From a virus: a stretch of 43,091 nucleotides of DNA. The position numbers were made by a program, and so were the translations under genes. The DNA lies in the IMG/VR virus record IMGVR_UViG_3300037189_005709, positions 1 to 43,091 of that record; one strand, given 5' to 3'. Of this stretch, positions 1 through 43,091 are shown in pieces. How positions within the stretch are numbered: the stretch's first letter is position 1; each line of letters starts with the position of its first letter. The notes under the pieces were generated by a model. It saw only the letters and a list, made by a program, of their open reading frames with translations, was not told where the DNA came from and did no database searches.

Positions 1-501
1 CATACTTACATGACTATGGAGATGTACTCTAAGCCAGTAGTTGGTGGTGGTACAGGCTCATACTATTCAGCAGATAACATCTACATCTTAGGTCGTCAAC
101 AAGATAAAGATGGTACAGAGCTGACTGGTTGGAACTTTATCATTAACGTGGAGAAGTCAAGATATGTCAGAGAAAAATCTAAAATACCTATTACTGTTAG
201 TTTTGACGGTGGTATTAGCAAGTGGAGTGGGTTGCTTGATATTGCTTTGGAAACTGGTCATGTGGTTAAGCCATCTGTTGGTTGGTTTGCTCGCGTAAAC
301 AAAGAGACTGGTGAGATTGGTGATAAGTATCGCATTAAGGATACGGACACTAAAGAGTTTTGGATGCCGATCCTTATGGATAAGACATTCCAAGATGCAG
401 TTAAAGACAAGTATCAAGTTGCTCATGGAGCTATCATCAAAGATGAGGACATTGATGATGAGTTAGCTTCTATTGAGGATGATATCGATGTCGATGCATA
501 A
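1..501 (+). CDS. uvsX: UvsX RecA-like recombinase (3' part)
   Basis: The open frame enters from the left edge, so the N-terminal Walker A region lies outside the window. The visible 166 residues match the C-terminal half of T4 UvsX: KPVVGGGTGSYYSADNIYI, a basic-rich strand ending NVEKSRYVREKSKIP, then FDGGISKWSGLLDIALETG, and an acidic tail (DEDIDDELASIEDDIDVDA) like the acidic C-terminus that tunes DNA binding in this family. UvsX coats ssDNA and drives strand exchange in recombination-dependent replication. The next two genes (gp40 position, gp41) follow in T4 order and overlap, which supports the call. Confidence 0.95.
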   Translation, partial: HTYMTMEMYSKPVVGGGTGSYYSADNIYILGRQQDKDGTELTGWNFIINVEKSRYVREKSKIPITVSFDGGISKWSGLLDIALETGHVVKPSVGWFARVNKETGEIGDKYRIKDTDTKEFWMPILMDKTFQDAVKDKYQVAHGAIIKDEDIDDELASIEDDIDVDA

Positions 502-775
502 GCTTAAGTACACTAAAGTTCCATACGGTCAATCACAATACTCTATCGAGTTAGAAGAGCACACGTTCAGCGGTATTAAATTCAAGATCGATCGTGTGGC
601 TTTTGATGAAGATAAAGGTACATTAAAGTATAACTATGATATAATAGAGAATAAATGCCTCAACTATGATCAAAAACAATTTGAAATTGTAGTCGGTGAT
701 CTGATCATGCAGATCCTCGAAGAAGGCATTGTCAATAACGATCTAGTTTATGCAGGCGGTGTGGATGAGAATTGA
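494..775 (+). CDS. gp40-position protein (possible head vertex assembly chaperone)
   Basis: A 93-residue protein between uvsX and the gp41 helicase, the slot held by gene 40 in T4. I chose ATG 494 over ATG 473 because it reduces the overlap with uvsX and gives MHKLKYTKVPYGQSQYSIEL. The protein is mixed beta/alpha with no catalytic motif I recognise. T4 gp40 assists assembly of the prohead initiator at the portal vertex. That role is inferred from position and size only, because I cannot align it convincingly by eye. It overlaps uvsX by 8 nt and gp41 by 11 nt, so the three genes are probably translationally coupled. Confidence 0.55.
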   Translation: MHKLKYTKVPYGQSQYSIELEEHTFSGIKFKIDRVAFDEDKGTLKYNYDIIENKCLNYDQKQFEIVVGDLIMQILEEGIVNNDLVYAGGVDEN

Positions 776-2153
776 AAATACAATCTTAAGTAACTTAGTA
801 CATAACGAAGAGTATTGTCGTAAAGTTTTACCTTTCTTAAACAAGAGATACTTCTCTGAACGTAAAGAAGCAATGGCGTTTGAGGAGATCAATAAGTTCT
901 TCGAGACATACAATAAACCTTTAACATCTGAGATCCTTGCGATCGAGATGCACAAGCGTAAAGACTTATCTGCTACAGAAGATAAAGAGCTTGGTGATTT
1001 TATTGTATCGCTCGCAAAACAAGACACAAATCAGGAGTGGTTATTAAATGAAACAGAAACCTTTTGCAAGAAGCGTGCGGTCTACAACGCTATCCTCGAC
1101 TCGATCGGTATCATCGAGGGAAAAGACAAAGATAGACAAGATGATGCAATTCCATCGTTACTTTCTGATGCTCTTGGCGTTAGTTTCGATAGCCATGTTG
1201 GGCACAATTATCTTGACGATTCTGATCAGCGGTATCAGTTTTATCATAAAGTAGAAGAGAAGATCCCGTTCGACCTTGATATGTTGAACAAGATTACAAA
1301 AGGCGGCCTAAGCAAGAAAACACTTAATGTTATCCTTGCAGGTACAGGTGTGGGTAAATCATTATTCATGTGTCACTGTGCTGCAGCAAATCTACTTGAT
1401 AATAAGAACGTGTTGTATATTACCATGGAAATGGCAGAAGAACGTATCGCAGAACGTATCGATGCAAACCTTCTTAACCTTTCTATGGACGAGTTAAAGG
1501 TGGTCGATAAGCCCATCTTTGATAGTCGGTTAGATAAAGTCAGGAAAAAATCTCAAGGTAAGTTGACCATCAAGGAGTACCCAACTGCTGGTGCCCATGC
1601 CGGCCATTTTAGAGCACTGCTTGAAGAGTTAAAACTTAAACAAGAGTTTTCTCCTGACATTATCTACATTGACTATCTAAATATTTGTAGTTCACAACGA
1701 CTTCGATATGGTGCTAACGTAAACAGTTACACTTATGTCAAGACGATTGCTGAAGAACTAAGGGGTTTGGCAGTAGAGTATTCAGTTCCCATCGTGAGTG
1801 CCACACAGACTACTCGATCCGGTTTTACGAATTCCGATCCAGGTCTTGAGGACACATCCGAATCCTTTGGTTTGCCAGCAACTGTTGATCTTATGTTGGC
1901 TTTGATCTCTACTGAAGAGATGGAAGGTCTTAATCAAATCATGGTTAAGCAACTTAAGAATCGTTATAATGATCCATCTTATTATAAGAAGTTTGTGATC
2001 GGTGTTGATAGGTCTAAGATGAAGCTGTATGATGTAGAAACATCTGCACAAACAAACATCTCAGGCTCTGGTCAAGATGACAAACCATTATTCGATAAGT
2101 CGGACTTTGGCAAGCGAGTCTCGACCGAGGAATTCTCGGGATTCAAGTTTTAA
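765..2153 (+). CDS. gp41: Replicative DNA helicase, DnaB/gp41 family
   Basis: A protein of about 462 residues resembling T4 gp41 throughout. It has Walker A GTGVGKS (in NVILAGTGVGKSLFM), VLYITMEMAEERIAERIDAN, Walker B-like DIIYIDYLNIC, and a RecA-fold C-terminal half with GLPATVDLMLALI and QLKNRYNDP. The N-terminal helical domain ends near SFDSHVGHNYLDD. gp41 is the hexameric 5'-3' helicase of the replisome and works with primase gp61, which is encoded at 17027. I chose ATG 765 (MRIENTILSNLVHNEEY) over ATG 750 because AGGCGG lies just upstream and the N-terminus then matches T4. A terminator follows directly. Confidence 0.96.
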   Translation: MRIENTILSNLVHNEEYCRKVLPFLNKRYFSERKEAMAFEEINKFFETYNKPLTSEILAIEMHKRKDLSATEDKELGDFIVSLAKQDTNQEWLLNETETFCKKRAVYNAILDSIGIIEGKDKDRQDDAIPSLLSDALGVSFDSHVGHNYLDDSDQRYQFYHKVEEKIPFDLDMLNKITKGGLSKKTLNVILAGTGVGKSLFMCHCAAANLLDNKNVLYITMEMAEERIAERIDANLLNLSMDELKVVDKPIFDSRLDKVRKKSQGKLTIKEYPTAGAHAGHFRALLEELKLKQEFSPDIIYIDYLNICSSQRLRYGANVNSYTYVKTIAEELRGLAVEYSVPIVSATQTTRSGFTNSDPGLEDTSESFGLPATVDLMLALISTEEMEGLNQIMVKQLKNRYNDPSYYKKFVIGVDRSKMKLYDVETSAQTNISGSGQDDKPLFDKSDFGKRVSTEEFSGFKF

Positions 2154-2155
2154 CT

Positions 2156-2178
2156 AAGGGGCTTCGGCCCCTTTTTTT
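2156..2178 (+). terminator. Rho-independent terminator after gp41
   Basis: Stem AAGGGGC / GCCCCTT closed by the stable tetraloop TTCG, followed by a T run to 2178. It begins 3 nt after the helicase stop codon and separates the uvsX-gp41 transcript from the late gene downstream. The last T of the run is the first base of the late promoter motif. Confidence 0.93.
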
Positions 2179-2185
2179 ATAAATA
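2178..2185 (+). promoter_or_regulatory. T4-type late promoter TATAAATA
   Basis: Exact match to the T4 late promoter -10 consensus TATAAATA, directly after the terminator. The predicted transcription start (about 6-7 nt downstream) leaves a leader of about 18 nt with AGGA before ATG 2210, which is good late-gene geometry. Confidence 0.8.
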
Positions 2186-2209
2186 GTAAATTACTATTAG
2201 GATTAGATT

Positions 2210-3268
2210 ATGCCATCAGGTGCTGGATCAGAAGTTACCGCTTTAGCAGAGAGCCTTCAGGCTTATGCATGCGCTGCTCGACAATCACGAGGCAGAGACT
2301 TAACTACAATAACTGAGATTACTTCTTCAAATACTAAAGATGCTAAATGCGATAGATCATTAGACAAATGTTTAAAAGGTCTTGATGATATTTGGAAGCG
2401 TAGCTGCATTGAGACTGCTAATCAAATATTTAAAGACTATCGTGTATCTAACTGTACGTTCCATAGAGGCGGCGATGTTGAAGCAACTGTTTATGGTGCA
2501 TTTAAAAAGTTTAAAGCTGAGAGCCCATTTTCTGGAGAAGACAAGTGGAATCCAGCCGATATATGGATAGTTAAAAAGGGTTATAAGATCCAGAAAGATT
2601 TTAAAGGTCTTAATGAACTAAACGCATACCTATTTTCTGCATTTAAAAAGAAAGATCTTATTGGTGTATCTCTTAAGAAGATAGGACCAAAGAATCATCC
2701 ACATAAAACTGTATACAATGATGGTAGACCACCACAAGCAAAGTTTACTAAGATATTAATCACTCAAGATATGACGTCATCAAAGGATTGCTATATAGAA
2801 TTCATGAGTGAGTCAGGTTCAGGCCAAATCCAACTACGTAACTTCTCATCTCGACCTGAGCCATCATCATGGCAAGGAGAGATCAAAGGTAAGTCAGCTG
2901 CTGGTGGTAAGATCGGCGGAGGTGTACTAATTGAGATAGCTCGAGCATCTGGTGTATCAGCATCAATGTTAGGTTTACCAAGAGACTTTAAACCGTATAT
3001 CGATAAGCCAACACCTGAGGTGTTTAAGAAGTTTGCCATGATGTTTAAGTTCTTATCCAAGTCAGCTGCCCCTCTAGAGAAGTTGATAGGTCAGGCTCAG
3101 ACCCAGCATAAGAAGGATAAGACTTGGTGGATGTCCAAATACCTAAGCGTAAACTACGCGTATGCCATTGTGAAGTCCGGTAAAGCAGATCTAGTCACCC
3201 GGAACATATATGGGTATGGATCCTCGAACACCGCTGGTTCAAGCATATTTGTAAAATACAGCGATTAA
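2210..3268 (+). CDS. Late protein of unknown function, possible PD-(D/E)xK-like fold
   Basis: 352 residues, starting MPSGAGSEVTALAESLQAYA behind a perfect late promoter with RBS AGGATTAG. I do not recognise a named family, though similar proteins occur in marine T4-like phages. The middle contains NPADIWIVKKGYK and, about 30 residues later, LIGVSLKKIG. An Asp followed by a strand carrying S-x-K can indicate a degenerate PD-(D/E)xK nuclease core, but the spacing and the Ser in place of Glu/Gln make this weak. There is a Gly-rich stretch GKSAAGGKIGGG and no signal peptide or membrane segment. The gene stands alone between a terminator and an early promoter. Confidence 0.75.
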   Translation: MPSGAGSEVTALAESLQAYACAARQSRGRDLTTITEITSSNTKDAKCDRSLDKCLKGLDDIWKRSCIETANQIFKDYRVSNCTFHRGGDVEATVYGAFKKFKAESPFSGEDKWNPADIWIVKKGYKIQKDFKGLNELNAYLFSAFKKKDLIGVSLKKIGPKNHPHKTVYNDGRPPQAKFTKILITQDMTSSKDCYIEFMSESGSGQIQLRNFSSRPEPSSWQGEIKGKSAAGGKIGGGVLIEIARASGVSASMLGLPRDFKPYIDKPTPEVFKKFAMMFKFLSKSAAPLEKLIGQAQTQHKKDKTWWMSKYLSVNYAYAIVKSGKADLVTRNIYGYGSSNTAGSSIFVKYSD

Positions 3269-3270
3269 TT

Positions 3271-3300
3271 GTTACAATTTGTTACAATCTATTACAATTA
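3271..3300 (+). repeat. Three 10-bp direct repeats upstream of an early promoter
   Basis: Three consecutive 10-mers, GTTACAATTT, GTTACAATCT and ATTACAATTA, share TTACAAT and are phased at exactly one helical turn. They end 5 bp before the -35 element at 3306. An operator, activator site or UP-like element is plausible; none is known to me. Confidence 0.8.
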
Positions 3301-3305
3301 GGTAA

Positions 3306-3334
3306 TGTACTTTAATTCAAAAATTTGGTATAAT
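3306..3334 (+). promoter_or_regulatory. Early promoter (TGTACT - 17 - TATAAT)
   Basis: -35 TGTACT followed by TTAAT, a 17-bp spacer ending GG, then -10 TATAAT. It is one of nine sites in the window with the same layout. The predicted start is near 3341, just ahead of the gene at 3354, so the leader is very short. Confidence 0.82.
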
Positions 3335-3353
3335 GTATCTATAAATGGAAAAG

Positions 3354-3959
3354 ATGTTAAATTTTAAAGACTACAATGAATACAAAGACGGTTACCTAAC
3401 GATATTCGATATAGATGATACGTTATTCCACACTACTGCTGAGATCATAATCCGCAGCCCTGGTGCAGCACCAAAAAGGCTTACTTCAGCCGAATATAAT
3501 ACCTACAAGATTCAGCCTGGTGAGACTGCAGACTTCTCAGAGTTCGCAGATTCAAACCTATTCTACAATGAATCAAGACCTATCAAGGCTATGTTTGAGA
3601 AAGCCAAAGCTATCCTAGCTGATACCAAGAACCACCCAAACAATAAGGTCATCATAGTCACAGCAAGACCAGACTTTGATGATAAGGATAAGTTCTTAGA
3701 TACCTTTAGGAAGTATGGCTTTGATATTGACAATGTACGTGTAGAACGCGCTGGTAAGCTCAATGCAGCAACCCCAGGTCAAGCAAAAGCTATCATTATT
3801 AATAACTATTTGAATACAAAACAGTTCAATAAGGTTCGCCTCTTTGATGATAGTATAAATAACCTAACAGAGTTTCTTAAACTTGAGAAGCTATTCCCTG
3901 CTGTAAAATTTAAAGCATGGCACGCACATATTGATGGAACGGTTAACGAAATAAAATGA
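3354..3959 (+). CDS. HAD-superfamily phosphatase-like protein
   Basis: About 201 residues. HAD motif I is LTIFDIDDTLF (Asp19 nucleophile, Asp21). Motif II is VIIVTARPDF (Thr), and a late acidic motif is NKVRLFDDSINNL. The basic region VRVERAGKLN lies between them. HAD enzymes hydrolyse phosphomonoesters; in phages they include 3'-phosphatases and nucleotidases. I chose ATG 3354 over ATG 3345 because GGAAAAG then serves as RBS and the N-terminus becomes MLNFKDY, like several neighbours that carry a capsid-targeting-like leader. Here the LxE cleavage motif is missing (MLNFKDYNEY). The gene overlaps the ligase-like gene downstream by 4 nt, so an end-healing plus sealing pair is possible. The substrate is unknown. 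Confidence 0.88.
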   Translation: MLNFKDYNEYKDGYLTIFDIDDTLFHTTAEIIIRSPGAAPKRLTSAEYNTYKIQPGETADFSEFADSNLFYNESRPIKAMFEKAKAILADTKNHPNNKVIIVTARPDFDDKDKFLDTFRKYGFDIDNVRVERAGKLNAATPGQAKAIIINNYLNTKQFNKVRLFDDSINNLTEFLKLEKLFPAVKFKAWHAHIDGTVNEIK

Positions 3960-5146
3960 TAAGATTCAACGAATTCCTAACAGAAGCTAATGCCGATGAC
4001 GGCAAAGTAAAGCACATCCATCATCCAGAGGATAGACCTATTATCCATGGCAAGAAGGGGTTTGAGCATACTATGGGTGTACTTCATCAAGCTTCTGAGC
4101 ATATTAAAAAAGGCAAGCACGATTCTACCATGACTATGAAGTATGATGGCTCTCCAGCTATCGTGTTCGGTCATGATCCAAAGACTGGTAAGTTCTTCGT
4201 AGCTTCCAAGTCTGCATTCAATAAGACACCTAAGATCAACTATACTCCAGAGGATATAGAACGAAACCATGGTCATGCACCAGGTTTGGTCGAGAAACTT
4301 AAGGATGCTCTTAAAGAGTTACCAAAGGTTGCGCCAAAACATGGCGTATTCCAAGGCGACCTAATGTTTAGCGGTAAGGATGTGGTACATAACCCAAACG
4401 GATCCGCTTCATTCACACCTAATACGATCACATACTCTGCGCATGGCACAGAGTCACAAAAGGTTAAGAAGGCAAAACTTGGTGTGGTCATCCATACTCA
4501 GTACAATGGTCCTAACCTACATAACATGACAGCCTCGCCTGAGATCACTCATAAGTTTAAGGCACATCCAGATGTATGGAATAAACCAGCAACACATGAT
4601 ACATCGATCACCAACTATGGTCCTAAGGACGAGATGGAGTTCCATAAGCATATGGAAGCTGCACAAAAGATCCATACTGCAGCAGGTAAAACGATGTATA
4701 AGGATACAGAACAACATCAAGGTGGTGCAGGCCATTTGGCTACATACATCAACCAGACAGTTCGTAACGTAGCAAAACCTACAGTACAAGGTCTACAACA
4801 ACATGTCATGGACAAAGCACAAATCGTCCAATCAAGACTAAAGACAGCTGCTGCAGCACATAAGAAACAACAAGAAGCTAACGCTGAAGTAGCACATATC
4901 CAAAAACACAGAGAGTCATATGAGAACCTATTGAAGATGCATCAGCATATCCAAAAGGCCAAAGACGTATTAGTTAGGACTCTTAACCAACACCCTGGCA
5001 CCCTTAGCCATCATATCGAAGGCAAGGAAACACATCCAGAGGGTTACGTTGTTACTCACAAGAACGAGCCTACAAAGTTAGTAAATAGAGCAGAGTTCAG
5101 TAGAGCTAACTTAATGAAAGTGAGGAAGCCAAATGCTAACGTTTAA
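3956..5146 (+). CDS. KxDG ligase/nucleotidyltransferase-like protein with capsid-targeting-like N-terminus
   Basis: 396 residues. TMTMKYDGSPAIVFG gives a K-x-D-G motif (Lys62, the expected adenylation lysine of DNA/RNA ligases and capping enzymes). It is followed by FFVASKSAF, GVFQGDLMF (motif IIIa-like) and LGVVIHTQY (motif IV-like), in the order of covalent nucleotidyltransferases. It resembles the DUF6267-type proteins of T4-like phages. The C-terminal 200 residues are helical, rich in Gln and His. The N-terminus MIRFNEFLTE|A fits a T4 internal-protein leader with an LxE cleavage site, suggesting packaging. It overlaps both neighbours. Ligase activity is inferred from motifs only. Confidence 0.85.
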   Translation: MIRFNEFLTEANADDGKVKHIHHPEDRPIIHGKKGFEHTMGVLHQASEHIKKGKHDSTMTMKYDGSPAIVFGHDPKTGKFFVASKSAFNKTPKINYTPEDIERNHGHAPGLVEKLKDALKELPKVAPKHGVFQGDLMFSGKDVVHNPNGSASFTPNTITYSAHGTESQKVKKAKLGVVIHTQYNGPNLHNMTASPEITHKFKAHPDVWNKPATHDTSITNYGPKDEMEFHKHMEAAQKIHTAAGKTMYKDTEQHQGGAGHLATYINQTVRNVAKPTVQGLQQHVMDKAQIVQSRLKTAAAAHKKQQEANAEVAHIQKHRESYENLLKMHQHIQKAKDVLVRTLNQHPGTLSHHIEGKETHPEGYVVTHKNEPTKLVNRAEFSRANLMKVRKPNANV

Positions 5147-5408
5147 AGAGTACTTACTAGAAAATAAATATAAGTCTGAGACCGGTGGGTTGACAAAAGC
5201 TGGTGTAGATAAGTATAATAGAGAAAATCCTGGTCATCACCTAAAGATGGCTGTGACTACTCCACCATCCAAGCTTGACCCTAAAGGTAAAGCTGCAGGT
5301 AGACGTAAGTCTTTCTGTGCTCGTATGAGTGGTAATAAAGGTCCTATGAAGGATGAACACGGTAAACCAACACGAAAAGCATTGGCGTTAAGGAAATGGA
5401 ATTGCTAA
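5133..5408 (+). CDS. DUF6321-like small basic protein
   Basis: 91 residues. The body (KSETGGLTKAGVDKYNREN, then GRRKSFCARMSGNKGPMKD, then GKPTRKALALRKWNC) is strongly conserved in many marine phages and large viruses and is catalogued as DUF6321, function unknown. It has two cysteines (SFCARM and the C-terminal WNC) and a very basic charge, consistent with nucleic-acid binding. The N-terminus MLTFKEYLLE|N carries a capsid-targeting-like signal ending in LxE, so it may be an internal head protein. It overlaps the ligase-like gene by 14 nt. Confidence 0.88.
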   Translation: MLTFKEYLLENKYKSETGGLTKAGVDKYNRENPGHHLKMAVTTPPSKLDPKGKAAGRRKSFCARMSGNKGPMKDEHGKPTRKALALRKWNC

Positions 5409-6013
5409 ACTTTAAAGAATTTATTACAGAGGATAAAGAGCCGCAGAAGCATCATGCTTTGGCTTTTGGTCGTATGAACCCTCCAACTACAGGTCATATG
5501 CAAGTTATCCATAAGGTCCATGATGTGGCTAAGAAGCATAACGCAGAGCATACTGTGGTGACTTCTCATAGCCATGACCCTAAGAAAAACCCATTGACAC
5601 CACAACAAAAGCTTAAACACCTCAAACGGTTCTCACCAGAGACTAAGTTTAAGGCTGCATCTGAGACTCATCCTACAATCTTACATCATGCTGCAGAGCT
5701 ACATAAGAAAGGTGTAACACACCTACATGTGGTCGTTGGATCTGATCGTAAGAAAGAGATGCATACTTTACTACATAAATACAATGGTAAAGAAGCTGGT
5801 CACGGCCACTATAACTTTAAGAAGATAACTGTACACTCTGCTGGTCAAAGAGATCCAGATGCAGAAGGTACAAGTGGAGTATCAGGTACAAAGCAAAGGG
5901 AACATGCTCGCACAGGTAACTATGCAGCGTTCCGTAAGGGTGTACCAGAACATGTATCACATGCTCATGCTAAAGAATTAATGCACGACGTACAACACGG
6001 GAGTCATAAATGA
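5402..6013 (+). CDS. HxGH-type nucleotidylyltransferase with capsid-targeting-like N-terminus
   Basis: About 203 residues. GRMNPPTTGHMQVIHKV is the N-terminal nucleotide-binding motif of the cytidylyl/adenylyltransferase (NMNAT/PPAT/TagD) fold, with TTGH in place of HxGH. HLHVVVGSDR is the central strand and SGVSGTKQREHA the C-terminal ISSTxxR-type motif. The substrate is not evident. I chose TTG 5402 over ATG 5396: AGGA at 5391-5394 is only 1 nt from the ATG but 7 nt from the TTG, and the TTG start gives MLNFKEFITE|D, matching the neighbours' targeting-like leader. The gene overlaps DUF6321 upstream and the lipoprotein gene downstream. Confidence 0.86.
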   Translation: MLNFKEFITEDKEPQKHHALAFGRMNPPTTGHMQVIHKVHDVAKKHNAEHTVVTSHSHDPKKNPLTPQQKLKHLKRFSPETKFKAASETHPTILHHAAELHKKGVTHLHVVVGSDRKKEMHTLLHKYNGKEAGHGHYNFKKITVHSAGQRDPDAEGTSGVSGTKQREHARTGNYAAFRKGVPEHVSHAHAKELMHDVQHGSHK

Positions 6014-6354
6014 AAAGATTAGTATTAGTAGCAGCTCTATTATCAGGTTGCAGTATGATCATGCCAGTACCATATGATCCTTCAGCTGGTGCAGCATTAA
6101 CAGATATCGCAGTACAAATTGATAAGGTAAGCTGTATCGATAAAGATAAGAACGAATGGCAAAAGTTAATTGATGATGTAAGATGGTTGGATGTTCATAC
6201 CGCATGGAAAGAAGATCCACAAAACAAAACTATCAGTGAGTTATATGTAGCAGTGCAGAAAGCACACGAAGGCTCCACAGCATACTGTGAGGCTACACTT
6301 AAACTTAACAAGACTCGAGTCCAAGTACTTGAGAAAGCATGGAAAGGTAGATAA
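6010..6354 (+). CDS. Small predicted outer-membrane lipoprotein
   Basis: 114 residues with a classic lipoprotein signal: basic MKRL, hydrophobic VLVAALL, lipobox LLSGC with Cys14 as the modified residue. The mature part is soluble and helical, with two further cysteines. A phage lipoprotein could be an o-spanin partner, a superinfection-exclusion factor or an envelope modifier. There is no proline-rich spanin signature and it lies far from the endolysin, so I leave the role open. It overlaps both neighbours by about 4 nt or less. Confidence 0.78.
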   Translation: MKRLVLVAALLSGCSMIMPVPYDPSAGAALTDIAVQIDKVSCIDKDKNEWQKLIDDVRWLDVHTAWKEDPQNKTISELYVAVQKAHEGSTAYCEATLKLNKTRVQVLEKAWKGR

Positions 6355-6590
6355 TGTCAATCTTAGCAGAATTACAAGCAGCAATGGATGAACCTGGTAT
6401 TAAAGGTCAACTAGCTACACAACTACATGACATCACAGAACAGTTCAACGATGGCATCCTTACAGATGTAGAGTTCAAAGACTTGGTAGCCCAAATTGGC
6501 GACGTCCAAGCTAACGATGATCTTGCAAATGATGAAGTAACTTCAAGATGGGTCGTAAATATTACAAAAGTGATACTCTCTGCAGTATAA
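6354..6590 (+). CDS. Small acidic protein of unknown function
   Basis: 78 residues, acidic and mostly helical (MSILAELQAAMDEPGIKG at the start, NITKVILSAV at the end). It has no recognisable motif, signal peptide or membrane segment. Its ATG overlaps the end of the lipoprotein gene, so it is probably translationally coupled. Its stop codon lies inside a TATAAATA late promoter motif that drives the next gene. Confidence 0.7.
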   Translation: MSILAELQAAMDEPGIKGQLATQLHDITEQFNDGILTDVEFKDLVAQIGDVQANDDLANDEVTSRWVVNITKVILSAV

Positions 6591-6593
6591 ATA
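6586..6593 (+). promoter_or_regulatory. T4-type late promoter TATAAATA
   Basis: Exact TATAAATA overlapping the TAA stop codon of the preceding gene. The predicted start near 6600 gives a leader of about 20 nt before ATG 6619/6625. Late expression fits a virion-associated role for the genes downstream. Confidence 0.75.
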
Positions 6594-6618
6594 ATAGTAA
6601 TACCTTTTATATAGATGG

Positions 6619-8400
6619 ATGACAATGAAGAACTATAGACAGCTCGTAAAGGGCTTGCCTCCAAAAACCGTTATCATGACGGTTGGCAGCTTTAATCCTC
6701 CTACCTCGGTCAACGAGATGGCATTGAAACTAGTAGACAAGCTAGTTGAAACCCATCATGCCGACCACATCATCTATATAACAGAAGACAAAGATAACTT
6801 ACCAATAGATCGTAAGATGCATTTCCTTGAGCTCATGTTTGGTGCTATGAACTTCAAAGCATTGAACGAGTCAAACCTTACATCTGAACTAATCAGACTA
6901 AAGAGTAAGTACAAAGATGTTATTGTGGTAGCCCCAGAAGATAAAGCTAAACTATACGAATCATTACAAGTCATCACAACAGATAAAGATCTTGATCATT
7001 CTAAGATCAAGTCATACGTATCAAAGGGAGACTTTGCCTCATTTAAGAAACAAATGCCTTCTACACTAAGAGAGCTGGATGCTCGTAGGCTGATGAACGA
7101 GATGAGACATGTGAGTGGCCTTGAGTTGCTTAAAGAAGAAGTTAAGTTCTCAGTAGACCAACTAAGAGAGAAGTATTTCAAAGGCGAGATCTATCATGTA
7201 GGCGATATCGTTGAGTCTGCTGGTCAAGAGTACGAGATCATGGACCGCGGTGCAAACTACCTTGTGGTGGTTAATAACACTGGTGACCTATCACGTAAGT
7301 GGATCAAAGACGTAAAGATGGTTGAGTCTAAGAGCCTTAATAAAGCATGCTGGAAAGGCTATAAAGCTATTGGCCTTAAGAAGAAGAACGGTAAGACAGT
7401 TCCTAACTGTGTACCAGAACAAGTAAGCGAACAGTATACAGACATAGCACATAATGCTGATCATAAAGTGATTACACATGGTCCAGACTTTTCATTTAAG
7501 ATCCATAAGGATCATCATGAAAAGATCAAAGGTCTTAACCACAATGAACAACATATGTTTGAATGCATGGACGGTATTAAGTACGGCGTGCATAGAGTAG
7601 GAGATAATCTCCACTTCCAAAGACATCCTGATGATACAGGTATCCATGGTAACATGACTATCCATGTACCACACTCAGAGTTTATGGGTGAAGACGAGAA
7701 GGAAGTAAGCTATAAAGGTTATACTTCTAAGAACTTGCACCATGACCTTAACATGGTTAAATCATTTAAGCTTGCAGCAGTAGATGCTACAGATCCTGTA
7801 GCTATGCTTAATGCTATTAAGACAACTGATGCATACATGGACTTACATCTTAACATAGGTGATAATCCATCTATAGATCAAGTTAAGAACTGGAAATATG
7901 CACATATCAAGACTAAAGAAGCTCTACAAAAGATAGGTGTATTTGATGCACATGCAGAAAAGTTTAAAGCTGCTGAAGATGTTATCCGTAAGCTTGATGA
8001 CCCACATAACAATGAACTAGCTCGTACCGTATTATCTTATCAAGACTACATGAAAGCTGGTAAGATGCCAGAACCAGAAAACTCTGAGAAGTATGTAGGT
8101 GAACCTCATACAACAGCTGGACATACACTTGCTACACGTCATCATCTACGTAGACAAAAGGTTAGATACGTACATGAGGCTGCATCAGTTTCTGATGGGG
8201 AAGTAGAAGGCCAAACAGTAGCTAAGATTAAACCATTACCGCCTGAACTATCACCTACAGCTGATGAACCAGGTAAACAAAAAGATAAATCTAGTAGTGC
8301 TTTCTTTGAGAAGAAAGAGAAGAAAGTTAAGACAGAAAACCTTGATTATCTAGACTTAGATTCATGGTTAAGACAACAGTCACCGAAGGCTAAGGGATAA
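6619..8400 (+). CDS. Degenerate nucleotidyltransferase-fold multidomain virion-associated protein
   Basis: 593 residues. The N-terminal 150 residues look like a cytidylyltransferase fold (TVIMTVGSFNPPTSVNEMAL) but the HxGH motif is replaced by SVNE, so catalysis is doubtful. Next come a small beta domain (YHVGDIVESAGQEYEIMDRG) and a Cys-containing module (ACWKGYKAIGLKKKNG, then PNCVPEQ) that I associate with other T4-like phage accessory proteins. Then come a His-rich region and a charged, low-complexity tail. Starting at ATG 6625 would give MKNYRQLV, similar to the leaders nearby but without an LxE site. The Dps gene overlaps its stop codon. The modular make-up suggests an internal or core-associated head protein. 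Confidence 0.72.
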   Translation: MTMKNYRQLVKGLPPKTVIMTVGSFNPPTSVNEMALKLVDKLVETHHADHIIYITEDKDNLPIDRKMHFLELMFGAMNFKALNESNLTSELIRLKSKYKDVIVVAPEDKAKLYESLQVITTDKDLDHSKIKSYVSKGDFASFKKQMPSTLRELDARRLMNEMRHVSGLELLKEEVKFSVDQLREKYFKGEIYHVGDIVESAGQEYEIMDRGANYLVVVNNTGDLSRKWIKDVKMVESKSLNKACWKGYKAIGLKKKNGKTVPNCVPEQVSEQYTDIAHNADHKVITHGPDFSFKIHKDHHEKIKGLNHNEQHMFECMDGIKYGVHRVGDNLHFQRHPDDTGIHGNMTIHVPHSEFMGEDEKEVSYKGYTSKNLHHDLNMVKSFKLAAVDATDPVAMLNAIKTTDAYMDLHLNIGDNPSIDQVKNWKYAHIKTKEALQKIGVFDAHAEKFKAAEDVIRKLDDPHNNELARTVLSYQDYMKAGKMPEPENSEKYVGEPHTTAGHTLATRHHLRRQKVRYVHEAASVSDGEVEGQTVAKIKPLPPELSPTADEPGKQKDKSSSAFFEKKEKKVKTENLDYLDLDSWLRQQSPKAKG

Positions 8401-8852
8401 TGGAAAAGTTAATCGCATCTTTGAAGGTAGCATTAGGTAATACATTCATCATGTATTTTAAGGCACACTCATATCATTGGAATGTTGAAGGCATGTTCTT
8501 TACCCAGTTCCATGACTTCTTTGGTGAGATCTATGAAGACGTGTATGGTGCTGTAGATCCTCTTGCTGAAGAGCTACGTAAGCTTGATGCTTATGCACCT
8601 ATCAGTGTAGAAGAGATACATAGCTATAAGACTATCGCAGAAGATGATACTAAACCTATTACTGCGGGTGATATGGTAGCTAACCTATTAGTAGCAAACA
8701 CTGAGGTATTACAATGTTTAATACCACTATTTGATGAAGCAACAGCACAAAAACAACAAGGTCTTGCAAACTTTATTGCAGACCGTATGGACAAACACAA
8801 GAAGTTTGAATGGCAACTAAGAGCAACAATAAAAAACACAGGACTTAACTAA
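8400..8852 (+). CDS. dps: Dps-like ferritin-fold protein
   Basis: 150 residues, the usual Dps length. AHSYHWNVEGMFFTQFHDFF matches the Dps ferroxidase signature, with His26 and His38 at the positions of the E. coli Dps iron ligands, and Asp53 and Glu57 (in AVDPLAEEL) supplying the partner subunit's acidic ligands. The residue four after His38, normally acidic, is Gly42, so one ligand may be missing. Dps dodecamers oxidise and store iron and can compact or shield DNA. The gene is sandwiched between likely head-internal proteins but has no targeting leader. It may act in the infected cell against iron-driven oxidation. Confidence 0.9.
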   Translation: MEKLIASLKVALGNTFIMYFKAHSYHWNVEGMFFTQFHDFFGEIYEDVYGAVDPLAEELRKLDAYAPISVEEIHSYKTIAEDDTKPITAGDMVANLLVANTEVLQCLIPLFDEATAQKQQGLANFIADRMDKHKKFEWQLRATIKNTGLN

Positions 8853-8853
8853 G

Positions 8854-11286
8854 ATGAAATCATATAAAGATATAGTACAACAACTAGACGAAGTGTTAAC
8901 TAAGTCCACACCTGCTGGTACTTGGATTAAAGATTTTGTGGATTCAGATAATCCTAAGTTTGCTGGTAAATCTCCAGCTAAACGTAAACAGATGGCTCTA
9001 GCTGCATACTATTCTAAACAAAAAGAACAAGCTAATGAGTCTGCTGCCGCTTCACAAAACAGCACAGCTGAAACTCAAATGAACGAAGATCATCTAGTAC
9101 ATGTCAATGACGGTTCAAAGTATGATGAACAGCCACACGAGAAAGACGTTGAGCATGTTATGCACGGCGTTAAGAAGCATGGTGGTGAAAATGCTGGTCT
9201 TACAGACAAAGGTGTACTATTTAAGTTTAAGAACCATTCAGATGCTCATAATTTTATTAGTCATGTTAACAAGTGCCCACATAGATCATGTGATGCACAC
9301 ATGACAGAAAGTGTAGACTATGATAAGCCAACGTACTTACGAAATAATCCAAAAGAACCGACTAAGAAGTCTAGCTGGACTGGTTTCAATACTGATGAGC
9401 CTGCTTACAAACGTAAAGAACAAGCTGAGCTTGAAAAGAAAAGATTAAACAAAGAAGAAGTAGAACAGATCGATGAGTTATCAAAGAGTACATTAGGTTC
9501 ATATGCAACTAAAGCACATAACCAAACAGTGCAACATGCTTCAAATAGAGCATTTAAACAAGGTCGTGGAGACAAAGATGCTCATGATTTTGCCTCAGAA
9601 TACGAACGCAAAGACAATAACCGCAATAAAGGCATTGCTACTGCAATTAAAAAATTAGCTAAAGAAGAAACTATTGCTGAAGACGTTGACAAAGAAGCAA
9701 TCAGAAAACAATATAAGAAAAACGAATCTGATAATCGTCATACAGAAAACGCAGAGTTACTTGCTAAACACTTTGGTTCAAAACGCGATCAAAACCAAGT
9801 AGCTAAGGCTAAAGCTTATAGAGATAAACACAATGGTTATGGTGGTGATATATTAGGTCGTCATCATTCAAACCTTGCATATGAAATTCATAAGAAGCTT
9901 TATGATAAGTTACACGAAGAAGTAGAACAGATCGACGAGTTGTCAAAAGATACATTAGCTTCATACGCTAAGAAAGCATCACACGATGCACGTATCAAAC
10001 AACACGTAGCAGCAGACTTTAAGAGTAAAGAAGCTCATGCTAGAAACCCAAGAAAGAAAGAAACATGGGGTAGCATCGCTAAGAAGTATCAATCTCAAGC
10101 ATGGAAGCGTGAGAAAGGTCATGACAAAGCTGTTGATAAGTTAAAAGAAGATCTAGAATTAATCGCTAAGCATGAAGTTAAAGCTGATGCTCCTCATAAG
10201 ACAAGCGGTCATGTTATCTTAACTAAGTCATCTGATAAATGGCATGTATTACATAATAAGAAGAGCTCACCTGCTGTTAAAGATCTACATAGTTCAAAAC
10301 TATTACATTCATATGACAATGAAAAAGAAGCAAGAGCTAAGTTTAAAGAGTTACATGAAGAGCAAATCGATGAGATCTCTAAGTCTACATTAGCAAGATA
10401 TATCCCATCTGCCGCAAGAGATGTTGGTTCTCATACATATTCAGGTAAAGAATCTGGTGAATGGGCAAACCATTACACAAGAGCTGGTGATTGGGCTGCA
10501 GCGGAAAAACATTCTAAGAAGTCTTATGCAGACTTTAAGAAAGCAAACAAACGTATCGCTGGTATCGATAAAGCTACTAAGAAACTTGCTACACAAAAAG
10601 AAGAAGTACAAGTAGACGAAGCAACACATCAAGTATATGATACTAAGACCCATAAAGTTCATAGTACACATGATACATATAAAAAAGCTGTTAATGCTAT
10701 GAATAAATTAAATAAAGAACATCCTGGATATGATACTCCAGGTGGTCTTGAACAAGGTAAGTTCGGTGCTAAGACGGTTAATGAAGCATCTCAAGGTGAT
10801 AAAGAACATGCAGCATTCGTAAAGACTATGGCTTCACACAGATTAAAACAAGCCGAAAAATCTGGTAAGAAGATGAGTCAAGCTTGGTATGATAAGCAAG
10901 TAGCAAAGAAGAATACTCCAATGGCAGAAGAAGTTCCAGGAGATCCAGTAAAAGCTAAACCATTGCATACTACAGTTAAAGAATCTAGAGGTCATAAGGT
11001 CATCGCAACGTTCCTTAAGAACAGAGAGATCGCTCAGAAAGCTTTTAATAAAACACCTGAAAATCAAGAGCCTAAGAAAGAGCCTGAAGAGAAAAAGAAA
11101 ATAACTGAAGATCAATACACATCAGAATATAAAATTAAACAGTATGTAGATCCGGTTACAGGTGAAAATAAACAACGTAAAGTTAGACCTCATCGTGTTA
11201 ACTTTAAAGCTTCAAAGATGGATGCAAAGCCAGCACAAACAACTGCTGATATGCCTAAAGATGAAAAATGGACGAACTTAAAATAA
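8854..11286 (+). CDS. Large repeat protein, possible head-internal polyprotein
   Basis: 810 residues, Lys/Glu/His/Ala-rich and low in hydrophobics. The N-terminus MKSYKDIVQQLDE|V resembles a capsid-targeting leader with an LxE site. Next is a module seen in other marine phage proteins (STPAGTWIKDFVDSDNP, then MALAAYYSKQ). Four degenerate copies of EEVEQIDELSKxTLxSYxxKA begin near residues 201, 355, 502 and 583. Each holds an IDE or VDE tripeptide matching or close to the gp21-type (I/L)xE cleavage rule. Between copies are small basic His-rich modules (for example HVNKCPHRSCDAHM). I infer a precursor cut into peptides during head maturation, comparable in logic to T4 internal peptides. No enzymatic motif is visible. 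Confidence 0.8.
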   Translation: MKSYKDIVQQLDEVLTKSTPAGTWIKDFVDSDNPKFAGKSPAKRKQMALAAYYSKQKEQANESAAASQNSTAETQMNEDHLVHVNDGSKYDEQPHEKDVEHVMHGVKKHGGENAGLTDKGVLFKFKNHSDAHNFISHVNKCPHRSCDAHMTESVDYDKPTYLRNNPKEPTKKSSWTGFNTDEPAYKRKEQAELEKKRLNKEEVEQIDELSKSTLGSYATKAHNQTVQHASNRAFKQGRGDKDAHDFASEYERKDNNRNKGIATAIKKLAKEETIAEDVDKEAIRKQYKKNESDNRHTENAELLAKHFGSKRDQNQVAKAKAYRDKHNGYGGDILGRHHSNLAYEIHKKLYDKLHEEVEQIDELSKDTLASYAKKASHDARIKQHVAADFKSKEAHARNPRKKETWGSIAKKYQSQAWKREKGHDKAVDKLKEDLELIAKHEVKADAPHKTSGHVILTKSSDKWHVLHNKKSSPAVKDLHSSKLLHSYDNEKEARAKFKELHEEQIDEISKSTLARYIPSAARDVGSHTYSGKESGEWANHYTRAGDWAAAEKHSKKSYADFKKANKRIAGIDKATKKLATQKEEVQVDEATHQVYDTKTHKVHSTHDTYKKAVNAMNKLNKEHPGYDTPGGLEQGKFGAKTVNEASQGDKEHAAFVKTMASHRLKQAEKSGKKMSQAWYDKQVAKKNTPMAEEVPGDPVKAKPLHTTVKESRGHKVIATFLKNREIAQKAFNKTPENQEPKKEPEEKKKITEDQYTSEYKIKQYVDPVTGENKQRKVRPHRVNFKASKMDAKPAQTTADMPKDEKWTNLK
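9454..10635 (+). repeat. Four dispersed copies of an EQIDELSK-type protein repeat
   Basis: In-frame copies start near 9454, 9916, 10357 and 10600. The first two share the DNA 5' GAAGAAGTAGAACAGATCGA and diverge mostly at synonymous or conservative positions. The last is shortened to EEVQVDEA. Copies 1-3 carry IDE, the predicted prohead-protease site; copy 4 carries VDE. The following gene has the related EEVEELDEGK and EEVERIEEKL. Confidence 0.8.
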
Positions 11287-11298
11287 AAGGAACCTAAT

Positions 11299-12291
11299 AT
11301 GTTAAAGTTTAATGATTACTTAAAAGAACAAGCATTATCAGCAAAGCAAAAGAAGATCGCTGCTATTGCTGGCGACAAAGATAAGATCGATGCTGCTGAT
11401 CTAGCTGCGCTAAGAGCTGGTAAGAAACCGGTTGACGAGTGCGATTATGGTAAGATGAAGAAGGAAGAACTCATCGGTAACCAAAAGAAACTAGACAAGA
11501 ACCATAACGGTAAACTTGATGCGCAAGACTTTAAGATGCTTCGTAAAGAAGAAGTTGAAGAGCTCGATGAAGGTAAGATGAAAGAGCTTTCAATGGACAT
11601 TAAAGACATGGCACATGATGAGTTCCATAAAAAATATGGTAACCCTAAGTCGCACTATGATCCTACAAACTTCAAGAAACCAGTACAACCTGGCCATGAA
11701 ATGGATCGCGCAAAATCTTTAGCTCAACGCGGTATGCAATCATTATCTAAAGAAGAAGTAGAACGTATCGAAGAAAAGTTAGCACAATTAGGCGAAGGTA
11801 CTTATAAACACGAAGTTGAAAAATCATTCCCAGCATCTGGTGTGAAAACTGGCGATTCAGCTCCAAAAGGTACAACATATATGCCTAAAGATAAAGAGAA
11901 AGCTAAAGGCAAACCTGCAGGATCTATAGGTGAAGAAGTTTCAGCTGAGATGTCACCATACCTTAAAGGAACGCTTAAAGTTATGGATGAAGGTAAGATC
12001 GATGACTTAAGAGATGCTCAAAGATTAAGAAAAGATAACACATCTGCTTACTCTAAGAGCTATAAACCTGATACAAGCCATCCACATATTACAGTAAATA
12101 AAGGTACTTCATATGGTGGTGCGAATCAAAAAGATGATGAAGGTGATGAGAAGAAACCAGATAATGAGACTCAAGAAAAACGAGGCCGTGGCAGACCGGC
12201 TGGTAAAGTAGGTAAGTACAAAGCTAGAGGTTCTAAGTCAGTTGACAAAGATGTTGATGACAGAGAATATCAACTTCACTTGCCAAAATAA
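11299..12291 (+). CDS. EF-hand and AT-hook containing head-internal-like protein
   Basis: 330 residues. The leader MLKFNDYLKE|Q matches the capsid-targeting-like pattern. Next comes a pseudo-EF-hand (AGDKDKIDAADLAALR) and a canonical EF-hand loop in LDKNHNGKLDAQDFKML (acidic/Asn residues at positions 1, 3, 5, 9 and 12), suggesting Ca2+ binding. EEVEELDEGK and EEVERIEEKL add (L/I)xE sites. Near the C-terminus KRGRGRPAGKVGKYKARG is an AT-hook, which binds the minor groove of AT-rich DNA. RBS AAGGAACC precedes the ATG. I infer a DNA-associated core or internal protein processed at maturation. Confidence 0.82.
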   Translation: MLKFNDYLKEQALSAKQKKIAAIAGDKDKIDAADLAALRAGKKPVDECDYGKMKKEELIGNQKKLDKNHNGKLDAQDFKMLRKEEVEELDEGKMKELSMDIKDMAHDEFHKKYGNPKSHYDPTNFKKPVQPGHEMDRAKSLAQRGMQSLSKEEVERIEEKLAQLGEGTYKHEVEKSFPASGVKTGDSAPKGTTYMPKDKEKAKGKPAGSIGEEVSAEMSPYLKGTLKVMDEGKIDDLRDAQRLRKDNTSAYSKSYKPDTSHPHITVNKGTSYGGANQKDDEGDEKKPDNETQEKRGRGRPAGKVGKYKARGSKSVDKDVDDREYQLHLPK

Positions 12292-12304
12292 ATAAATATA
12301 AATT
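12291..12304 (+). promoter_or_regulatory. Possible late promoter (AATAAATA/TATAAATT)
   Basis: Two overlapping near-matches to TATAAATA, each with one mismatch, lie directly after the stop codon and before RBS AAGGAG and ATG 12320 of a structural gene. The AATAAATA copy has the better spacing. Confidence 0.45.
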
Positions 12305-12319
12305 TAAGGAGTAATTAAA

Positions 12320-13222
12320 ATGGCTTTATGGGGAAAAACAGATACTTTAGCTTCGGCTCCAAAGTATATTACTAGAAAGGCAGCATTTACGCTTGATAAA
12401 GTAAGTTCAAGTGCAGATACTATCGATCTAACGAATGCAAATACAAACTTCGCGACAGGTGATGGCGTTGTTTATACTGGTGCTAGTGGCATTGGTTTAA
12501 CACAAGGTTCAACATACTATGCGATGAGACAAACAGACAACACGATCAAGCTTGCTACTACAGAAGCTGGTGCAAAAGCTGGCGCTACAGGTATCAATCT
12601 AACAGCTGGCGCATCTGGTGCTTATGGCTACTTACAACGTAACGTTGAAGGTAACGAAGGCTATGATCATAATTACAACGGCCGTGATTTATACTTCGTT
12701 GATGCTGATGAAGCTCAACAAGGCGAAAACATTGCTCGCGGTATTAAAACACCAGGTTGGACAAGTTATCGTTCATACACTGATGCTAATGGTAATGTTA
12801 GACATAAATCAGAGATCTTAATCGCTATGGGTGCATACGCTGGCGCAACTGGTTCTGGTACATACCAAGCTCAAACTGGTGATAACACATACGATGATAC
12901 AAACGTTGTTGATGCTACTACAACTATTACAGTTCAACCACCAAACAGAACTACAGTTGCTCCTGGTGGTACAAACTTCCCAGTTACTTCAGTTGCTACT
13001 GGTGCATACGGTTCATTGACATACCAATGGCAAATCAGTTCAAACGGTGGATCTACATGGTCTAACCTCAGTAATGCTGGTGTATACTCAGGAGTTTCTA
13101 CTGATACATTAATAGTTAGCAACTCAACAGGATTAAATGGTAAGAAATACCGTGTAATCTGTGGTACTGATACAGCTAATACAAACGCTACATCTAACGC
13201 AGTAACATTAACAGTAACTTAA
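12320..13222 (+). CDS. Virion surface/structural protein with C-terminal Ig-like domain
   Basis: 300 residues, Ala/Gly/Thr/Ser-rich and beta-structured. The N-terminus MALWGKTDTLASAPKYI is typical of a T4-like marine phage structural family. The last 100 residues form an Ig-like domain: ITVQPPNRTTVAPGGTNF, LTYQWQISSNGGSTW (the hallmark Trp strand), SNLSNAGVYSGVSTDTL and KKYRVICGTDT. Ig-like domains decorate tails, necks and capsids and can bind cell-surface carbohydrate. AAGGAG is a strong RBS. A GC-rich hairpin follows the stop codon. Its exact place in the virion cannot be told from sequence. Confidence 0.82.
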   Translation: MALWGKTDTLASAPKYITRKAAFTLDKVSSSADTIDLTNANTNFATGDGVVYTGASGIGLTQGSTYYAMRQTDNTIKLATTEAGAKAGATGINLTAGASGAYGYLQRNVEGNEGYDHNYNGRDLYFVDADEAQQGENIARGIKTPGWTSYRSYTDANGNVRHKSEILIAMGAYAGATGSGTYQAQTGDNTYDDTNVVDATTTITVQPPNRTTVAPGGTNFPVTSVATGAYGSLTYQWQISSNGGSTWSNLSNAGVYSGVSTDTLIVSNSTGLNGKKYRVICGTDTANTNATSNAVTLTVT

Positions 13223-13230
13223 TCTAAGTG

Positions 13231-13254
13231 GGGGAGGTAACTCCCCTCCTTTTA
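13231..13254 (+). terminator. Probable terminator after the Ig-domain gene
   Basis: Perfect 6-bp stem GGGGAG / CTCCCC with loop GTAA, followed by TCCTTTTA. The U tract is interrupted, so it may be partial. It sits 8 nt after the stop codon of a gene expected to be highly expressed. Confidence 0.6.
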
Positions 13255-13256
13255 AT

Positions 13257-13634
13257 ATGAATCAAATGTTGACCGAAGATAATTTTATAACCTATGCGAT
13301 GCATCATTACGACAATACCCAATGCTATTCGTTGGAGGAGTTTAATGATGACCTCAAAAGGTTTCTATATTTAAAGAAACTATTTAATAGGTATAAGAGC
13401 GAGTGCGATCTGAAAGAGAACCTCATCTTAAACCACTTGATAGTACTATATAACTTATTTGGCGATCATGCCACGAATATGTTATTCTTTAAGATAGAGG
13501 AAGAGTATTGGGATACACTCATTACATTCTTGGTATTCCTTAACAGGATGCCAGAAGAGTTAACTCAGTATAACCTAAAGCTATCTGAAGTTGAGTTAGA
13601 CGATTATATAATACAAACACTTAGGAAGATCTGA
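13257..13634 (+). CDS. Conserved T4-like phage protein, DUF7207-like
   Basis: 125 residues. MLTEDNFITYAMHHYDN, SLEEFNDDLKRFLYLKKLF, ILNHLIVLYNLFGDHATNMLF and a Leu-rich helical C-terminus are conserved in marine T4-like phages, where the function is unknown. The start could be ATG 13257 or ATG 13266 (MLTEDNF); neither has a clear Shine-Dalgarno. No membrane segment or catalytic motif. The gene is followed without a gap by the next one, so the two are likely co-expressed. Confidence 0.8.
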   Translation: MNQMLTEDNFITYAMHHYDNTQCYSLEEFNDDLKRFLYLKKLFNRYKSECDLKENLILNHLIVLYNLFGDHATNMLFFKIEEEYWDTLITFLVFLNRMPEELTQYNLKLSEVELDDYIIQTLRKI

Positions 13635-14191
13635 TGGCGCAAGTAATAGACAACTTAATAGCACTTAGAGTCCTCTCTATGTTGGTTAAACCATTCAGCG
13701 AGACTGATGCCTTTAAACTTGGTATTATCGATAAAAAGGGAAAAAACCTCATAAAGCCTTCTATGTTCACGACTGTTGAACAGAAGAGTGCTTACACGTT
13801 CCTACATCGATTAGTCTTTAACATGAAGAAGATAATCAACAAACTGCCTGGAGGGGAAAGTAAGTTGAAGAGTCTAGTGTCTGCGTATTTCCTAATCCGT
13901 GAGTATTACGAAAAGAACGAACGCTCCGTCTCTATGATGGAGCAGAAGTTCCATAAGCTAATGGAAAATGATGCTATCTTAGCAGAAGAAACTATATTGG
14001 TTGAGAAGTATATCAAGAGTCTAGAAGAAGATGGTGAGGGCGCAGGTAGCGCTCCAGCAAATTCAACTGGAGTCATGACATCTACAGATGCAGCAACAAC
14101 ACCAGTATTAAAGAAGAAAGACATAGATAAGTATAAGAAGACAAACACAGGCGCAGTAAGTATGGCTCGCCGTAACAACAAGGTATTTTAA
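13634..14191 (+). CDS. Conserved T4-like phage protein of unknown function
   Basis: 185 residues. The first 130 residues are helical, with the conserved-looking segments SETDAFKLGIIDKKGK and KSAYTFLHRLVFNMKKI. The tail is Ala/Ser/Thr-rich and ends in a basic stretch (KKTNTGAVSMARRNNKVF). It has no membrane segment, signal or enzyme motif. It overlaps the DUF7207-like gene by one base and lies 1 nt before the spanin-like gene. The pairing recurs in T4-like marine phages, which hints at a virion-assembly role, but I cannot name it. Confidence 0.75.
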   Translation: MAQVIDNLIALRVLSMLVKPFSETDAFKLGIIDKKGKNLIKPSMFTTVEQKSAYTFLHRLVFNMKKIINKLPGGESKLKSLVSAYFLIREYYEKNERSVSMMEQKFHKLMENDAILAEETILVEKYIKSLEEDGEGAGSAPANSTGVMTSTDAATTPVLKKKDIDKYKKTNTGAVSMARRNNKVF

Positions 14192-14192
14192 T

Positions 14193-14798
14193 ATGTGGTT
14201 ATTGAGTATTATCCCAGACAGTGTGCTATATGGTTTTATCCTATCTGTAATGGGTATTGGTGCAGCATTATTCGTTTTTGGTACATTCACGGTGTTCCTT
14301 CCTTTCGTTAAAGGTTGGGGTATGATAGCCAGAACACTTGGTAGTTTGCTACTCATAGGTAGTGTTTACCTATATGGCGGATACGGTACTGAAATGAAGT
14401 GGAGAGCTGAAGCAGCTAAACTCAAAGAAGATATGGACCGTAAGGTTGCATTATCTGAAAAACATTCAAAACAAATTGTTACAAAATATATTACACAAAC
14501 AAAGGTAGTTAAGGAGAAGGGCGATGTTATCATTAAGAAAGTTACTGAGTATGTCAATAAGGATGCTGACGCTAACTGCGTTATCCCTAAATCTTTTGTC
14601 GTGCTCCACGATTCTGCCGCAAAAAATGAAGTTCCCGACTCCACCGCCGGAATTGATGGAACCGCCAGTTCCATTAAACTCTCTGCCGTTGGAGAAACAG
14701 TAACGATCAACTACAACAACTACCACCAGTTAAGTGAGAGGTTGAAAGCTCTACAAGACTGGGTTGCACAACAGGAAAAGATCTATAATGGCAACTAG
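14193..14798 (+). CDS. Inner-membrane spanin-like (Rz-type) protein
   Basis: 201 residues with two N-terminal membrane segments (about 11-35 and 44-63, around GFILSVMGIGAALFVFG and TLGSLLLIGSVYLYGG). A long coiled coil follows (KLKEDMDRKVALSEKH through VTEYVNKD). The C-terminal part NCVIPKSFVVLHDSAA, then LSERLKALQDWVAQQEKIY, resembles the periplasmic end of Rz-like inner spanins. i-spanins pair with an outer-membrane lipoprotein to fuse the membranes at lysis; no partner is embedded here, but a lipoprotein is encoded at 6010. Its 3' end overlaps the XhlA-like gene. A spanin role is likely but unproven. Confidence 0.7.
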   Translation: MWLLSIIPDSVLYGFILSVMGIGAALFVFGTFTVFLPFVKGWGMIARTLGSLLLIGSVYLYGGYGTEMKWRAEAAKLKEDMDRKVALSEKHSKQIVTKYITQTKVVKEKGDVIIKKVTEYVNKDADANCVIPKSFVVLHDSAAKNEVPDSTAGIDGTASSIKLSAVGETVTINYNNYHQLSERLKALQDWVAQQEKIYNGN

Positions 14799-15177
14799 TA
14801 ACGAAGTAGAACAATTAGAGCGCATAGTCCTTAAGTTAGATGACTCGATCGATAAGTTAACCGAGGTATCAGCTAACATTAGTAAGCTACTTGCAGTACA
14901 GGAACAACGCATGAACACTATAGAGAAGGATACAGATAGGAACCAAGATGACATTCGTCATCTATATGGTAAACTAGATTCTGCAACTAAGACTCTTAGC
15001 GACAAGATCGATGAGTCAATGAAGAACTCTTCAATTGGTCATGACAAGATCCAAAAAGCAATAGACGAAAAACTTCAAGTCTATGATGACCGTCTTAAAG
15101 TGCTAGAGATGTGGAGATGGGTAATCATCGGTGGTGGTATTGCTGCAATGTGGTTCGTGAATAAGTTCCTAAAATGA
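14788..15177 (+). CDS. XhlA-like membrane-anchored coiled-coil protein
   Basis: 129 residues from ATG 14788 (MATSNEVEQLERIVLKL). I chose it over ATG 14764 because AGGAAAAG lies upstream and the overlap with the preceding gene becomes minimal. A long amphipathic coiled coil (residues 5-100) is followed by RLKVLEMWRWVIIGGGIAAMW, a single C-terminal membrane segment. This is the layout of the XhlA/haemolysin-type holin-accessory proteins. Together with the spanin-like gene upstream it suggests a lysis-associated membrane pair. The family match is by architecture only. Confidence 0.68.
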   Translation: MATSNEVEQLERIVLKLDDSIDKLTEVSANISKLLAVQEQRMNTIEKDTDRNQDDIRHLYGKLDSATKTLSDKIDESMKNSSIGHDKIQKAIDEKLQVYDDRLKVLEMWRWVIIGGGIAAMWFVNKFLK

Positions 15178-15890
15178 AATATGCGCAATACATTACAGAA
15201 CTAAAGCTTCAACTTCAATATCATAAGGAGCTCAATCCTAAATTATGGGATGACTTCGTATTGAAACCAGAAGTAAGAGCAAAGCTATTACAGTTTGCGG
15301 AAGCATGGAGAGATTTTGCTAAGATCCCTAAAAGTGCAGTTAAAGAAGTTATCATGCTCGGAGGTAACGCTAACTACAACTATACTGATCTATCTGATAT
15401 TGATGTTCATTTGGTTGTTGATAAGTCCAAGATTGCTCCAAATAATCCGTTACTAGACGACTACCTACAAGATAAGAAAGTCATGTGGACTATGGCCCAC
15501 AAGATAAACATCTTAGGTTATGGTCTTGAACCTTATGCACAAGATGAGTCTGTCGAGTATCCTAAAGATCAAGGTGTATACTCATTAACTAAGAATGAGT
15601 GGGTAGCCAAACCTGAGTTTGTTGGTGATGATATGCTTAAGAACCCATACCTTAAAAAGAAGGTTAAGTTCTATATGCATCTAATCGATGATATGATCAA
15701 GAATAAGTCTGACACAGAGGCATTCAAGAACCTCAAAGAGAAGTTTAGAGAGATGAGAGGTGCTGCCATTAAAAAAGGCGGTGAGTTCTCTTTCGAAAAC
15801 CTCGTATTCAAAGAACTACGTAATCAAGGTTACCTAGACAAGATGTCTGAGTATACCAAATCTGCACAAGACCAATCGCTAAGTTTATAA
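15174..15890 (+). CDS. Pol-beta superfamily nucleotidyltransferase with capsid-targeting-like N-terminus
   Basis: 238 residues. VIMLGGNANYNYTDLSDIDVHL carries the GG-x(n)-DxD signature of the pol-beta nucleotidyltransferase fold (Asp75 and Asp77 as metal ligands; GGN in place of GGS). The third acidic residue is not obvious. The C-terminal half is helical and charged. Members of this fold transfer nucleotides to RNA, protein or antibiotics; the target is unknown. The N-terminus MKYAQYITE|L matches the targeting-like leader with an IxE site, so this may be an injected host-modifying enzyme, analogous in logic to T4 Alt. It overlaps the XhlA-like gene by 4 nt. Confidence 0.85.
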   Translation: MKYAQYITELKLQLQYHKELNPKLWDDFVLKPEVRAKLLQFAEAWRDFAKIPKSAVKEVIMLGGNANYNYTDLSDIDVHLVVDKSKIAPNNPLLDDYLQDKKVMWTMAHKINILGYGLEPYAQDESVEYPKDQGVYSLTKNEWVAKPEFVGDDMLKNPYLKKKVKFYMHLIDDMIKNKSDTEAFKNLKEKFREMRGAAIKKGGEFSFENLVFKELRNQGYLDKMSEYTKSAQDQSLSL

Positions 15891-15891
15891 T

Positions 15892-15920
15892 TTTACATTA
15901 ATCCGCCTTTAAGGTATAAT
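15892..15920 (+). promoter_or_regulatory. Early promoter (TTTACA - 17 - TATAAT), leaderless geometry
   Basis: TTTACATTAAT, 17-bp spacer ending GG, TATAAT. Only 5 nt separate the -10 from ATG 15926, so the transcript should start at or next to the start codon. Confidence 0.85.
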
Positions 15921-15925
15921 ACATT

Positions 15926-16159
15926 ATGAAGTCATTTGATATTAAGTGGTTATCCACTACTCTTTTCATCGTCTCCGGTACCTCAGTAGCACTCAAGATG
16001 CCATGGATGGCTTATGCATTCCCAGGATTTGTCATATCCCATGGGGTATTGATCCACCACTTCTATAAGGTACACCCGAATAAACCATTGTTAATTCAAA
16101 ATGTATACTTCTTTTTCTTAAACATTTTTGCCAGTTATATCTGGTTATTTAAAGGATAG
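15926..16159 (+). CDS. Small multi-pass membrane protein
   Basis: 77 residues with two to three hydrophobic segments: TTLFIVSGTSVAL, WMAYAFPGFVISHGVLI and NVYFFFLNIFASYIWLF. The pattern recalls half-transporters of the SemiSWEET/PnuC type, especially the last helix with its Asn-Tyr-Trp, but no diagnostic motif proves it. There is no Shine-Dalgarno; the promoter's -10 box is 5 nt upstream, so translation is predicted to be leaderless. The next gene starts 2 nt after the stop codon. Confidence 0.75.
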   Translation: MKSFDIKWLSTTLFIVSGTSVALKMPWMAYAFPGFVISHGVLIHHFYKVHPNKPLLIQNVYFFFLNIFASYIWLFKG

Positions 16160-16161
16160 TT

Positions 16162-16437
16162 ATGTCAACAGTACGAGTATTAGGTAAGAAGGTATTAGTA
16201 GCAGAAAACAAACGTGAGAACACTACAGCATCAGGTATCGTGATCGAAGGATCTGATCGTCATGGTGAATCAAAGACTGGTACAGTATTGGCTATTGGTC
16301 CTGAAGTAACATCTGTACAGGTTGGCGACAAAGTATTATTAGATTGGTCTAAGGCACAAGTTGCAACAGTGGATGGCAACCAACGTGTTGTCCTATTAGA
16401 AGAGTTCATCGTTGCTGTGTTAGAGAATGAAGAATAA
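16162..16437 (+). CDS. GroES-like co-chaperonin (gp31 functional analogue)
   Basis: 91 residues, close to bacterial Cpn10. RVLGKKVLVAE, TTASGIVIEGSD (the mobile-loop region that docks on GroEL), GTVLAIGPEVTSVQVGDKVL and the C-terminal VVLLEEFIVAVLE follow the GroES fold. T4 gp31 and related phage co-chaperonins replace GroES to fold the major capsid protein in the host GroEL cage. The gene shares a short early transcript with the membrane protein upstream and overlaps the oxygenase gene by 11 nt. Confidence 0.92.
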   Translation: MSTVRVLGKKVLVAENKRENTTASGIVIEGSDRHGESKTGTVLAIGPEVTSVQVGDKVLLDWSKAQVATVDGNQRVVLLEEFIVAVLENEE

Positions 16438-16990
16438 TTTTGTCACAGAACTTGAGTTACCGTTTGAGATAAACCTAGCTCCAGCATATAAGATCGCTGA
16501 AGGATGGAAACATCCTAAGCAATACTATATCTTTCCTTATAGTAGGCATGATCTTGATAAGAACTTAATCCAGCTCATTGAGAGCCATGGATGTTTGATA
16601 TCCCATCAAGAGATGTTCTATACTCCAGCTCATCAGAAGTTGCCTATCCATGTTGATAACGAAGTTTTTAGTAACATGGCAAAACTAAACTGGATTTGGG
16701 GTGGGACAGGAGATATGGTTTGGTGGAAGCCTAAGAATCCTGAACAAAAGAACAAGTTTACTACACCCATAGGCACAAAGTACTTATTATACACGGAACA
16801 AATGGTAACTGAAGAGTTTAGGTTTCAAGTAAAAAAATCAACCTTTATCAATGCTGGAATACCACATTCTGTTGATAACCAATCAGATGAAGGGCGCTGG
16901 TGTCTAAGCCATGTTATAGTACATAGGAATGGTAAAAATATCCAAATGGATCAAGTACATGAGATATTTAAGGATTATATCAAAGAATAA
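16427..16990 (+). CDS. 2OG-Fe(II)/Asp-Asn hydroxylase-like oxygenase
   Basis: 187 residues with a cupin/double-stranded beta-helix pattern. LPIHVDNE gives the HxD pair, INAGIPHSVDNQ the distal His, and GRWCLSHVIV an Arg on the following strand, as in 2-oxoglutarate/Fe(II) dioxygenases. The substrate is unknown; phage members are suspected to hydroxylate proteins or nucleic acids. It overlaps the GroES gene, and the primase promoter follows its stop codon. It is one of four proteins of this general type in the window. Confidence 0.75.
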   Translation: MKNNFVTELELPFEINLAPAYKIAEGWKHPKQYYIFPYSRHDLDKNLIQLIESHGCLISHQEMFYTPAHQKLPIHVDNEVFSNMAKLNWIWGGTGDMVWWKPKNPEQKNKFTTPIGTKYLLYTEQMVTEEFRFQVKKSTFINAGIPHSVDNQSDEGRWCLSHVIVHRNGKNIQMDQVHEIFKDYIKE

Positions 16991-16991
16991 A

Positions 16992-17020
16992 TGTACTTTA
17001 ATAGCTAACCAGGGTATAAT
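16992..17020 (+). promoter_or_regulatory. Early promoter for primase (TGTACT - 17 - TATAAT), leaderless geometry
   Basis: TGTACTTTAAT, 17-bp spacer ending GGG, TATAAT. Six bases lie between the -10 and ATG 17027. No Shine-Dalgarno is visible. Confidence 0.87.
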
Positions 17021-17026
17021 TATATT

Positions 17027-18034
17027 ATGTTGTATATTGATGCTAAATTCGTAGGTCAAATCTCCTACAAACTCCGTAACTTTAAAAAGAAGAACGACTA
17101 CTATTGGAACTTCAGTTGTCCCATATGTGGTGATTCCAAAAAGAACGAGTTAAAGGCTCGAGGCTTTGTTTATAAGAACCAAGACAGGTTGGTGTATAAG
17201 TGCCATAACTGTGGTGTATCAAAGTCTATCGGTGGTCTATTAAAGCATCTTGATCCTACAGTTTATAGCGAGTATGTATTAGAACGATACAAAGAGAATA
17301 CTTCTAAGCATATGCCTCATGCTAAGATCGAACAAGCTGTACCATTGATTACAAACCCGGTCAGTGTAGATCTTGTCAAAGCTGGTGCACAACCTTTACA
17401 ATTAAACCAAGAAGCTTTACAATACGTCATATCTCGTAAGATCCCACAAGAAAGATGGGAAGATCTGTATTATGCACCTAAGTTTAAAGACTTTGTTAAT
17501 AACCTTAAGTACACGTTTCCCGATACCAAGTATGATGCACCACGGTTAATCATCCCGTTCTATGACGAAGATGGTAAGTGTATCGCATTGCAAGGTAGAG
17601 CGTTTGGTAATGAACAACCAAAGTATATCACTATCAAGTTAGATGAGACCCAAGAAAAGATCTATGGTATTGATCGTATGGATCATACTAAACGGATCTA
17701 TGTAACAGAAGGTCCAATCGATTCTATGTTTATACCTAATGCTATCGCTGTTGCTGGTGCAGGGTTTGATACTAAGTTTGTACAAGCTATCAAAGATAAT
17801 GCAACGCTTATCATGGATAATGAACCAAGATCCAAAGAGATCTGTAAGTTTATTGAGAAGTTAATCGATGAAGACTATGCTGTATGTTTGTGGCCAGATA
17901 CCATCCAACAGAAGGATATCAATGAGATGGTATTACACGGTAAATCTATAGAATCAATCATGGATACTATAAATACAAATACCTTCCAAGGTATGGAAGC
18001 AAAGCTTAAGTTTACTCAATGGAGAAAATGTTGA
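17027..18034 (+). CDS. gp61: DNA primase, gp61 family
   Basis: 335 residues, the T4 gp61 length. An N-terminal zinc ribbon (SCPICGDSKK, then YKCHNCGVSK) recognises the priming site. A TOPRIM catalytic domain follows, with RLIIPFYDEDGKCIALQGRA, IYVTEGPIDSMF (acidic Glu) and ATLIMDNEPRS (DxD-like), ending near LWPDTIQQKDINEMV. It makes RNA primers for lagging-strand synthesis with the gp41 helicase encoded at 765. It starts 6 nt after an early -10 box and overlaps the epimerase gene by 7 nt. Confidence 0.95.
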   Translation: MLYIDAKFVGQISYKLRNFKKKNDYYWNFSCPICGDSKKNELKARGFVYKNQDRLVYKCHNCGVSKSIGGLLKHLDPTVYSEYVLERYKENTSKHMPHAKIEQAVPLITNPVSVDLVKAGAQPLQLNQEALQYVISRKIPQERWEDLYYAPKFKDFVNNLKYTFPDTKYDAPRLIIPFYDEDGKCIALQGRAFGNEQPKYITIKLDETQEKIYGIDRMDHTKRIYVTEGPIDSMFIPNAIAVAGAGFDTKFVQAIKDNATLIMDNEPRSKEICKFIEKLIDEDYAVCLWPDTIQQKDINEMVLHGKSIESIMDTINTNTFQGMEAKLKFTQWRKC

Positions 18035-18900
18035 AAGTATTGATTACCGGGGTTACTGGTTATATTGGCTCTCACCTAGCAAAGGTATTGTTCGAAGCTG
18101 GTCATAACATCACAGGTCTTGATCTTGAGTGGAAGAAGCATAATGATGTCAAGAGATATTGTCATCGTATCCTTATCAAAGACGTAACACGACATGTCAT
18201 CGACGAAGACTATGATGTCATCGTTCACCTTGCAGGATTAATCCAAGTAGAAGAAAGCGTCGTGCGCCCTACTAAATACTATGCAACAAACCTTGGTGGT
18301 ACGGTTAATATGCTACGACAAGGTTTTAATGGTGAACCACATTTTATATTTGCATCTACAGCTGGAGCATTTGATGCGCAGTCACCGTATGCAAGATCTA
18401 AGCTAGCTGCAGAAGATGTGATCAAAGAACAATCAAAGAAGTACACCATATTTAGGTTCTTTAATGTGGCAGGATCTGATGGTATGCATAGACAAGTAGG
18501 TAGATCATCCCATCTAATACGTATTGCAGCTGAAGCGGCAGTTGGGACAAGAGATTTTATGGCAATTTATGGAGATGATTATGATACACCTGATGGTACT
18601 TGTGTTAGAGATTATATTCACGTTGTGGATCTTGTTAATGCTATTCGCGATACGATTAAGCATGGTCCGTTTAACACGCCATATGAGTGTATTGGGTCGG
18701 GCAAAGGCTATTCAGTCAAAGAAGTCGTCGAAACAATGCACGAAGTAACAGGCGTAAACTTTAAGGTTAGGAAGGCTGGCCGCAGACCTGGGGATCCAGC
18801 ATCTTTGTCAATTGATAACCAATTCAATCTGTTGCATCCACAATATCAACTAAAAGATATGTGTCTGTCTGCATACACGGCTGAGAAAACTCGAGTATAA
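18028..18900 (+). CDS. NAD-dependent sugar-nucleotide epimerase, GalE-like
   Basis: About 290 residues. VLITGVTGYIGSHLAKVL is the GxxGxxG NAD-binding motif, VIVHLAGLIQVEESV a conserved strand, and SPYARSKLAAE the YxxxK catalytic motif of extended short-chain dehydrogenases. GTCVRDYIHVVDLVNAI is typical of UDP-glucose 4-epimerases (GalE, about 330 residues; this one is a little short). It probably remodels a sugar nucleotide for surface glycan or DNA modification. Starts at 18019, 18028 and TTG 18031 are possible; GGAG at 18021-18024 favours 18028 or the TTG. Confidence 0.9.
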   Translation: MLKVLITGVTGYIGSHLAKVLFEAGHNITGLDLEWKKHNDVKRYCHRILIKDVTRHVIDEDYDVIVHLAGLIQVEESVVRPTKYYATNLGGTVNMLRQGFNGEPHFIFASTAGAFDAQSPYARSKLAAEDVIKEQSKKYTIFRFFNVAGSDGMHRQVGRSSHLIRIAAEAAVGTRDFMAIYGDDYDTPDGTCVRDYIHVVDLVNAIRDTIKHGPFNTPYECIGSGKGYSVKEVVETMHEVTGVNFKVRKAGRRPGDPASLSIDNQFNLLHPQYQLKDMCLSAYTAEKTRV

Positions 18901-18903
18901 ATA
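18896..18903 (+). promoter_or_regulatory. TATAAATA motif before the cytidylyltransferase gene
   Basis: Exact late-promoter octamer over the epimerase stop codon, but only 4 nt before ATG 18908. A T4-type late start would fall just inside the codon, so it is either a leaderless late promoter or chance. Confidence 0.35.
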
Positions 18904-18907
18904 CAAA

Positions 18908-19327
18908 ATGAAAATAGGCTTTACTGCTTCAACGTTTGACCTCTTACATGCTGGCCATATAACCATGCTAAGGGAAGCAAAGGAACACTGTGACTACTTG
19001 ATATGTGGATTACAAGTGGATCCGTCAGTTGACCGAGAAACTAAGAACTCACCAATCCAAACCATAGTTGAAAGACAAGTCCAACTATCAGCAGTTAAGT
19101 ACGTAGATGAGATTGTAGTATATAGAACTGAGAAAGACCTTGAAGATATACTTGAGATGTATCATATAGATATAAGAATACTAGGTGACGAATACAGAGA
19201 TCAAGACTTTACTGGGAAAGATATTTGTAAGAAGCGTGGCATCCAACTCTACTTCAATAAGAGAGACCATCGCTTTTCAACATCAGCATTAAGACAGCAA
19301 GTAGTAGAAAAACAACTTAAAAAATAA
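18908..19327 (+). CDS. Glycerol-3-phosphate cytidylyltransferase-like protein (TagD/RfaE-like)
   Basis: 139 residues, the size of TagD. GFTASTFDLLHAGHITML carries HxGH, DYLICGLQVDPS a conserved strand, RQVQLSAVKYVDEIVVY the family's central segment, and HRFSTSALRQQ the RxSTSxLR motif. Such enzymes make CDP-activated alditols or nucleotide-activated sugars. Next to a GalE-like epimerase it suggests a small surface-glycan activation step, though no glycosyltransferase is adjacent. Start ATG 18908, MKIGFTASTFD. Confidence 0.88.
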   Translation: MKIGFTASTFDLLHAGHITMLREAKEHCDYLICGLQVDPSVDRETKNSPIQTIVERQVQLSAVKYVDEIVVYRTEKDLEDILEMYHIDIRILGDEYRDQDFTGKDICKKRGIQLYFNKRDHRFSTSALRQQVVEKQLKK

Positions 19328-19337
19328 CGGAGTTACG

Positions 19338-21122
19338 ATGACTGAAGAAGTTCATGGAGTAAAGATTGACTATTCACGAGATTCATTGTTCGATGAATTA
19401 GGAATGATTAGGTTAAAAGAGTCGTATATGAAGGATGATGAGAAGAGCCCACAAGAAAGGTTCGCGTTCGTATCAAATCAATTCGCATCAGACAAATTTC
19501 ACGCACAAAGATTATATGAGTATAGCAGTAAACATTGGTTATCCTATGCTACACCTATCCTCTCGTTCGGTAGATCCAAGAGAGGATTACCGATCTCTTG
19601 TTTTTTAAACTTTATTGAAGATACAGCGGAGGGCTTAGTTGAAAACCTTTCTGAGACTAATTGGCTTAGTATGCTTGGTGGCGGTGTTGGGATCGGATTT
19701 GGGATACGGTCTGCTGACGACAAGTCAACAGGTGTTATGCCTCATCTTAAAATGTACGACGCAAGTAGTTTGGCATATCGCCAAGGTCGTACACGACGTG
19801 GTTCTTATGCTGCTTACTTAGACATCTCTCATCCAGACATCTTGATGTTCCTTGAGATGCGTAAGCCAACAGGCGACCAAAACATGCGTTGCTTGAACTT
19901 ACATCATGGTGTTAATATTCCTGATGCATTCATGGAGATCATTGAGAACTGTATGTTGGATCCAGAAGCAAACGATGATTGGGAATTAAAAGATCCACAT
20001 TCAGGTGTTGTAACAGAGACTGTATCAGCAAAAGAATTATGGCAAAAACTATTAGAACTACGTATCACTACGGGTGAACCATACCTGCATTTTATCGATG
20101 AGTCTAATAGAAAACTACCACAATGGTTAAAGGACAAAGGTTTAAAAGTACATCAATCAAACCTATGCTCTGAGATTATCTTACCTACTAATGAAAAGAG
20201 AACAGCGGTTTGCTGCTTATCTAGTTTAAACTTGGAGTATTATGATGATTGGAAAAATGATAAACTTTTCCTCAAAGATGTTGCAGAGATGCTGGACAAT
20301 GTGCTTCAATATTTTATTGACACTGCTCCTAGTTATATTAAGCGTGCTCGTTATTCTGCTACTCGCGAACGGAGCATTGGTATTGGTGCTCTTGGTTGGC
20401 ATGCTTTACTGCAGCGAAAGAATATCCCGTGGGAGTCTGCGATGGCCACAGGTCTTAATAAGCAAATTTTCCAGCATATTCGATCCAATCTTGATAAAGC
20501 CAATCAACAGTTGGGTAAAGAACGAGGAGAAGCCCCTGACGCAGAAGGCACGGGTAATAGGTTTAGTCATCTTATGGCTATTGCTCCTAACGCTAGTAGT
20601 TCTATCCTCATGGGAAATACAAGCCCCTCAATCGAGCCGTTTCGAGCCAATGCTTATAGACAAGACACCTTATCAGGATCCCATCTACACAAGAACCAGT
20701 ACCTCGACAAGATTATAAAGGAGAAAGCCGGTGATAAGTATGATGAGGTTTGGTCTTCAATCATTGCGAATGATGGTTCAGTACAACATTTGGATATATT
20801 GGACGATTGGGCCAAAGATGTGTTTAAGACTTCTATGGAGATCGATCAAAGATGGGTTGTCCAACATGCGGCAGACAGACAAGAATATATAGATCAGGCA
20901 CAAAGCTTGAACGTATTCTTTAGACCAGATAGTAATATTAAGTATGTTCATGCTGTGCATTTTCAAGCATGGAAACAAAAACTTAAAACTATGTACTACT
21001 GTCGAAGTGATAAGATTGCTAAGGCAGATAAGGTGTCAAAACGTATTGAGCGTGAAGTGATCGCCGAGATAGATCTTAAAGCGATGACTGAAGGCGAAAC
21101 ATGTTTGGCATGTGAAGGTTAA
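19338..21122 (+). CDS. nrdA: Class Ia ribonucleotide reductase, large subunit
   Basis: 594 residues, shorter than E. coli NrdA (about 760) because the N-terminal ATP-cone is absent. Overall activity is therefore probably not switched off by dATP. The active-site cysteines are visible: LPISCFLN near residue 87, SNLCSEI near 275 and AVCCLSSLNLE near 290. The C-terminal redox pair is CLACEG. The radical-chain and substrate-loop segment is IAPNASSSILMGNTSPSIEP. It reduces ribonucleotides to deoxyribonucleotides for phage DNA synthesis. RBS CGGAG precedes the ATG. The small subunit lies two genes downstream, separated by a nuclease and a heme oxygenase. Confidence 0.97.
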   Translation: MTEEVHGVKIDYSRDSLFDELGMIRLKESYMKDDEKSPQERFAFVSNQFASDKFHAQRLYEYSSKHWLSYATPILSFGRSKRGLPISCFLNFIEDTAEGLVENLSETNWLSMLGGGVGIGFGIRSADDKSTGVMPHLKMYDASSLAYRQGRTRRGSYAAYLDISHPDILMFLEMRKPTGDQNMRCLNLHHGVNIPDAFMEIIENCMLDPEANDDWELKDPHSGVVTETVSAKELWQKLLELRITTGEPYLHFIDESNRKLPQWLKDKGLKVHQSNLCSEIILPTNEKRTAVCCLSSLNLEYYDDWKNDKLFLKDVAEMLDNVLQYFIDTAPSYIKRARYSATRERSIGIGALGWHALLQRKNIPWESAMATGLNKQIFQHIRSNLDKANQQLGKERGEAPDAEGTGNRFSHLMAIAPNASSSILMGNTSPSIEPFRANAYRQDTLSGSHLHKNQYLDKIIKEKAGDKYDEVWSSIIANDGSVQHLDILDDWAKDVFKTSMEIDQRWVVQHAADRQEYIDQAQSLNVFFRPDSNIKYVHAVHFQAWKQKLKTMYYCRSDKIAKADKVSKRIEREVIAEIDLKAMTEGETCLACEG

Positions 21123-21138
21123 TTAACAAAGGAAAAAT

Positions 21139-21855
21139 ATGAAGAAAATTATTGCAGCATTATTTTTTGCATCAGCAACAACAGCAGCATTTGCAGGTTT
21201 AAAAGATTGTAGTCAGTTTGAAGCAGCATTACCAACATATACAGCAAAAGCTGGTGATCAAGAACTATGTCACAAGAACTATGCAGTTATCCATAGCTGT
21301 GCAGCTAAGGCACCAGTTGCAGTGTTTGAACACTTAACACCAGCAGCAATCAATGGTGGTTCAAAACGTAAAGATGATTTCCGCCCAGATCCATTAGTAA
21401 CACCAAACTGCTCAGCATCTTTAGCTGACTACGCAACAGTTGGTAAGACCCATGATCGTGGTCATATGGCACCAGCGGGTAACAACACACAAAATGCTGA
21501 TATCATGTCAGAGTCATTTTTCTTATCAAACATGGTAGCACAAGTTGCTAATAATAACCGTGGTATTTGGAAACAAGCAGAGACATATGAACGTCAATGG
21601 GCATTAACACCTAACACAGACTTCTATATTATCTCAGGCGGTATCTTTGATGCAGGTCATCCTAAAACCGGTAATGGTTTAGGTATCCCTACCCGTTTAT
21701 ACAAGATCGTGTATGAAAAGAAAAGCCAAAAAGCTACAGCATACTTAATGCCTAACGCTGCATTACCTGTAGCAGACTTACCTAAGTATCAAGTAACAGT
21801 GCCAGCAATCGAGCAAGCAACTGGTATTAAGTTTAACTTATCACTAGCAAAATAA
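21139..21855 (+). CDS. Exported DNA/RNA non-specific endonuclease (NucA/EndA family)
   Basis: 238 residues. Signal peptide MKKIIAALFFASATTAAFA with likely cleavage before GLKDC, so it should act in the periplasm or outside the cell. The beta-beta-alpha-Me motif THDRGHMAPAGNN has catalytic His109, and ESFFLSNMVAQ supplies the metal-binding Asn131. LTPNTDFYIISGGIF and GIPTRLYKIVYE complete the family pattern. Four or more cysteines suit an oxidising compartment. It degrades DNA and RNA without sequence preference. Set within the RNR operon, it may feed nucleotide salvage, remove extracellular DNA or block other phages' DNA during entry. Confidence 0.93.
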   Translation: MKKIIAALFFASATTAAFAGLKDCSQFEAALPTYTAKAGDQELCHKNYAVIHSCAAKAPVAVFEHLTPAAINGGSKRKDDFRPDPLVTPNCSASLADYATVGKTHDRGHMAPAGNNTQNADIMSESFFLSNMVAQVANNNRGIWKQAETYERQWALTPNTDFYIISGGIFDAGHPKTGNGLGIPTRLYKIVYEKKSQKATAYLMPNAALPVADLPKYQVTVPAIEQATGIKFNLSLAK

Positions 21856-22397
21856 TGGCAACAGTCCTTACTGAATATACCAGAGAAAAGCATAAAGAAG
21901 CAGAGTCATCAGACTTTGTTAAGTATATGTTCACTGGTACTATAACTAAGGAACACTATATCGTTTACCTTCAGCAGATGTATCATATATACTATACCAT
22001 TGAATCAGCTGCTGAACGTATCTACTTATTTGATGGCATACCAGATCTTAGACGTACAGATAAGATCAAGCAAGATCTTGAAGAGTTTGGAGTTGGAGTA
22101 GGTACACCATTCCAAAGTACTCAACGATATATTGATCACCTTAAAGAGTTAAGCATCACTGATCCGCAAAAGATCATGGCTCATGTATATGTTAGACACA
22201 TGGGAGATCTATATGGTGGTAAGATGATAGCTAAACTAATTCCTGGTTCTGGGAATGCATATAAATTTGAAGACAGCAGACAGTGTATTGCTGGAATTAA
22301 CTCTAAGATATCAGTAGATCTAGCCGAAGAAGCACTAACAGGCTTTGACTATTGTATCGACCTATTTAACGAACTTAAGAAAGAGCTGAACATCTAA
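21855..22397 (+). CDS. Heme oxygenase
   Basis: 180 residues, all helical. TREKHKEAESSDFVKYMF supplies the proximal His13, and AHVYVRHMGDLYGGKMI is the distal-helix signature (GDxxGG) of heme oxygenases. The enzyme splits heme to biliverdin, CO and Fe2+ using reductant. Cyanophages carry one for bilin pigments, but no bilin reductase or photosynthesis gene is seen here. It abuts the nuclease gene and overlaps nrdB by one base, so iron supply for the NrdB di-iron centre is an attractive inference. Confidence 0.93.
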   Translation: MATVLTEYTREKHKEAESSDFVKYMFTGTITKEHYIVYLQQMYHIYYTIESAAERIYLFDGIPDLRRTDKIKQDLEEFGVGVGTPFQSTQRYIDHLKELSITDPQKIMAHVYVRHMGDLYGGKMIAKLIPGSGNAYKFEDSRQCIAGINSKISVDLAEEALTGFDYCIDLFNELKKELNI

Positions 22398-23377
22398 TGT
22401 CATATCAATTAACAGATACCCGGGAATACTTCAAACCTTTCAACTATCCATGGGCATACGATGCATGGTTGAAACATGAACAAGCACATTGGTTGCATAC
22501 TGAAGTACCGATGGCGGAAGATGTTAAAGATTGGAAAAAGAAACTAACTGATGAGGAAAAGAAGTTCCTTACAAACATCTTTAGGTTCTTTACACAAGGT
22601 GATATCGATGTGGCAGGTGGATATGTTAAGAACTATCTACCATACTTCCCACAACCTGAAGTAAGAATGATGTTGATGGGCTTTGCAGCTCGTGAAGCAT
22701 TACACATTGCAGCATACTCGCATCTTATCGAGACGCTTGGCATGCCTGAATCAACTTATAATGAATTCCTTGAATACCAAGAGATGAAGGACAAACACGA
22801 TTATGTTACGGAACTTTCTAGCAAAAACGGCAACTTATCTAGTACTGCTACTCATATTGCTGTCTTTAGTGCTTTCACTGAGGGCATGCAGCTATTCAGT
22901 AGCTTCATTATGCTCCTTAATTTCCCACGTCATGGGTTAATGAAAGGCATGGGTCAGATCGTTACATGGTCAATCGTAGATGAAACCATGCACGCTGAGA
23001 ACATGATTAAGTTGTTTAAGACATTCATCAAAGAGAACAACGAGATCTGGAATGATGACTTAAAGGGTCGCATATATACTATAGCAGAAAAGATGGTAGA
23101 GCTTGAAGACAAGTTCATCGACCTATCTTTTGCTGGAACCCATATGAGAGACCTAACACCTGAAGACGTGAAAGAATATATTAGATATATCGCTGATAGA
23201 CGTTTGATCTCGTTAGGATTAAAGGGTATTTTTAAACGCAAAAAGAATCCACTACCATGGGTTGAAGAGATGATCAACGCTCCAGTTCATGGTAACTTCT
23301 TTGAGAACCGTGTAACCGACTATGCTAAGGGTGCACTTAAAGGTTCTTGGGAAGATGTCTGGGGAGGAGCCAAGTAA
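22397..23377 (+). CDS. nrdB: Class Ia ribonucleotide reductase, small (radical) subunit
   Basis: 326 residues. The di-iron ligands are visible: an acidic residue in EQAHWLHTEVP, Glu and His in REALHIAAYSH, Glu in FTEGMQLF, and Glu/His in VDETMHAENM. The Tyr of ALHIAAY sits four residues after the His ligand, as Tyr122 does in E. coli NrdB, so a tyrosyl radical is expected. The C-terminal DYAKGALKGSWEDVWG matches the tail that docks on NrdA. It follows heme oxygenase directly and is followed by a coupled zinc-ribbon gene. Confidence 0.97.
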   Translation: MSYQLTDTREYFKPFNYPWAYDAWLKHEQAHWLHTEVPMAEDVKDWKKKLTDEEKKFLTNIFRFFTQGDIDVAGGYVKNYLPYFPQPEVRMMLMGFAAREALHIAAYSHLIETLGMPESTYNEFLEYQEMKDKHDYVTELSSKNGNLSSTATHIAVFSAFTEGMQLFSSFIMLLNFPRHGLMKGMGQIVTWSIVDETMHAENMIKLFKTFIKENNEIWNDDLKGRIYTIAEKMVELEDKFIDLSFAGTHMRDLTPEDVKEYIRYIADRRLISLGLKGIFKRKKNPLPWVEEMINAPVHGNFFENRVTDYAKGALKGSWEDVWGGAK

Positions 23378-23520
23378 TGGCATCAGTAAAGTATTTCGAA
23401 TGTGAAAACTGTGAGAGCATAGGTAAAGTCACCATAAAGACTAACGATGTTACCGCAGAAGACATCGTATACTGTCCAGTATGTGGAGCCGATATCTATG
23501 AAGAAGATGAAGACGAATGA
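23377..23520 (+). CDS. 47-residue zinc-ribbon protein
   Basis: A short gene starting at ATG 23377, overlapping the nrdB stop (TAATG) and preceded by a strong GGAGGAG 7 nt upstream. ECENC (Cys9, Cys12) and YCPVCG (Cys33, Cys36) form a two-knuckle zinc ribbon; the tail is acidic (EEDEDE). Partner and function are unknown. Small ribbons like this often bind nucleic acid or proteins. Its stop codon overlaps the GIY-YIG gene's ATG (ATGA). Confidence 0.85.
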   Translation: MASVKYFECENCESIGKVTIKTNDVTAEDIVYCPVCGADIYEEDEDE

Positions 23521-23945
23521 CATGGACCTACAACAATGTGCCCGTTGAGACTATTGACGATAAATATGTTGGGTTTGTATATATCATTACTAACTGCGTT
23601 ACCAATAAAAAGTATATTGGTAAAAAACTCACTAAATTTTCTAAGACTGCTACAAGAACGGTTACTCTTAAGAGCGGTGTCAAGAAGAAAAAGAAGATCC
23701 GAAGTAAGATCGAATCGGACTGGAAGACCTACTGGTCTTCATCAAAGGAAGTTATCGATGATGTCAAAACACTCGGAGAAGATAAGTTCAAACGGGAAAT
23801 CCTGATGTTTTGTCTATCTAAGGGGACAGCCTCATACTTTGAGGCCAAGTTCCAGATGATTAATGAAGTGCTTGAACATCCTGACATGTGGTACAACGGT
23901 ATCGTAAACTGTCGGGTACATAGGAGTCATATTAAATATGAGTAA
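23517..23945 (+). CDS. GIY-YIG family putative endonuclease (SegE-like)
   Basis: 142 residues. GFVYIITNCVTNKKYIGKKL is the GIY-YIG core with VYI and YIG strands. The basic linker SGVKKKKKIRSKIESDWKTY is followed by WSSSKEV and by EAKFQMINEVLEH, where the Glu is a likely metal ligand. Phage SegE-like GIY-YIG proteins act as homing-type or repair nucleases. It has no separate DNA-binding domain, so it may be a minimal nuclease. It is locked into the nrdB-zinc ribbon operon by an ATGA overlap rather than sitting as a free-standing mobile insertion. Confidence 0.85.
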   Translation: MTWTYNNVPVETIDDKYVGFVYIITNCVTNKKYIGKKLTKFSKTATRTVTLKSGVKKKKKIRSKIESDWKTYWSSSKEVIDDVKTLGEDKFKREILMFCLSKGTASYFEAKFQMINEVLEHPDMWYNGIVNCRVHRSHIKYE

Positions 23946-24219
23946 GATTATAGGTTATGTGTTAGTAGTACTATCATTGTTATGTGTATACGGCGTTATA
24001 GTGGGTGTATGCAAGTTAAATGAATATGATAGTAAGATAGTATCATTAAACGTTCTATTAAACCAACAAGCACAAGTAACTCAAGGAGTATACGAAGAGT
24101 TGCAGATAGCTAACAGGCGCATAGATCAACAGAATAAAAAGATTAAAGATCAAGACGATAAGATCCGTATACAAGACGCTCTCATTGCAGAAGCGCGAAT
24201 AAGGAATAAGAAAAGATGA
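23938..24219 (+). CDS. Single-pass membrane coiled-coil protein
   Basis: 93 residues: one N-terminal membrane segment (about residues 4-26, GYVLVVLSLLCVYGVIVGV), then a continuous Gln/Asp/Lys-rich coiled coil to a basic end (EARIRNKKR). Orientation is probably N-in, with the coil in the periplasm. No enzymatic motif. The gene overlaps its neighbours on both sides by a few bases (ATGA with the next), tying it to the large membrane protein downstream. A role in lysis or envelope remodelling is possible but not shown. Confidence 0.75.
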   Translation: MSKIIGYVLVVLSLLCVYGVIVGVCKLNEYDSKIVSLNVLLNQQAQVTQGVYEELQIANRRIDQQNKKIKDQDDKIRIQDALIAEARIRNKKR

Positions 24220-25514
24220 ACGATAAAGTAATGACCAGTGTAATGTTTGTCTCAGCTATCTCGCTGAGTTGCATCGCTGCGTTCTATTCTATCGCAGGTT
24301 TGGTAGCAATCTTTGCTGCGGCAGCAATCCCTATCATGGTGATGGGATCTATCTTAGAAGTGTCTAAGTTAGTGGTAGCATCATGGCTATATAGAAACTG
24401 GAAGGAGGTTCCAAGACTATTCAAGATATATTTTACCTCAGCACTAATCATTCTTATGACGCTCACATCGATGGGCATATTTGGATTCTTATCTAAGGCA
24501 CACTTAGATCAAGCAGTCCCAACTGGAGATGTCTCATCAAAACTATCACTAATAGATGAGAAACTCAAGACAGAAAAGGAAACAATTAATGAAGCTCGTA
24601 AATCTCTTTCTCAACTGGATTCGCAAGTTGACCAAACCTTGTCACGTACAGCCGGAGCCACCGACGACAGTGGTGTCTCTAGATCAATATCGATCAGAAA
24701 AGGCCAATCCAAAGAACGCAAATCCCTCTACGCCACAATCGAAGCCTCGCAGACAAAGATCGCGAAGCTCAATGAAGAAAGGCAACCAGTGGCAAGTCAA
24801 CTCAGGAAAGTCGAAGCCGAAGTCGGGCCAATAAAATATATTGCAGCATTGATATATGGTGACAGTCTTGACCAAACTCTTTTAGAGAAGGCGGTCAGGA
24901 TTGTTATCCTCATGATCGTAGCAGTATTTGATCCTCTTGCAGTTCTTATGTTAGTCGCAGTTAACTGGTCTCTAAAAAAAAGAAAGCCTATTGAACCAAT
25001 AGTAGAAAAAGAAAATGATCCAGAAGTAGTTAAAGGTTATGCAGATGCTTTAGCTGGAAGGACACCAGACGGATGGGAACAAGTATGGCAACCAAAGAGT
25101 GAGAATCCGTGGGCAAATTGGGATGATACTCTTTTAGCTACAGAAGACTTTGATCCAAGACCCGAAGAACCCGCTCAGGTTGAATGGCCTAAGGATGATA
25201 TAAGAACTGATATAATCGGACAGAATGGTAATGACGGTGACCATTATGAAGAAGTAATACCAACACCGCCACCCCCTCCACCTGAAGAACCATCTTTAGG
25301 TATAAACATCAATGAATACAATAGTCCATCTAAAACTATTGAAGATGAGGTTGAAGAACTTAATCATAAGCCTTTGAATTCAATAGATAGATTAAATGAA
25401 AAGTATGATGCTGACCCTGTTGTACGTAAAGTTGATATGTTAAAAACAAGAGAACTAAGAGCCCAAGAATCTATAACAAATAGAGGTGTTGGGTTTGTAA
25501 AAAAAGATAAGTAG
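24216..25514 (+). CDS. Multi-pass membrane protein with periplasmic/cytosolic coiled coil
   Basis: 432 residues. Three hydrophobic segments lie in the first 95 residues (around VMFVSAISLSCIAAFYSIA, VAIFAAAAIPIMVMGSILEV and SALIILMTLTSMGIFGFL). A 100-residue coiled coil follows (SSKLSLIDEKLKTEKETINE onward), then another membrane segment (IVILMIVAVFDPLAVLMLVA). The tail is long, acidic and disordered, with a proline run PPPPPPEEP. I do not recognise an enzyme. The build resembles phage-encoded inner-membrane scaffold or exclusion proteins. It precedes the YvrJ-like and curli-like genes and may belong with them. The last 170 residues are predicted cytosolic. Confidence 0.75.
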   Translation: MNDKVMTSVMFVSAISLSCIAAFYSIAGLVAIFAAAAIPIMVMGSILEVSKLVVASWLYRNWKEVPRLFKIYFTSALIILMTLTSMGIFGFLSKAHLDQAVPTGDVSSKLSLIDEKLKTEKETINEARKSLSQLDSQVDQTLSRTAGATDDSGVSRSISIRKGQSKERKSLYATIEASQTKIAKLNEERQPVASQLRKVEAEVGPIKYIAALIYGDSLDQTLLEKAVRIVILMIVAVFDPLAVLMLVAVNWSLKKRKPIEPIVEKENDPEVVKGYADALAGRTPDGWEQVWQPKSENPWANWDDTLLATEDFDPRPEEPAQVEWPKDDIRTDIIGQNGNDGDHYEEVIPTPPPPPPEEPSLGININEYNSPSKTIEDEVEELNHKPLNSIDRLNEKYDADPVVRKVDMLKTRELRAQESITNRGVGFVKKDK

Positions 25515-25537
25515 TTCTCCTACCTAAGATCAATCCA

Positions 25538-25545
25538 TATAAATA
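25538..25545 (+). promoter_or_regulatory. TATAAATA late promoter motif before the curli-like region
   Basis: Exact octamer in the short gap after the membrane-protein gene. ATG 25551 starts 5 nt later, so a T4-type late start would be at or just inside the codon (leaderless) or serve genes further downstream. Confidence 0.5.
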
Positions 25546-25550
25546 GGTAT

Positions 25551-25829
25551 ATGGGAGATATACTAAAACTAGTTGCCGATTTAGGGTTTCCAATTGCTGC
25601 AGCTGGTGCGGCAGGTTACTTTGTGTTCCTTACAGTTAAGTTCATCCTCGATGGTGTTACTGGATCTGTAAAGGGCATGTCAAATATTATCAAAGCTTTG
25701 GATAGACGTGTAGCAGCCATGAACCATGATGTTATCCGTATTGATACAAAAGTAAGTCATGCATTAGGCATCCCACCTGATCTAGATAGGATTGCAAGAG
25801 CTGAGCAATCAGATGCAAGAAGAGATTAA
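25551..25829 (+). CDS. YvrJ-like small membrane protein, copy 1
   Basis: 92 residues. DLGFPIAAAGAAGYFVFLTVKFILDG is one membrane segment led by the GFPI motif typical of YvrJ-like phage proteins, followed by an amphipathic helix (IKALDRRVAAMNHDVIRIDTKV). The gene at 25978 encodes a paralogue with the same layout (KYGFPIIAAGGLGYFVYYIWKW). YvrJ-like proteins sit near holins and are suspected membrane or holin-associated factors. A weak AGGT lies just before the ATG. Its stop overlaps the next ATG (TAATG). Confidence 0.75.
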   Translation: MGDILKLVADLGFPIAAAGAAGYFVFLTVKFILDGVTGSVKGMSNIIKALDRRVAAMNHDVIRIDTKVSHALGIPPDLDRIARAEQSDARRD

Positions 25830-25978
25830 TGAGACTATTAATCATACTATTATTGATTAGTGGCATAGCATACGCTGAACAACCACGTAAGAAGAGAATA
25901 CATGTACCACCAAACTGTATGATTATTGGTGGACAACTAAGATGTTGGGTTATAGATCCACTACCAACGGAAGAATAA
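25829..25978 (+). CDS. 49-residue exported peptide
   Basis: ATG 25829 overlaps the stop of the YvrJ-like gene (TAATG), and the stop overlaps the ATG of the second YvrJ-like gene (TAATG), so it is tightly coupled. A signal peptide MRLLIILLLISGIAYA is followed by a 33-residue mature part, EQPRKKRIHVPPNCM to LRCWVIDPLPTEE, with a strongly basic start and two cysteines nine residues apart that could form a disulfide in the periplasm. No known family. Its place just ahead of CsgF/CsgG hints at a secretion-accessory role, but that is inference. Confidence 0.75.
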   Translation: MRLLIILLLISGIAYAEQPRKKRIHVPPNCMIIGGQLRCWVIDPLPTEE

Positions 25979-26262
25979 TGGAAGAGTTTGCAGATTTAGT
26001 TAATAAGTATGGGTTTCCCATTATAGCAGCAGGCGGATTAGGGTACTTCGTCTACTATATTTGGAAGTGGGTAACTGAGGAAATCGACCCTGTAATAGGT
26101 GAATCAAATAAGGTATTGATTGAACTGATCGATCGTGTTAGGATGTTAGATAACGATCTTATTAGACTTAATCAAAAAGTGAACGTCATTTTATCTCTAA
26201 GAGACAAGGAACAAGATGAAGTTCACAAGAAGCCTAATATTTTTACTGATAACGACAAGTAG
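25978..26262 (+). CDS. YvrJ-like small membrane protein, copy 2
   Basis: 94 residues from ATG 25978 (MEEFADLVNKYGFPIIAAGG); an upstream ATG at 25942 lies inside the exported-peptide gene and is less likely. One membrane segment (GFPIIAAGGLGYFVYYIWKWV) is followed by an amphipathic helix (ELIDRVRMLDNDLIRLNQKV) matching the layout of the copy at 25551. The tail is charged. Its 3' end overlaps the CsgF gene by 47 nt. The duplicated pair around a tiny exported protein suggests a three-gene membrane unit. Confidence 0.78.
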   Translation: MEEFADLVNKYGFPIIAAGGLGYFVYYIWKWVTEEIDPVIGESNKVLIELIDRVRMLDNDLIRLNQKVNVILSLRDKEQDEVHKKPNIFTDNDK

Positions 26263-26656
26263 CGCCCATGCGGAGCTTACGTATCAGTTTAAGTCTCCAT
26301 CCTTCAACGGGATAGGATATAGTTCTCACGTACAAACGATCGAGAACACAGAGAGCACGCGTAAGAAAGCAATAGAAGACGCGAAGCTACAAGCAGCAAA
26401 GGACGCGGCCGCCGCAGCTAAAAATACAAACCTAGCTAAGTTCCTTAACAACTTTGAGAGCAGAGTCTATGCTCAACTATCTACACAATTAATCAATAAC
26501 CTTTTTGGTGAGAATCCACAGAACAGTGGTACCGTTACCATTGAAGGTAACACCATAGTATATGTTAAGAATGCTGACTCTATATCATTAACGGTTACGG
26601 CTGCAGATGGCACTGTAACTCAAGTAGATATACCAATCGGAACATTAAAATTCTAA
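26216..26656 (+). CDS. csgF: CsgF-like curli assembly factor
   Basis: 146 residues, about the length of bacterial CsgF. The signal peptide MKFTRSLIFLLITTSSAHA is followed by a mature start ELTYQFKSPSFNGIGYSS, matching the CsgF N-terminus (E-L-x-Y-x-P-x-x-P-S-F) that inserts into the CsgG pore and forms its second constriction. The C-terminal part GTVTIEGNTIVYVKN and ITVTAADGTVTQVDIP-like strands are beta-rich. CsgF couples the secretion pore to the amyloid nucleator at the outer surface. RBS AAGGA at about 26206 supports ATG 26216 despite a 47-nt overlap with the upstream gene. csgG follows with a 1-nt overlap. Confidence 0.9.
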   Translation: MKFTRSLIFLLITTSSAHAELTYQFKSPSFNGIGYSSHVQTIENTESTRKKAIEDAKLQAAKDAAAAAKNTNLAKFLNNFESRVYAQLSTQLINNLFGENPQNSGTVTIEGNTIVYVKNADSISLTVTAADGTVTQVDIPIGTLKF

Positions 26657-27423
26657 TGAAAAAGTTACTGTTAGTTTTGTTATGTGTTTTCTTGACAGGA
26701 TGCGGACCGATCCCTATCAAGAAGGATGCAGAACTTATACCTGAAGTTAAGGTTAAGAAACACATCCCGCCACCAAAGGATGGTAAGATCGTAGTTGCAC
26801 TATATGGGTTTGGTGATAAGACTGGACAAAGAAAAGATTCAGGTAATATAGCTAAGTTCTCAACTGCTGTAACCCAAGGCGGCGAGACAGTATTAATCAA
26901 ATCATTACAAGAAGCTGGTGATGGTAAGTGGTTTAGGATCGTAGAACGTGTAGGTCTTGATAACCTACTTAAAGAAAGACAACTAATTCGATCTGCAAGA
27001 GAAGAGGCAAATGATCATAAAGGTCTTGGTCCTATACTCTATGCGGGCATGATGATTGAAGGTGGCATAGTTTCTTATGACACCAATATACGAACAGGTG
27101 GTATTGGAGTTCGATATCTCGGGATCGGTCCTGATCAACAGTATCAGGAAGACGTAGTGACTATCAGCATTCGTGCTATTAGTACACAAACGGGTGAAGT
27201 ATTATTAACAGTGAATACTCAGAAAACTATATTAAGCTATACGATAGGTGTTGCAGTATTTAAGTTCTTTGATAATGGCACTAAAAACTTTGAGTCTGAG
27301 ATTGGTATATCACAAACTGAAGCAAGTATCCACGCTATCAAGTCTGCTACAGATAGGGCAGTGGAAGAGTTAATTATTCAAGGTGAAAAACAAGGAATGT
27401 GGCAGTTTAAACAGGAGAAATAA
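26656..27423 (+). CDS. csgG: CsgG-like curli secretion pore lipoprotein
   Basis: 255 residues. The lipoprotein signal MKKLLLVLLCVFLTGC has Cys16 as acyl-anchor. The body follows E. coli CsgG: IVVALYGFGDKTGQRKDSG, NIAKFSTAVTQGGETVLI, WFRIVERVGLDNLLKERQLI, AGMMIEGGIVSYDTNIRTGG, GVRYLGIGPDQQYQEDVVTI, VNTQKTILSYTIGVAVFKFF. CsgG forms a nonameric outer-membrane channel for unfolded amyloid subunits. The channel-gating residues cannot be assigned by eye, but the membrane hairpin segments (SYDTNIRTGG and KTILSYTIG) are present. The gene sits between csgF and a curlin-repeat gene. A phage csgG is expected to act in the host outer membrane late in infection. Confidence 0.95.
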   Translation: MKKLLLVLLCVFLTGCGPIPIKKDAELIPEVKVKKHIPPPKDGKIVVALYGFGDKTGQRKDSGNIAKFSTAVTQGGETVLIKSLQEAGDGKWFRIVERVGLDNLLKERQLIRSAREEANDHKGLGPILYAGMMIEGGIVSYDTNIRTGGIGVRYLGIGPDQQYQEDVVTISIRAISTQTGEVLLTVNTQKTILSYTIGVAVFKFFDNGTKNFESEIGISQTEASIHAIKSATDRAVEELIIQGEKQGMWQFKQEK

Positions 27424-27425
27424 CA

Positions 27426-28121
27426 ATGAAAAGATCCACCACTCTCGTGATGGGTTTATTATTGGCAGGCAGTGCATTGGCAGACGGAGGCAACTCAGTC
27501 TATATAGATCAGACAAATGCTGATCAATCAGCTGTAACTATTACGCAAACTGGTTCTAACAACAACGTTGGAAGTGCAAACACTACAACAGGTGATCCAT
27601 TTGTAATTGATGGTAACAGTATGTTCTTGACTATTACACAAGATGGTATGAACAACAGCATCTTAGGTAATTTTATTGGTGGTAACTCAACAGCTACTAT
27701 TAGTCAAATTGGTAACAGCAACTCTACATTATTAAACTATGGTAACTTTGGTACAAGTTCTGGTTCATTGGGTATCACATTCAATGGTTCGAACAACAGT
27801 TCTATCTTAAACATCGGTACATTACGTAACTCAAGTAATTACATTTATAACTTAGACATAACTGGTGACACTAATACTGTTACAAGCACAGTTAACAGTG
27901 CTTATACCACTAATAACTTTAGTTTAGCCGGTGATCTAAATAAAGTGATTACTACACAAACTGGTTTTGGTACACTAGCTGGTGGTGGTCATAATATCAA
28001 TACTAATGTAATTGGCGATAATAATAATATCACTGTGAGTCAAGATGGCAACACAATTGCAAATAGCGCGGTTATCAACCTTACTGGTTCTAACTCTGCT
28101 ATTACTGTTACACAACACTAG
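27426..28121 (+). CDS. Curlin-repeat amyloid-like secreted protein
   Basis: 231 residues. Signal peptide MKRSTTLVMGLLLAGSALA, then an Asn/Ser/Thr/Gly-rich chain with degenerate curlin strands: SVYIDQTNADQSAVTITQTG, MFLTITQDGMNNS, TATISQIGNSNS, NITVSQDGNTIANS and a final SAITVTQH. The x-I-x-Q-x-G-x-x-N pattern is that of CsgA/CsgB, here with about eight to nine irregular repeats. It is the expected cargo of the CsgG/CsgF pore encoded just upstream (2 nt gap). Its last 77 nt also encode the signal peptide of the FecR-domain protein in another frame. Amyloid formation is inferred. Confidence 0.9.
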   Translation: MKRSTTLVMGLLLAGSALADGGNSVYIDQTNADQSAVTITQTGSNNNVGSANTTTGDPFVIDGNSMFLTITQDGMNNSILGNFIGGNSTATISQIGNSNSTLLNYGNFGTSSGSLGITFNGSNNSSILNIGTLRNSSNYIYNLDITGDTNTVTSTVNSAYTTNNFSLAGDLNKVITTQTGFGTLAGGGHNINTNVIGDNNNITVSQDGNTIANSAVINLTGSNSAITVTQH

Positions 28122-29112
28122 TCAAGCAGCAATTGGTTCAGTAACTGAGCAAAAAGGGAATGCATCCATCACGCACAATAAGGCGTCGGTGGATGCCAAA
28201 CCCAAATCCCCTATAGATTCAAATGATTTAGTACAGACCGGTGCAGGTGTGGTCGGTATTACTTTTGAAGACAACACACAGGTTCGTGTAACCGAGAATT
28301 CAAAACTACTCATAGATGACTTCGTCTATGATCCAAAAAATAAGGGTGCTGGTAAGCTAGCTCTTAAGGTAGCTATGGGCACAGTACGATATGCATCAGG
28401 TAATATCGCTCATGAGAACAATAAAAATGTGGCTATCAATACACCTACCGCAACTGTGGCTGTACGTGGTACTGCTTTTACTATGACGGTTGACGAGGTG
28501 GGAAAGTCACTCATCATCTTACTTCCCAACAAAGACGGATCAGTTGGCATGATCGATGTCATCACCGCAGTCGGTACAGTAACACTCAACCAAGCATTCC
28601 AAGCTACAACTACTTCATCCTCAGAAGTTAAACCATCCAAACCAGTAACATTGTTATTATCAGAGTCAGCTATCGATAACATGCTTATCGTTAAGCCTCC
28701 AAAAGAAGTGCTTAAGCAGATTACAGAAGAGATCAAAGATAAGTCTGGATCTTCATTGGATTTTAATGGGCTGGATACAAACCTATTAGATGCTAAAGTA
28801 TATAAAGATCCGTACAAAGACTTTGCAGAACTAGACATCAACTTTCTCGATGGAGAGAACCTAACTAATGCGTTTGATAACCAACTACTAACAGCATTCC
28901 AAACCGGATACAATGCATTGACTGGAACTTACATATTCGATAAGACATCTCACTATGTAGTTAATAGGCCAAAGAACAATCAAAATGCCACGATATTAAT
29001 AAATAAAGACACTGGATATCTAATAAATATTAATCAAGGCGGATCATCTACAACGGTGCAGTCAAAGGATAGCACTACGAATACTATAACGATTAATCAG
29101 AGGGGCAATTAA
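28045..29112 (+). CDS. Exported FecR-domain protein with curlin-like C-terminal tail
   Basis: 355 residues. A signal peptide (STLLVLTLLLLLHNTSQA, cleavage near residue 28) is encoded entirely within the end of the curlin gene. The FecR domain follows: GNASITHNKASVDAK, NDLVQTGAGVVGITFEDNTQ, LALKVAMGTVRYASG, NVAINTPTATVAVRGTAFTM. A helical/linker region leads to a tail with curlin-like strands (GYLININQGGSSTTVQ and NTITINQRGN). FecR domains sense or scaffold at the periplasmic side. The curlin tail suggests a CsgB-like nucleator or anchor for the amyloid. Bacterial genomes often pair FecR proteins with CHASE2 cyclases, and one is encoded at 30670. Confidence 0.88.
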   Translation: MATQLQIARLSTLLVLTLLLLLHNTSQAAIGSVTEQKGNASITHNKASVDAKPKSPIDSNDLVQTGAGVVGITFEDNTQVRVTENSKLLIDDFVYDPKNKGAGKLALKVAMGTVRYASGNIAHENNKNVAINTPTATVAVRGTAFTMTVDEVGKSLIILLPNKDGSVGMIDVITAVGTVTLNQAFQATTTSSSEVKPSKPVTLLLSESAIDNMLIVKPPKEVLKQITEEIKDKSGSSLDFNGLDTNLLDAKVYKDPYKDFAELDINFLDGENLTNAFDNQLLTAFQTGYNALTGTYIFDKTSHYVVNRPKNNQNATILINKDTGYLININQGGSSTTVQSKDSTTNTITINQRGN

Positions 29113-29113
29113 T

Positions 29114-29770
29114 ATGCAAAACATTTGGCGTGGAAGAGAACTTAAGATATACGATGAGCTTAAGTCTATACAACAAGCATTAAAGGATGAGTTCTTTGCA
29201 GCGCATCCAAACTATGAAGGTGAAGGTGGATACACCTATATCGGAAACCAATATCCAAGACCTGACAGTTGGGTAAACTATTGTGTTAAGTATGAGTTTG
29301 ATGGATCATCTGACGAGATTAAAGCTGCAGCTGTACTAGCAGGTCAAGCAGCCAAGATTAAATTCCCAACAGCTGCAGCTTTGGTAGAAAAGTATGGAGA
29401 TGATTGTAACTGTGCATCTTATGCCGTGTTTGATGCTAACTCTGTTATACGTAGACATTCAGGTATAGAAAACCGTGAAGCTAAGATGGTTCGTATACAC
29501 ATTCCACTATTAGTACCTGAAGGAGATATTGGGTTTGAAGTAGATAGTGAAGAGGTAACATGGGATGATATATTTGCTTTTGACAACCAAAAGCTACATA
29601 GCGCATGGAATAATACAAATGAGAAGCGTTTAATATTCATCATTGATGTATCTCGTACAGTATTAGATCTGCCACCAGGAACTCCATGGATAGGTAAAGA
29701 AGCTGAAGCTGCATATATTGAAACGCATGCATTTGACAAGAGCGAATTCCCAGCTATAGAGATTAATTAA
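29114..29770 (+). CDS. Aspartyl/asparaginyl beta-hydroxylase-like oxygenase
   Basis: 218 residues. SVIRRHSGIENREAKMVRIH, LLVPEGDIGFEV, DIFAFDNQKLHSAWNNTNEK and RLIFIIDVSR follow the Asp/Asn hydroxylase fold: first metal His in RRHSG, distal His in KLHSAWN, Arg after it for 2-oxoglutarate. Such enzymes hydroxylate Asp/Asn in protein domains or act on small molecules. Starting 1 nt after the FecR gene, it belongs to the curli-like operon and could modify its exported, Asn-rich products before secretion; this is inference. An early-type promoter follows its stop codon. Confidence 0.85.
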   Translation: MQNIWRGRELKIYDELKSIQQALKDEFFAAHPNYEGEGGYTYIGNQYPRPDSWVNYCVKYEFDGSSDEIKAAAVLAGQAAKIKFPTAAALVEKYGDDCNCASYAVFDANSVIRRHSGIENREAKMVRIHIPLLVPEGDIGFEVDSEEVTWDDIFAFDNQKLHSAWNNTNEKRLIFIIDVSRTVLDLPPGTPWIGKEAEAAYIETHAFDKSEFPAIEIN

Positions 29771-29771
29771 T

Positions 29772-29800
29772 TTTACTTTAATTGAATATTGGGATATAAT
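29772..29800 (+). promoter_or_regulatory. Early-type promoter overlapping a start codon
   Basis: TTTACTTTAAT, 17-bp spacer, TATAAT. The -10 overlaps ATG 29799 itself, so RNA started here would lack that codon. It may serve the genes at 30542-32682 or an alternative downstream start. Confidence 0.7.
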
Positions 29801-30545
29801 GAAAAAGTATAAGACCATTTGTATATCAGATACACACTTGGGGGCTGGTGAAGCTAAGGCTGATCTGCTTAATAATTTCCTTAAGCATAACGATTGTGAG
29901 AACCTATTCCTTATAGGTGACATCATTGATGGTTGGAAGATCCATCTAAACAAATGGAGATGGAAGCAAAGCCATACCAATGTTATACGTAAGATCTTAG
30001 GGTTTAGTAAACGCGGGACTAGGGTTGTTTATGTTACTGGAAACCATGATGAGTTCCTTAGACCATTCGTAAATTACTTCTCGCTTGGTAAGAACATAGT
30101 CTTATGTAACCAAGCTGAGTATACAGACTTGAATGGTCGTAGGTTCCTTATAACACATGGTGATATGTTTGATGGTATCACTCGTATGGCAAAGTGGATC
30201 TCTGTATTAGGTGATCATGCCTATGACTTTGTATTATGGGTAAACACTAAGTTTAACTATATAAGACATAGATTAGGATTTAGTTATTGGTCACTAAGCC
30301 GTTTCCTTAAACGAAACGTTAAGAAAGCTGTAGGCTTTGTGTTTAAGTTTGAAGAGACCATAACCGATTACTGTGAAAAGAAAGGTTATGATGGAGTTAT
30401 ATGTGGTCATATACATACTCCTGAGATCAAAGTAATACGTGATATTATCTATATGAATGACGGGGACTGGGTAGAATCATGCTCAGCATTGGTCGAGACT
30501 CACGAGGGTGAGTGGAAGATAATTTACTGGAACAAGATAAAATGA
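29799..30545 (+). CDS. LpxH-like calcineurin-fold metallophosphoesterase
   Basis: 248 residues, the length of bacterial LpxH (UDP-2,3-diacylglucosamine hydrolase). Metal motifs appear in order: ISDTHLG, GDIIDGW, VTGNHDEFLRP, LITHGDMFDG and ICGHIHTPE. YMNDGDWVESC lies near the end. The inserted basic helical region (LGFSYWSLSRFLKRNVKK) resembles the LpxH lipid-substrate cap. It could alter lipid A synthesis or act on another phosphodiester, so I call it LpxH-like rather than LpxH. It overlaps the basic-peptide gene by ATGA. Confidence 0.87.
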   Translation: MKKYKTICISDTHLGAGEAKADLLNNFLKHNDCENLFLIGDIIDGWKIHLNKWRWKQSHTNVIRKILGFSKRGTRVVYVTGNHDEFLRPFVNYFSLGKNIVLCNQAEYTDLNGRRFLITHGDMFDGITRMAKWISVLGDHAYDFVLWVNTKFNYIRHRLGFSYWSLSRFLKRNVKKAVGFVFKFEETITDYCEKKGYDGVICGHIHTPEIKVIRDIIYMNDGDWVESCSALVETHEGEWKIIYWNKIK

Positions 30546-30673
30546 AAGTTAAAAAATTAATTCGTAAGATGTATCTAGCATGCGTTAGACATCAAAAAAA
30601 GAAACAAAAGAAGCTTTGGCTTAAATCACTAAAGAAAAGTTTACAACATAAGAAGACACAAGTTATCCAATGA
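30542..30673 (+). CDS. 43-residue highly basic protein
   Basis: ATG 30542 overlaps the stop of the phosphoesterase gene (ATGA), and its own stop overlaps ATG 30670 of the cyclase gene (ATGA). About 40% of the residues are Lys/Arg/His: MKVKKLIRKMYLACVRHQ, then KKKQKKLWLKSLKKSL. It is amphipathic and basic, so it could bind nucleic acid or the inner membrane surface. No family is recognisable. The double ATGA coupling argues that it is real. Confidence 0.72.
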   Translation: MKVKKLIRKMYLACVRHQKKKQKKLWLKSLKKSLQHKKTQVIQ

Positions 30674-32682
30674 AAAGACTATTATCACCATGGTTTGCTC
30701 TATTAACTTTAGCCTTATTAATAGGAGTTAGAGCAACTGATCCATCATTTGTACAGTCAGTTAGGTTAAGATACTTTGATACACTGATTACAAGTAAACC
30801 CGTAGTACAATCTAAACAAGTCCATGTCGTAAACATCGATGATGCATCAATTGAAAGACTTGGTCAATTTCCATTTCCAAGGAGCCAATATGCAAACATT
30901 ATCGAGGACCTTTACCAACGCAATGCTGGTCTTGTTGTTTTTAATCTTTTTATGCCTGACACTGATCGCTTTGGACGCGATGCCAACTTGGCTGATAGTC
31001 TTGCTAGACACCCTGTCGTCTTACCTCAGGTAGCAACAGATCAGAAACAAAAAGCACTTGCATTTAGACCTGGAGTCAGTGAGATCGGATCACCAGCACA
31101 TGACTTCACTGTAGATTATCCTGGTATCCAACCTAATATATCATTATTTAACAACAGCGCTGCTGGAATAGGAGTCGTAAATGTCTTACCCGAAATTGAT
31201 GGTGTTACTCGCCGTATCCCTATGGTCGTATCAAGCGGAGGCTTGCTCTACCCAAGTATTACTCTCGAAACTTTGCGTGTCGCAGTCGGAGACCCAAGTT
31301 TCCAAGTTAAATCTTCCGATAGAGGAATCGAAGCTGTTCGCATCCCTAAATTCGCCAAGATCCAAACCGACAGTATCGGTCGTATCTGGATTGACTGGAG
31401 CGCGAGTCCAATTCAACACTCTCTTGTGGACCTCCCCAAATCGTTTGATGGAGGTATCGTCATCGTTGGCCTCACAGCCCGTGGGCTCAACAACCCAGTT
31501 GCAACCCCTCGAGGTGGACTCTTTCCTCATTACGTTCAAGCGAACGTTCTAGACACACTCACATCAGGCACAGTCATATCGCGACCTGATTGGGCAGATG
31601 GTGCAGAAGTACTTGCGACCATCATCTTATCAATCGTATTAATCTTATTAACAAGGTGGAAGTATGGAATTATTCTTATTCTTGGTATTTTGGGCGGTCT
31701 TTATAGTGTGGGTAGCGCGATATTCACTCACTACGGCTATCTTATTGATGTTCTCTTCCCTATTATTATCCTTTCTGTGGTATACGCTCATGCCTATACT
31801 GTCAAATTTATCACCGAGCTTAACGCAAAGCTTAGGATAAAGAAACAATTTGGGACATACCTATCACCAGCAATGGTTGAGAAGTTACAAAAGAACCCAG
31901 ATCTGCTACAACTTGGTGGTGATAGTCGCGAGCTAAGCATAATGTTTACAGACGTTCGTGGCTTTACTACCATCTCTGAACACTATGGAGCAGATGTACA
32001 AGGTCTAACTAAGATTATGAACCGTTACATGACAGCTATGACTCGTAAGATCATAGACAACAACGGTACACTTGATAAGTACATCGGTGATGCGCAGATG
32101 GCTTTTTGGAATGCACCATTGGATGACAAAGATCATGCTATCAATGCAGTTAAAACAGGATTGGAGATGTTAGATGACTTGGATAGATTCAATGAAGAGA
32201 TTACTAAAGAAGGTATTCCTCCTTTTGGTATGGGCCTGGGTGTTAATACCGGGGTCGTCGTTGTGGGTAATATGGGCAGTGAGCAGCGTTTTGACTATAC
32301 CTGCCTCGGTGACTCAGTCAACCTCGCAAGCCGTCTTGAAGGCCAATCAAAGAATTATGGAGTTCGAATCGTCCTTGGTCAACGCACAGCAGAGCTCGTC
32401 AAAGACACATACCCAGTAGTTGAGATGGATACTATAGCGGTTAAAGGAAAGACTCAGGGTGTGAAGGTGTATACGATTGGCAAGACTCAGGGTTATATGC
32501 ATGATGAGTTCCTCAAAGAGTATTATAGAGGAAACTGGTCCAGAGCTGAGGGGTGGCTCCAGGAGCTCTTGGCACTGGGGGACGATGTAACCATTAGTGA
32601 CTACTATGAAAAGATGCTGGAGCGCATCCGGGAGGGCCTACCCCCTGAATGGGACGGCGTATATAGGGCTACCTCCAAATAG
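30670..32682 (+). CDS. CHASE2-domain class III adenylate cyclase
   Basis: 670 residues. One N-terminal membrane segment (FALLTLALLIGV) is followed by a periplasmic CHASE2 sensor domain (about 30-300; VHVVNIDDASIERLG, QFPFPRSQYANII, GIGVVNVLPEIDGVTRRIPM, VIVGLTARGLNNPVATPRG) and three membrane helices (about 310-375). The cyclase catalytic domain holds IMFTDVRGFTTISEHYG and GTLDKYIGDAQMAFW (metal Asp pair and adenine-selecting Lys), then RFDYTCLGDSVNLASRLEG (Thr, as in bacterial adenylate cyclases, plus Asn/Arg). All catalytic positions look intact, so it should make cAMP in response to a periplasmic cue. A terminator closes the operon. Such a cyclase is very rare in phages as far as I know. 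Confidence 0.93.
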   Translation: MKRLLSPWFALLTLALLIGVRATDPSFVQSVRLRYFDTLITSKPVVQSKQVHVVNIDDASIERLGQFPFPRSQYANIIEDLYQRNAGLVVFNLFMPDTDRFGRDANLADSLARHPVVLPQVATDQKQKALAFRPGVSEIGSPAHDFTVDYPGIQPNISLFNNSAAGIGVVNVLPEIDGVTRRIPMVVSSGGLLYPSITLETLRVAVGDPSFQVKSSDRGIEAVRIPKFAKIQTDSIGRIWIDWSASPIQHSLVDLPKSFDGGIVIVGLTARGLNNPVATPRGGLFPHYVQANVLDTLTSGTVISRPDWADGAEVLATIILSIVLILLTRWKYGIILILGILGGLYSVGSAIFTHYGYLIDVLFPIIILSVVYAHAYTVKFITELNAKLRIKKQFGTYLSPAMVEKLQKNPDLLQLGGDSRELSIMFTDVRGFTTISEHYGADVQGLTKIMNRYMTAMTRKIIDNNGTLDKYIGDAQMAFWNAPLDDKDHAINAVKTGLEMLDDLDRFNEEITKEGIPPFGMGLGVNTGVVVVGNMGSEQRFDYTCLGDSVNLASRLEGQSKNYGVRIVLGQRTAELVKDTYPVVEMDTIAVKGKTQGVKVYTIGKTQGYMHDEFLKEYYRGNWSRAEGWLQELLALGDDVTISDYYEKMLERIREGLPPEWDGVYRATSK

Positions 32683-32712
32683 TCTAATATAATCAATAAC
32701 TTGCAATACCCT

Positions 32713-32747
32713 AAGCTATATAAGTCTATGATTTATATAGCTTTTTT
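32713..32747 (+). terminator. Rho-independent terminator after the cyclase gene
   Basis: A perfect 11-bp stem AAGCTATATAA / TTATATAGCTT with a 9-nt loop is followed by a T run. It marks the end of the long transcript through the curli-like and cyclase genes. Confidence 0.9.
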
Positions 32748-32774
32748 ATTTTGTATTTATTTTAGGGGGCCCTA

Positions 32775-32803
32775 TGTACATTAAATGCACTTTCGGGTAT
32801 AAT
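32775..32803 (+). promoter_or_regulatory. Early promoter (TGTACA - 17 - TATAAT) with adjoining inverted repeat
   Basis: TGTACATTAAA, 17-bp spacer ending GGG, TATAAT. Unlike most of its sister sites it has a normal leader with CGGAGAG before ATG 32835. TAGGG-GG-CCCTA at 32763-32774 abuts the -35 and may be an operator. Confidence 0.87.
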
Positions 32804-32834
32804 GGTTATATTAAATCAAACAACGGAGAGAATT

Positions 32835-33107
32835 ATGAAAACAAATAAAGAGCAGTTAGATTGGGAATTACAAGCATACGGTATGAGCAAAGCTCAACTT
32901 ATGGCGATGGTTAAGCAACAAGCTTTTCCAGGTACAGAGATGATGTTTGCAGCTGGTATGTTAAGCGATGCTCAAACTATCATGGATCCTGAATTTAATG
33001 ATCAAGGATGGGTAAGTCCTAAGACAGCTAATCAAGCTCGTCAATACATCAACTGTGCCAAAGCAATCATGTTTGGTCTTATGAACGAAGAAAGAAAGGC
33101 AGCTTAA
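32835..33107 (+). CDS. Small conserved protein of unknown function
   Basis: 90 residues from ATG 32835 (MKTNKEQLDWELQAYGMSK), chosen because GGAGAG sits 6-7 nt upstream; an earlier ATG at 32802 lies within the promoter's -10. Helical, with SKAQLMAMVKQQAFPGTEMM, GMLSDAQTIMDPE and YINCAKAIMFGLMNEE. I do not recognise a family. Small, early-promoter driven and followed 2 nt later by another small gene, it fits a host-takeover or housekeeping early gene. Confidence 0.78.
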   Translation: MKTNKEQLDWELQAYGMSKAQLMAMVKQQAFPGTEMMFAAGMLSDAQTIMDPEFNDQGWVSPKTANQARQYINCAKAIMFGLMNEERKAA

Positions 33108-33109
33108 TT

Positions 33110-33517
33110 ATGGGTTTAGATATGACAGCTTATTCAAGAGCTAAGAACACAACGCTAGATACGCACGAGCAAGATCATGAGCTTATGTACTGGCGCAAGC
33201 ATAACGCTATGCATGGTCTGATGAATCAGATCTGGGAATCTAAAGGCCGCCCAGTGCCAGAAGGCTTTGAGCTTCGCGAAGGTCGTTCTATTAAGGACAT
33301 TGACTTCAACTGCATTGAGCTCGAGTTAACCGTCGAAGATGTTGACATGATCGAGAAGCTAGTTATGGATCAGGCACTACCTGAAACTTCAGGGTTCTTC
33401 TTTGGTCATGATTCACGCTTCGATAACGATGACTATGACAAAGACGTTGAGTTCATCAGGTTAGCTCGTGAAGCCTTTAAACGAGGCGACAGTGTTTACT
33501 ACAATAGTTGGTGGTAG
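33110..33517 (+). CDS. Conserved phage protein (MGLDM... YWRKHNA family)
   Basis: 135 residues. The MGLDMTAYSRAK start, HELMYWRKHNAMHGLMNQIW and ETSGFFFGHDSRFDNDDYDKD segments are shared by a family of phage and bacterial proteins of unknown function that often start MGLDM and contain YWRK-N. The conserved GFFFG followed by an acidic stretch suggests a binding surface, but no catalysis is known. It lies 2 nt after the preceding gene on the same early transcript. Confidence 0.82.
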   Translation: MGLDMTAYSRAKNTTLDTHEQDHELMYWRKHNAMHGLMNQIWESKGRPVPEGFELREGRSIKDIDFNCIELELTVEDVDMIEKLVMDQALPETSGFFFGHDSRFDNDDYDKDVEFIRLAREAFKRGDSVYYNSWW

Positions 33518-33520
33518 GCA

Positions 33521-33549
33521 TGTACATTAATTCATTATTAGGGTATAAT
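33521..33549 (+). promoter_or_regulatory. Early promoter (TGTACA - 17 - TATAAT), leaderless geometry
   Basis: TGTACATTAAT, 17-bp spacer ending GGG, TATAAT, with 7 nt between the -10 and ATG 33557. It may also drive the structured RNA and tRNAs downstream. Confidence 0.87.
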
Positions 33550-33556
33550 GACCATT

Positions 33557-33727
33557 ATGGAAAATAAAACTAACATCAAGTATAACGTTAAAGACAAAAA
33601 AGAAGGCCGCATGTATGCGGTCCCAGATCCGATCGATGAGGATGCTTTGTCTGAAGACGAACGTGAGATGCTCAATCAAATGGGTGGTATGGATCCACAC
33701 TTCTGGGGTCCTGGTTACGACGAGTAA
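33557..33727 (+). CDS. 56-residue acidic protein
   Basis: ATG 33557 lies 7 nt after a strong -10 box with no Shine-Dalgarno, so a leaderless start is predicted. The sequence has a basic N-terminal part (KYNVKDKKEGRMYAVPD) and an acidic, Gly/Met-rich C-terminal part (MLNQMGGMDPHFWGPGYDE). No family is recognised. Its TAA stop codon forms the first bases of the long helix that encloses the putative RNA element at 33727-33836. Confidence 0.72.
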   Translation: MENKTNIKYNVKDKKEGRMYAVPDPIDEDALSEDEREMLNQMGGMDPHFWGPGYDE

Positions 33728-33836
33728 TATTAGTGTAGGGCTTTGTGCCACTTAATACATATATGCGGACATATCCTAGGTTACATGCTTCCGCGGGTTA
33801 CCGGTCGTACAACCGGGCAGAGTCCTACACTAATAT
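33727..33836 (+). ncRNA. Putative structured RNA closed by a 13-bp helix
   Basis: Positions 33727-33739 pair perfectly with 33824-33836 (13 bp, ATATTAGTGTAGG / CCTACACTAATAT). Inside, GCGGA (33765-33769) can pair with TCCGC near 33790-33794, and CCGGT (33801-33805) with ACCGG (33812-33816), giving a three-helix junction. The space holds no credible ORF. The closing helix takes in the first two bases of tRNA-Arg, linking it to tRNA processing. It matches no riboswitch or tmRNA I can recognise. Candidate classes are a phage-type cis-regulatory RNA or a tRNA-operon leader. Confidence 0.6.
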
Positions 33837-33911
33837 GTCTATAGCTCAGTTGGATAGAGCACGAGCCTTCTAAGCTCGGGGTCATTGGTTCGAATCCAAT
33901 TAGGCATACCA
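33835..33911 (+). tRNA. tRNA-Arg(UCU)
   Basis: A full cloverleaf with encoded CCA: acceptor ATGTCTA / TAGGCAT, D stem GCTC/GAGC, anticodon stem CGAGC/GCTCG with loop CTTCTAA (anticodon TCT), T arm ATTGG-TTCGAAT-CCAAT. It reads AGA, a frequent Arg codon in these genes. Confidence 0.95.
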
Positions 33912-33913
33912 TC

Positions 33914-33990
33914 GGGCCTATAGCTCAGTTGGTCAGAGCAGAGGACTCATAATCCTTTGGTCCTTGGTTCAAACCCAAGTGGGCCCACCA
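33914..33990 (+). tRNA. tRNA with CAU anticodon, probably tRNA-Ile2
   Basis: Cloverleaf with encoded CCA: acceptor GGGCCTA / TGGGCCC, D stem GCTC/GAGC, anticodon stem GAGGA/TCCTT with loop CTCATAA, T arm CTTGG-TTCAAAC-CCAAG. The ACTCATAATC...TTGGTC stretch resembles bacterial tRNA-Ile2, whose CAU wobble base is modified to lysidine to read AUA. Elongator Met remains possible. AUA and AGA decoding would suit AT-rich genes. Confidence 0.93.
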
Positions 33991-34019
33991 TAAAACATTT
34001 TAACAGTGAAAGGTAATAT

Positions 34020-34277
34020 ATGCAATTGCTTGAAGAAGACCGTAAGAAAATTAAAGGCTGCTTAGGTGAGATCTCTGACTCTATGACACGTGTAGAAGCT
34101 GAGAAAGACTTTGTCAAAGAAGTTCTTAAGAACCTATACGATGAGTTTAAGATCCCTAAAAAGACATTAGCTAAGTTGGCTAATACATACCATCGCCAAA
34201 ACTTCAACGAAGAAGTGGCTTTAAACGATGAGTTTGAGACCATCTATCAAAATGTTACCAACCAAGAAGCTGAATAA
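34020..34277 (+). CDS. dsbA: DsbA-like dsDNA-binding late transcription factor
   Basis: 85 residues, charged and helical. The layout and the segment VEAEKDFVKEVLKNLYDEFK, then IPKKTLAKLANTYHRQNFNE, match T4 DsbA (89 residues), a dsDNA-binding protein that stimulates late transcription. AAAGGT precedes the ATG. It follows two tRNAs and lies close to RNase H, as the dsbA-rnh pair does in T4. Together with TATAAATA promoters elsewhere it supports a T4-type late programme. No sigma-like gp55 lies in the window. Confidence 0.88.
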   Translation: MQLLEEDRKKIKGCLGEISDSMTRVEAEKDFVKEVLKNLYDEFKIPKKTLAKLANTYHRQNFNEEVALNDEFETIYQNVTNQEAE

Positions 34278-34278
34278 T

Positions 34279-34307
34279 TGTACATTAATTATTAATTATA
34301 GTATGAT
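34279..34307 (+). promoter_or_regulatory. Early promoter (TGTACA - 17 - TATGAT), leaderless geometry
   Basis: TGTACATTAAT, 17-bp spacer, -10 TATGAT (one mismatch), 6 nt before ATG 34314. Confidence 0.8.
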
Positions 34308-34313
34308 CTTATT

Positions 34314-35411
34314 ATGAAAACTAAAAAACCTACTCAAGAATGGAAAGATAAAGCTATCGCTAAAGGTCGAGGCGATGGTGCTCCTGTGGTAACACAAGAC
34401 AACTATCGTACGACTCTTATGACTGCTTTAGGATATTATAACCTTAATATGGATAACAGCGAACGTGCTAAGGTCGCTCTTGCTTATATTAGAAAGCTTA
34501 ATAAGAAGTACTATGATGTCTTATCTAAGGCACCTGACTATGAGTTCCTATCATTAGGATCTCTTGTTACTATCCTTAATAAGGGCGAGTACATGTCGGA
34601 TCAAGACAAACAAAAGGTACAAGACAAGATCATTGAACTTTATATTAAGTATGATGCCAAACCAGAAGACGATGAACCACAAAAGCCAAAAGCTCCTGTG
34701 ATCCCTATCGATAAGCGGGTGATTGAAGCTGCAAGATCTGCATCTGAAGAGATCGACTATGCTATCGATAAGTTCATCCATTCTAAGCAATGGGAATTCT
34801 CAACTAAGGCACATCTCTTAGCCAATAATATCTCTGGTATGGTAGCACGCAAGATCGGTGAGTACTATAAGAATAATATTGACGAGGTCGATGAAGCTCT
34901 TAAAGGCGAAGACGAACAACTTGCTGAAGGCTATTCGTTCTTAACTAAAGCTGAACTTAAGAAGTTCCGAGCTGCACTGCAATCTATCGTAGATGATTGT
35001 GCTCAGCATCAGGTTACAGTTAAGAAGCCACGTGTTATGAAGGCTAAACCTCCAGCGGTCATCGTTAAGAAGCTTAAGTATATGTTTAAGCATGATCTAT
35101 TGAACCTTAAGTCATGTAATCCAGCAGACATCGTTGGTGCTAAGGAACTATGGGCATACAATATTAAATATCGTAAGCTTGTAGCGTATGTGGCAGATGA
35201 CTCGGATGCGTTGACTGTTAAGGGTACAACTATCGTAAACTATAGTGTAGCTAAATCATGGTCATGGACTCTACGAGATCCTGAGAAGTTCTTTAAGACT
35301 TTGTCTATAAGTAAACGTAACCTTAATACAGCAGCAAAAGCTTTAACTACAAAACCCACGGCTCCAAACGGCCGTATCAATGAAGAAACAATTTTGTTAG
35401 GTGCATTTTAA
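34314..35411 (+). CDS. Conserved T4-like phage protein upstream of RNase H
   Basis: 365 residues, Lys-rich and helical. Recognisable segments are LMTALGYYNLNMDN, the linker KPEDDEPQKPKAPVIPIDKR, YSFLTKAELKKFRAAL and the C-terminal DIVGAKELWAYNIKYRKLVA. Similar proteins recur beside rnh in marine T4-like phages; the function is unknown. No nuclease, helicase or membrane motif is seen. A leaderless early start (6 nt from the -10) is predicted. RNase H is encoded directly after (TAATG overlap), which suggests a replication or DNA-processing role. Confidence 0.78.
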   Translation: MKTKKPTQEWKDKAIAKGRGDGAPVVTQDNYRTTLMTALGYYNLNMDNSERAKVALAYIRKLNKKYYDVLSKAPDYEFLSLGSLVTILNKGEYMSDQDKQKVQDKIIELYIKYDAKPEDDEPQKPKAPVIPIDKRVIEAARSASEEIDYAIDKFIHSKQWEFSTKAHLLANNISGMVARKIGEYYKNNIDEVDEALKGEDEQLAEGYSFLTKAELKKFRAALQSIVDDCAQHQVTVKKPRVMKAKPPAVIVKKLKYMFKHDLLNLKSCNPADIVGAKELWAYNIKYRKLVAYVADDSDALTVKGTTIVNYSVAKSWSWTLRDPEKFFKTLSISKRNLNTAAKALTTKPTAPNGRINEETILLGAF

Positions 35412-36304
35412 TGATTATCCTCGACTACAGCCAAATCGCGCTGAGTAACATCTTACCTTTTCAGAATGACATCAAACGTCAAACTCCTGAGGAGATTAAG
35501 AACCTGATCCGTCATACGACGCTATCCACCATTAAATCTTATAAGAAGAAGTATAAGGAGTATGGTGAAGTAGTGATCGCATGTGATGGTCCTAACTATT
35601 GGCGTAAGTCAGTATTTCCTCATTATAAAGCGATGCGTAAAGCCAATCGAGACAAATCAGATCTTGATTGGAAGTTTATCTTTGAAACGCTATCAGAGTT
35701 AAGACAAGATCTTATCGATCATTTCCCATATAAGGTATTGGTTATTGATACAGCTGAAGCGGATGACATCATCGCGGTACTTACAGAGTATACACAAGAA
35801 AACCTATTAGTGGAGCAAGGACTATTCTCTGAACCACAAAAGGTATTGATCGTCTCATCAGATAAAGACTTTATCCAATTACAAAGGAATAAAAATGTAC
35901 GTCAGTGGTCGCCTATGCAACGTAAGTTTGTCGAAGGATCCCAAAAGGAAATCCAAGAGTACACGATCCAGCACATCGTCAAAGGCGACTCAGGAGACGG
36001 TATACCTAATATCCTTTCGAATGATGACGTCTTTGTTTCAGGCAATCGTCAGAAACCGTTCTCAGCCAAGAGGTTACCAGAGTTTTACGAAAAGGGTATT
36101 GAAGCATGTAAGACTGAAGAAGAGAAGAGGAACTACCAACGTAACCAAATGTTGGTTAACTTTGACTTTATACCCACGCCCCTTGCACAAACGATCATAG
36201 ATAGTTATATGAATGTGAAGCCTAACGGTGACAAGAATTCAATAATGGAGTATTTAATCAAAAACCAGTGTCGTCTGCTTCTAGACGAGATAGAGGAGTT
36301 TTAA
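35411..36304 (+). CDS. rnh: RNase H / 5'-3' FEN-like exonuclease
   Basis: 297 residues (T4 Rnh 305). MIILDYSQIALSNIL supplies the first metal Asp, EVVIACDGPNYWRK and ADDIIAVLTEY further acidic residues, and VLIVSSDKDFIQLQ a DxD motif. The helix-hairpin-helix motif HIVKGDSGDGIPNI is typical of FEN/PIN-fold nucleases. It removes RNA primers and short flaps on the lagging strand. Its ATG overlaps the preceding stop codon, and the DUF6433-like gene follows at once. Confidence 0.95.
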   Translation: MIILDYSQIALSNILPFQNDIKRQTPEEIKNLIRHTTLSTIKSYKKKYKEYGEVVIACDGPNYWRKSVFPHYKAMRKANRDKSDLDWKFIFETLSELRQDLIDHFPYKVLVIDTAEADDIIAVLTEYTQENLLVEQGLFSEPQKVLIVSSDKDFIQLQRNKNVRQWSPMQRKFVEGSQKEIQEYTIQHIVKGDSGDGIPNILSNDDVFVSGNRQKPFSAKRLPEFYEKGIEACKTEEEKRNYQRNQMLVNFDFIPTPLAQTIIDSYMNVKPNGDKNSIMEYLIKNQCRLLLDEIEEF

Positions 36305-36724
36305 ATGGCAACAACGTTTTTACCAGAGATACTAGCTGAGGTCAATAAAGATCCTAAGCTATTAGGTACAAAGTACAAAGGCAATGCAGCATTACGGATC
36401 ATATTCGAGTATGCGTTCTTACCTGAAAAGAAGTTCGTCCTACCTGAAGATGCGCCTCCGTACAAACCAGATGATGCACCGATCGGTATGAGTCCAGCTA
36501 TCCTTACACAGGAACTTAGACGTTTCTATGTATTCCTAAGGAACGACTTAACTGCTATCAAGAGGGAAGGCCTATTCATCAGCCTATTGGAGTCTGTACA
36601 CCCCTCCGAGGCAGAGTTACTCATAGCTGTCAAGGACCAAAAGCTGCATAAGCTATATAAAAAGGTCACCCGTAAGCTAGTAGAGGAGGCAGGGTTCATT
36701 GCCCCAGCTGATCCCAAAGCTTAG
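36305..36724 (+). CDS. DUF6433-like conserved protein
   Basis: 139 residues. EILAEVNKDPKLLGTKYKGN, FEYAFLPEKKFVLPEDAPPY, LRRFYVFLRNDLTAIKREGL and AKLHK-type helices ending VTRKLVEEAGFI match the DUF6433 family of T4-like phages, usually next to rnh. Function unknown; a replication accessory role (helicase loader or primer processing) is a guess from position alone. It follows the RNase H stop without spacing, so the two are co-translated. Confidence 0.85.
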   Translation: MATTFLPEILAEVNKDPKLLGTKYKGNAALRIIFEYAFLPEKKFVLPEDAPPYKPDDAPIGMSPAILTQELRRFYVFLRNDLTAIKREGLFISLLESVHPSEAELLIAVKDQKLHKLYKKVTRKLVEEAGFIAPADPKA

Positions 36725-36748
36725 TTTTACATAAATAATATGGTAGCA

Positions 36749-36777
36749 TGTACTTTAATTAATGGATGTGGTATACT
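36749..36777 (+). promoter_or_regulatory. Early promoter (TGTACT - 17 - TATACT), leaderless geometry
   Basis: TGTACTTTAAT, 17-bp spacer ending GG, -10 TATACT (one mismatch), 6 nt before ATG 36784. Confidence 0.83.
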
Positions 36778-36783
36778 GCTAAT

Positions 36784-37299
36784 ATGATAAGACAAATCCT
36801 GTTGTACAAATCTGATAAGATATCGGTCTATTGCACTCCGGCAGTAGAACGATTTTCTGCACGCAGGTTAACAACGTTTGTCAAACAATGTGTGGCAGCA
36901 GAGAAGACATTGATTAAGGACATCACTAAGAAGTATCCAAGAAAGTCTAAGAACGTCAAGTATACTTTCTTATTCAAGAACTTTAAATCCGATGAAACTT
37001 TAGGGACTACAGATCAAGAGTATGATGATGACATCATGATAGAGTTAAACGCTAAGAATACATTTAGCTTAAGTAAGACCATAGCTCATGAGTTAGTCCA
37101 TGCCAGGCAGTTTATATCTGGTCAGTTAAAGTATAATGTTAAGATCAAATACTTAACATACGAGGATGACAAACACAGATACATCTACAGACGCCAACCA
37201 TGGGAAATTGAAGCATACGCATTACAAGATAAAGGTGCATTGAAAATTAAAAAGTGGCTATTAAATAATCCTAATAGGAAAATCAAATTAGCTTTATAA
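36784..37299 (+). CDS. HExxH zinc metallopeptidase-like protein
   Basis: 171 residues from ATG 36784 (MIRQILLYKSDKISVY). IAHELVHARQF holds the HExxH zinc motif (His102, Glu103, His106), and WEIEAYALQDKG about 35 residues later offers the third ligand Glu. The gluzincin/SprT-like layout is compact and there is no signal peptide, so it acts in the cytosol. The target is unknown; early expression suggests host or phage protein processing. The start codon lies 6 nt after the -10, again without Shine-Dalgarno. Confidence 0.83.
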   Translation: MIRQILLYKSDKISVYCTPAVERFSARRLTTFVKQCVAAEKTLIKDITKKYPRKSKNVKYTFLFKNFKSDETLGTTDQEYDDDIMIELNAKNTFSLSKTIAHELVHARQFISGQLKYNVKIKYLTYEDDKHRYIYRRQPWEIEAYALQDKGALKIKKWLLNNPNRKIKLAL

Positions 37300-37326
37300 C
37301 GTGGTATATAATTATGAGAGATATGA

Positions 37327-38061
37327 ATGTTCTTCTTCAAACGCAGCAAGATCGTAGTTGATTGTTTTACTACTAGACCTGCAATCAATGATTTATTTCC
37401 GATAGAAAAATCAAGCAAATTTTATCCACAATGGTGGAAAGATTTGCCAAAAACTTACGACCGTAAAAACGACTGGGGTTTAAGTATACAACTGGCCACA
37501 TTAAAAGGATGTGTGGGGTTTACTAACCTATATACACATGGATTCATGATCCCATTATGGGCAGACTTATTAATAGAAACTACAGAAGACAGATGGTTAT
37601 ATGAGTTCTCAGCAGCATCTAAAGTTGAAAGCCATGATGAAGAGCAACTTGGTAGCATGGGTAAAGTATATCATCATATGAAGTTAGTATCACCGTGGAT
37701 CATCAGCGAAAAATCTGGTGTTAACTTTATATGGACTAATGCCTTCTATAACCAGATCGATAGACTAAACGATTATCATATATTACCAGGAATGATAGAG
37801 TATAAGTATAACTTTGGATCTAATATAAATTTATTCTTACCTAAAACTAACAATAGAATGTTATTAGAAGCTGGTACACCTATGGTGCATTTTATCCCTA
37901 TGACTGATAAAGATGTAGAAGTTAAAACGCATGTGGTATCAGAAGAGGAATATCGTAAGTTAGAAACTCCGTTATATACAAGTAAGTTTATAAAAAAGTA
38001 TTATACAAATAAAAAGATAATGCAAAGCAAAGAAGGGAAATGTCCTTTTGGTAAGTCCTAA
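37327..38061 (+). CDS. DUF6065-like phage protein, copy 1
   Basis: 244 residues, aromatic-rich. KFYPQWWKDLPKTYDR, GCVGFTNLYTHGFMIPLWAD, then VSPWIISEKSGVNFIWTNAF, EAGTPMVHFIPMTDKD and the C-terminal KEGKCPFGKS. The gene at 39254 encodes a distant paralogue with the same order of landmarks (PMWFNDAT, CPGIFNLIRYGYVLTTWQD, INTPWRVIVPKGY, KAGTPLAHYMLMP, AKCVFGKIFK). I associate this with the DUF6065 family; cupin-like strands and HF/HY motifs suggest an oxygenase-like fold, but no metal site is certain. Both copies neighbour 2OG oxygenases. GAGAG precedes the start; a weak TATAAT lies at 37307. Confidence 0.75.
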   Translation: MFFFKRSKIVVDCFTTRPAINDLFPIEKSSKFYPQWWKDLPKTYDRKNDWGLSIQLATLKGCVGFTNLYTHGFMIPLWADLLIETTEDRWLYEFSAASKVESHDEEQLGSMGKVYHHMKLVSPWIISEKSGVNFIWTNAFYNQIDRLNDYHILPGMIEYKYNFGSNINLFLPKTNNRMLLEAGTPMVHFIPMTDKDVEVKTHVVSEEEYRKLETPLYTSKFIKKYYTNKKIMQSKEGKCPFGKS

Positions 38062-38719
38062 TAATATAAAAATAGATACTACTACAGTAAACGCAAAAGA
38101 ACCTTACTTTTGGCATGACATCATCAAAGATGCTCCGATATGTAAAGATCTTATGGCTAACTTTGAAGGTATTAGATCTGAAGTACTAGAGTTTCTTAAA
38201 AATCCTGGAGCTCTATGGAACTATCCAAAGTATAATGTAAAGTATAATGCAGTAACATATGACTTATACTCACACTATTGGAAAGCTGCACCTATGTCGA
38301 TCTTTGAAGATGAGTACATCGACGGCGGTGCAAATCCATTTCAGCTAGATATACTATACAGAGTTATCAAAGCTGGTAAGAAGGCGTGTCCTATACTTAA
38401 TAGTGTTATATTCCCATTAGAAAAGGATGGCAATCTTAGGAACTGTTTCATCAGTAGGTTGGTTCCAGGTTCTATAATAAGACCCCACGACGGCACGACA
38501 GATAAGTTCATGCGTGTACATTTTGGGCTGTCGTGTGATCCAGGTTGTCAGATAACAGTTGGAAATGAAACACAAACATGGTATGATGGAAAGATCTTAG
38601 CATTTAAAGATGGCGGACCATACTTACATTCAGTTAAACATGAAGGAACCAAAGAACGTATAATCGTTTCTTGCGATATTAGAATAGATCCATACTTATT
38701 ACCATACATGAACATATGA
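38048..38719 (+). CDS. Asp/Asn beta-hydroxylase-like oxygenase (TTG start)
   Basis: 223 residues. SIIRPHDGTTDKFMRVHFGL, the strand QITVGNETQTWYDGKILAF, PYLHSVKHEGTKERIIVSCD give metal His in RPHDG, distal His in YLHSV and Arg in KERII, as in Asp/Asn hydroxylases. The frame has no suitable ATG near its start; TTG 38048 lies 8 nt after AAGGGA and is the likely start. It overlaps the preceding gene by 14 nt. The substrate is unknown. Confidence 0.83.
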   Translation: MVSPNNIKIDTTTVNAKEPYFWHDIIKDAPICKDLMANFEGIRSEVLEFLKNPGALWNYPKYNVKYNAVTYDLYSHYWKAAPMSIFEDEYIDGGANPFQLDILYRVIKAGKKACPILNSVIFPLEKDGNLRNCFISRLVPGSIIRPHDGTTDKFMRVHFGLSCDPGCQITVGNETQTWYDGKILAFKDGGPYLHSVKHEGTKERIIVSCDIRIDPYLLPYMNI

Positions 38720-39270
38720 ACATATTTTATCTACATCATAATCCTACAATAGCCGCTCAGTACCACGTTGACAAGCATTGTGTCAAGATGATACTCGAGA
38801 CATGTCAACTCCTGTCCACCGCCCACCGCATATTAGATGGTACAGAAACAGCTGGACTATCATTATCTGGCCGTAAGAAGAAAGTGTGGAAGCTGGAAGA
38901 TGACAGAGATGAGAAGCTATATAGTGCCACACATATCAACCATCCATCCGCAGTATGGGCGCGACATAACAGAGAAAACTATTATTGGTTGTGGACTTTA
39001 CTTAAAGCATTATGTACAGAATATACATATAGATATGGTAAGATTCATAAATGTGAGAGCTCAGGTCTTGTAGAATCTTTAAAATGGTTCCCTAATAATT
39101 TACCTCATGGTGAATTTACTCAACCAACACCTGCAATGCCGCAACAATATAAGATACCAGGAAATTCTGTAATGTCATATCAAAATTATTATAATGGTGA
39201 GAAGCAACGTATGTTCTCATGGAAGAAACGTGATCAACCAAATTGGATAAAAAATGTTCAAACAGCCTAA
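38716..39270 (+). CDS. Conserved phage protein, pyrimidine-dimer glycosylase-like family
   Basis: 184 residues. QYHVDKHCVKMILETCQLLS, THINHPSAVWARHNRENYYW and TPAMPQQYKIPGNSVMSYQN are conserved in many T4-like and other phages. I recall the family being linked to Pyr_excise-type (T4 endonuclease V-like) proteins, with the His-Cys-Lys segment conserved, but the assignment is tentative and the catalytic amino-terminal Thr of endonuclease V is absent (MNIFYLHHNP). If correct it would repair UV damage. ATGA overlap with the oxygenase gene upstream. Confidence 0.72.
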   Translation: MNIFYLHHNPTIAAQYHVDKHCVKMILETCQLLSTAHRILDGTETAGLSLSGRKKKVWKLEDDRDEKLYSATHINHPSAVWARHNRENYYWLWTLLKALCTEYTYRYGKIHKCESSGLVESLKWFPNNLPHGEFTQPTPAMPQQYKIPGNSVMSYQNYYNGEKQRMFSWKKRDQPNWIKNVQTA

Positions 39271-40000
39271 GATAGAATTCTTTTCAGTGATGCCAGAATT
39301 AACTAAATTGGCACCTATAGTTCCAGCTAACCAGTTTAAACCGATGTGGTTTAATGATGCAACACAAGATCTCGTTACATCTATAAAAGATCCATCTCAT
39401 GGCAAATATCGCCAAACACATACTGCTAGATGTCCAGGTATATTCAACCTAATTAGATATGGATACGTATTAACTACATGGCAAGACATAGTCATCACCA
39501 CAAATGGAGATAAGCATACGTTTGAATGGAGATCTGCTATAGATCAGAGTTTATATGATGCGCCTGCAGTATCATTCATAGGCAAAGAACAACTATCAGA
39601 TTACATGGATGGTTGGGATGATTCATTAAGTTGTGTCATCAAGATAAACACCCCATGGAGGGTTATAGTTCCAAAAGGATACTACTTACATGAAGGACCA
39701 TTACCATATACAGACGAGAAACGATTCACTACGTTACCTGGTTTCTTCTCACAAGAATATGGAGTGGCTCAACTAAATATACAACTTAAATGGCATGTAC
39801 TTGAAGGTGAAACACTTATCAAAGCTGGCACGCCTCTTGCACATTATATGTTGATGCCTAAGAACCAACCTGAACTTAAAGTTTCTGCTGCAACACCTGA
39901 ACAGATCCAAGCAGATAAGATAACAGAACTTGAAAACACCAGATCATTTATTACAGATCATGGTAGAGCTAAGTGTGTATTTGGAAAGATCTTTAAATGA
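39254..40000 (+). CDS. DUF6065-like phage protein, copy 2
   Basis: 248 residues, a distant paralogue of the protein at 37327: NQFKPMWFNDATQDLV, CPGIFNLIRYGYVLTTWQDI, HTFEWRSAIDQS, CVIKINTPWRVIVPKGYYLH, LIKAGTPLAHYMLMPKNQP and the C-terminal RAKCVFGKIFK appear in the same order. Beta-rich with no signal peptide. The function is unknown; interleaving with two 2OG oxygenases suggests a shared pathway. It overlaps both neighbours (17 nt upstream, 4 nt downstream). Confidence 0.75.
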   Translation: MFKQPKIEFFSVMPELTKLAPIVPANQFKPMWFNDATQDLVTSIKDPSHGKYRQTHTARCPGIFNLIRYGYVLTTWQDIVITTNGDKHTFEWRSAIDQSLYDAPAVSFIGKEQLSDYMDGWDDSLSCVIKINTPWRVIVPKGYYLHEGPLPYTDEKRFTTLPGFFSQEYGVAQLNIQLKWHVLEGETLIKAGTPLAHYMLMPKNQPELKVSAATPEQIQADKITELENTRSFITDHGRAKCVFGKIFK

Positions 40001-40542
40001 AAACTATATTAGATAACCTTAACAGACCGATCTATGTCATCGATGAAGCTTTTACACAAGCATTCCACGAGAACTTATATCATTTTGTTTCGAACTCATT
40101 CTTTAAGATTGGTGGACAAGATGGTCCAGCACCACTTGATACACGATCACATGTATACTTAACATCTGAATATAACGAAGCTGATGTTAATCATATTGGT
40201 ATATTAGAAGAACTAAATAAGTTAGATGTATGGCAACAGTATAAAGATCTTGAATTAGTTAGGACATCTGTAAACCTATCAGTGCCATCAGATCAGAACT
40301 ATTTCCATACACATAAAGACCAAATAGCTGTGTTATACTATGTAAATATAAGATGGCAGCCTGAATGGGCGGGTTCAACACACTTTTATAATGAAGAATT
40401 AAATGAAATAATCTATGCATCTGTATATAAACCAAGAAGATTAATCATTTTTGATGGTGAGATACCGCATTCTATCACCGTACAATCAACATCTGCTCCA
40501 CATTATAGATTCTCCTTGGCGATGTTTTTTAATAAAAAATAG
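39997..40542 (+). CDS. 2OG-Fe(II) oxygenase (prolyl-4-hydroxylase-like)
   Basis: 181 residues with a double-stranded beta-helix. NYFHTHKDQIAVLYYVNIRW (His104, His106 or Asp108 as metal ligands), WAGSTHFYNEE, RRLIIFDGEIPHSI (distal His158) and HYRFSLAMFF (Arg171 for 2-oxoglutarate). This is the phage P4H-like type found widely in T4-like cyanophages and pelagiphages; targets are not known. Last of a four-gene overlapping run, followed by a late promoter. Confidence 0.88.
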   Translation: MKTILDNLNRPIYVIDEAFTQAFHENLYHFVSNSFFKIGGQDGPAPLDTRSHVYLTSEYNEADVNHIGILEELNKLDVWQQYKDLELVRTSVNLSVPSDQNYFHTHKDQIAVLYYVNIRWQPEWAGSTHFYNEELNEIIYASVYKPRRLIIFDGEIPHSITVQSTSAPHYRFSLAMFFNKK

Positions 40543-40550
40543 TATAAATA
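40543..40550 (+). promoter_or_regulatory. T4-type late promoter TATAAATA
   Basis: Exact TATAAATA right after the oxygenase stop codon. The predicted start near 40557 leaves a 12-nt leader with GAGGAAA before ATG 40569. It probably drives the FmdB-like, basic-peptide and lysis genes. Confidence 0.82.
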
Positions 40551-40568
40551 AAAGACAGAGGAAACGAC

Positions 40569-40817
40569 ATGCCAATCTATGATTTTAGAAACAAAGATAC
40601 CGGTGAGGTATTTGAGAAGGTTATGAGTATTGCAGCTAAGGCTGAATACTTAAAAGAAAATCCAAACATTGAGCCATTAATTACTGGAATGGCTCCATTA
40701 ATTGATCCCTATCGATTAGGTTTAGTTAAGCCAGATCAAGGGTTCAAAGAAGTGCTACAGCGAGTACATGAGAAAACTGCGGGCAGTAAACTTGACAAAA
40801 CTAGTAGTCACTTTTAG
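40569..40817 (+). CDS. FmdB-like conserved phage protein
   Basis: 82 residues. MPIYDFRNKDTGEVFEKVMS and RLGLVKPDQGFKEVLQRVHE match a T4-like phage family annotated near FmdB. The FmdB-type cysteine ribbon is not present here, so only the N-terminal strand motif YDFRN and the helical C-terminal KEVL segment remain. Function unknown; late expression suggests a virion or assembly role. RBS GAGGAAA. A strong AGGAGG follows for the next gene. Confidence 0.8.
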   Translation: MPIYDFRNKDTGEVFEKVMSIAAKAEYLKENPNIEPLITGMAPLIDPYRLGLVKPDQGFKEVLQRVHEKTAGSKLDKTSSHF

Positions 40818-40826
40818 GAGGTTATT

Positions 40827-40949
40827 ATGGCTGCAAGGATCAAAGCAATAAAAACAAGATCTTTCAGGATGAAGAAGTTAAAGAACGGTAAGATCAAGAC
40901 TGTAAGAATTCGTTACAGTAAGGGTCGTCAAGTTCCATACAAAACTTAA
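40827..40949 (+). CDS. 40-residue highly basic protein with a strong ribosome site
   Basis: ATG 40827 follows TAGGAGG at 40815-40821, one of the strongest Shine-Dalgarno sites in the window, so high translation is expected. MAARIKAIKTRSFRMKKLK, then NGKIKTVRIRYSKGRQVPYK: about 15 Lys/Arg in 40 residues and almost no acidic residue. A DNA-condensing or nucleic-acid-binding role is likely for a late basic peptide. No family recognised. Confidence 0.8.
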   Translation: MAARIKAIKTRSFRMKKLKNGKIKTVRIRYSKGRQVPYKT

Positions 40950-40959
40950 GGAGAAACAC

Positions 40960-41103
40960 ATGTTAACAAACATTATTGTATTTTTAGTAGGCGCACATTT
41001 AGGCGCTAAGTACCCACAATATGCAACTTTAATCGTTGACAAGGCAGTAGCTTTAGCAAAAGAAGTATGGGCTAAAGTAGCTGGATTAGTGGCGAAAAAA
41101 TAA
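40960..41103 (+). CDS. 47-residue membrane protein before endolysin (holin candidate)
   Basis: ATG 40960 after AAGGAG. Residues 3-16 (TNIIVFLVGAHLGA) are hydrophobic and residues 22-45 (ATLIVDKAVALAKEVWAKVA) form an amphipathic helix, giving one or two membrane segments. It overlaps the endolysin ATG by one base. Position and size suit a holin or a lysis regulator, but the first segment is short for a classic holin. Confidence 0.72.
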   Translation: MLTNIIVFLVGAHLGAKYPQYATLIVDKAVALAKEVWAKVAGLVAKK

Positions 41104-41744
41104 TGAGCTTCGAATTCGATTTTACTGAACAAAAACTAGCAGCTATTATTACTCGTAATAAGAACGTACACGAGTGGTATGAAGCAATGAAGACACAGTT
41201 ACCTCAGTTTGATGTAACTACTCCTCAGCGTGTTGCTGCATTTGTTGCTCAGTGTGCACATGAATCAGCTGACTTCACGGTCCTATCTGAAAACTTAAAC
41301 TACTCTGCTGATGCTCTTAATAAGCTATTCGGAAAATACTTTATTAAAGCTGGTAGGGACGCAGCGCCATATCACCGTAAACCTGAAATGATTGCAAATG
41401 TAATCTATGCTAATCGTATGGGTAACGGAGATACAGCAAGCGGTGAAGGTTACAAGTACAGAGGGCGTGGTCCAATTCAACTAACAGGTAAGGCCAATTA
41501 TCACGCTTTTGCCTCAGACTTCTTTGAAGATCCTGAGACAGTGATGGACGACCCTGATCTCGTGACTGATGACGTACCTACATCATTATACTCAGCACTC
41601 TGGTTTTGGAATAAAAATAACCTAAACAAGTATGCTGACTCGGGCGATATTAAGGGAATGACAAAGGTTATCAATGGTGGATACATTGGTTTAGAAGACC
41701 GTATCAAACACTATGACCATGCCATTCACGTATTATCTGCCTAG
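41103..41744 (+). CDS. Endolysin, GH19 chitinase/lysozyme-like
   Basis: 213 residues. FVAQCAHESADFTVLSENLN has catalytic Glu54. YKYRGRGPIQLTGKANYHAF is the second GH19 signature, and ALWFWNKNNLNKYAD and VINGGYIGLEDRIKHY complete the fold. It has no signal peptide, so release needs a holin. GH19 phage endolysins cleave the glycan strands of peptidoglycan. It follows the small membrane protein (TAATG) and shares its late transcript. An early promoter follows the stop codon. Confidence 0.93.
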   Translation: MSFEFDFTEQKLAAIITRNKNVHEWYEAMKTQLPQFDVTTPQRVAAFVAQCAHESADFTVLSENLNYSADALNKLFGKYFIKAGRDAAPYHRKPEMIANVIYANRMGNGDTASGEGYKYRGRGPIQLTGKANYHAFASDFFEDPETVMDDPDLVTDDVPTSLYSALWFWNKNNLNKYADSGDIKGMTKVINGGYIGLEDRIKHYDHAIHVLSA

Positions 41745-41746
41745 CA

Positions 41747-41775
41747 TGTACTTTAAATAGTACTTGTGGTATAAT
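41747..41775 (+). promoter_or_regulatory. Early promoter (TGTACT - 17 - TATAAT), leaderless geometry
   Basis: TGTACTTTAAA, 17-bp spacer ending GG, TATAAT, then 5 nt to ATG 41781. No Shine-Dalgarno. Confidence 0.87.
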
Positions 41776-41780
41776 GTATT

Positions 41781-42311
41781 ATGAAAGTCGCAGTATTATG
41801 TAACGGTCCCAGTCGGTCAGCCTATGATCCCAATAAAGAATATGCATACCGCATAGGTTGCAATATCCCATGGACAAAGGTTGACTGCACTGTGATTCTC
41901 GATCCAGGTATGGTCGAGATGATAGCAAAGGATCGCAGCTTAATAGACTGTGATATATACTTCGGTAAAGATGCTTGGGAAGCTATCTCACCAGAAGTAA
42001 AGCGAGAGGTTCAAGATTTGTCTTTAGGTATAATTAATTATACTAGAAAAGGAAGATCAAGCGGTAATGTAGCATGCCTAAAAGCTGTTGAGCTTGGCTA
42101 CAAGGATATAGATATATACGGTGCTGATGCGTTCACCTGTAATAACACGATGAATAATACGCATGATAAAAGTTATACCCGAAATTTTAAAGATCATGAA
42201 GGTATGAACATGACTCCGGATTGGAGACTTGAATTTACTAGGATGATTGAAGGTAACCCTAATGTATCATTTAATTTTATTAAAGGAGATGGAAGTGTTA
42301 AATCATTATAA
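41781..42311 (+). CDS. MptE/DUF115-like or glycosyltransferase-like protein
   Basis: 176 residues, Rossmann-like. MKVAVLCNGPSRSAYDPNKE begins with a nucleotide-binding-type strand and CNGPS turn; RIGCNIPW, TVILDPGMVEMI and SSGNVACLKAVELGYKDIDI followed by YGADAFT resemble the SGxxA...GxxxIxxxGxD pattern of MptE/DUF115-like enzymes and some sialyltransferase-like phage proteins. Substrate unknown. A leaderless start is predicted (5 nt after the -10). The next gene's GTG start overlaps its end. Confidence 0.72.
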   Translation: MKVAVLCNGPSRSAYDPNKEYAYRIGCNIPWTKVDCTVILDPGMVEMIAKDRSLIDCDIYFGKDAWEAISPEVKREVQDLSLGIINYTRKGRSSGNVACLKAVELGYKDIDIYGADAFTCNNTMNNTHDKSYTRNFKDHEGMNMTPDWRLEFTRMIEGNPNVSFNFIKGDGSVKSL

Positions 42312-42525
42312 AAAAGAATTATCAGCGATCGCTATCGCATTTGGTTTATTAAGCTATACGATCTACGTATGTGCAGCAGAACCAATCAAAGCAAAACAAG
42401 TTGAAGTTAAAGCAGTAAAACCTGCAGCTAAACCAGTTAAGAAAGAAGCGGCTAAGCCAGTTGAAGTTAAAAAAGAACATAAAAAGAAACCTACACTTAA
42501 AGCGAAATACGCAGATAAAAAATAA
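42295..42525 (+). CDS. Membrane-anchored Lys/Pro/Ala-rich TonB-like protein
   Basis: About 76 residues from GTG 42295, which lies 6 nt after AAGGAG; ATG 42289 is only 1 nt from that site. It has an N-terminal membrane anchor (ELSAIAIAFGLLSYTIYVCA) and a low-complexity, highly basic tail of PVKK/KPVEVKKE-type repeats (KAVKPAAKPVKKEAAKPVEV), like the periplasm-spanning region of TonB but without its C-terminal domain. It could bridge membranes, bind anionic surfaces, or be a signal-peptide precursor of a cationic polypeptide cut after CAA. It overlaps the preceding gene by 17 nt. Confidence 0.75.
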   Translation: MLNHYKKELSAIAIAFGLLSYTIYVCAAEPIKAKQVEVKAVKPAAKPVKKEAAKPVEVKKEHKKKPTLKAKYADKK

Positions 42526-43091
42526 TTGAAGAACTTTATACATCATGAGTTTCCAGTGTTACAGCGGATAGATTCAGATCAGGGGCGCGTATATCAAACC
42601 CCTTCTGGAGATAAATATCCTAGTGTAACACAAGTAACAGGCCTCTTAAATAAACAATTCATCACCGAATGGCGTAAGCGAGTGGGTGAGGAAGAGGCAA
42701 ATAGAGTATCAACACTGGCTTCCGGTCGCGGTACTCGTATCCACGGACTATGTGAAGACTTTCTTTTAGGCAATCCCGTCCAACCCGACATGTTCGATGT
42801 TGAGATGTGGAATGATTTAAAACCAGTCGTGGATAAGATAGACAATATACATGCTTTAGAAAGCAAGCTATATTCCGATAAACTACAATTAGCAGGAACC
42901 GTTGACTGTATCGGAGAGTTTGATGGACAACTTAGTGTCATTGACTTTAAGACATCCAAAAGACCCAAAGATATTGGTAGTATAGATAATTATTTTATTC
43001 AGGCAACTGCTTATTCAGTTATGTTCGAAGAACTTACAGGTATTAAAGTTCCAGACTTAACGATAATCATAGGAGTAGACGATGCAAAACC
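42526..43091 (+). CDS. PD-(D/E)xK exonuclease, RecB/Cas4-like (5' part, TTG start)
   Basis: At least 188 residues, running off the right edge, starting at TTG 42526 (MKNFIHHEFPVLQRIDSDQG) directly after the TonB-like gene. No ATG lies near the start. TLASGRGTRIHGLCEDFLLG carries the RecB-family His, LQLAGTVDCIGEFDG the metal Asp, SVIDFKTSKRP the D-x-K core and YFIQATAYSVMFEEL the QxxxY motif. Phage members process DNA ends in recombination or degrade host DNA. Confidence 0.9.
   Translation, partial: MKNFIHHEFPVLQRIDSDQGRVYQTPSGDKYPSVTQVTGLLNKQFITEWRKRVGEEEANRVSTLASGRGTRIHGLCEDFLLGNPVQPDMFDVEMWNDLKPVVDKIDNIHALESKLYSDKLQLAGTVDCIGEFDGQLSVIDFKTSKRPKDIGSIDNYFIQATAYSVMFEELTGIKVPDLTIIIGVDDAK

Follow-up and report, generated by a model that had tools for sequence, protein, structure and literature searches.

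A curli-like module in a T4-like phage fragment and a possible anchoring role for its FecR-domain protein

Introduction

Why would a phage encode a curli-like secretion system together with a FecR-domain protein and an adenylate cyclase? We addressed this question in a virus record from IMG/VR that consists of one piece of 43,091 bases, the whole of which we refer to as the window, and in which these genes lie in a single run. A cluster of csgF and csgG was first reported in PMC7029224, and the order HK-CsgF-CsgG-CsgA/B-FecR-second curlin-adenylate cyclase was later described in pelagiphages of the Podoviridae and Myoviridae, with expression of the module seen in metatranscriptomes (PMC9599517). 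Both studies proposed sibling capture and superinfection exclusion as roles. For the Methylophilales phage Melnitz, a pore that contributes to lysis was suggested, and no clumping of infected cells was seen (PMC9004378). Melnitz and the Pelagibacter phage HTVC008M carry the same gene run as the window, FecR and cyclase included. Thus, the full set, which a sequence-only reading of this DNA had taken to be new, was already published (PMC9599517).

What we add is evidence that the phage FecR is not an iron regulator and is probably the envelope anchor of a fibre. Also new are the evidence for a FecR-cyclase pairing, the placement of a late promoter, and the finding that the small genes in front, probably those published as histidine kinases, show no kinase domain. 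Aquatic phages carry this module widely, and experimenters who follow its annotation in the literature as an iron regulator with histidine kinases may be led astray. Concrete, cheap tests of the product and its timing follow from the tail of FecR, from the late promoter and from the older pairing of FecR with the cyclase, and the same features suggest what bacterial FecR-CHASE2 pairs sense.

Results

The module lies in phage DNA and recurs in many viral loci

The window encodes a T4-type gp41 replicative helicase, 63.7% identical to the helicase of Melnitz, along with a primase, a ribonucleotide reductase, a head protein and a separate endolysin, which together place the module within phage DNA. 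With both the T4-type helicase and late promoters present, the window is, judging from its sequence, a fragment of a T4-like phage. The open reading frames named in the sequence-only reading were found where it had placed them, and Pfam matches above cut-offs were obtained for CsgF, CsgG, the curlin repeat, FecR, the Asp/Asn hydroxylase, the metallophosphoesterase and CHASE2 plus cyclase. The start it had given for the module, position 25829, needed revision: the reading frames there are real, and the module extends further left, through a small membrane gene to a late promoter. At the right-hand end, the terminator that had been called corresponds to a terminator-like stem followed by a T run (Table 1).

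Table 1. Features of the curli-like module and its flanks, in window coordinates.
Feature	Position	Strand	Evidence
T4-type late promoter element TATAAATA	25538..25545	+	exact match; placement conserved among relatives
Small single-TM protein a, phrog_18771	25551..25829	+	phrog_18771 9.1e-35
49-aa exported peptide	25829..25978	+	signal-peptide-like N-terminus
Small single-TM protein b, phrog_18771 (start likely 25978, not 25942)	25978..26262	+	phrog_18771
CsgF	26216..26656	+	PF10614 4.6e-17
CsgG outer-membrane pore lipoprotein	26656..27423	+	PF03783 7e-54
Curlin-repeat fibre protein	27426..28121	+	PF07012 (Curlin_rpt) 2.7e-6, 4 stretches
Exported FecR-domain protein	28045..29112	+	PF04773 5.9e-9; signal-peptide-like N-terminus
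FecR C-terminal beta domain, residues 286-352, ending in curlin-type strand ITINQ	28900..29100	+	
Asp/Asn-hydroxylase-like protein, variable slot	29114..29770	+	PF05118 (Asp_Arg_Hydrox) 1.3e-16
Calcineurin-like phosphoesterase (LpxH/PlcP-like), variable slot	29799..30545	+	PF00149 (Metallophos) 2.2e-13
53-aa basic ORF, doubtful	30512..30673	+	ORF only
CHASE2 adenylate cyclase, class III	30670..32682	+	CHASE2 3.2e-40, Guanylate_cyc 2.4e-21
Intrinsic-terminator-like stem, 14 pairs, with T run	32713..32743	+	sequence

Two scans of IMG/VR returned hundreds of relatives; in about 74 distinct viral loci, CsgG, FecR and the cyclase occur together. CsgF was present in 69 of these 74, the two small membrane genes in 55 and a second curlin in 36. 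Because the gene order is repeated across so many distinct loci, we reject chance or an assembly artefact as its origin; many contigs of viral origin share the synteny, and the module is not a one-off join of bacterial to phage DNA. Each gene that could be compared with close relatives had a dN/dS of 0.02-0.22, with many of the dS values near saturation (the hydroxylase, which had no counterpart, was left out). By this measure, purifying selection acts on the module genes for which a comparison was possible.

The region between FecR and the cyclase varies in content. Among the loci compared, the hydroxylase occupies this slot in the window only, and an LpxH-like gene was found there in 11 of the 74 modules. 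The label 'LpxH-like' holds only in part: the Metallophos match stands, but the protein scored below the two equivalog cut-offs for LpxH (48.9 against 134 bits and 36 against 190 bits), and we reject an identity as LpxH. A PlcP-like phospholipase is a lead only; such an enzyme adjoins glycosyltransferases in marine bacteria (PMC4796936). In relatives, the slot also carries glycosyltransferases and RimK-like enzymes, so that its cargo seems to be of an envelope-modifying kind.

The window encodes a CsgG pore, CsgF and a curlin-like substrate

Three features of curli, or type VIII, secretion are present together: a CsgG with a lipobox, CsgF and a curlin-repeat substrate. With FecR and the cyclase, they follow the order of the pelagiphage T8SS (PMC9599517). 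The CsgG lipobox reads LTGC, and a lipobox was found in 99 of 104 relatives. CsgF has a signal-peptide-like N-terminus, and the F..P.F.G motif at its mature N-terminus is kept in 99-101 of 101 members. The curlin, which also has a signal-peptide-like N-terminus, was modelled by AlphaFold as an all-beta repeat structure (mean pLDDT 85.5), and its family profile matches both a solved curlin, 8c50 (1.5e-16), and the CsgA fibril 8enq (5.5e-5). Model and profile thus both return the curlin fold expected by the sequence-only reading. Searching Foldseek with this model returned nothing significant, and the VIA rows, a broad mix of beta-helices and solenoids, were not used.

The reported lack of csgE holds: searches of the window and of 11 related or bacterial records gave no CsgE, the E. 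coli control being positive, and none was matched in two alphaproteobacterial genomes tested. CsgE is thus not defining for the wider curli family; the CsgE gate is present in E. coli and is not universal. The lack of csgB is true by annotation, although the FecR tail may supply the function of CsgB.

The phage FecR joins a periplasmic domain to a curlin-like strand

Residues 58-211 of the FecR AlphaFold model (mean pLDDT 82.5) fit the periplasmic domains of PupR and FecR (6ovk; Z 15.5, rmsd 2.4 over 133). The cytoplasmic N-terminal anti-sigma domain was not matched in the phage protein, in which a signal-peptide-like stretch is followed by the FecR domain. The first part of the model, residues 27-122, resembles 5ix9 with 27% identity, an rmsd of 2.1 and a middling Z of 7.0; a comparison by sequence found no match. 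This structure is the 'cell surface anchoring domain' of an M. primoryensis adhesin, and such domains are described as periplasmic and membrane-anchoring, with adhesins retained by them in the outer membrane (PMC13090378). We found no literature joining FecR, RTX and retention.

The C-terminal beta domain, with strands at residues 303-352, had no fold match among the matches listed. Its terminal strand bears out the curlin-like tail that had been noted on FecR. A hydrophobic-x-hydrophobic-x-Q strand lies within the last 12 residues of 43 of 44 nonredundant FecR tails, compared with 11 of 403 control ORFs from those loci and 6% of tails after shuffling. Across 48 FecR sequences (33-84% identity to the window), only 23 columns are invariant, and the glutamine of the strand, Q352, is among them. 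A second strand lies mostly 21-23 residues upstream of the terminal one, which is the length of a curlin repeat. A profile of the FecR tail scored 20.9 when aligned to the C-terminus of the phage curlins; 20 column shuffles gave at most 12.5, and comparisons with other parts of FecR and with CsgF/CsgG at most 14.7. The motif is short, and the HHalign probability of the tail-curlin match is low (9.8%). The strand is also similar to the C-terminus of E. coli CsgB (...QSQMAIRVTQR), whereas the end of CsgA differs. In CsgB, the C-terminus matters in nucleation and attachment.

FecR and the CHASE2 cyclase form an older bacterial pair

Both halves of the claim of curli-like secretion joined to an intact CHASE2-adenylate cyclase are supported. 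The cyclase matches both CHASE2 and Guanylate_cyc, and its catalytic residues are conserved: D428, K470, D474 and R555 were present in 93 of 93 sequences, T, S or D at position 544 in 93 of 93, and N551 in 86 of 93. The two metal-binding Asp, the Lys and the transition-state Asn and Arg expected of a class III cyclase are thereby all accounted for. Read from these residues and domains, the catalytic residues are intact and the CHASE2 domain is predicted to be extracytoplasmic.

We searched 190 alphaproteobacterial genomes with the cyclase and 190, largely the same genomes, with the FecR alignment. FecR was found within 6 kb in 27 of the 85 best bacterial CHASE2-cyclase matches, with about 0.7 expected by a crude estimate from FecR density. 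The bacterial comparisons extend to the closest relatives and to sampled genomes of a single class, and their chance expectations are density-based. The paired FecR frame had at least 800 residues in 12 of the 27, and cadherin, Big, RTX or Calx-beta domains were present in three of seven FecR neighbours of cyclases that were examined. Two of these three adhesin-like proteins match 5ix9 by sequence (2.6e-6 and 4e-4). By such sequence comparisons, FecR and the CHASE2-cyclase are an older bacterial pair, in which FecR is in some cases built into an RTX or cadherin adhesin; FecR-CHASE2 clustering has been reported independently in Campylobacterota (PMC9239204).

None of 20 bacterial FecR/CHASE2-cyclase loci that were read had csg genes beside the pair. 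We also inspected 19 bacterial loci whose CsgG was the nearest found, mostly from Sphingomonadales and Erythrobacter, with some from Microbulbifer and MAGs. All contain csgF and csgG, with curlins wherever the flank was long enough, and no FecR, cyclase or small membrane pair was found in their fetched flanks. Bacterial curli loci were rejected as the source of FecR and the cyclase, neither being present in these 19.

A late promoter is placed at the first gene of the module

The late promoter element TATAAATA has seven exact matches in the window, all on the + strand, but 24 of 100 shuffles reach seven, so the count alone is uninformative. The placement of the element is more telling. Among the 72 modules that start with the small membrane pair, 34 have TATAAATA within -150 to +30 of the first gene, mostly at -12 or -13, whereas its density on that strand predicts 1.7. 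The element was found at 0 of 97 CsgG starts, 0 of 91 FecR starts and 3 of 87 cyclase starts. From this placement, the module is most likely a late operon. Prediction of late promoters had failed in the genomes of PMC7029224. Late expression would count against a block to superinfection early in infection and would lend some weight to a role close to lysis.

The small membrane proteins a and b are paralogous, about 92-106 residues long with one hydrophobic stretch each. One of them had been read as YvrJ-like; it has no Pfam YvrJ match and belongs to phrog_18771. A kinase domain was found in none of 56 family members, and we reject both histidine kinase and Pfam YvrJ as identities for these proteins. 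From its position in the published gene order, the pair probably corresponds to the genes annotated there as 'HK'. Relatives of protein b, among 50,697 phage records, occur only in phages with a curli module, and a search of 190 alphaproteobacterial genomes, run without a positive control, found no small proteins of this kind. The proteins have a weak similarity to holins (phrog_4898, E 0.0045). The 49-aa peptide encoded between them is conserved solely in the closest relatives (3 matches).

Discussion

Our leading interpretation, which we hold tentatively, is that the module is a late operon making cell-anchored curli-like fibres, in which FecR acts as a CsgB-like anchor that is read by the cyclase. 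A T4-like phage expressing this operon late would cause the infected cell to display curli-like fibres anchored in its envelope. The curlin would exit via CsgG/CsgF, and the C-terminal strand of FecR would enter the same pore while its folded domain remained periplasmic, much as RTX adhesins are held by their retention domains at TolC-like pores. Once outside, the FecR strand could template the fibre or tie it down, in the role of CsgB. Through its CHASE2 domain, the cyclase may sense FecR or the occupancy of the pore, and cAMP would then tell the infected cell of fibre assembly. Such a module could have arisen when a FecR-CHASE2-cyclase pair joined a csgF-csgG-curlin set, the nearest bacterial relatives of which are without the pair.

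In favour of an anchored fibre, we count the FecR tail strand with Q352, its profile match and its likeness to CsgB, the likeness of the FecR domain to 5ix9, the bacterial FecR-cyclase pair, the late promoter and the intact cyclase. Against it, Melnitz-infected cells were not seen to clump (PMC9004378), the HHalign probability for tail and curlin is low, and the likeness to 5ix9 has a middling Z and no sequence match. The tail could also be an export signal common with the curlin, there is no obvious benefit from displaying fibres so late in infection, and the model assigns the two small membrane proteins no role. A more specific version, in which FecR is a hybrid nucleator-anchor whose domain stays periplasmic while its strand seeds the fibre via CsgG, and in which the cyclase converts the state of the pore into cAMP, strikes us as unlikely but worth stating. 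If true, bacteria would use FecR-CHASE2-cyclase pairs generally as sensors of anchored fibres at the surface.

Other interpretations use parts of the same evidence. The terminal strand of FecR and curlin might be a mere export or recognition signal for CsgG/CsgF, making FecR a secreted accessory rather than an anchor. The same motif does end 20 of 34 curlin tails, but E. coli CsgA is exported by CsgG and ends without the strand, and the FecR domain is likened to a retention domain and not to a secreted passenger; we consider a shared signal improbable. Far less plausible is an iron- or signal-responsive FecR that regulates the module, as in the published annotation with a histidine kinase (PMC9599517, where FecR is an iron-dependent regulator). 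The fit of the FecR domain to the periplasmic part of the anti-sigma regulator PupR speaks for it. However, the phage protein has a signal-peptide-like start and yielded no anti-sigma match, the small 'HK' proteins have no kinase domain in any of the 56 members, and the conserved C-terminal curlin strand fits nowhere in this model.

Two further proposals concern what the module does for the phage. A gated CsgG/CsgF outer-membrane pore could depolarise the cell or aid late exit, with the small proteins as holin-like helpers. This idea, proposed for Melnitz in PMC9004378, sits well with the late promoter at the module start, the weak holin similarity and the missing CsgE gate. We nevertheless give it a low probability: a bare pore needs neither the curlin nor the FecR tail, yet both accompany it in conserved form throughout the loci compared, and a separate endolysin gene is present in the window. 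Sibling capture or the exclusion of competitors (PMC7029224, PMC9599517) bears on the benefit of a surface structure and is compatible with an anchored fibre. The slot enzymes (glycosyltransferases, phosphoesterase, RimK-like) suggest envelope remodelling in keeping with such a role, but clumping was not seen with Melnitz (PMC9004378) and exclusion fits late expression poorly unless lysis is delayed, so that we regard an ecological role of this kind as somewhat unlikely.

Among known systems, the pelagiphage T8SS module (PMC9599517, HTVC008M, Melnitz PMC9004378, PMC7029224) has the same gene set and order as the window, with about 36-57% identity for the proteins aligned. The second curlin of that module is missing here, its slot being filled by the hydroxylase and the LpxH-like enzyme, and we read the FecR and 'HK' genes differently. 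With the E. coli csgBAC/csgDEFG system, the window has CsgG, CsgF and curlin repeats in common; CsgE is unmatched, no gene for CsgB, CsgC or CsgD was seen, and FecR and the cyclase are added, although the C-terminus of E. coli CsgB resembles the phage FecR tail. Alphaproteobacterial curli loci (Sphingomonadales, Erythrobacter) have csgF-csgG and then curlins, with CsgG identity up to about 42%, and their fetched flanks hold no FecR, cyclase or small membrane pair.

For FecR itself, the FecR/PupR sigma regulators share the periplasmic domain but have an anti-sigma domain that is unmatched in the phage protein. In LapA-type retention (M. primoryensis adhesin, 5ix9; PMC13090378), the periplasmic retention domain resembles the first part of the FecR domain, whereas secretion there is type I through a TolC-like pore, with regulation by c-di-GMP and LapG. 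Finally, in the bacterial FecR/CHASE2-cyclase clusters of Alphaproteobacteria and Campylobacterota (PMC9239204), the FecR gene adjoins a CHASE2 cyclase as it does in the phage, and in place of a curlin tail, the FecR is sometimes part of an adhesin with RTX, cadherin or Big domains.

Start of the first module gene

Only 5 bases separate the end of the late-promoter element from the ATG of the first module gene, which encodes a small single-TM protein, and transcription is therefore predicted to start at or near that ATG. As judged from the sequence, either this gene would be translated from a leaderless mRNA, or its true start would be a downstream TTG that is preceded by GGGAG. In some phages (loci L116, L127, L136, L141, L147, and L163), the pair of small membrane genes lies apart from the csg genes, nearby on the opposite strand, sometimes with at least one other gene between the two.

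Positions of features in the window and in related module loci
Feature	Locus	Position
Late-promoter element to alternative start	window	25538-25563
Alternative TTG start	window	25563
LpxH-like gene	window	29799-30545
tRNA-Arg(tct) and tRNA-Met(cat) genes, just 3' of module	window	33835-33990
Cyclase	L003 (Methylophilales phage Melnitz)	11535-13586
RimK-like ATP-grasp ligase	L091	7981-8868
RimK-like ATP-grasp ligase	L070	14516-15397

Variation among related modules

In the Melnitz cyclase, Ser replaces the catalytic Asn, and the adenine-specifying residue is Asp rather than Thr; a few relatives (7-8 of the 93 cyclases compared) show these substitutions as well. Another contig, L161, has two consecutive CHASE2-cyclase matches adjoining the module. 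Record OR851715.1, which is 1,499 bases long and bears the label of a Salmonella phage, encodes a CsgG with 38.6% identity to that of the window; this short record may be host DNA.

Between FecR and the cyclase, some modules encode RimK-like ATP-grasp ligases. Several relatives (L016, L106, L116, and L070) have a GT4-type glycosyltransferase after the LpxH-like gene, an order resembling the plcP-agt arrangement for lipid remodelling in marine bacteria; by this analogy, PlcP is a candidate identity for the LpxH-like enzyme.

Follow-up and report, generated by a model that had tools for sequence, protein, structure and literature searches.

RNA element upstream of two phage tRNAs

Does the DNA between a small reading frame and two tRNA genes of this phage encode an RNA of its own, and what might such an RNA do? 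The window, i.e. the whole stretch of DNA analysed here (43,091 nt), is a 43-kb linear viral contig from IMG/VR and belongs to a freshwater phage. A first-pass annotation had proposed that an unassigned structured RNA lies here, delimited by a long helix that runs from the stop codon of a small gene into the 5' end of tRNA-Arg. All parts of this description were found in the sequence, and the coordinates agree. A perfect helix of 13 bp is formed by ATATTAGTGTAGG (33727-33739) and its exact complement CCTACACTAATAT (33824-33836); it encloses 84 nt and two inner hairpins, GCGGA/TCCGC (33765-33769/33790-33794) and CCGGT/ACCGG (33801-33805/33812-33816). The helix opens on the final base of the TAA stop codon that closes the ORF at 33548-33727, and its 3' end reaches two bases into tRNA-Arg(TCT) (33835-33911), with tRNA-Met next in line.

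Such a helix had been judged unlikely to arise by chance, and our calculations bear this out. The window has no other perfect inverted repeat of 13 bp or more with a loop of 40-150 nt (n = 1), against an average of 0.08 in Markov-1 sequences of the same length. Employing RNAfold, the helix extends inwards to 20 bp, including three G-U pairs, and the element reaches a minimum free energy of -42.5 kcal/mol compared to -28 +/- 3.25 kcal/mol for 200 dinucleotide shuffles (z = -4.46), none of which was as low. The features of the locus, all on the plus strand, are:

33727-33836, +: whole RNA element, a family member with three-way junction, its extent set by the closing helix (fold z -4.46; covariance-model match)
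33727-33746, +: 5' strand of P1, 20 bp with G-U pairs, the outer 13 bp perfect (RNAfold; P1 covariation)
33747-33764, +: J1/2, single-stranded conserved core GCCACTTAATACATATAT (near-invariant columns in alignments A1-A4)
33765-33769, +: 5' strand of P2, GCGGA (one pair covaries as C-G / U-A / A-U when P2 is left unfixed in the search)
33770-33787, +: P3 (CAT/ATG) plus apical loop (first two pairs covary, 100% paired)
33775-33780, +: palindrome CCTAGG of L3, proposed symmetric kissing loop (palindromes in 49/56 distinct short L3 loops)
33790-33794, +: 3' strand of P2, TCCGC (same P2 covariation)
33795-33800, +: J2/4, conserved core GGGTTA (GGGU.A kept in nearly all members)
33801-33816, +: P4 hairpin CCGGT-CGTACA-ACCGG (all 8 pairs covary; 93.5% of cells form a pair)
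33817-33836, +: 3' strand of P1, its final two bases shared with the start of tRNA-Arg (sequence, RNAfold)
33548-33727, +: upstream small ORF, 59 aa, ending in GPGYDE before the stop (no Pfam match; no part in RNA function)
33835-33911, +: tRNA-Arg(TCT), directly 3' of the element and outside it (tRNA and Rfam scans)
33914-33990, +: tRNA-Met(CAT) (tRNA and Rfam scans)

The phage encodes a CsgG curli pore (PF03783) and curlin repeats (PF07012) at 26656-28121; such curli-type genes are reported for Melnitz and SAR11 myophages. Its RNase H/flap endonuclease is closest to that of Pelagibacter phage HTVC008M, followed by that of Methylophilales phage Melnitz. Melnitz-like phages carry a curli operon and a two-piece tmRNA (PMC9004378). 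In the corresponding neighbourhood of Melnitz a tRNA-Arg(TCT) is present and the element is missing, and the covariance-model search found no copy of the element in either HTVC008M or Melnitz. Upstream in the window (30670-32682) lies the gene of a 670-residue protein with CHASE2 and adenylate/guanylate cyclase domains (PF05226, PF00211). Downstream, at 34020-34277, an 85-residue protein of PF11126 (T4 DsbA-like transcriptional regulator) is encoded, which is kept beside the element in many relatives; the small 59-aa ORF often, yet not always, precedes it there.

A family of related elements in phage contigs

The search for relatives started from 35 loci that encode relatives of the downstream protein, and the same core recurred upstream. 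Core patterns brought in about 100 contigs. MAFFT had misaligned the 3' half; the covariance model was seeded with 11 sequences of similar length. A first run over 90 loci recovered 79 members and a later one over 82 loci recovered 82; their scores ranged between 99 and 34.8 bits (E <= 1e-5), and no weaker matches followed at E up to 1. Within this range, the member of the window is matched at 33736-33827 with 54.9 bits (E 2.9e-11). Pattern scans and the covariance model thus delimit a family of 82 members (80 distinct) from IMG/VR phage contigs. L005 and L012 had been missed by the patterns and were added by the model, while a second, relaxed pattern (AAYC type) yielded almost only chance matches. 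All 18 member contigs that were searched whole (39-236 kb, at most 235,812 b, the window included) comprise one convincing copy each.

Among the carriers are T4-like phages, recognised by gp23 in five contigs and by gp32 in L039, and contigs of approximately 80-125 kb with a terminase of about 440 residues (PF03237 family). Consequently, more than one phage group carries the element. Six queries covering the element were compared by blastn against the INPHARED phages and delivered only tRNA/tmRNA parts or chance matches, so that the family rests on environmental contigs so far. Among 84,980 bacterial and archaeal genomes, a scan with the pattern retrieved seven matches, which we judge to be chance since none of them shows the J1/2 core. 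Blastn matches in Proteus and Acinetobacter were discarded as well; they cover only the tRNA plus the 6-13 nt before it.

A scan against Rfam 15, as suggested by the first-pass annotation, recognised the two tRNAs of the window and left the element without a match. Across the family, gathering as well as permissive thresholds (E up to 10) delivered only tRNA/tmRNA matches and none to the element itself. Neither Rfam nor the papers retrieved in our searches contain a description of the family. The element thus appears to belong to a widespread, so far undescribed RNA family of aquatic phages.

Consensus fold and covariation

The aligned members point to a consensus of approximately 85-140 nt, a three-way junction built from P1, a P2/P3 arm and the P4 hairpin around a conserved single-stranded core. 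Standard pairs make up 97.1% of cells over the structure as a whole, compared to 62.7% in shuffles and 31-44% in slid versions. Furthermore, 21 of the 25 pairs change on both sides across the family, and the covariation score of 0.789 exceeds both shuffles (0.187) and slid partners (<=0.114). The alignment behind these pair counts was fitted to the model and leans towards the structure, while the slid controls, as well as a pair in L005, are independent of this fitting. L005 occupies the same locus as the element of the window, with a neighbour protein of 90% identity, and displays a compensatory change of G33738-C33825 to A-U in P1. Compensatory changes in homologues, which the first-pass annotation had named as a check, were thus found.

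The stems contribute in different ways. P1 is a closing helix of 8-27 bp and of any sequence; two-sided changes occur at all 10 modelled pairs, with 97.5% of cells paired. In P4, every one of the eight pairs covaries (93.5% of cells paired). P3 has two strongly covarying first pairs across a two-base bulge (G-C 45 / C-G 35; U-A, A-U, C-G, G-C), which are paired in 100% of cases. The invariance of P2 (GCGGA/UCCGC) in the first alignment was imposed by the search pattern; P2-free patterns gave other forms, and one of its pairs is then seen as C-G, U-A and A-U. The conserved unpaired stretches are GCCA(CUU/AUC)AAU..AUAUAUG and GGGU.A. J1/2 and J2/4 could also form a 3-bp pseudoknot (GCC/GGU), the columns of which barely vary. 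One member, L125 (9572-9640, minus strand), lacks the P4 hairpin that the otherwise similar locus L098 has; apparently it was lost by deletion between two TTAGTAT repeats.

Two readings that the first-pass annotation had named as grounds for refutation were rejected. A tRNA or decayed tRNA is at odds with the conserved, covarying non-tRNA fold of the element, to which neither ARAGORN nor RF00005 gave a match, and a coding gene with the length changes within the core, which would break any reading frame. The proposal of an unassigned structured RNA beside tRNAs thus gained strong support, from the missing Rfam match, from covariation in every stem and from the association with tRNAs and tmRNAs described below.

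Genomic context

A tRNA or tmRNA lies within 60 nt of the element in 39 of 70 representative loci, compared to 7.4 expected under random placement in the same loci (maximum 19 in 20,000 trials). For the most part the element sits flush between tRNAs, or within or beside a permuted tmRNA gene of the same strand. The fit is close. Where a tRNA follows, the outer end of P1 lies -4 to +4 nt from its 5' end (17 of 18 cases); where one precedes, the offset to its 3' end is -6 to +2 nt (10 of 10). In several members P1 even takes in the CCA, paired with UGG.

Some contigs have the element as intervening sequence within a circularly permuted phage tmRNA, where it extends from the CCA end to the 5' end of the tRNA-like domain (L039, as found by ARAGORN, L046, L084, which is cut by the contig end, L088, L100, L105, L118, L126, L146 and L149). 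The tmRNA around L046 scores 98.8 bits with RF04321 and 82.3 bits with RF01849. The host genes of L046, L088, L126, L146 and others possess both a tRNA-like domain and a tag reading frame, and the element is only their spacer; around the element of the window the Rfam scan revealed no permuted tmRNA of this kind. Such a spacer is missing from the mature molecule (PMC11915505). In other contigs the element is located just before a permuted tmRNA (L086, L112, L124, L128) or after it (L090, L131). In L082 it lies within a tRNA-like domain without recognisable tag part and adjoins a second, complete permuted tmRNA. The same region of L082 (2072-3156, minus strand) has two tRNA-like domains of permuted tmRNAs around a putative GIY-YIG-like endonuclease frame, named from sequence, and the complete tmRNA there is without an element.

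In 19 of the 70 loci no tRNA was detected within 300 nt, and some of these elements lie inside tmRNAs that ARAGORN missed. Among the members far from tRNAs, some end with P1 followed by a T run (L004 type) and others lack the T run. L005 shares the upstream gene with the window and keeps the RNA, while the tRNA pair is missing. Consequently, the fusion to a tRNA pair, which the first-pass annotation had made part of the element, turns out to be incidental: besides L005, other members occupy tmRNA spacers, adjoin different tRNAs or lie at a distance from any tRNA.

The palindromic P3 loop

Of the 56 distinct L3 loops of up to 16 nt, 49 contain a perfect 6-nt palindrome, while shuffled loops gave a mean of 9.1 and a maximum of 20 in 10,000 trials. 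Around 15 kinds of hexamer occur. The window has CCTAGG; elsewhere we found CCATGG, CTCGAG, TCTAGA, GTCGAC, CTGCAG, ACCGGT, TCCGGA, CGTACG, GCCGGC, GCGCGC and others. The flanks of the hexamer are nearly constant in length and it sits in the apical loop of a covarying stem. The clearest cases are close relatives: L110 (GTCGAC) and L027 (CCTAGG) agree in every one of the 75 positions aligned outside L3, and L089 and L138 (97%) differ by CTCGAG versus CGCGCG. The loop thus covaries while it stays self-complementary, as would be expected of a homo-oligomeric phage RNA of the GOLLD type.

Its own loop offers such a hexamer no partner, so that a second molecule most likely imposes the constraint, or else the DNA. 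The wholesale swap of one palindrome for another between close relatives is probably the signature of a symmetric kissing-loop homodimer. Seven of the 56 short loops have no perfect hexamer, and the long P3 arms are explained only partly. We dropped the idea that P4 loops are palindromic throughout, as only about half of the variants are (for example GUUGCAAA, GUUCGAAA and GUGCAC); such loops could form a second contact, though not a general one.

The DNA alternative would treat the L3 palindromes as signals for dimeric DNA-binding or restriction-like proteins. Palindromic hexamers are indeed typical of dimeric DNA-protein sites. However, the hexamers differ between otherwise identical copies, so that no single protein would read all of them, and a covarying RNA stem carries them in its apical loop, with flanks of nearly constant length. 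We thus regard a DNA-level signal as very unlikely.

Proposed role and rival explanations

Taken together, we propose that the element is a small trans-acting non-coding phage RNA of a new family, which would be freed by tRNA/tmRNA processing and act as a homodimer; from the comparison of sequences we assign this reading a probability of roughly 60%. Two copies would dock through the self-complementary L3 hexamer to form a kissing-loop homodimer, which is the step we hold with most confidence. Somewhat less confidently, the RNA would be co-transcribed with the tRNAs or tmRNA, and RNase P together with 3'-end nucleases would free the P1-closed molecule. The preferred places of the element are spacers that tRNA-processing enzymes cut out, which makes co-transcription and release the likeliest expression route; the 19 of 70 members without a tRNA within 300 nt would need a different one. 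With the least confidence, the dimer might serve inside infected cells as a trans-acting scaffold or decoy, its invariant junction binding a protein or the translation machinery. This guess is based on the invariant nucleotides, all of which face the junction. A single copy, a conserved core, free placement and, as seen in L005, independence from the neighbours are what would be expected of a trans-acting RNA gene.

One might further speculate that the self-complementary L3 hexamer, swapped as a unit while the rest stays fixed, serves as a lineage 'barcode' that keeps the RNAs of co-infecting relatives unmixed, and that the RNA arises as a by-product of tRNA/tmRNA maturation, even within a tmRNA precursor. 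This extension is tentative and, in our view, has less in its favour than the proposed homodimer.

The best rival is a cis-acting module for maturation or stability of the phage tRNAs and permuted tmRNA, in which P1 would keep the spacer closed, put RNase P and 3' nucleases in place or protect the CCA end. It would fit the tRNA/tmRNA enrichment, the few nucleotides that separate the P1 ends from tRNA ends and, in permuted tmRNA, the position as the spacer that joins the CCA end to the 5' end. However, there is one copy per genome despite many tRNAs (L086, L112 and L131 each have about a dozen in the fetched stretch), the place relative to the tmRNA varies (inside, before, after), 19/70 members have no tRNA within 300 nt, and L005 keeps the RNA without the tRNA pair. 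In addition, the invariant core and the palindromic loop are left unexplained, and we consider such a module rather improbable. The related suggestion of the first-pass annotation, protection or regulation of the two tRNAs, fares no better; the contexts and the single copy per genome agree better with a trans-acting RNA that is independent of them.

A selfish or mobile RNA-encoding element that survives, with no benefit for the phage, in tRNA or tmRNA spacers that are excised anyway would likewise show a single copy and a changing place. The same core in very different contexts of at least two phage groups, the flush insertion at tRNA ends and the putative GIY-YIG-like homing endonuclease frame (named from sequence) beside the L082 tmRNA copy would agree with such an element. 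In contrast, never more than one convincing copy per genome was found, and neither a conserved protein nor a target-site duplication was seen. Strong conservation of the core and turnover of always-palindromic loops point to a function of the RNA instead, which renders the selfish scenario unlikely, more so than the cis-acting module.

We give still less credit, about as little as to the DNA-level signal, to a ribozyme, self-cleaving or RNA-cutting, by which the ends of tRNA or tmRNA would be freed. As a small junction RNA with an invariant single-stranded core the element would suit this role, while the HDV ribozyme fold is a nested pseudoknot, unlike the plain three-way junction supported by covariation here, in which P1 brackets the whole RNA. 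Theta (HDV-like) ribozymes of gut phages adjoin tRNAs (PMC10879173), as the element does, but they differ from it in topology and core. Moreover, neither length nor end sequences of P1 are conserved, no cleavage site lies at a fixed distance, and the Rfam scans gave no match to any ribozyme family. Least likely of all is a riboswitch or other cis-regulatory leader. The first-pass annotation had raised a riboswitch-like element, and nothing emerged in its support. While the conserved core looks aptamer-like and L054 and L106 are located just upstream of an ORF, the element is mostly followed by a tRNA, a tmRNA or another hairpin rather than by a conserved gene; there is no conserved expression platform and several members lie inside a tmRNA.

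Comparison with known RNAs

Loops of comparable design occur elsewhere. The dimer initiation site of HIV-1 (SL1) is a hairpin loop with a 6-nt palindrome whose version differs by lineage; virus and RNA are unrelated, and here the loop belongs to a phage non-coding RNA. The pRNA of phi29 is a phage RNA with a long arbitrary closing helix, the copies of which assemble as their phage-specific loops pair with one another. In contrast to the single self-complementary loop of the element, two different loops pair in a ring there; the Rfam scan revealed no relation between both, and the identified carriers of the element are T4-like or have a different terminase.

GOLLD and ROOL are RNAs of phages and prophages, often near tRNA islands, that form RNA-only nanocages and comprise some covarying palindromes (PMC12286853). 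The element resembles them as a phage-borne non-coding RNA near tRNAs with, as proposed here, intermolecular kissing loops. However, GOLLD and ROOL are many hundreds of nt long with elaborate folds, while the element's family spans approximately 85-140 nt with one three-way junction and has far more diverse L3 palindromes. Profiles of GOLLD, ROOL and OLE are present in Rfam (PMC12286853); the scan placed the element, of about 110 nt, in neither GOLLD nor ROOL. OLE RNA forms a homodimer through a symmetric kissing loop, in which palindromes replace one another (PMC12286853), and differs as a large bacterial RNA of other fold and context. For OLE and GOLLD the palindrome-swap argument was used with fewer variants, and the kissing loops are visible by cryo-EM (PMC12286853). 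Compared to GOLLD and ROOL, the element is several times smaller, its fold is unrelated and its palindrome set is much richer, and the family itself appears to be undescribed. The permuted tmRNA (RF04321/RF01849/RF01850) is close in another sense, as several copies of the element form its intervening sequence. However, the Rfam models leave this segment out, the element is removed from the mature tmRNA, and most copies, that of the window included, lie outside a tmRNA.

Thus a compact RNA family, seen only in environmental phage contigs, joins the short list of natural RNAs with evidence of homo-oligomer formation. Its size of approximately 100 nt would make reconstitution, mutation and structure solving far easier than for GOLLD or ROOL, and renders the question of why phages keep self-assembling RNAs beside tRNAs directly testable. 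It is unusual in evolution that always-palindromic loops turn over between copies which do not differ otherwise, and the place inside the removed spacer of a phage tmRNA suggests that an RNA may be expressed from the waste of another.

Recurring sequences 3' of the element

A second recurring hairpin element is found directly 3' of the element in L004 (approximately 1013-1075), L011, L021, L027, L028 and L057, for example TAAAGTGCACTAGAGAGGTCAAACTAAGGGTACCTCTATTTTACCTAGTGCACTTTA. Its closing stem differs compensatorily, being AAAGCATATTAG/CTAGTATGCTTT in L011 and AAAACACATTAG/CTAGTGTGTTTT in L021, and the Rfam scan gave no match to it in L004 or L021. In L005 this hairpin occupies the place of the tRNA-Arg of the window. 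Two additional repeated intergenic stretches follow the element elsewhere, both without a tRNA or gathering-score Rfam match in the scanned loci (L006, L015). One of them, CATAGGTAG..AGTCCTATG..GGACAG.., is shared by L006, L013 and L137, the other, TAATGAGAACTTGATGGAGGCG..CTCATTAGCAAAGCA.., by L015 and L028, and both are apparently structured.
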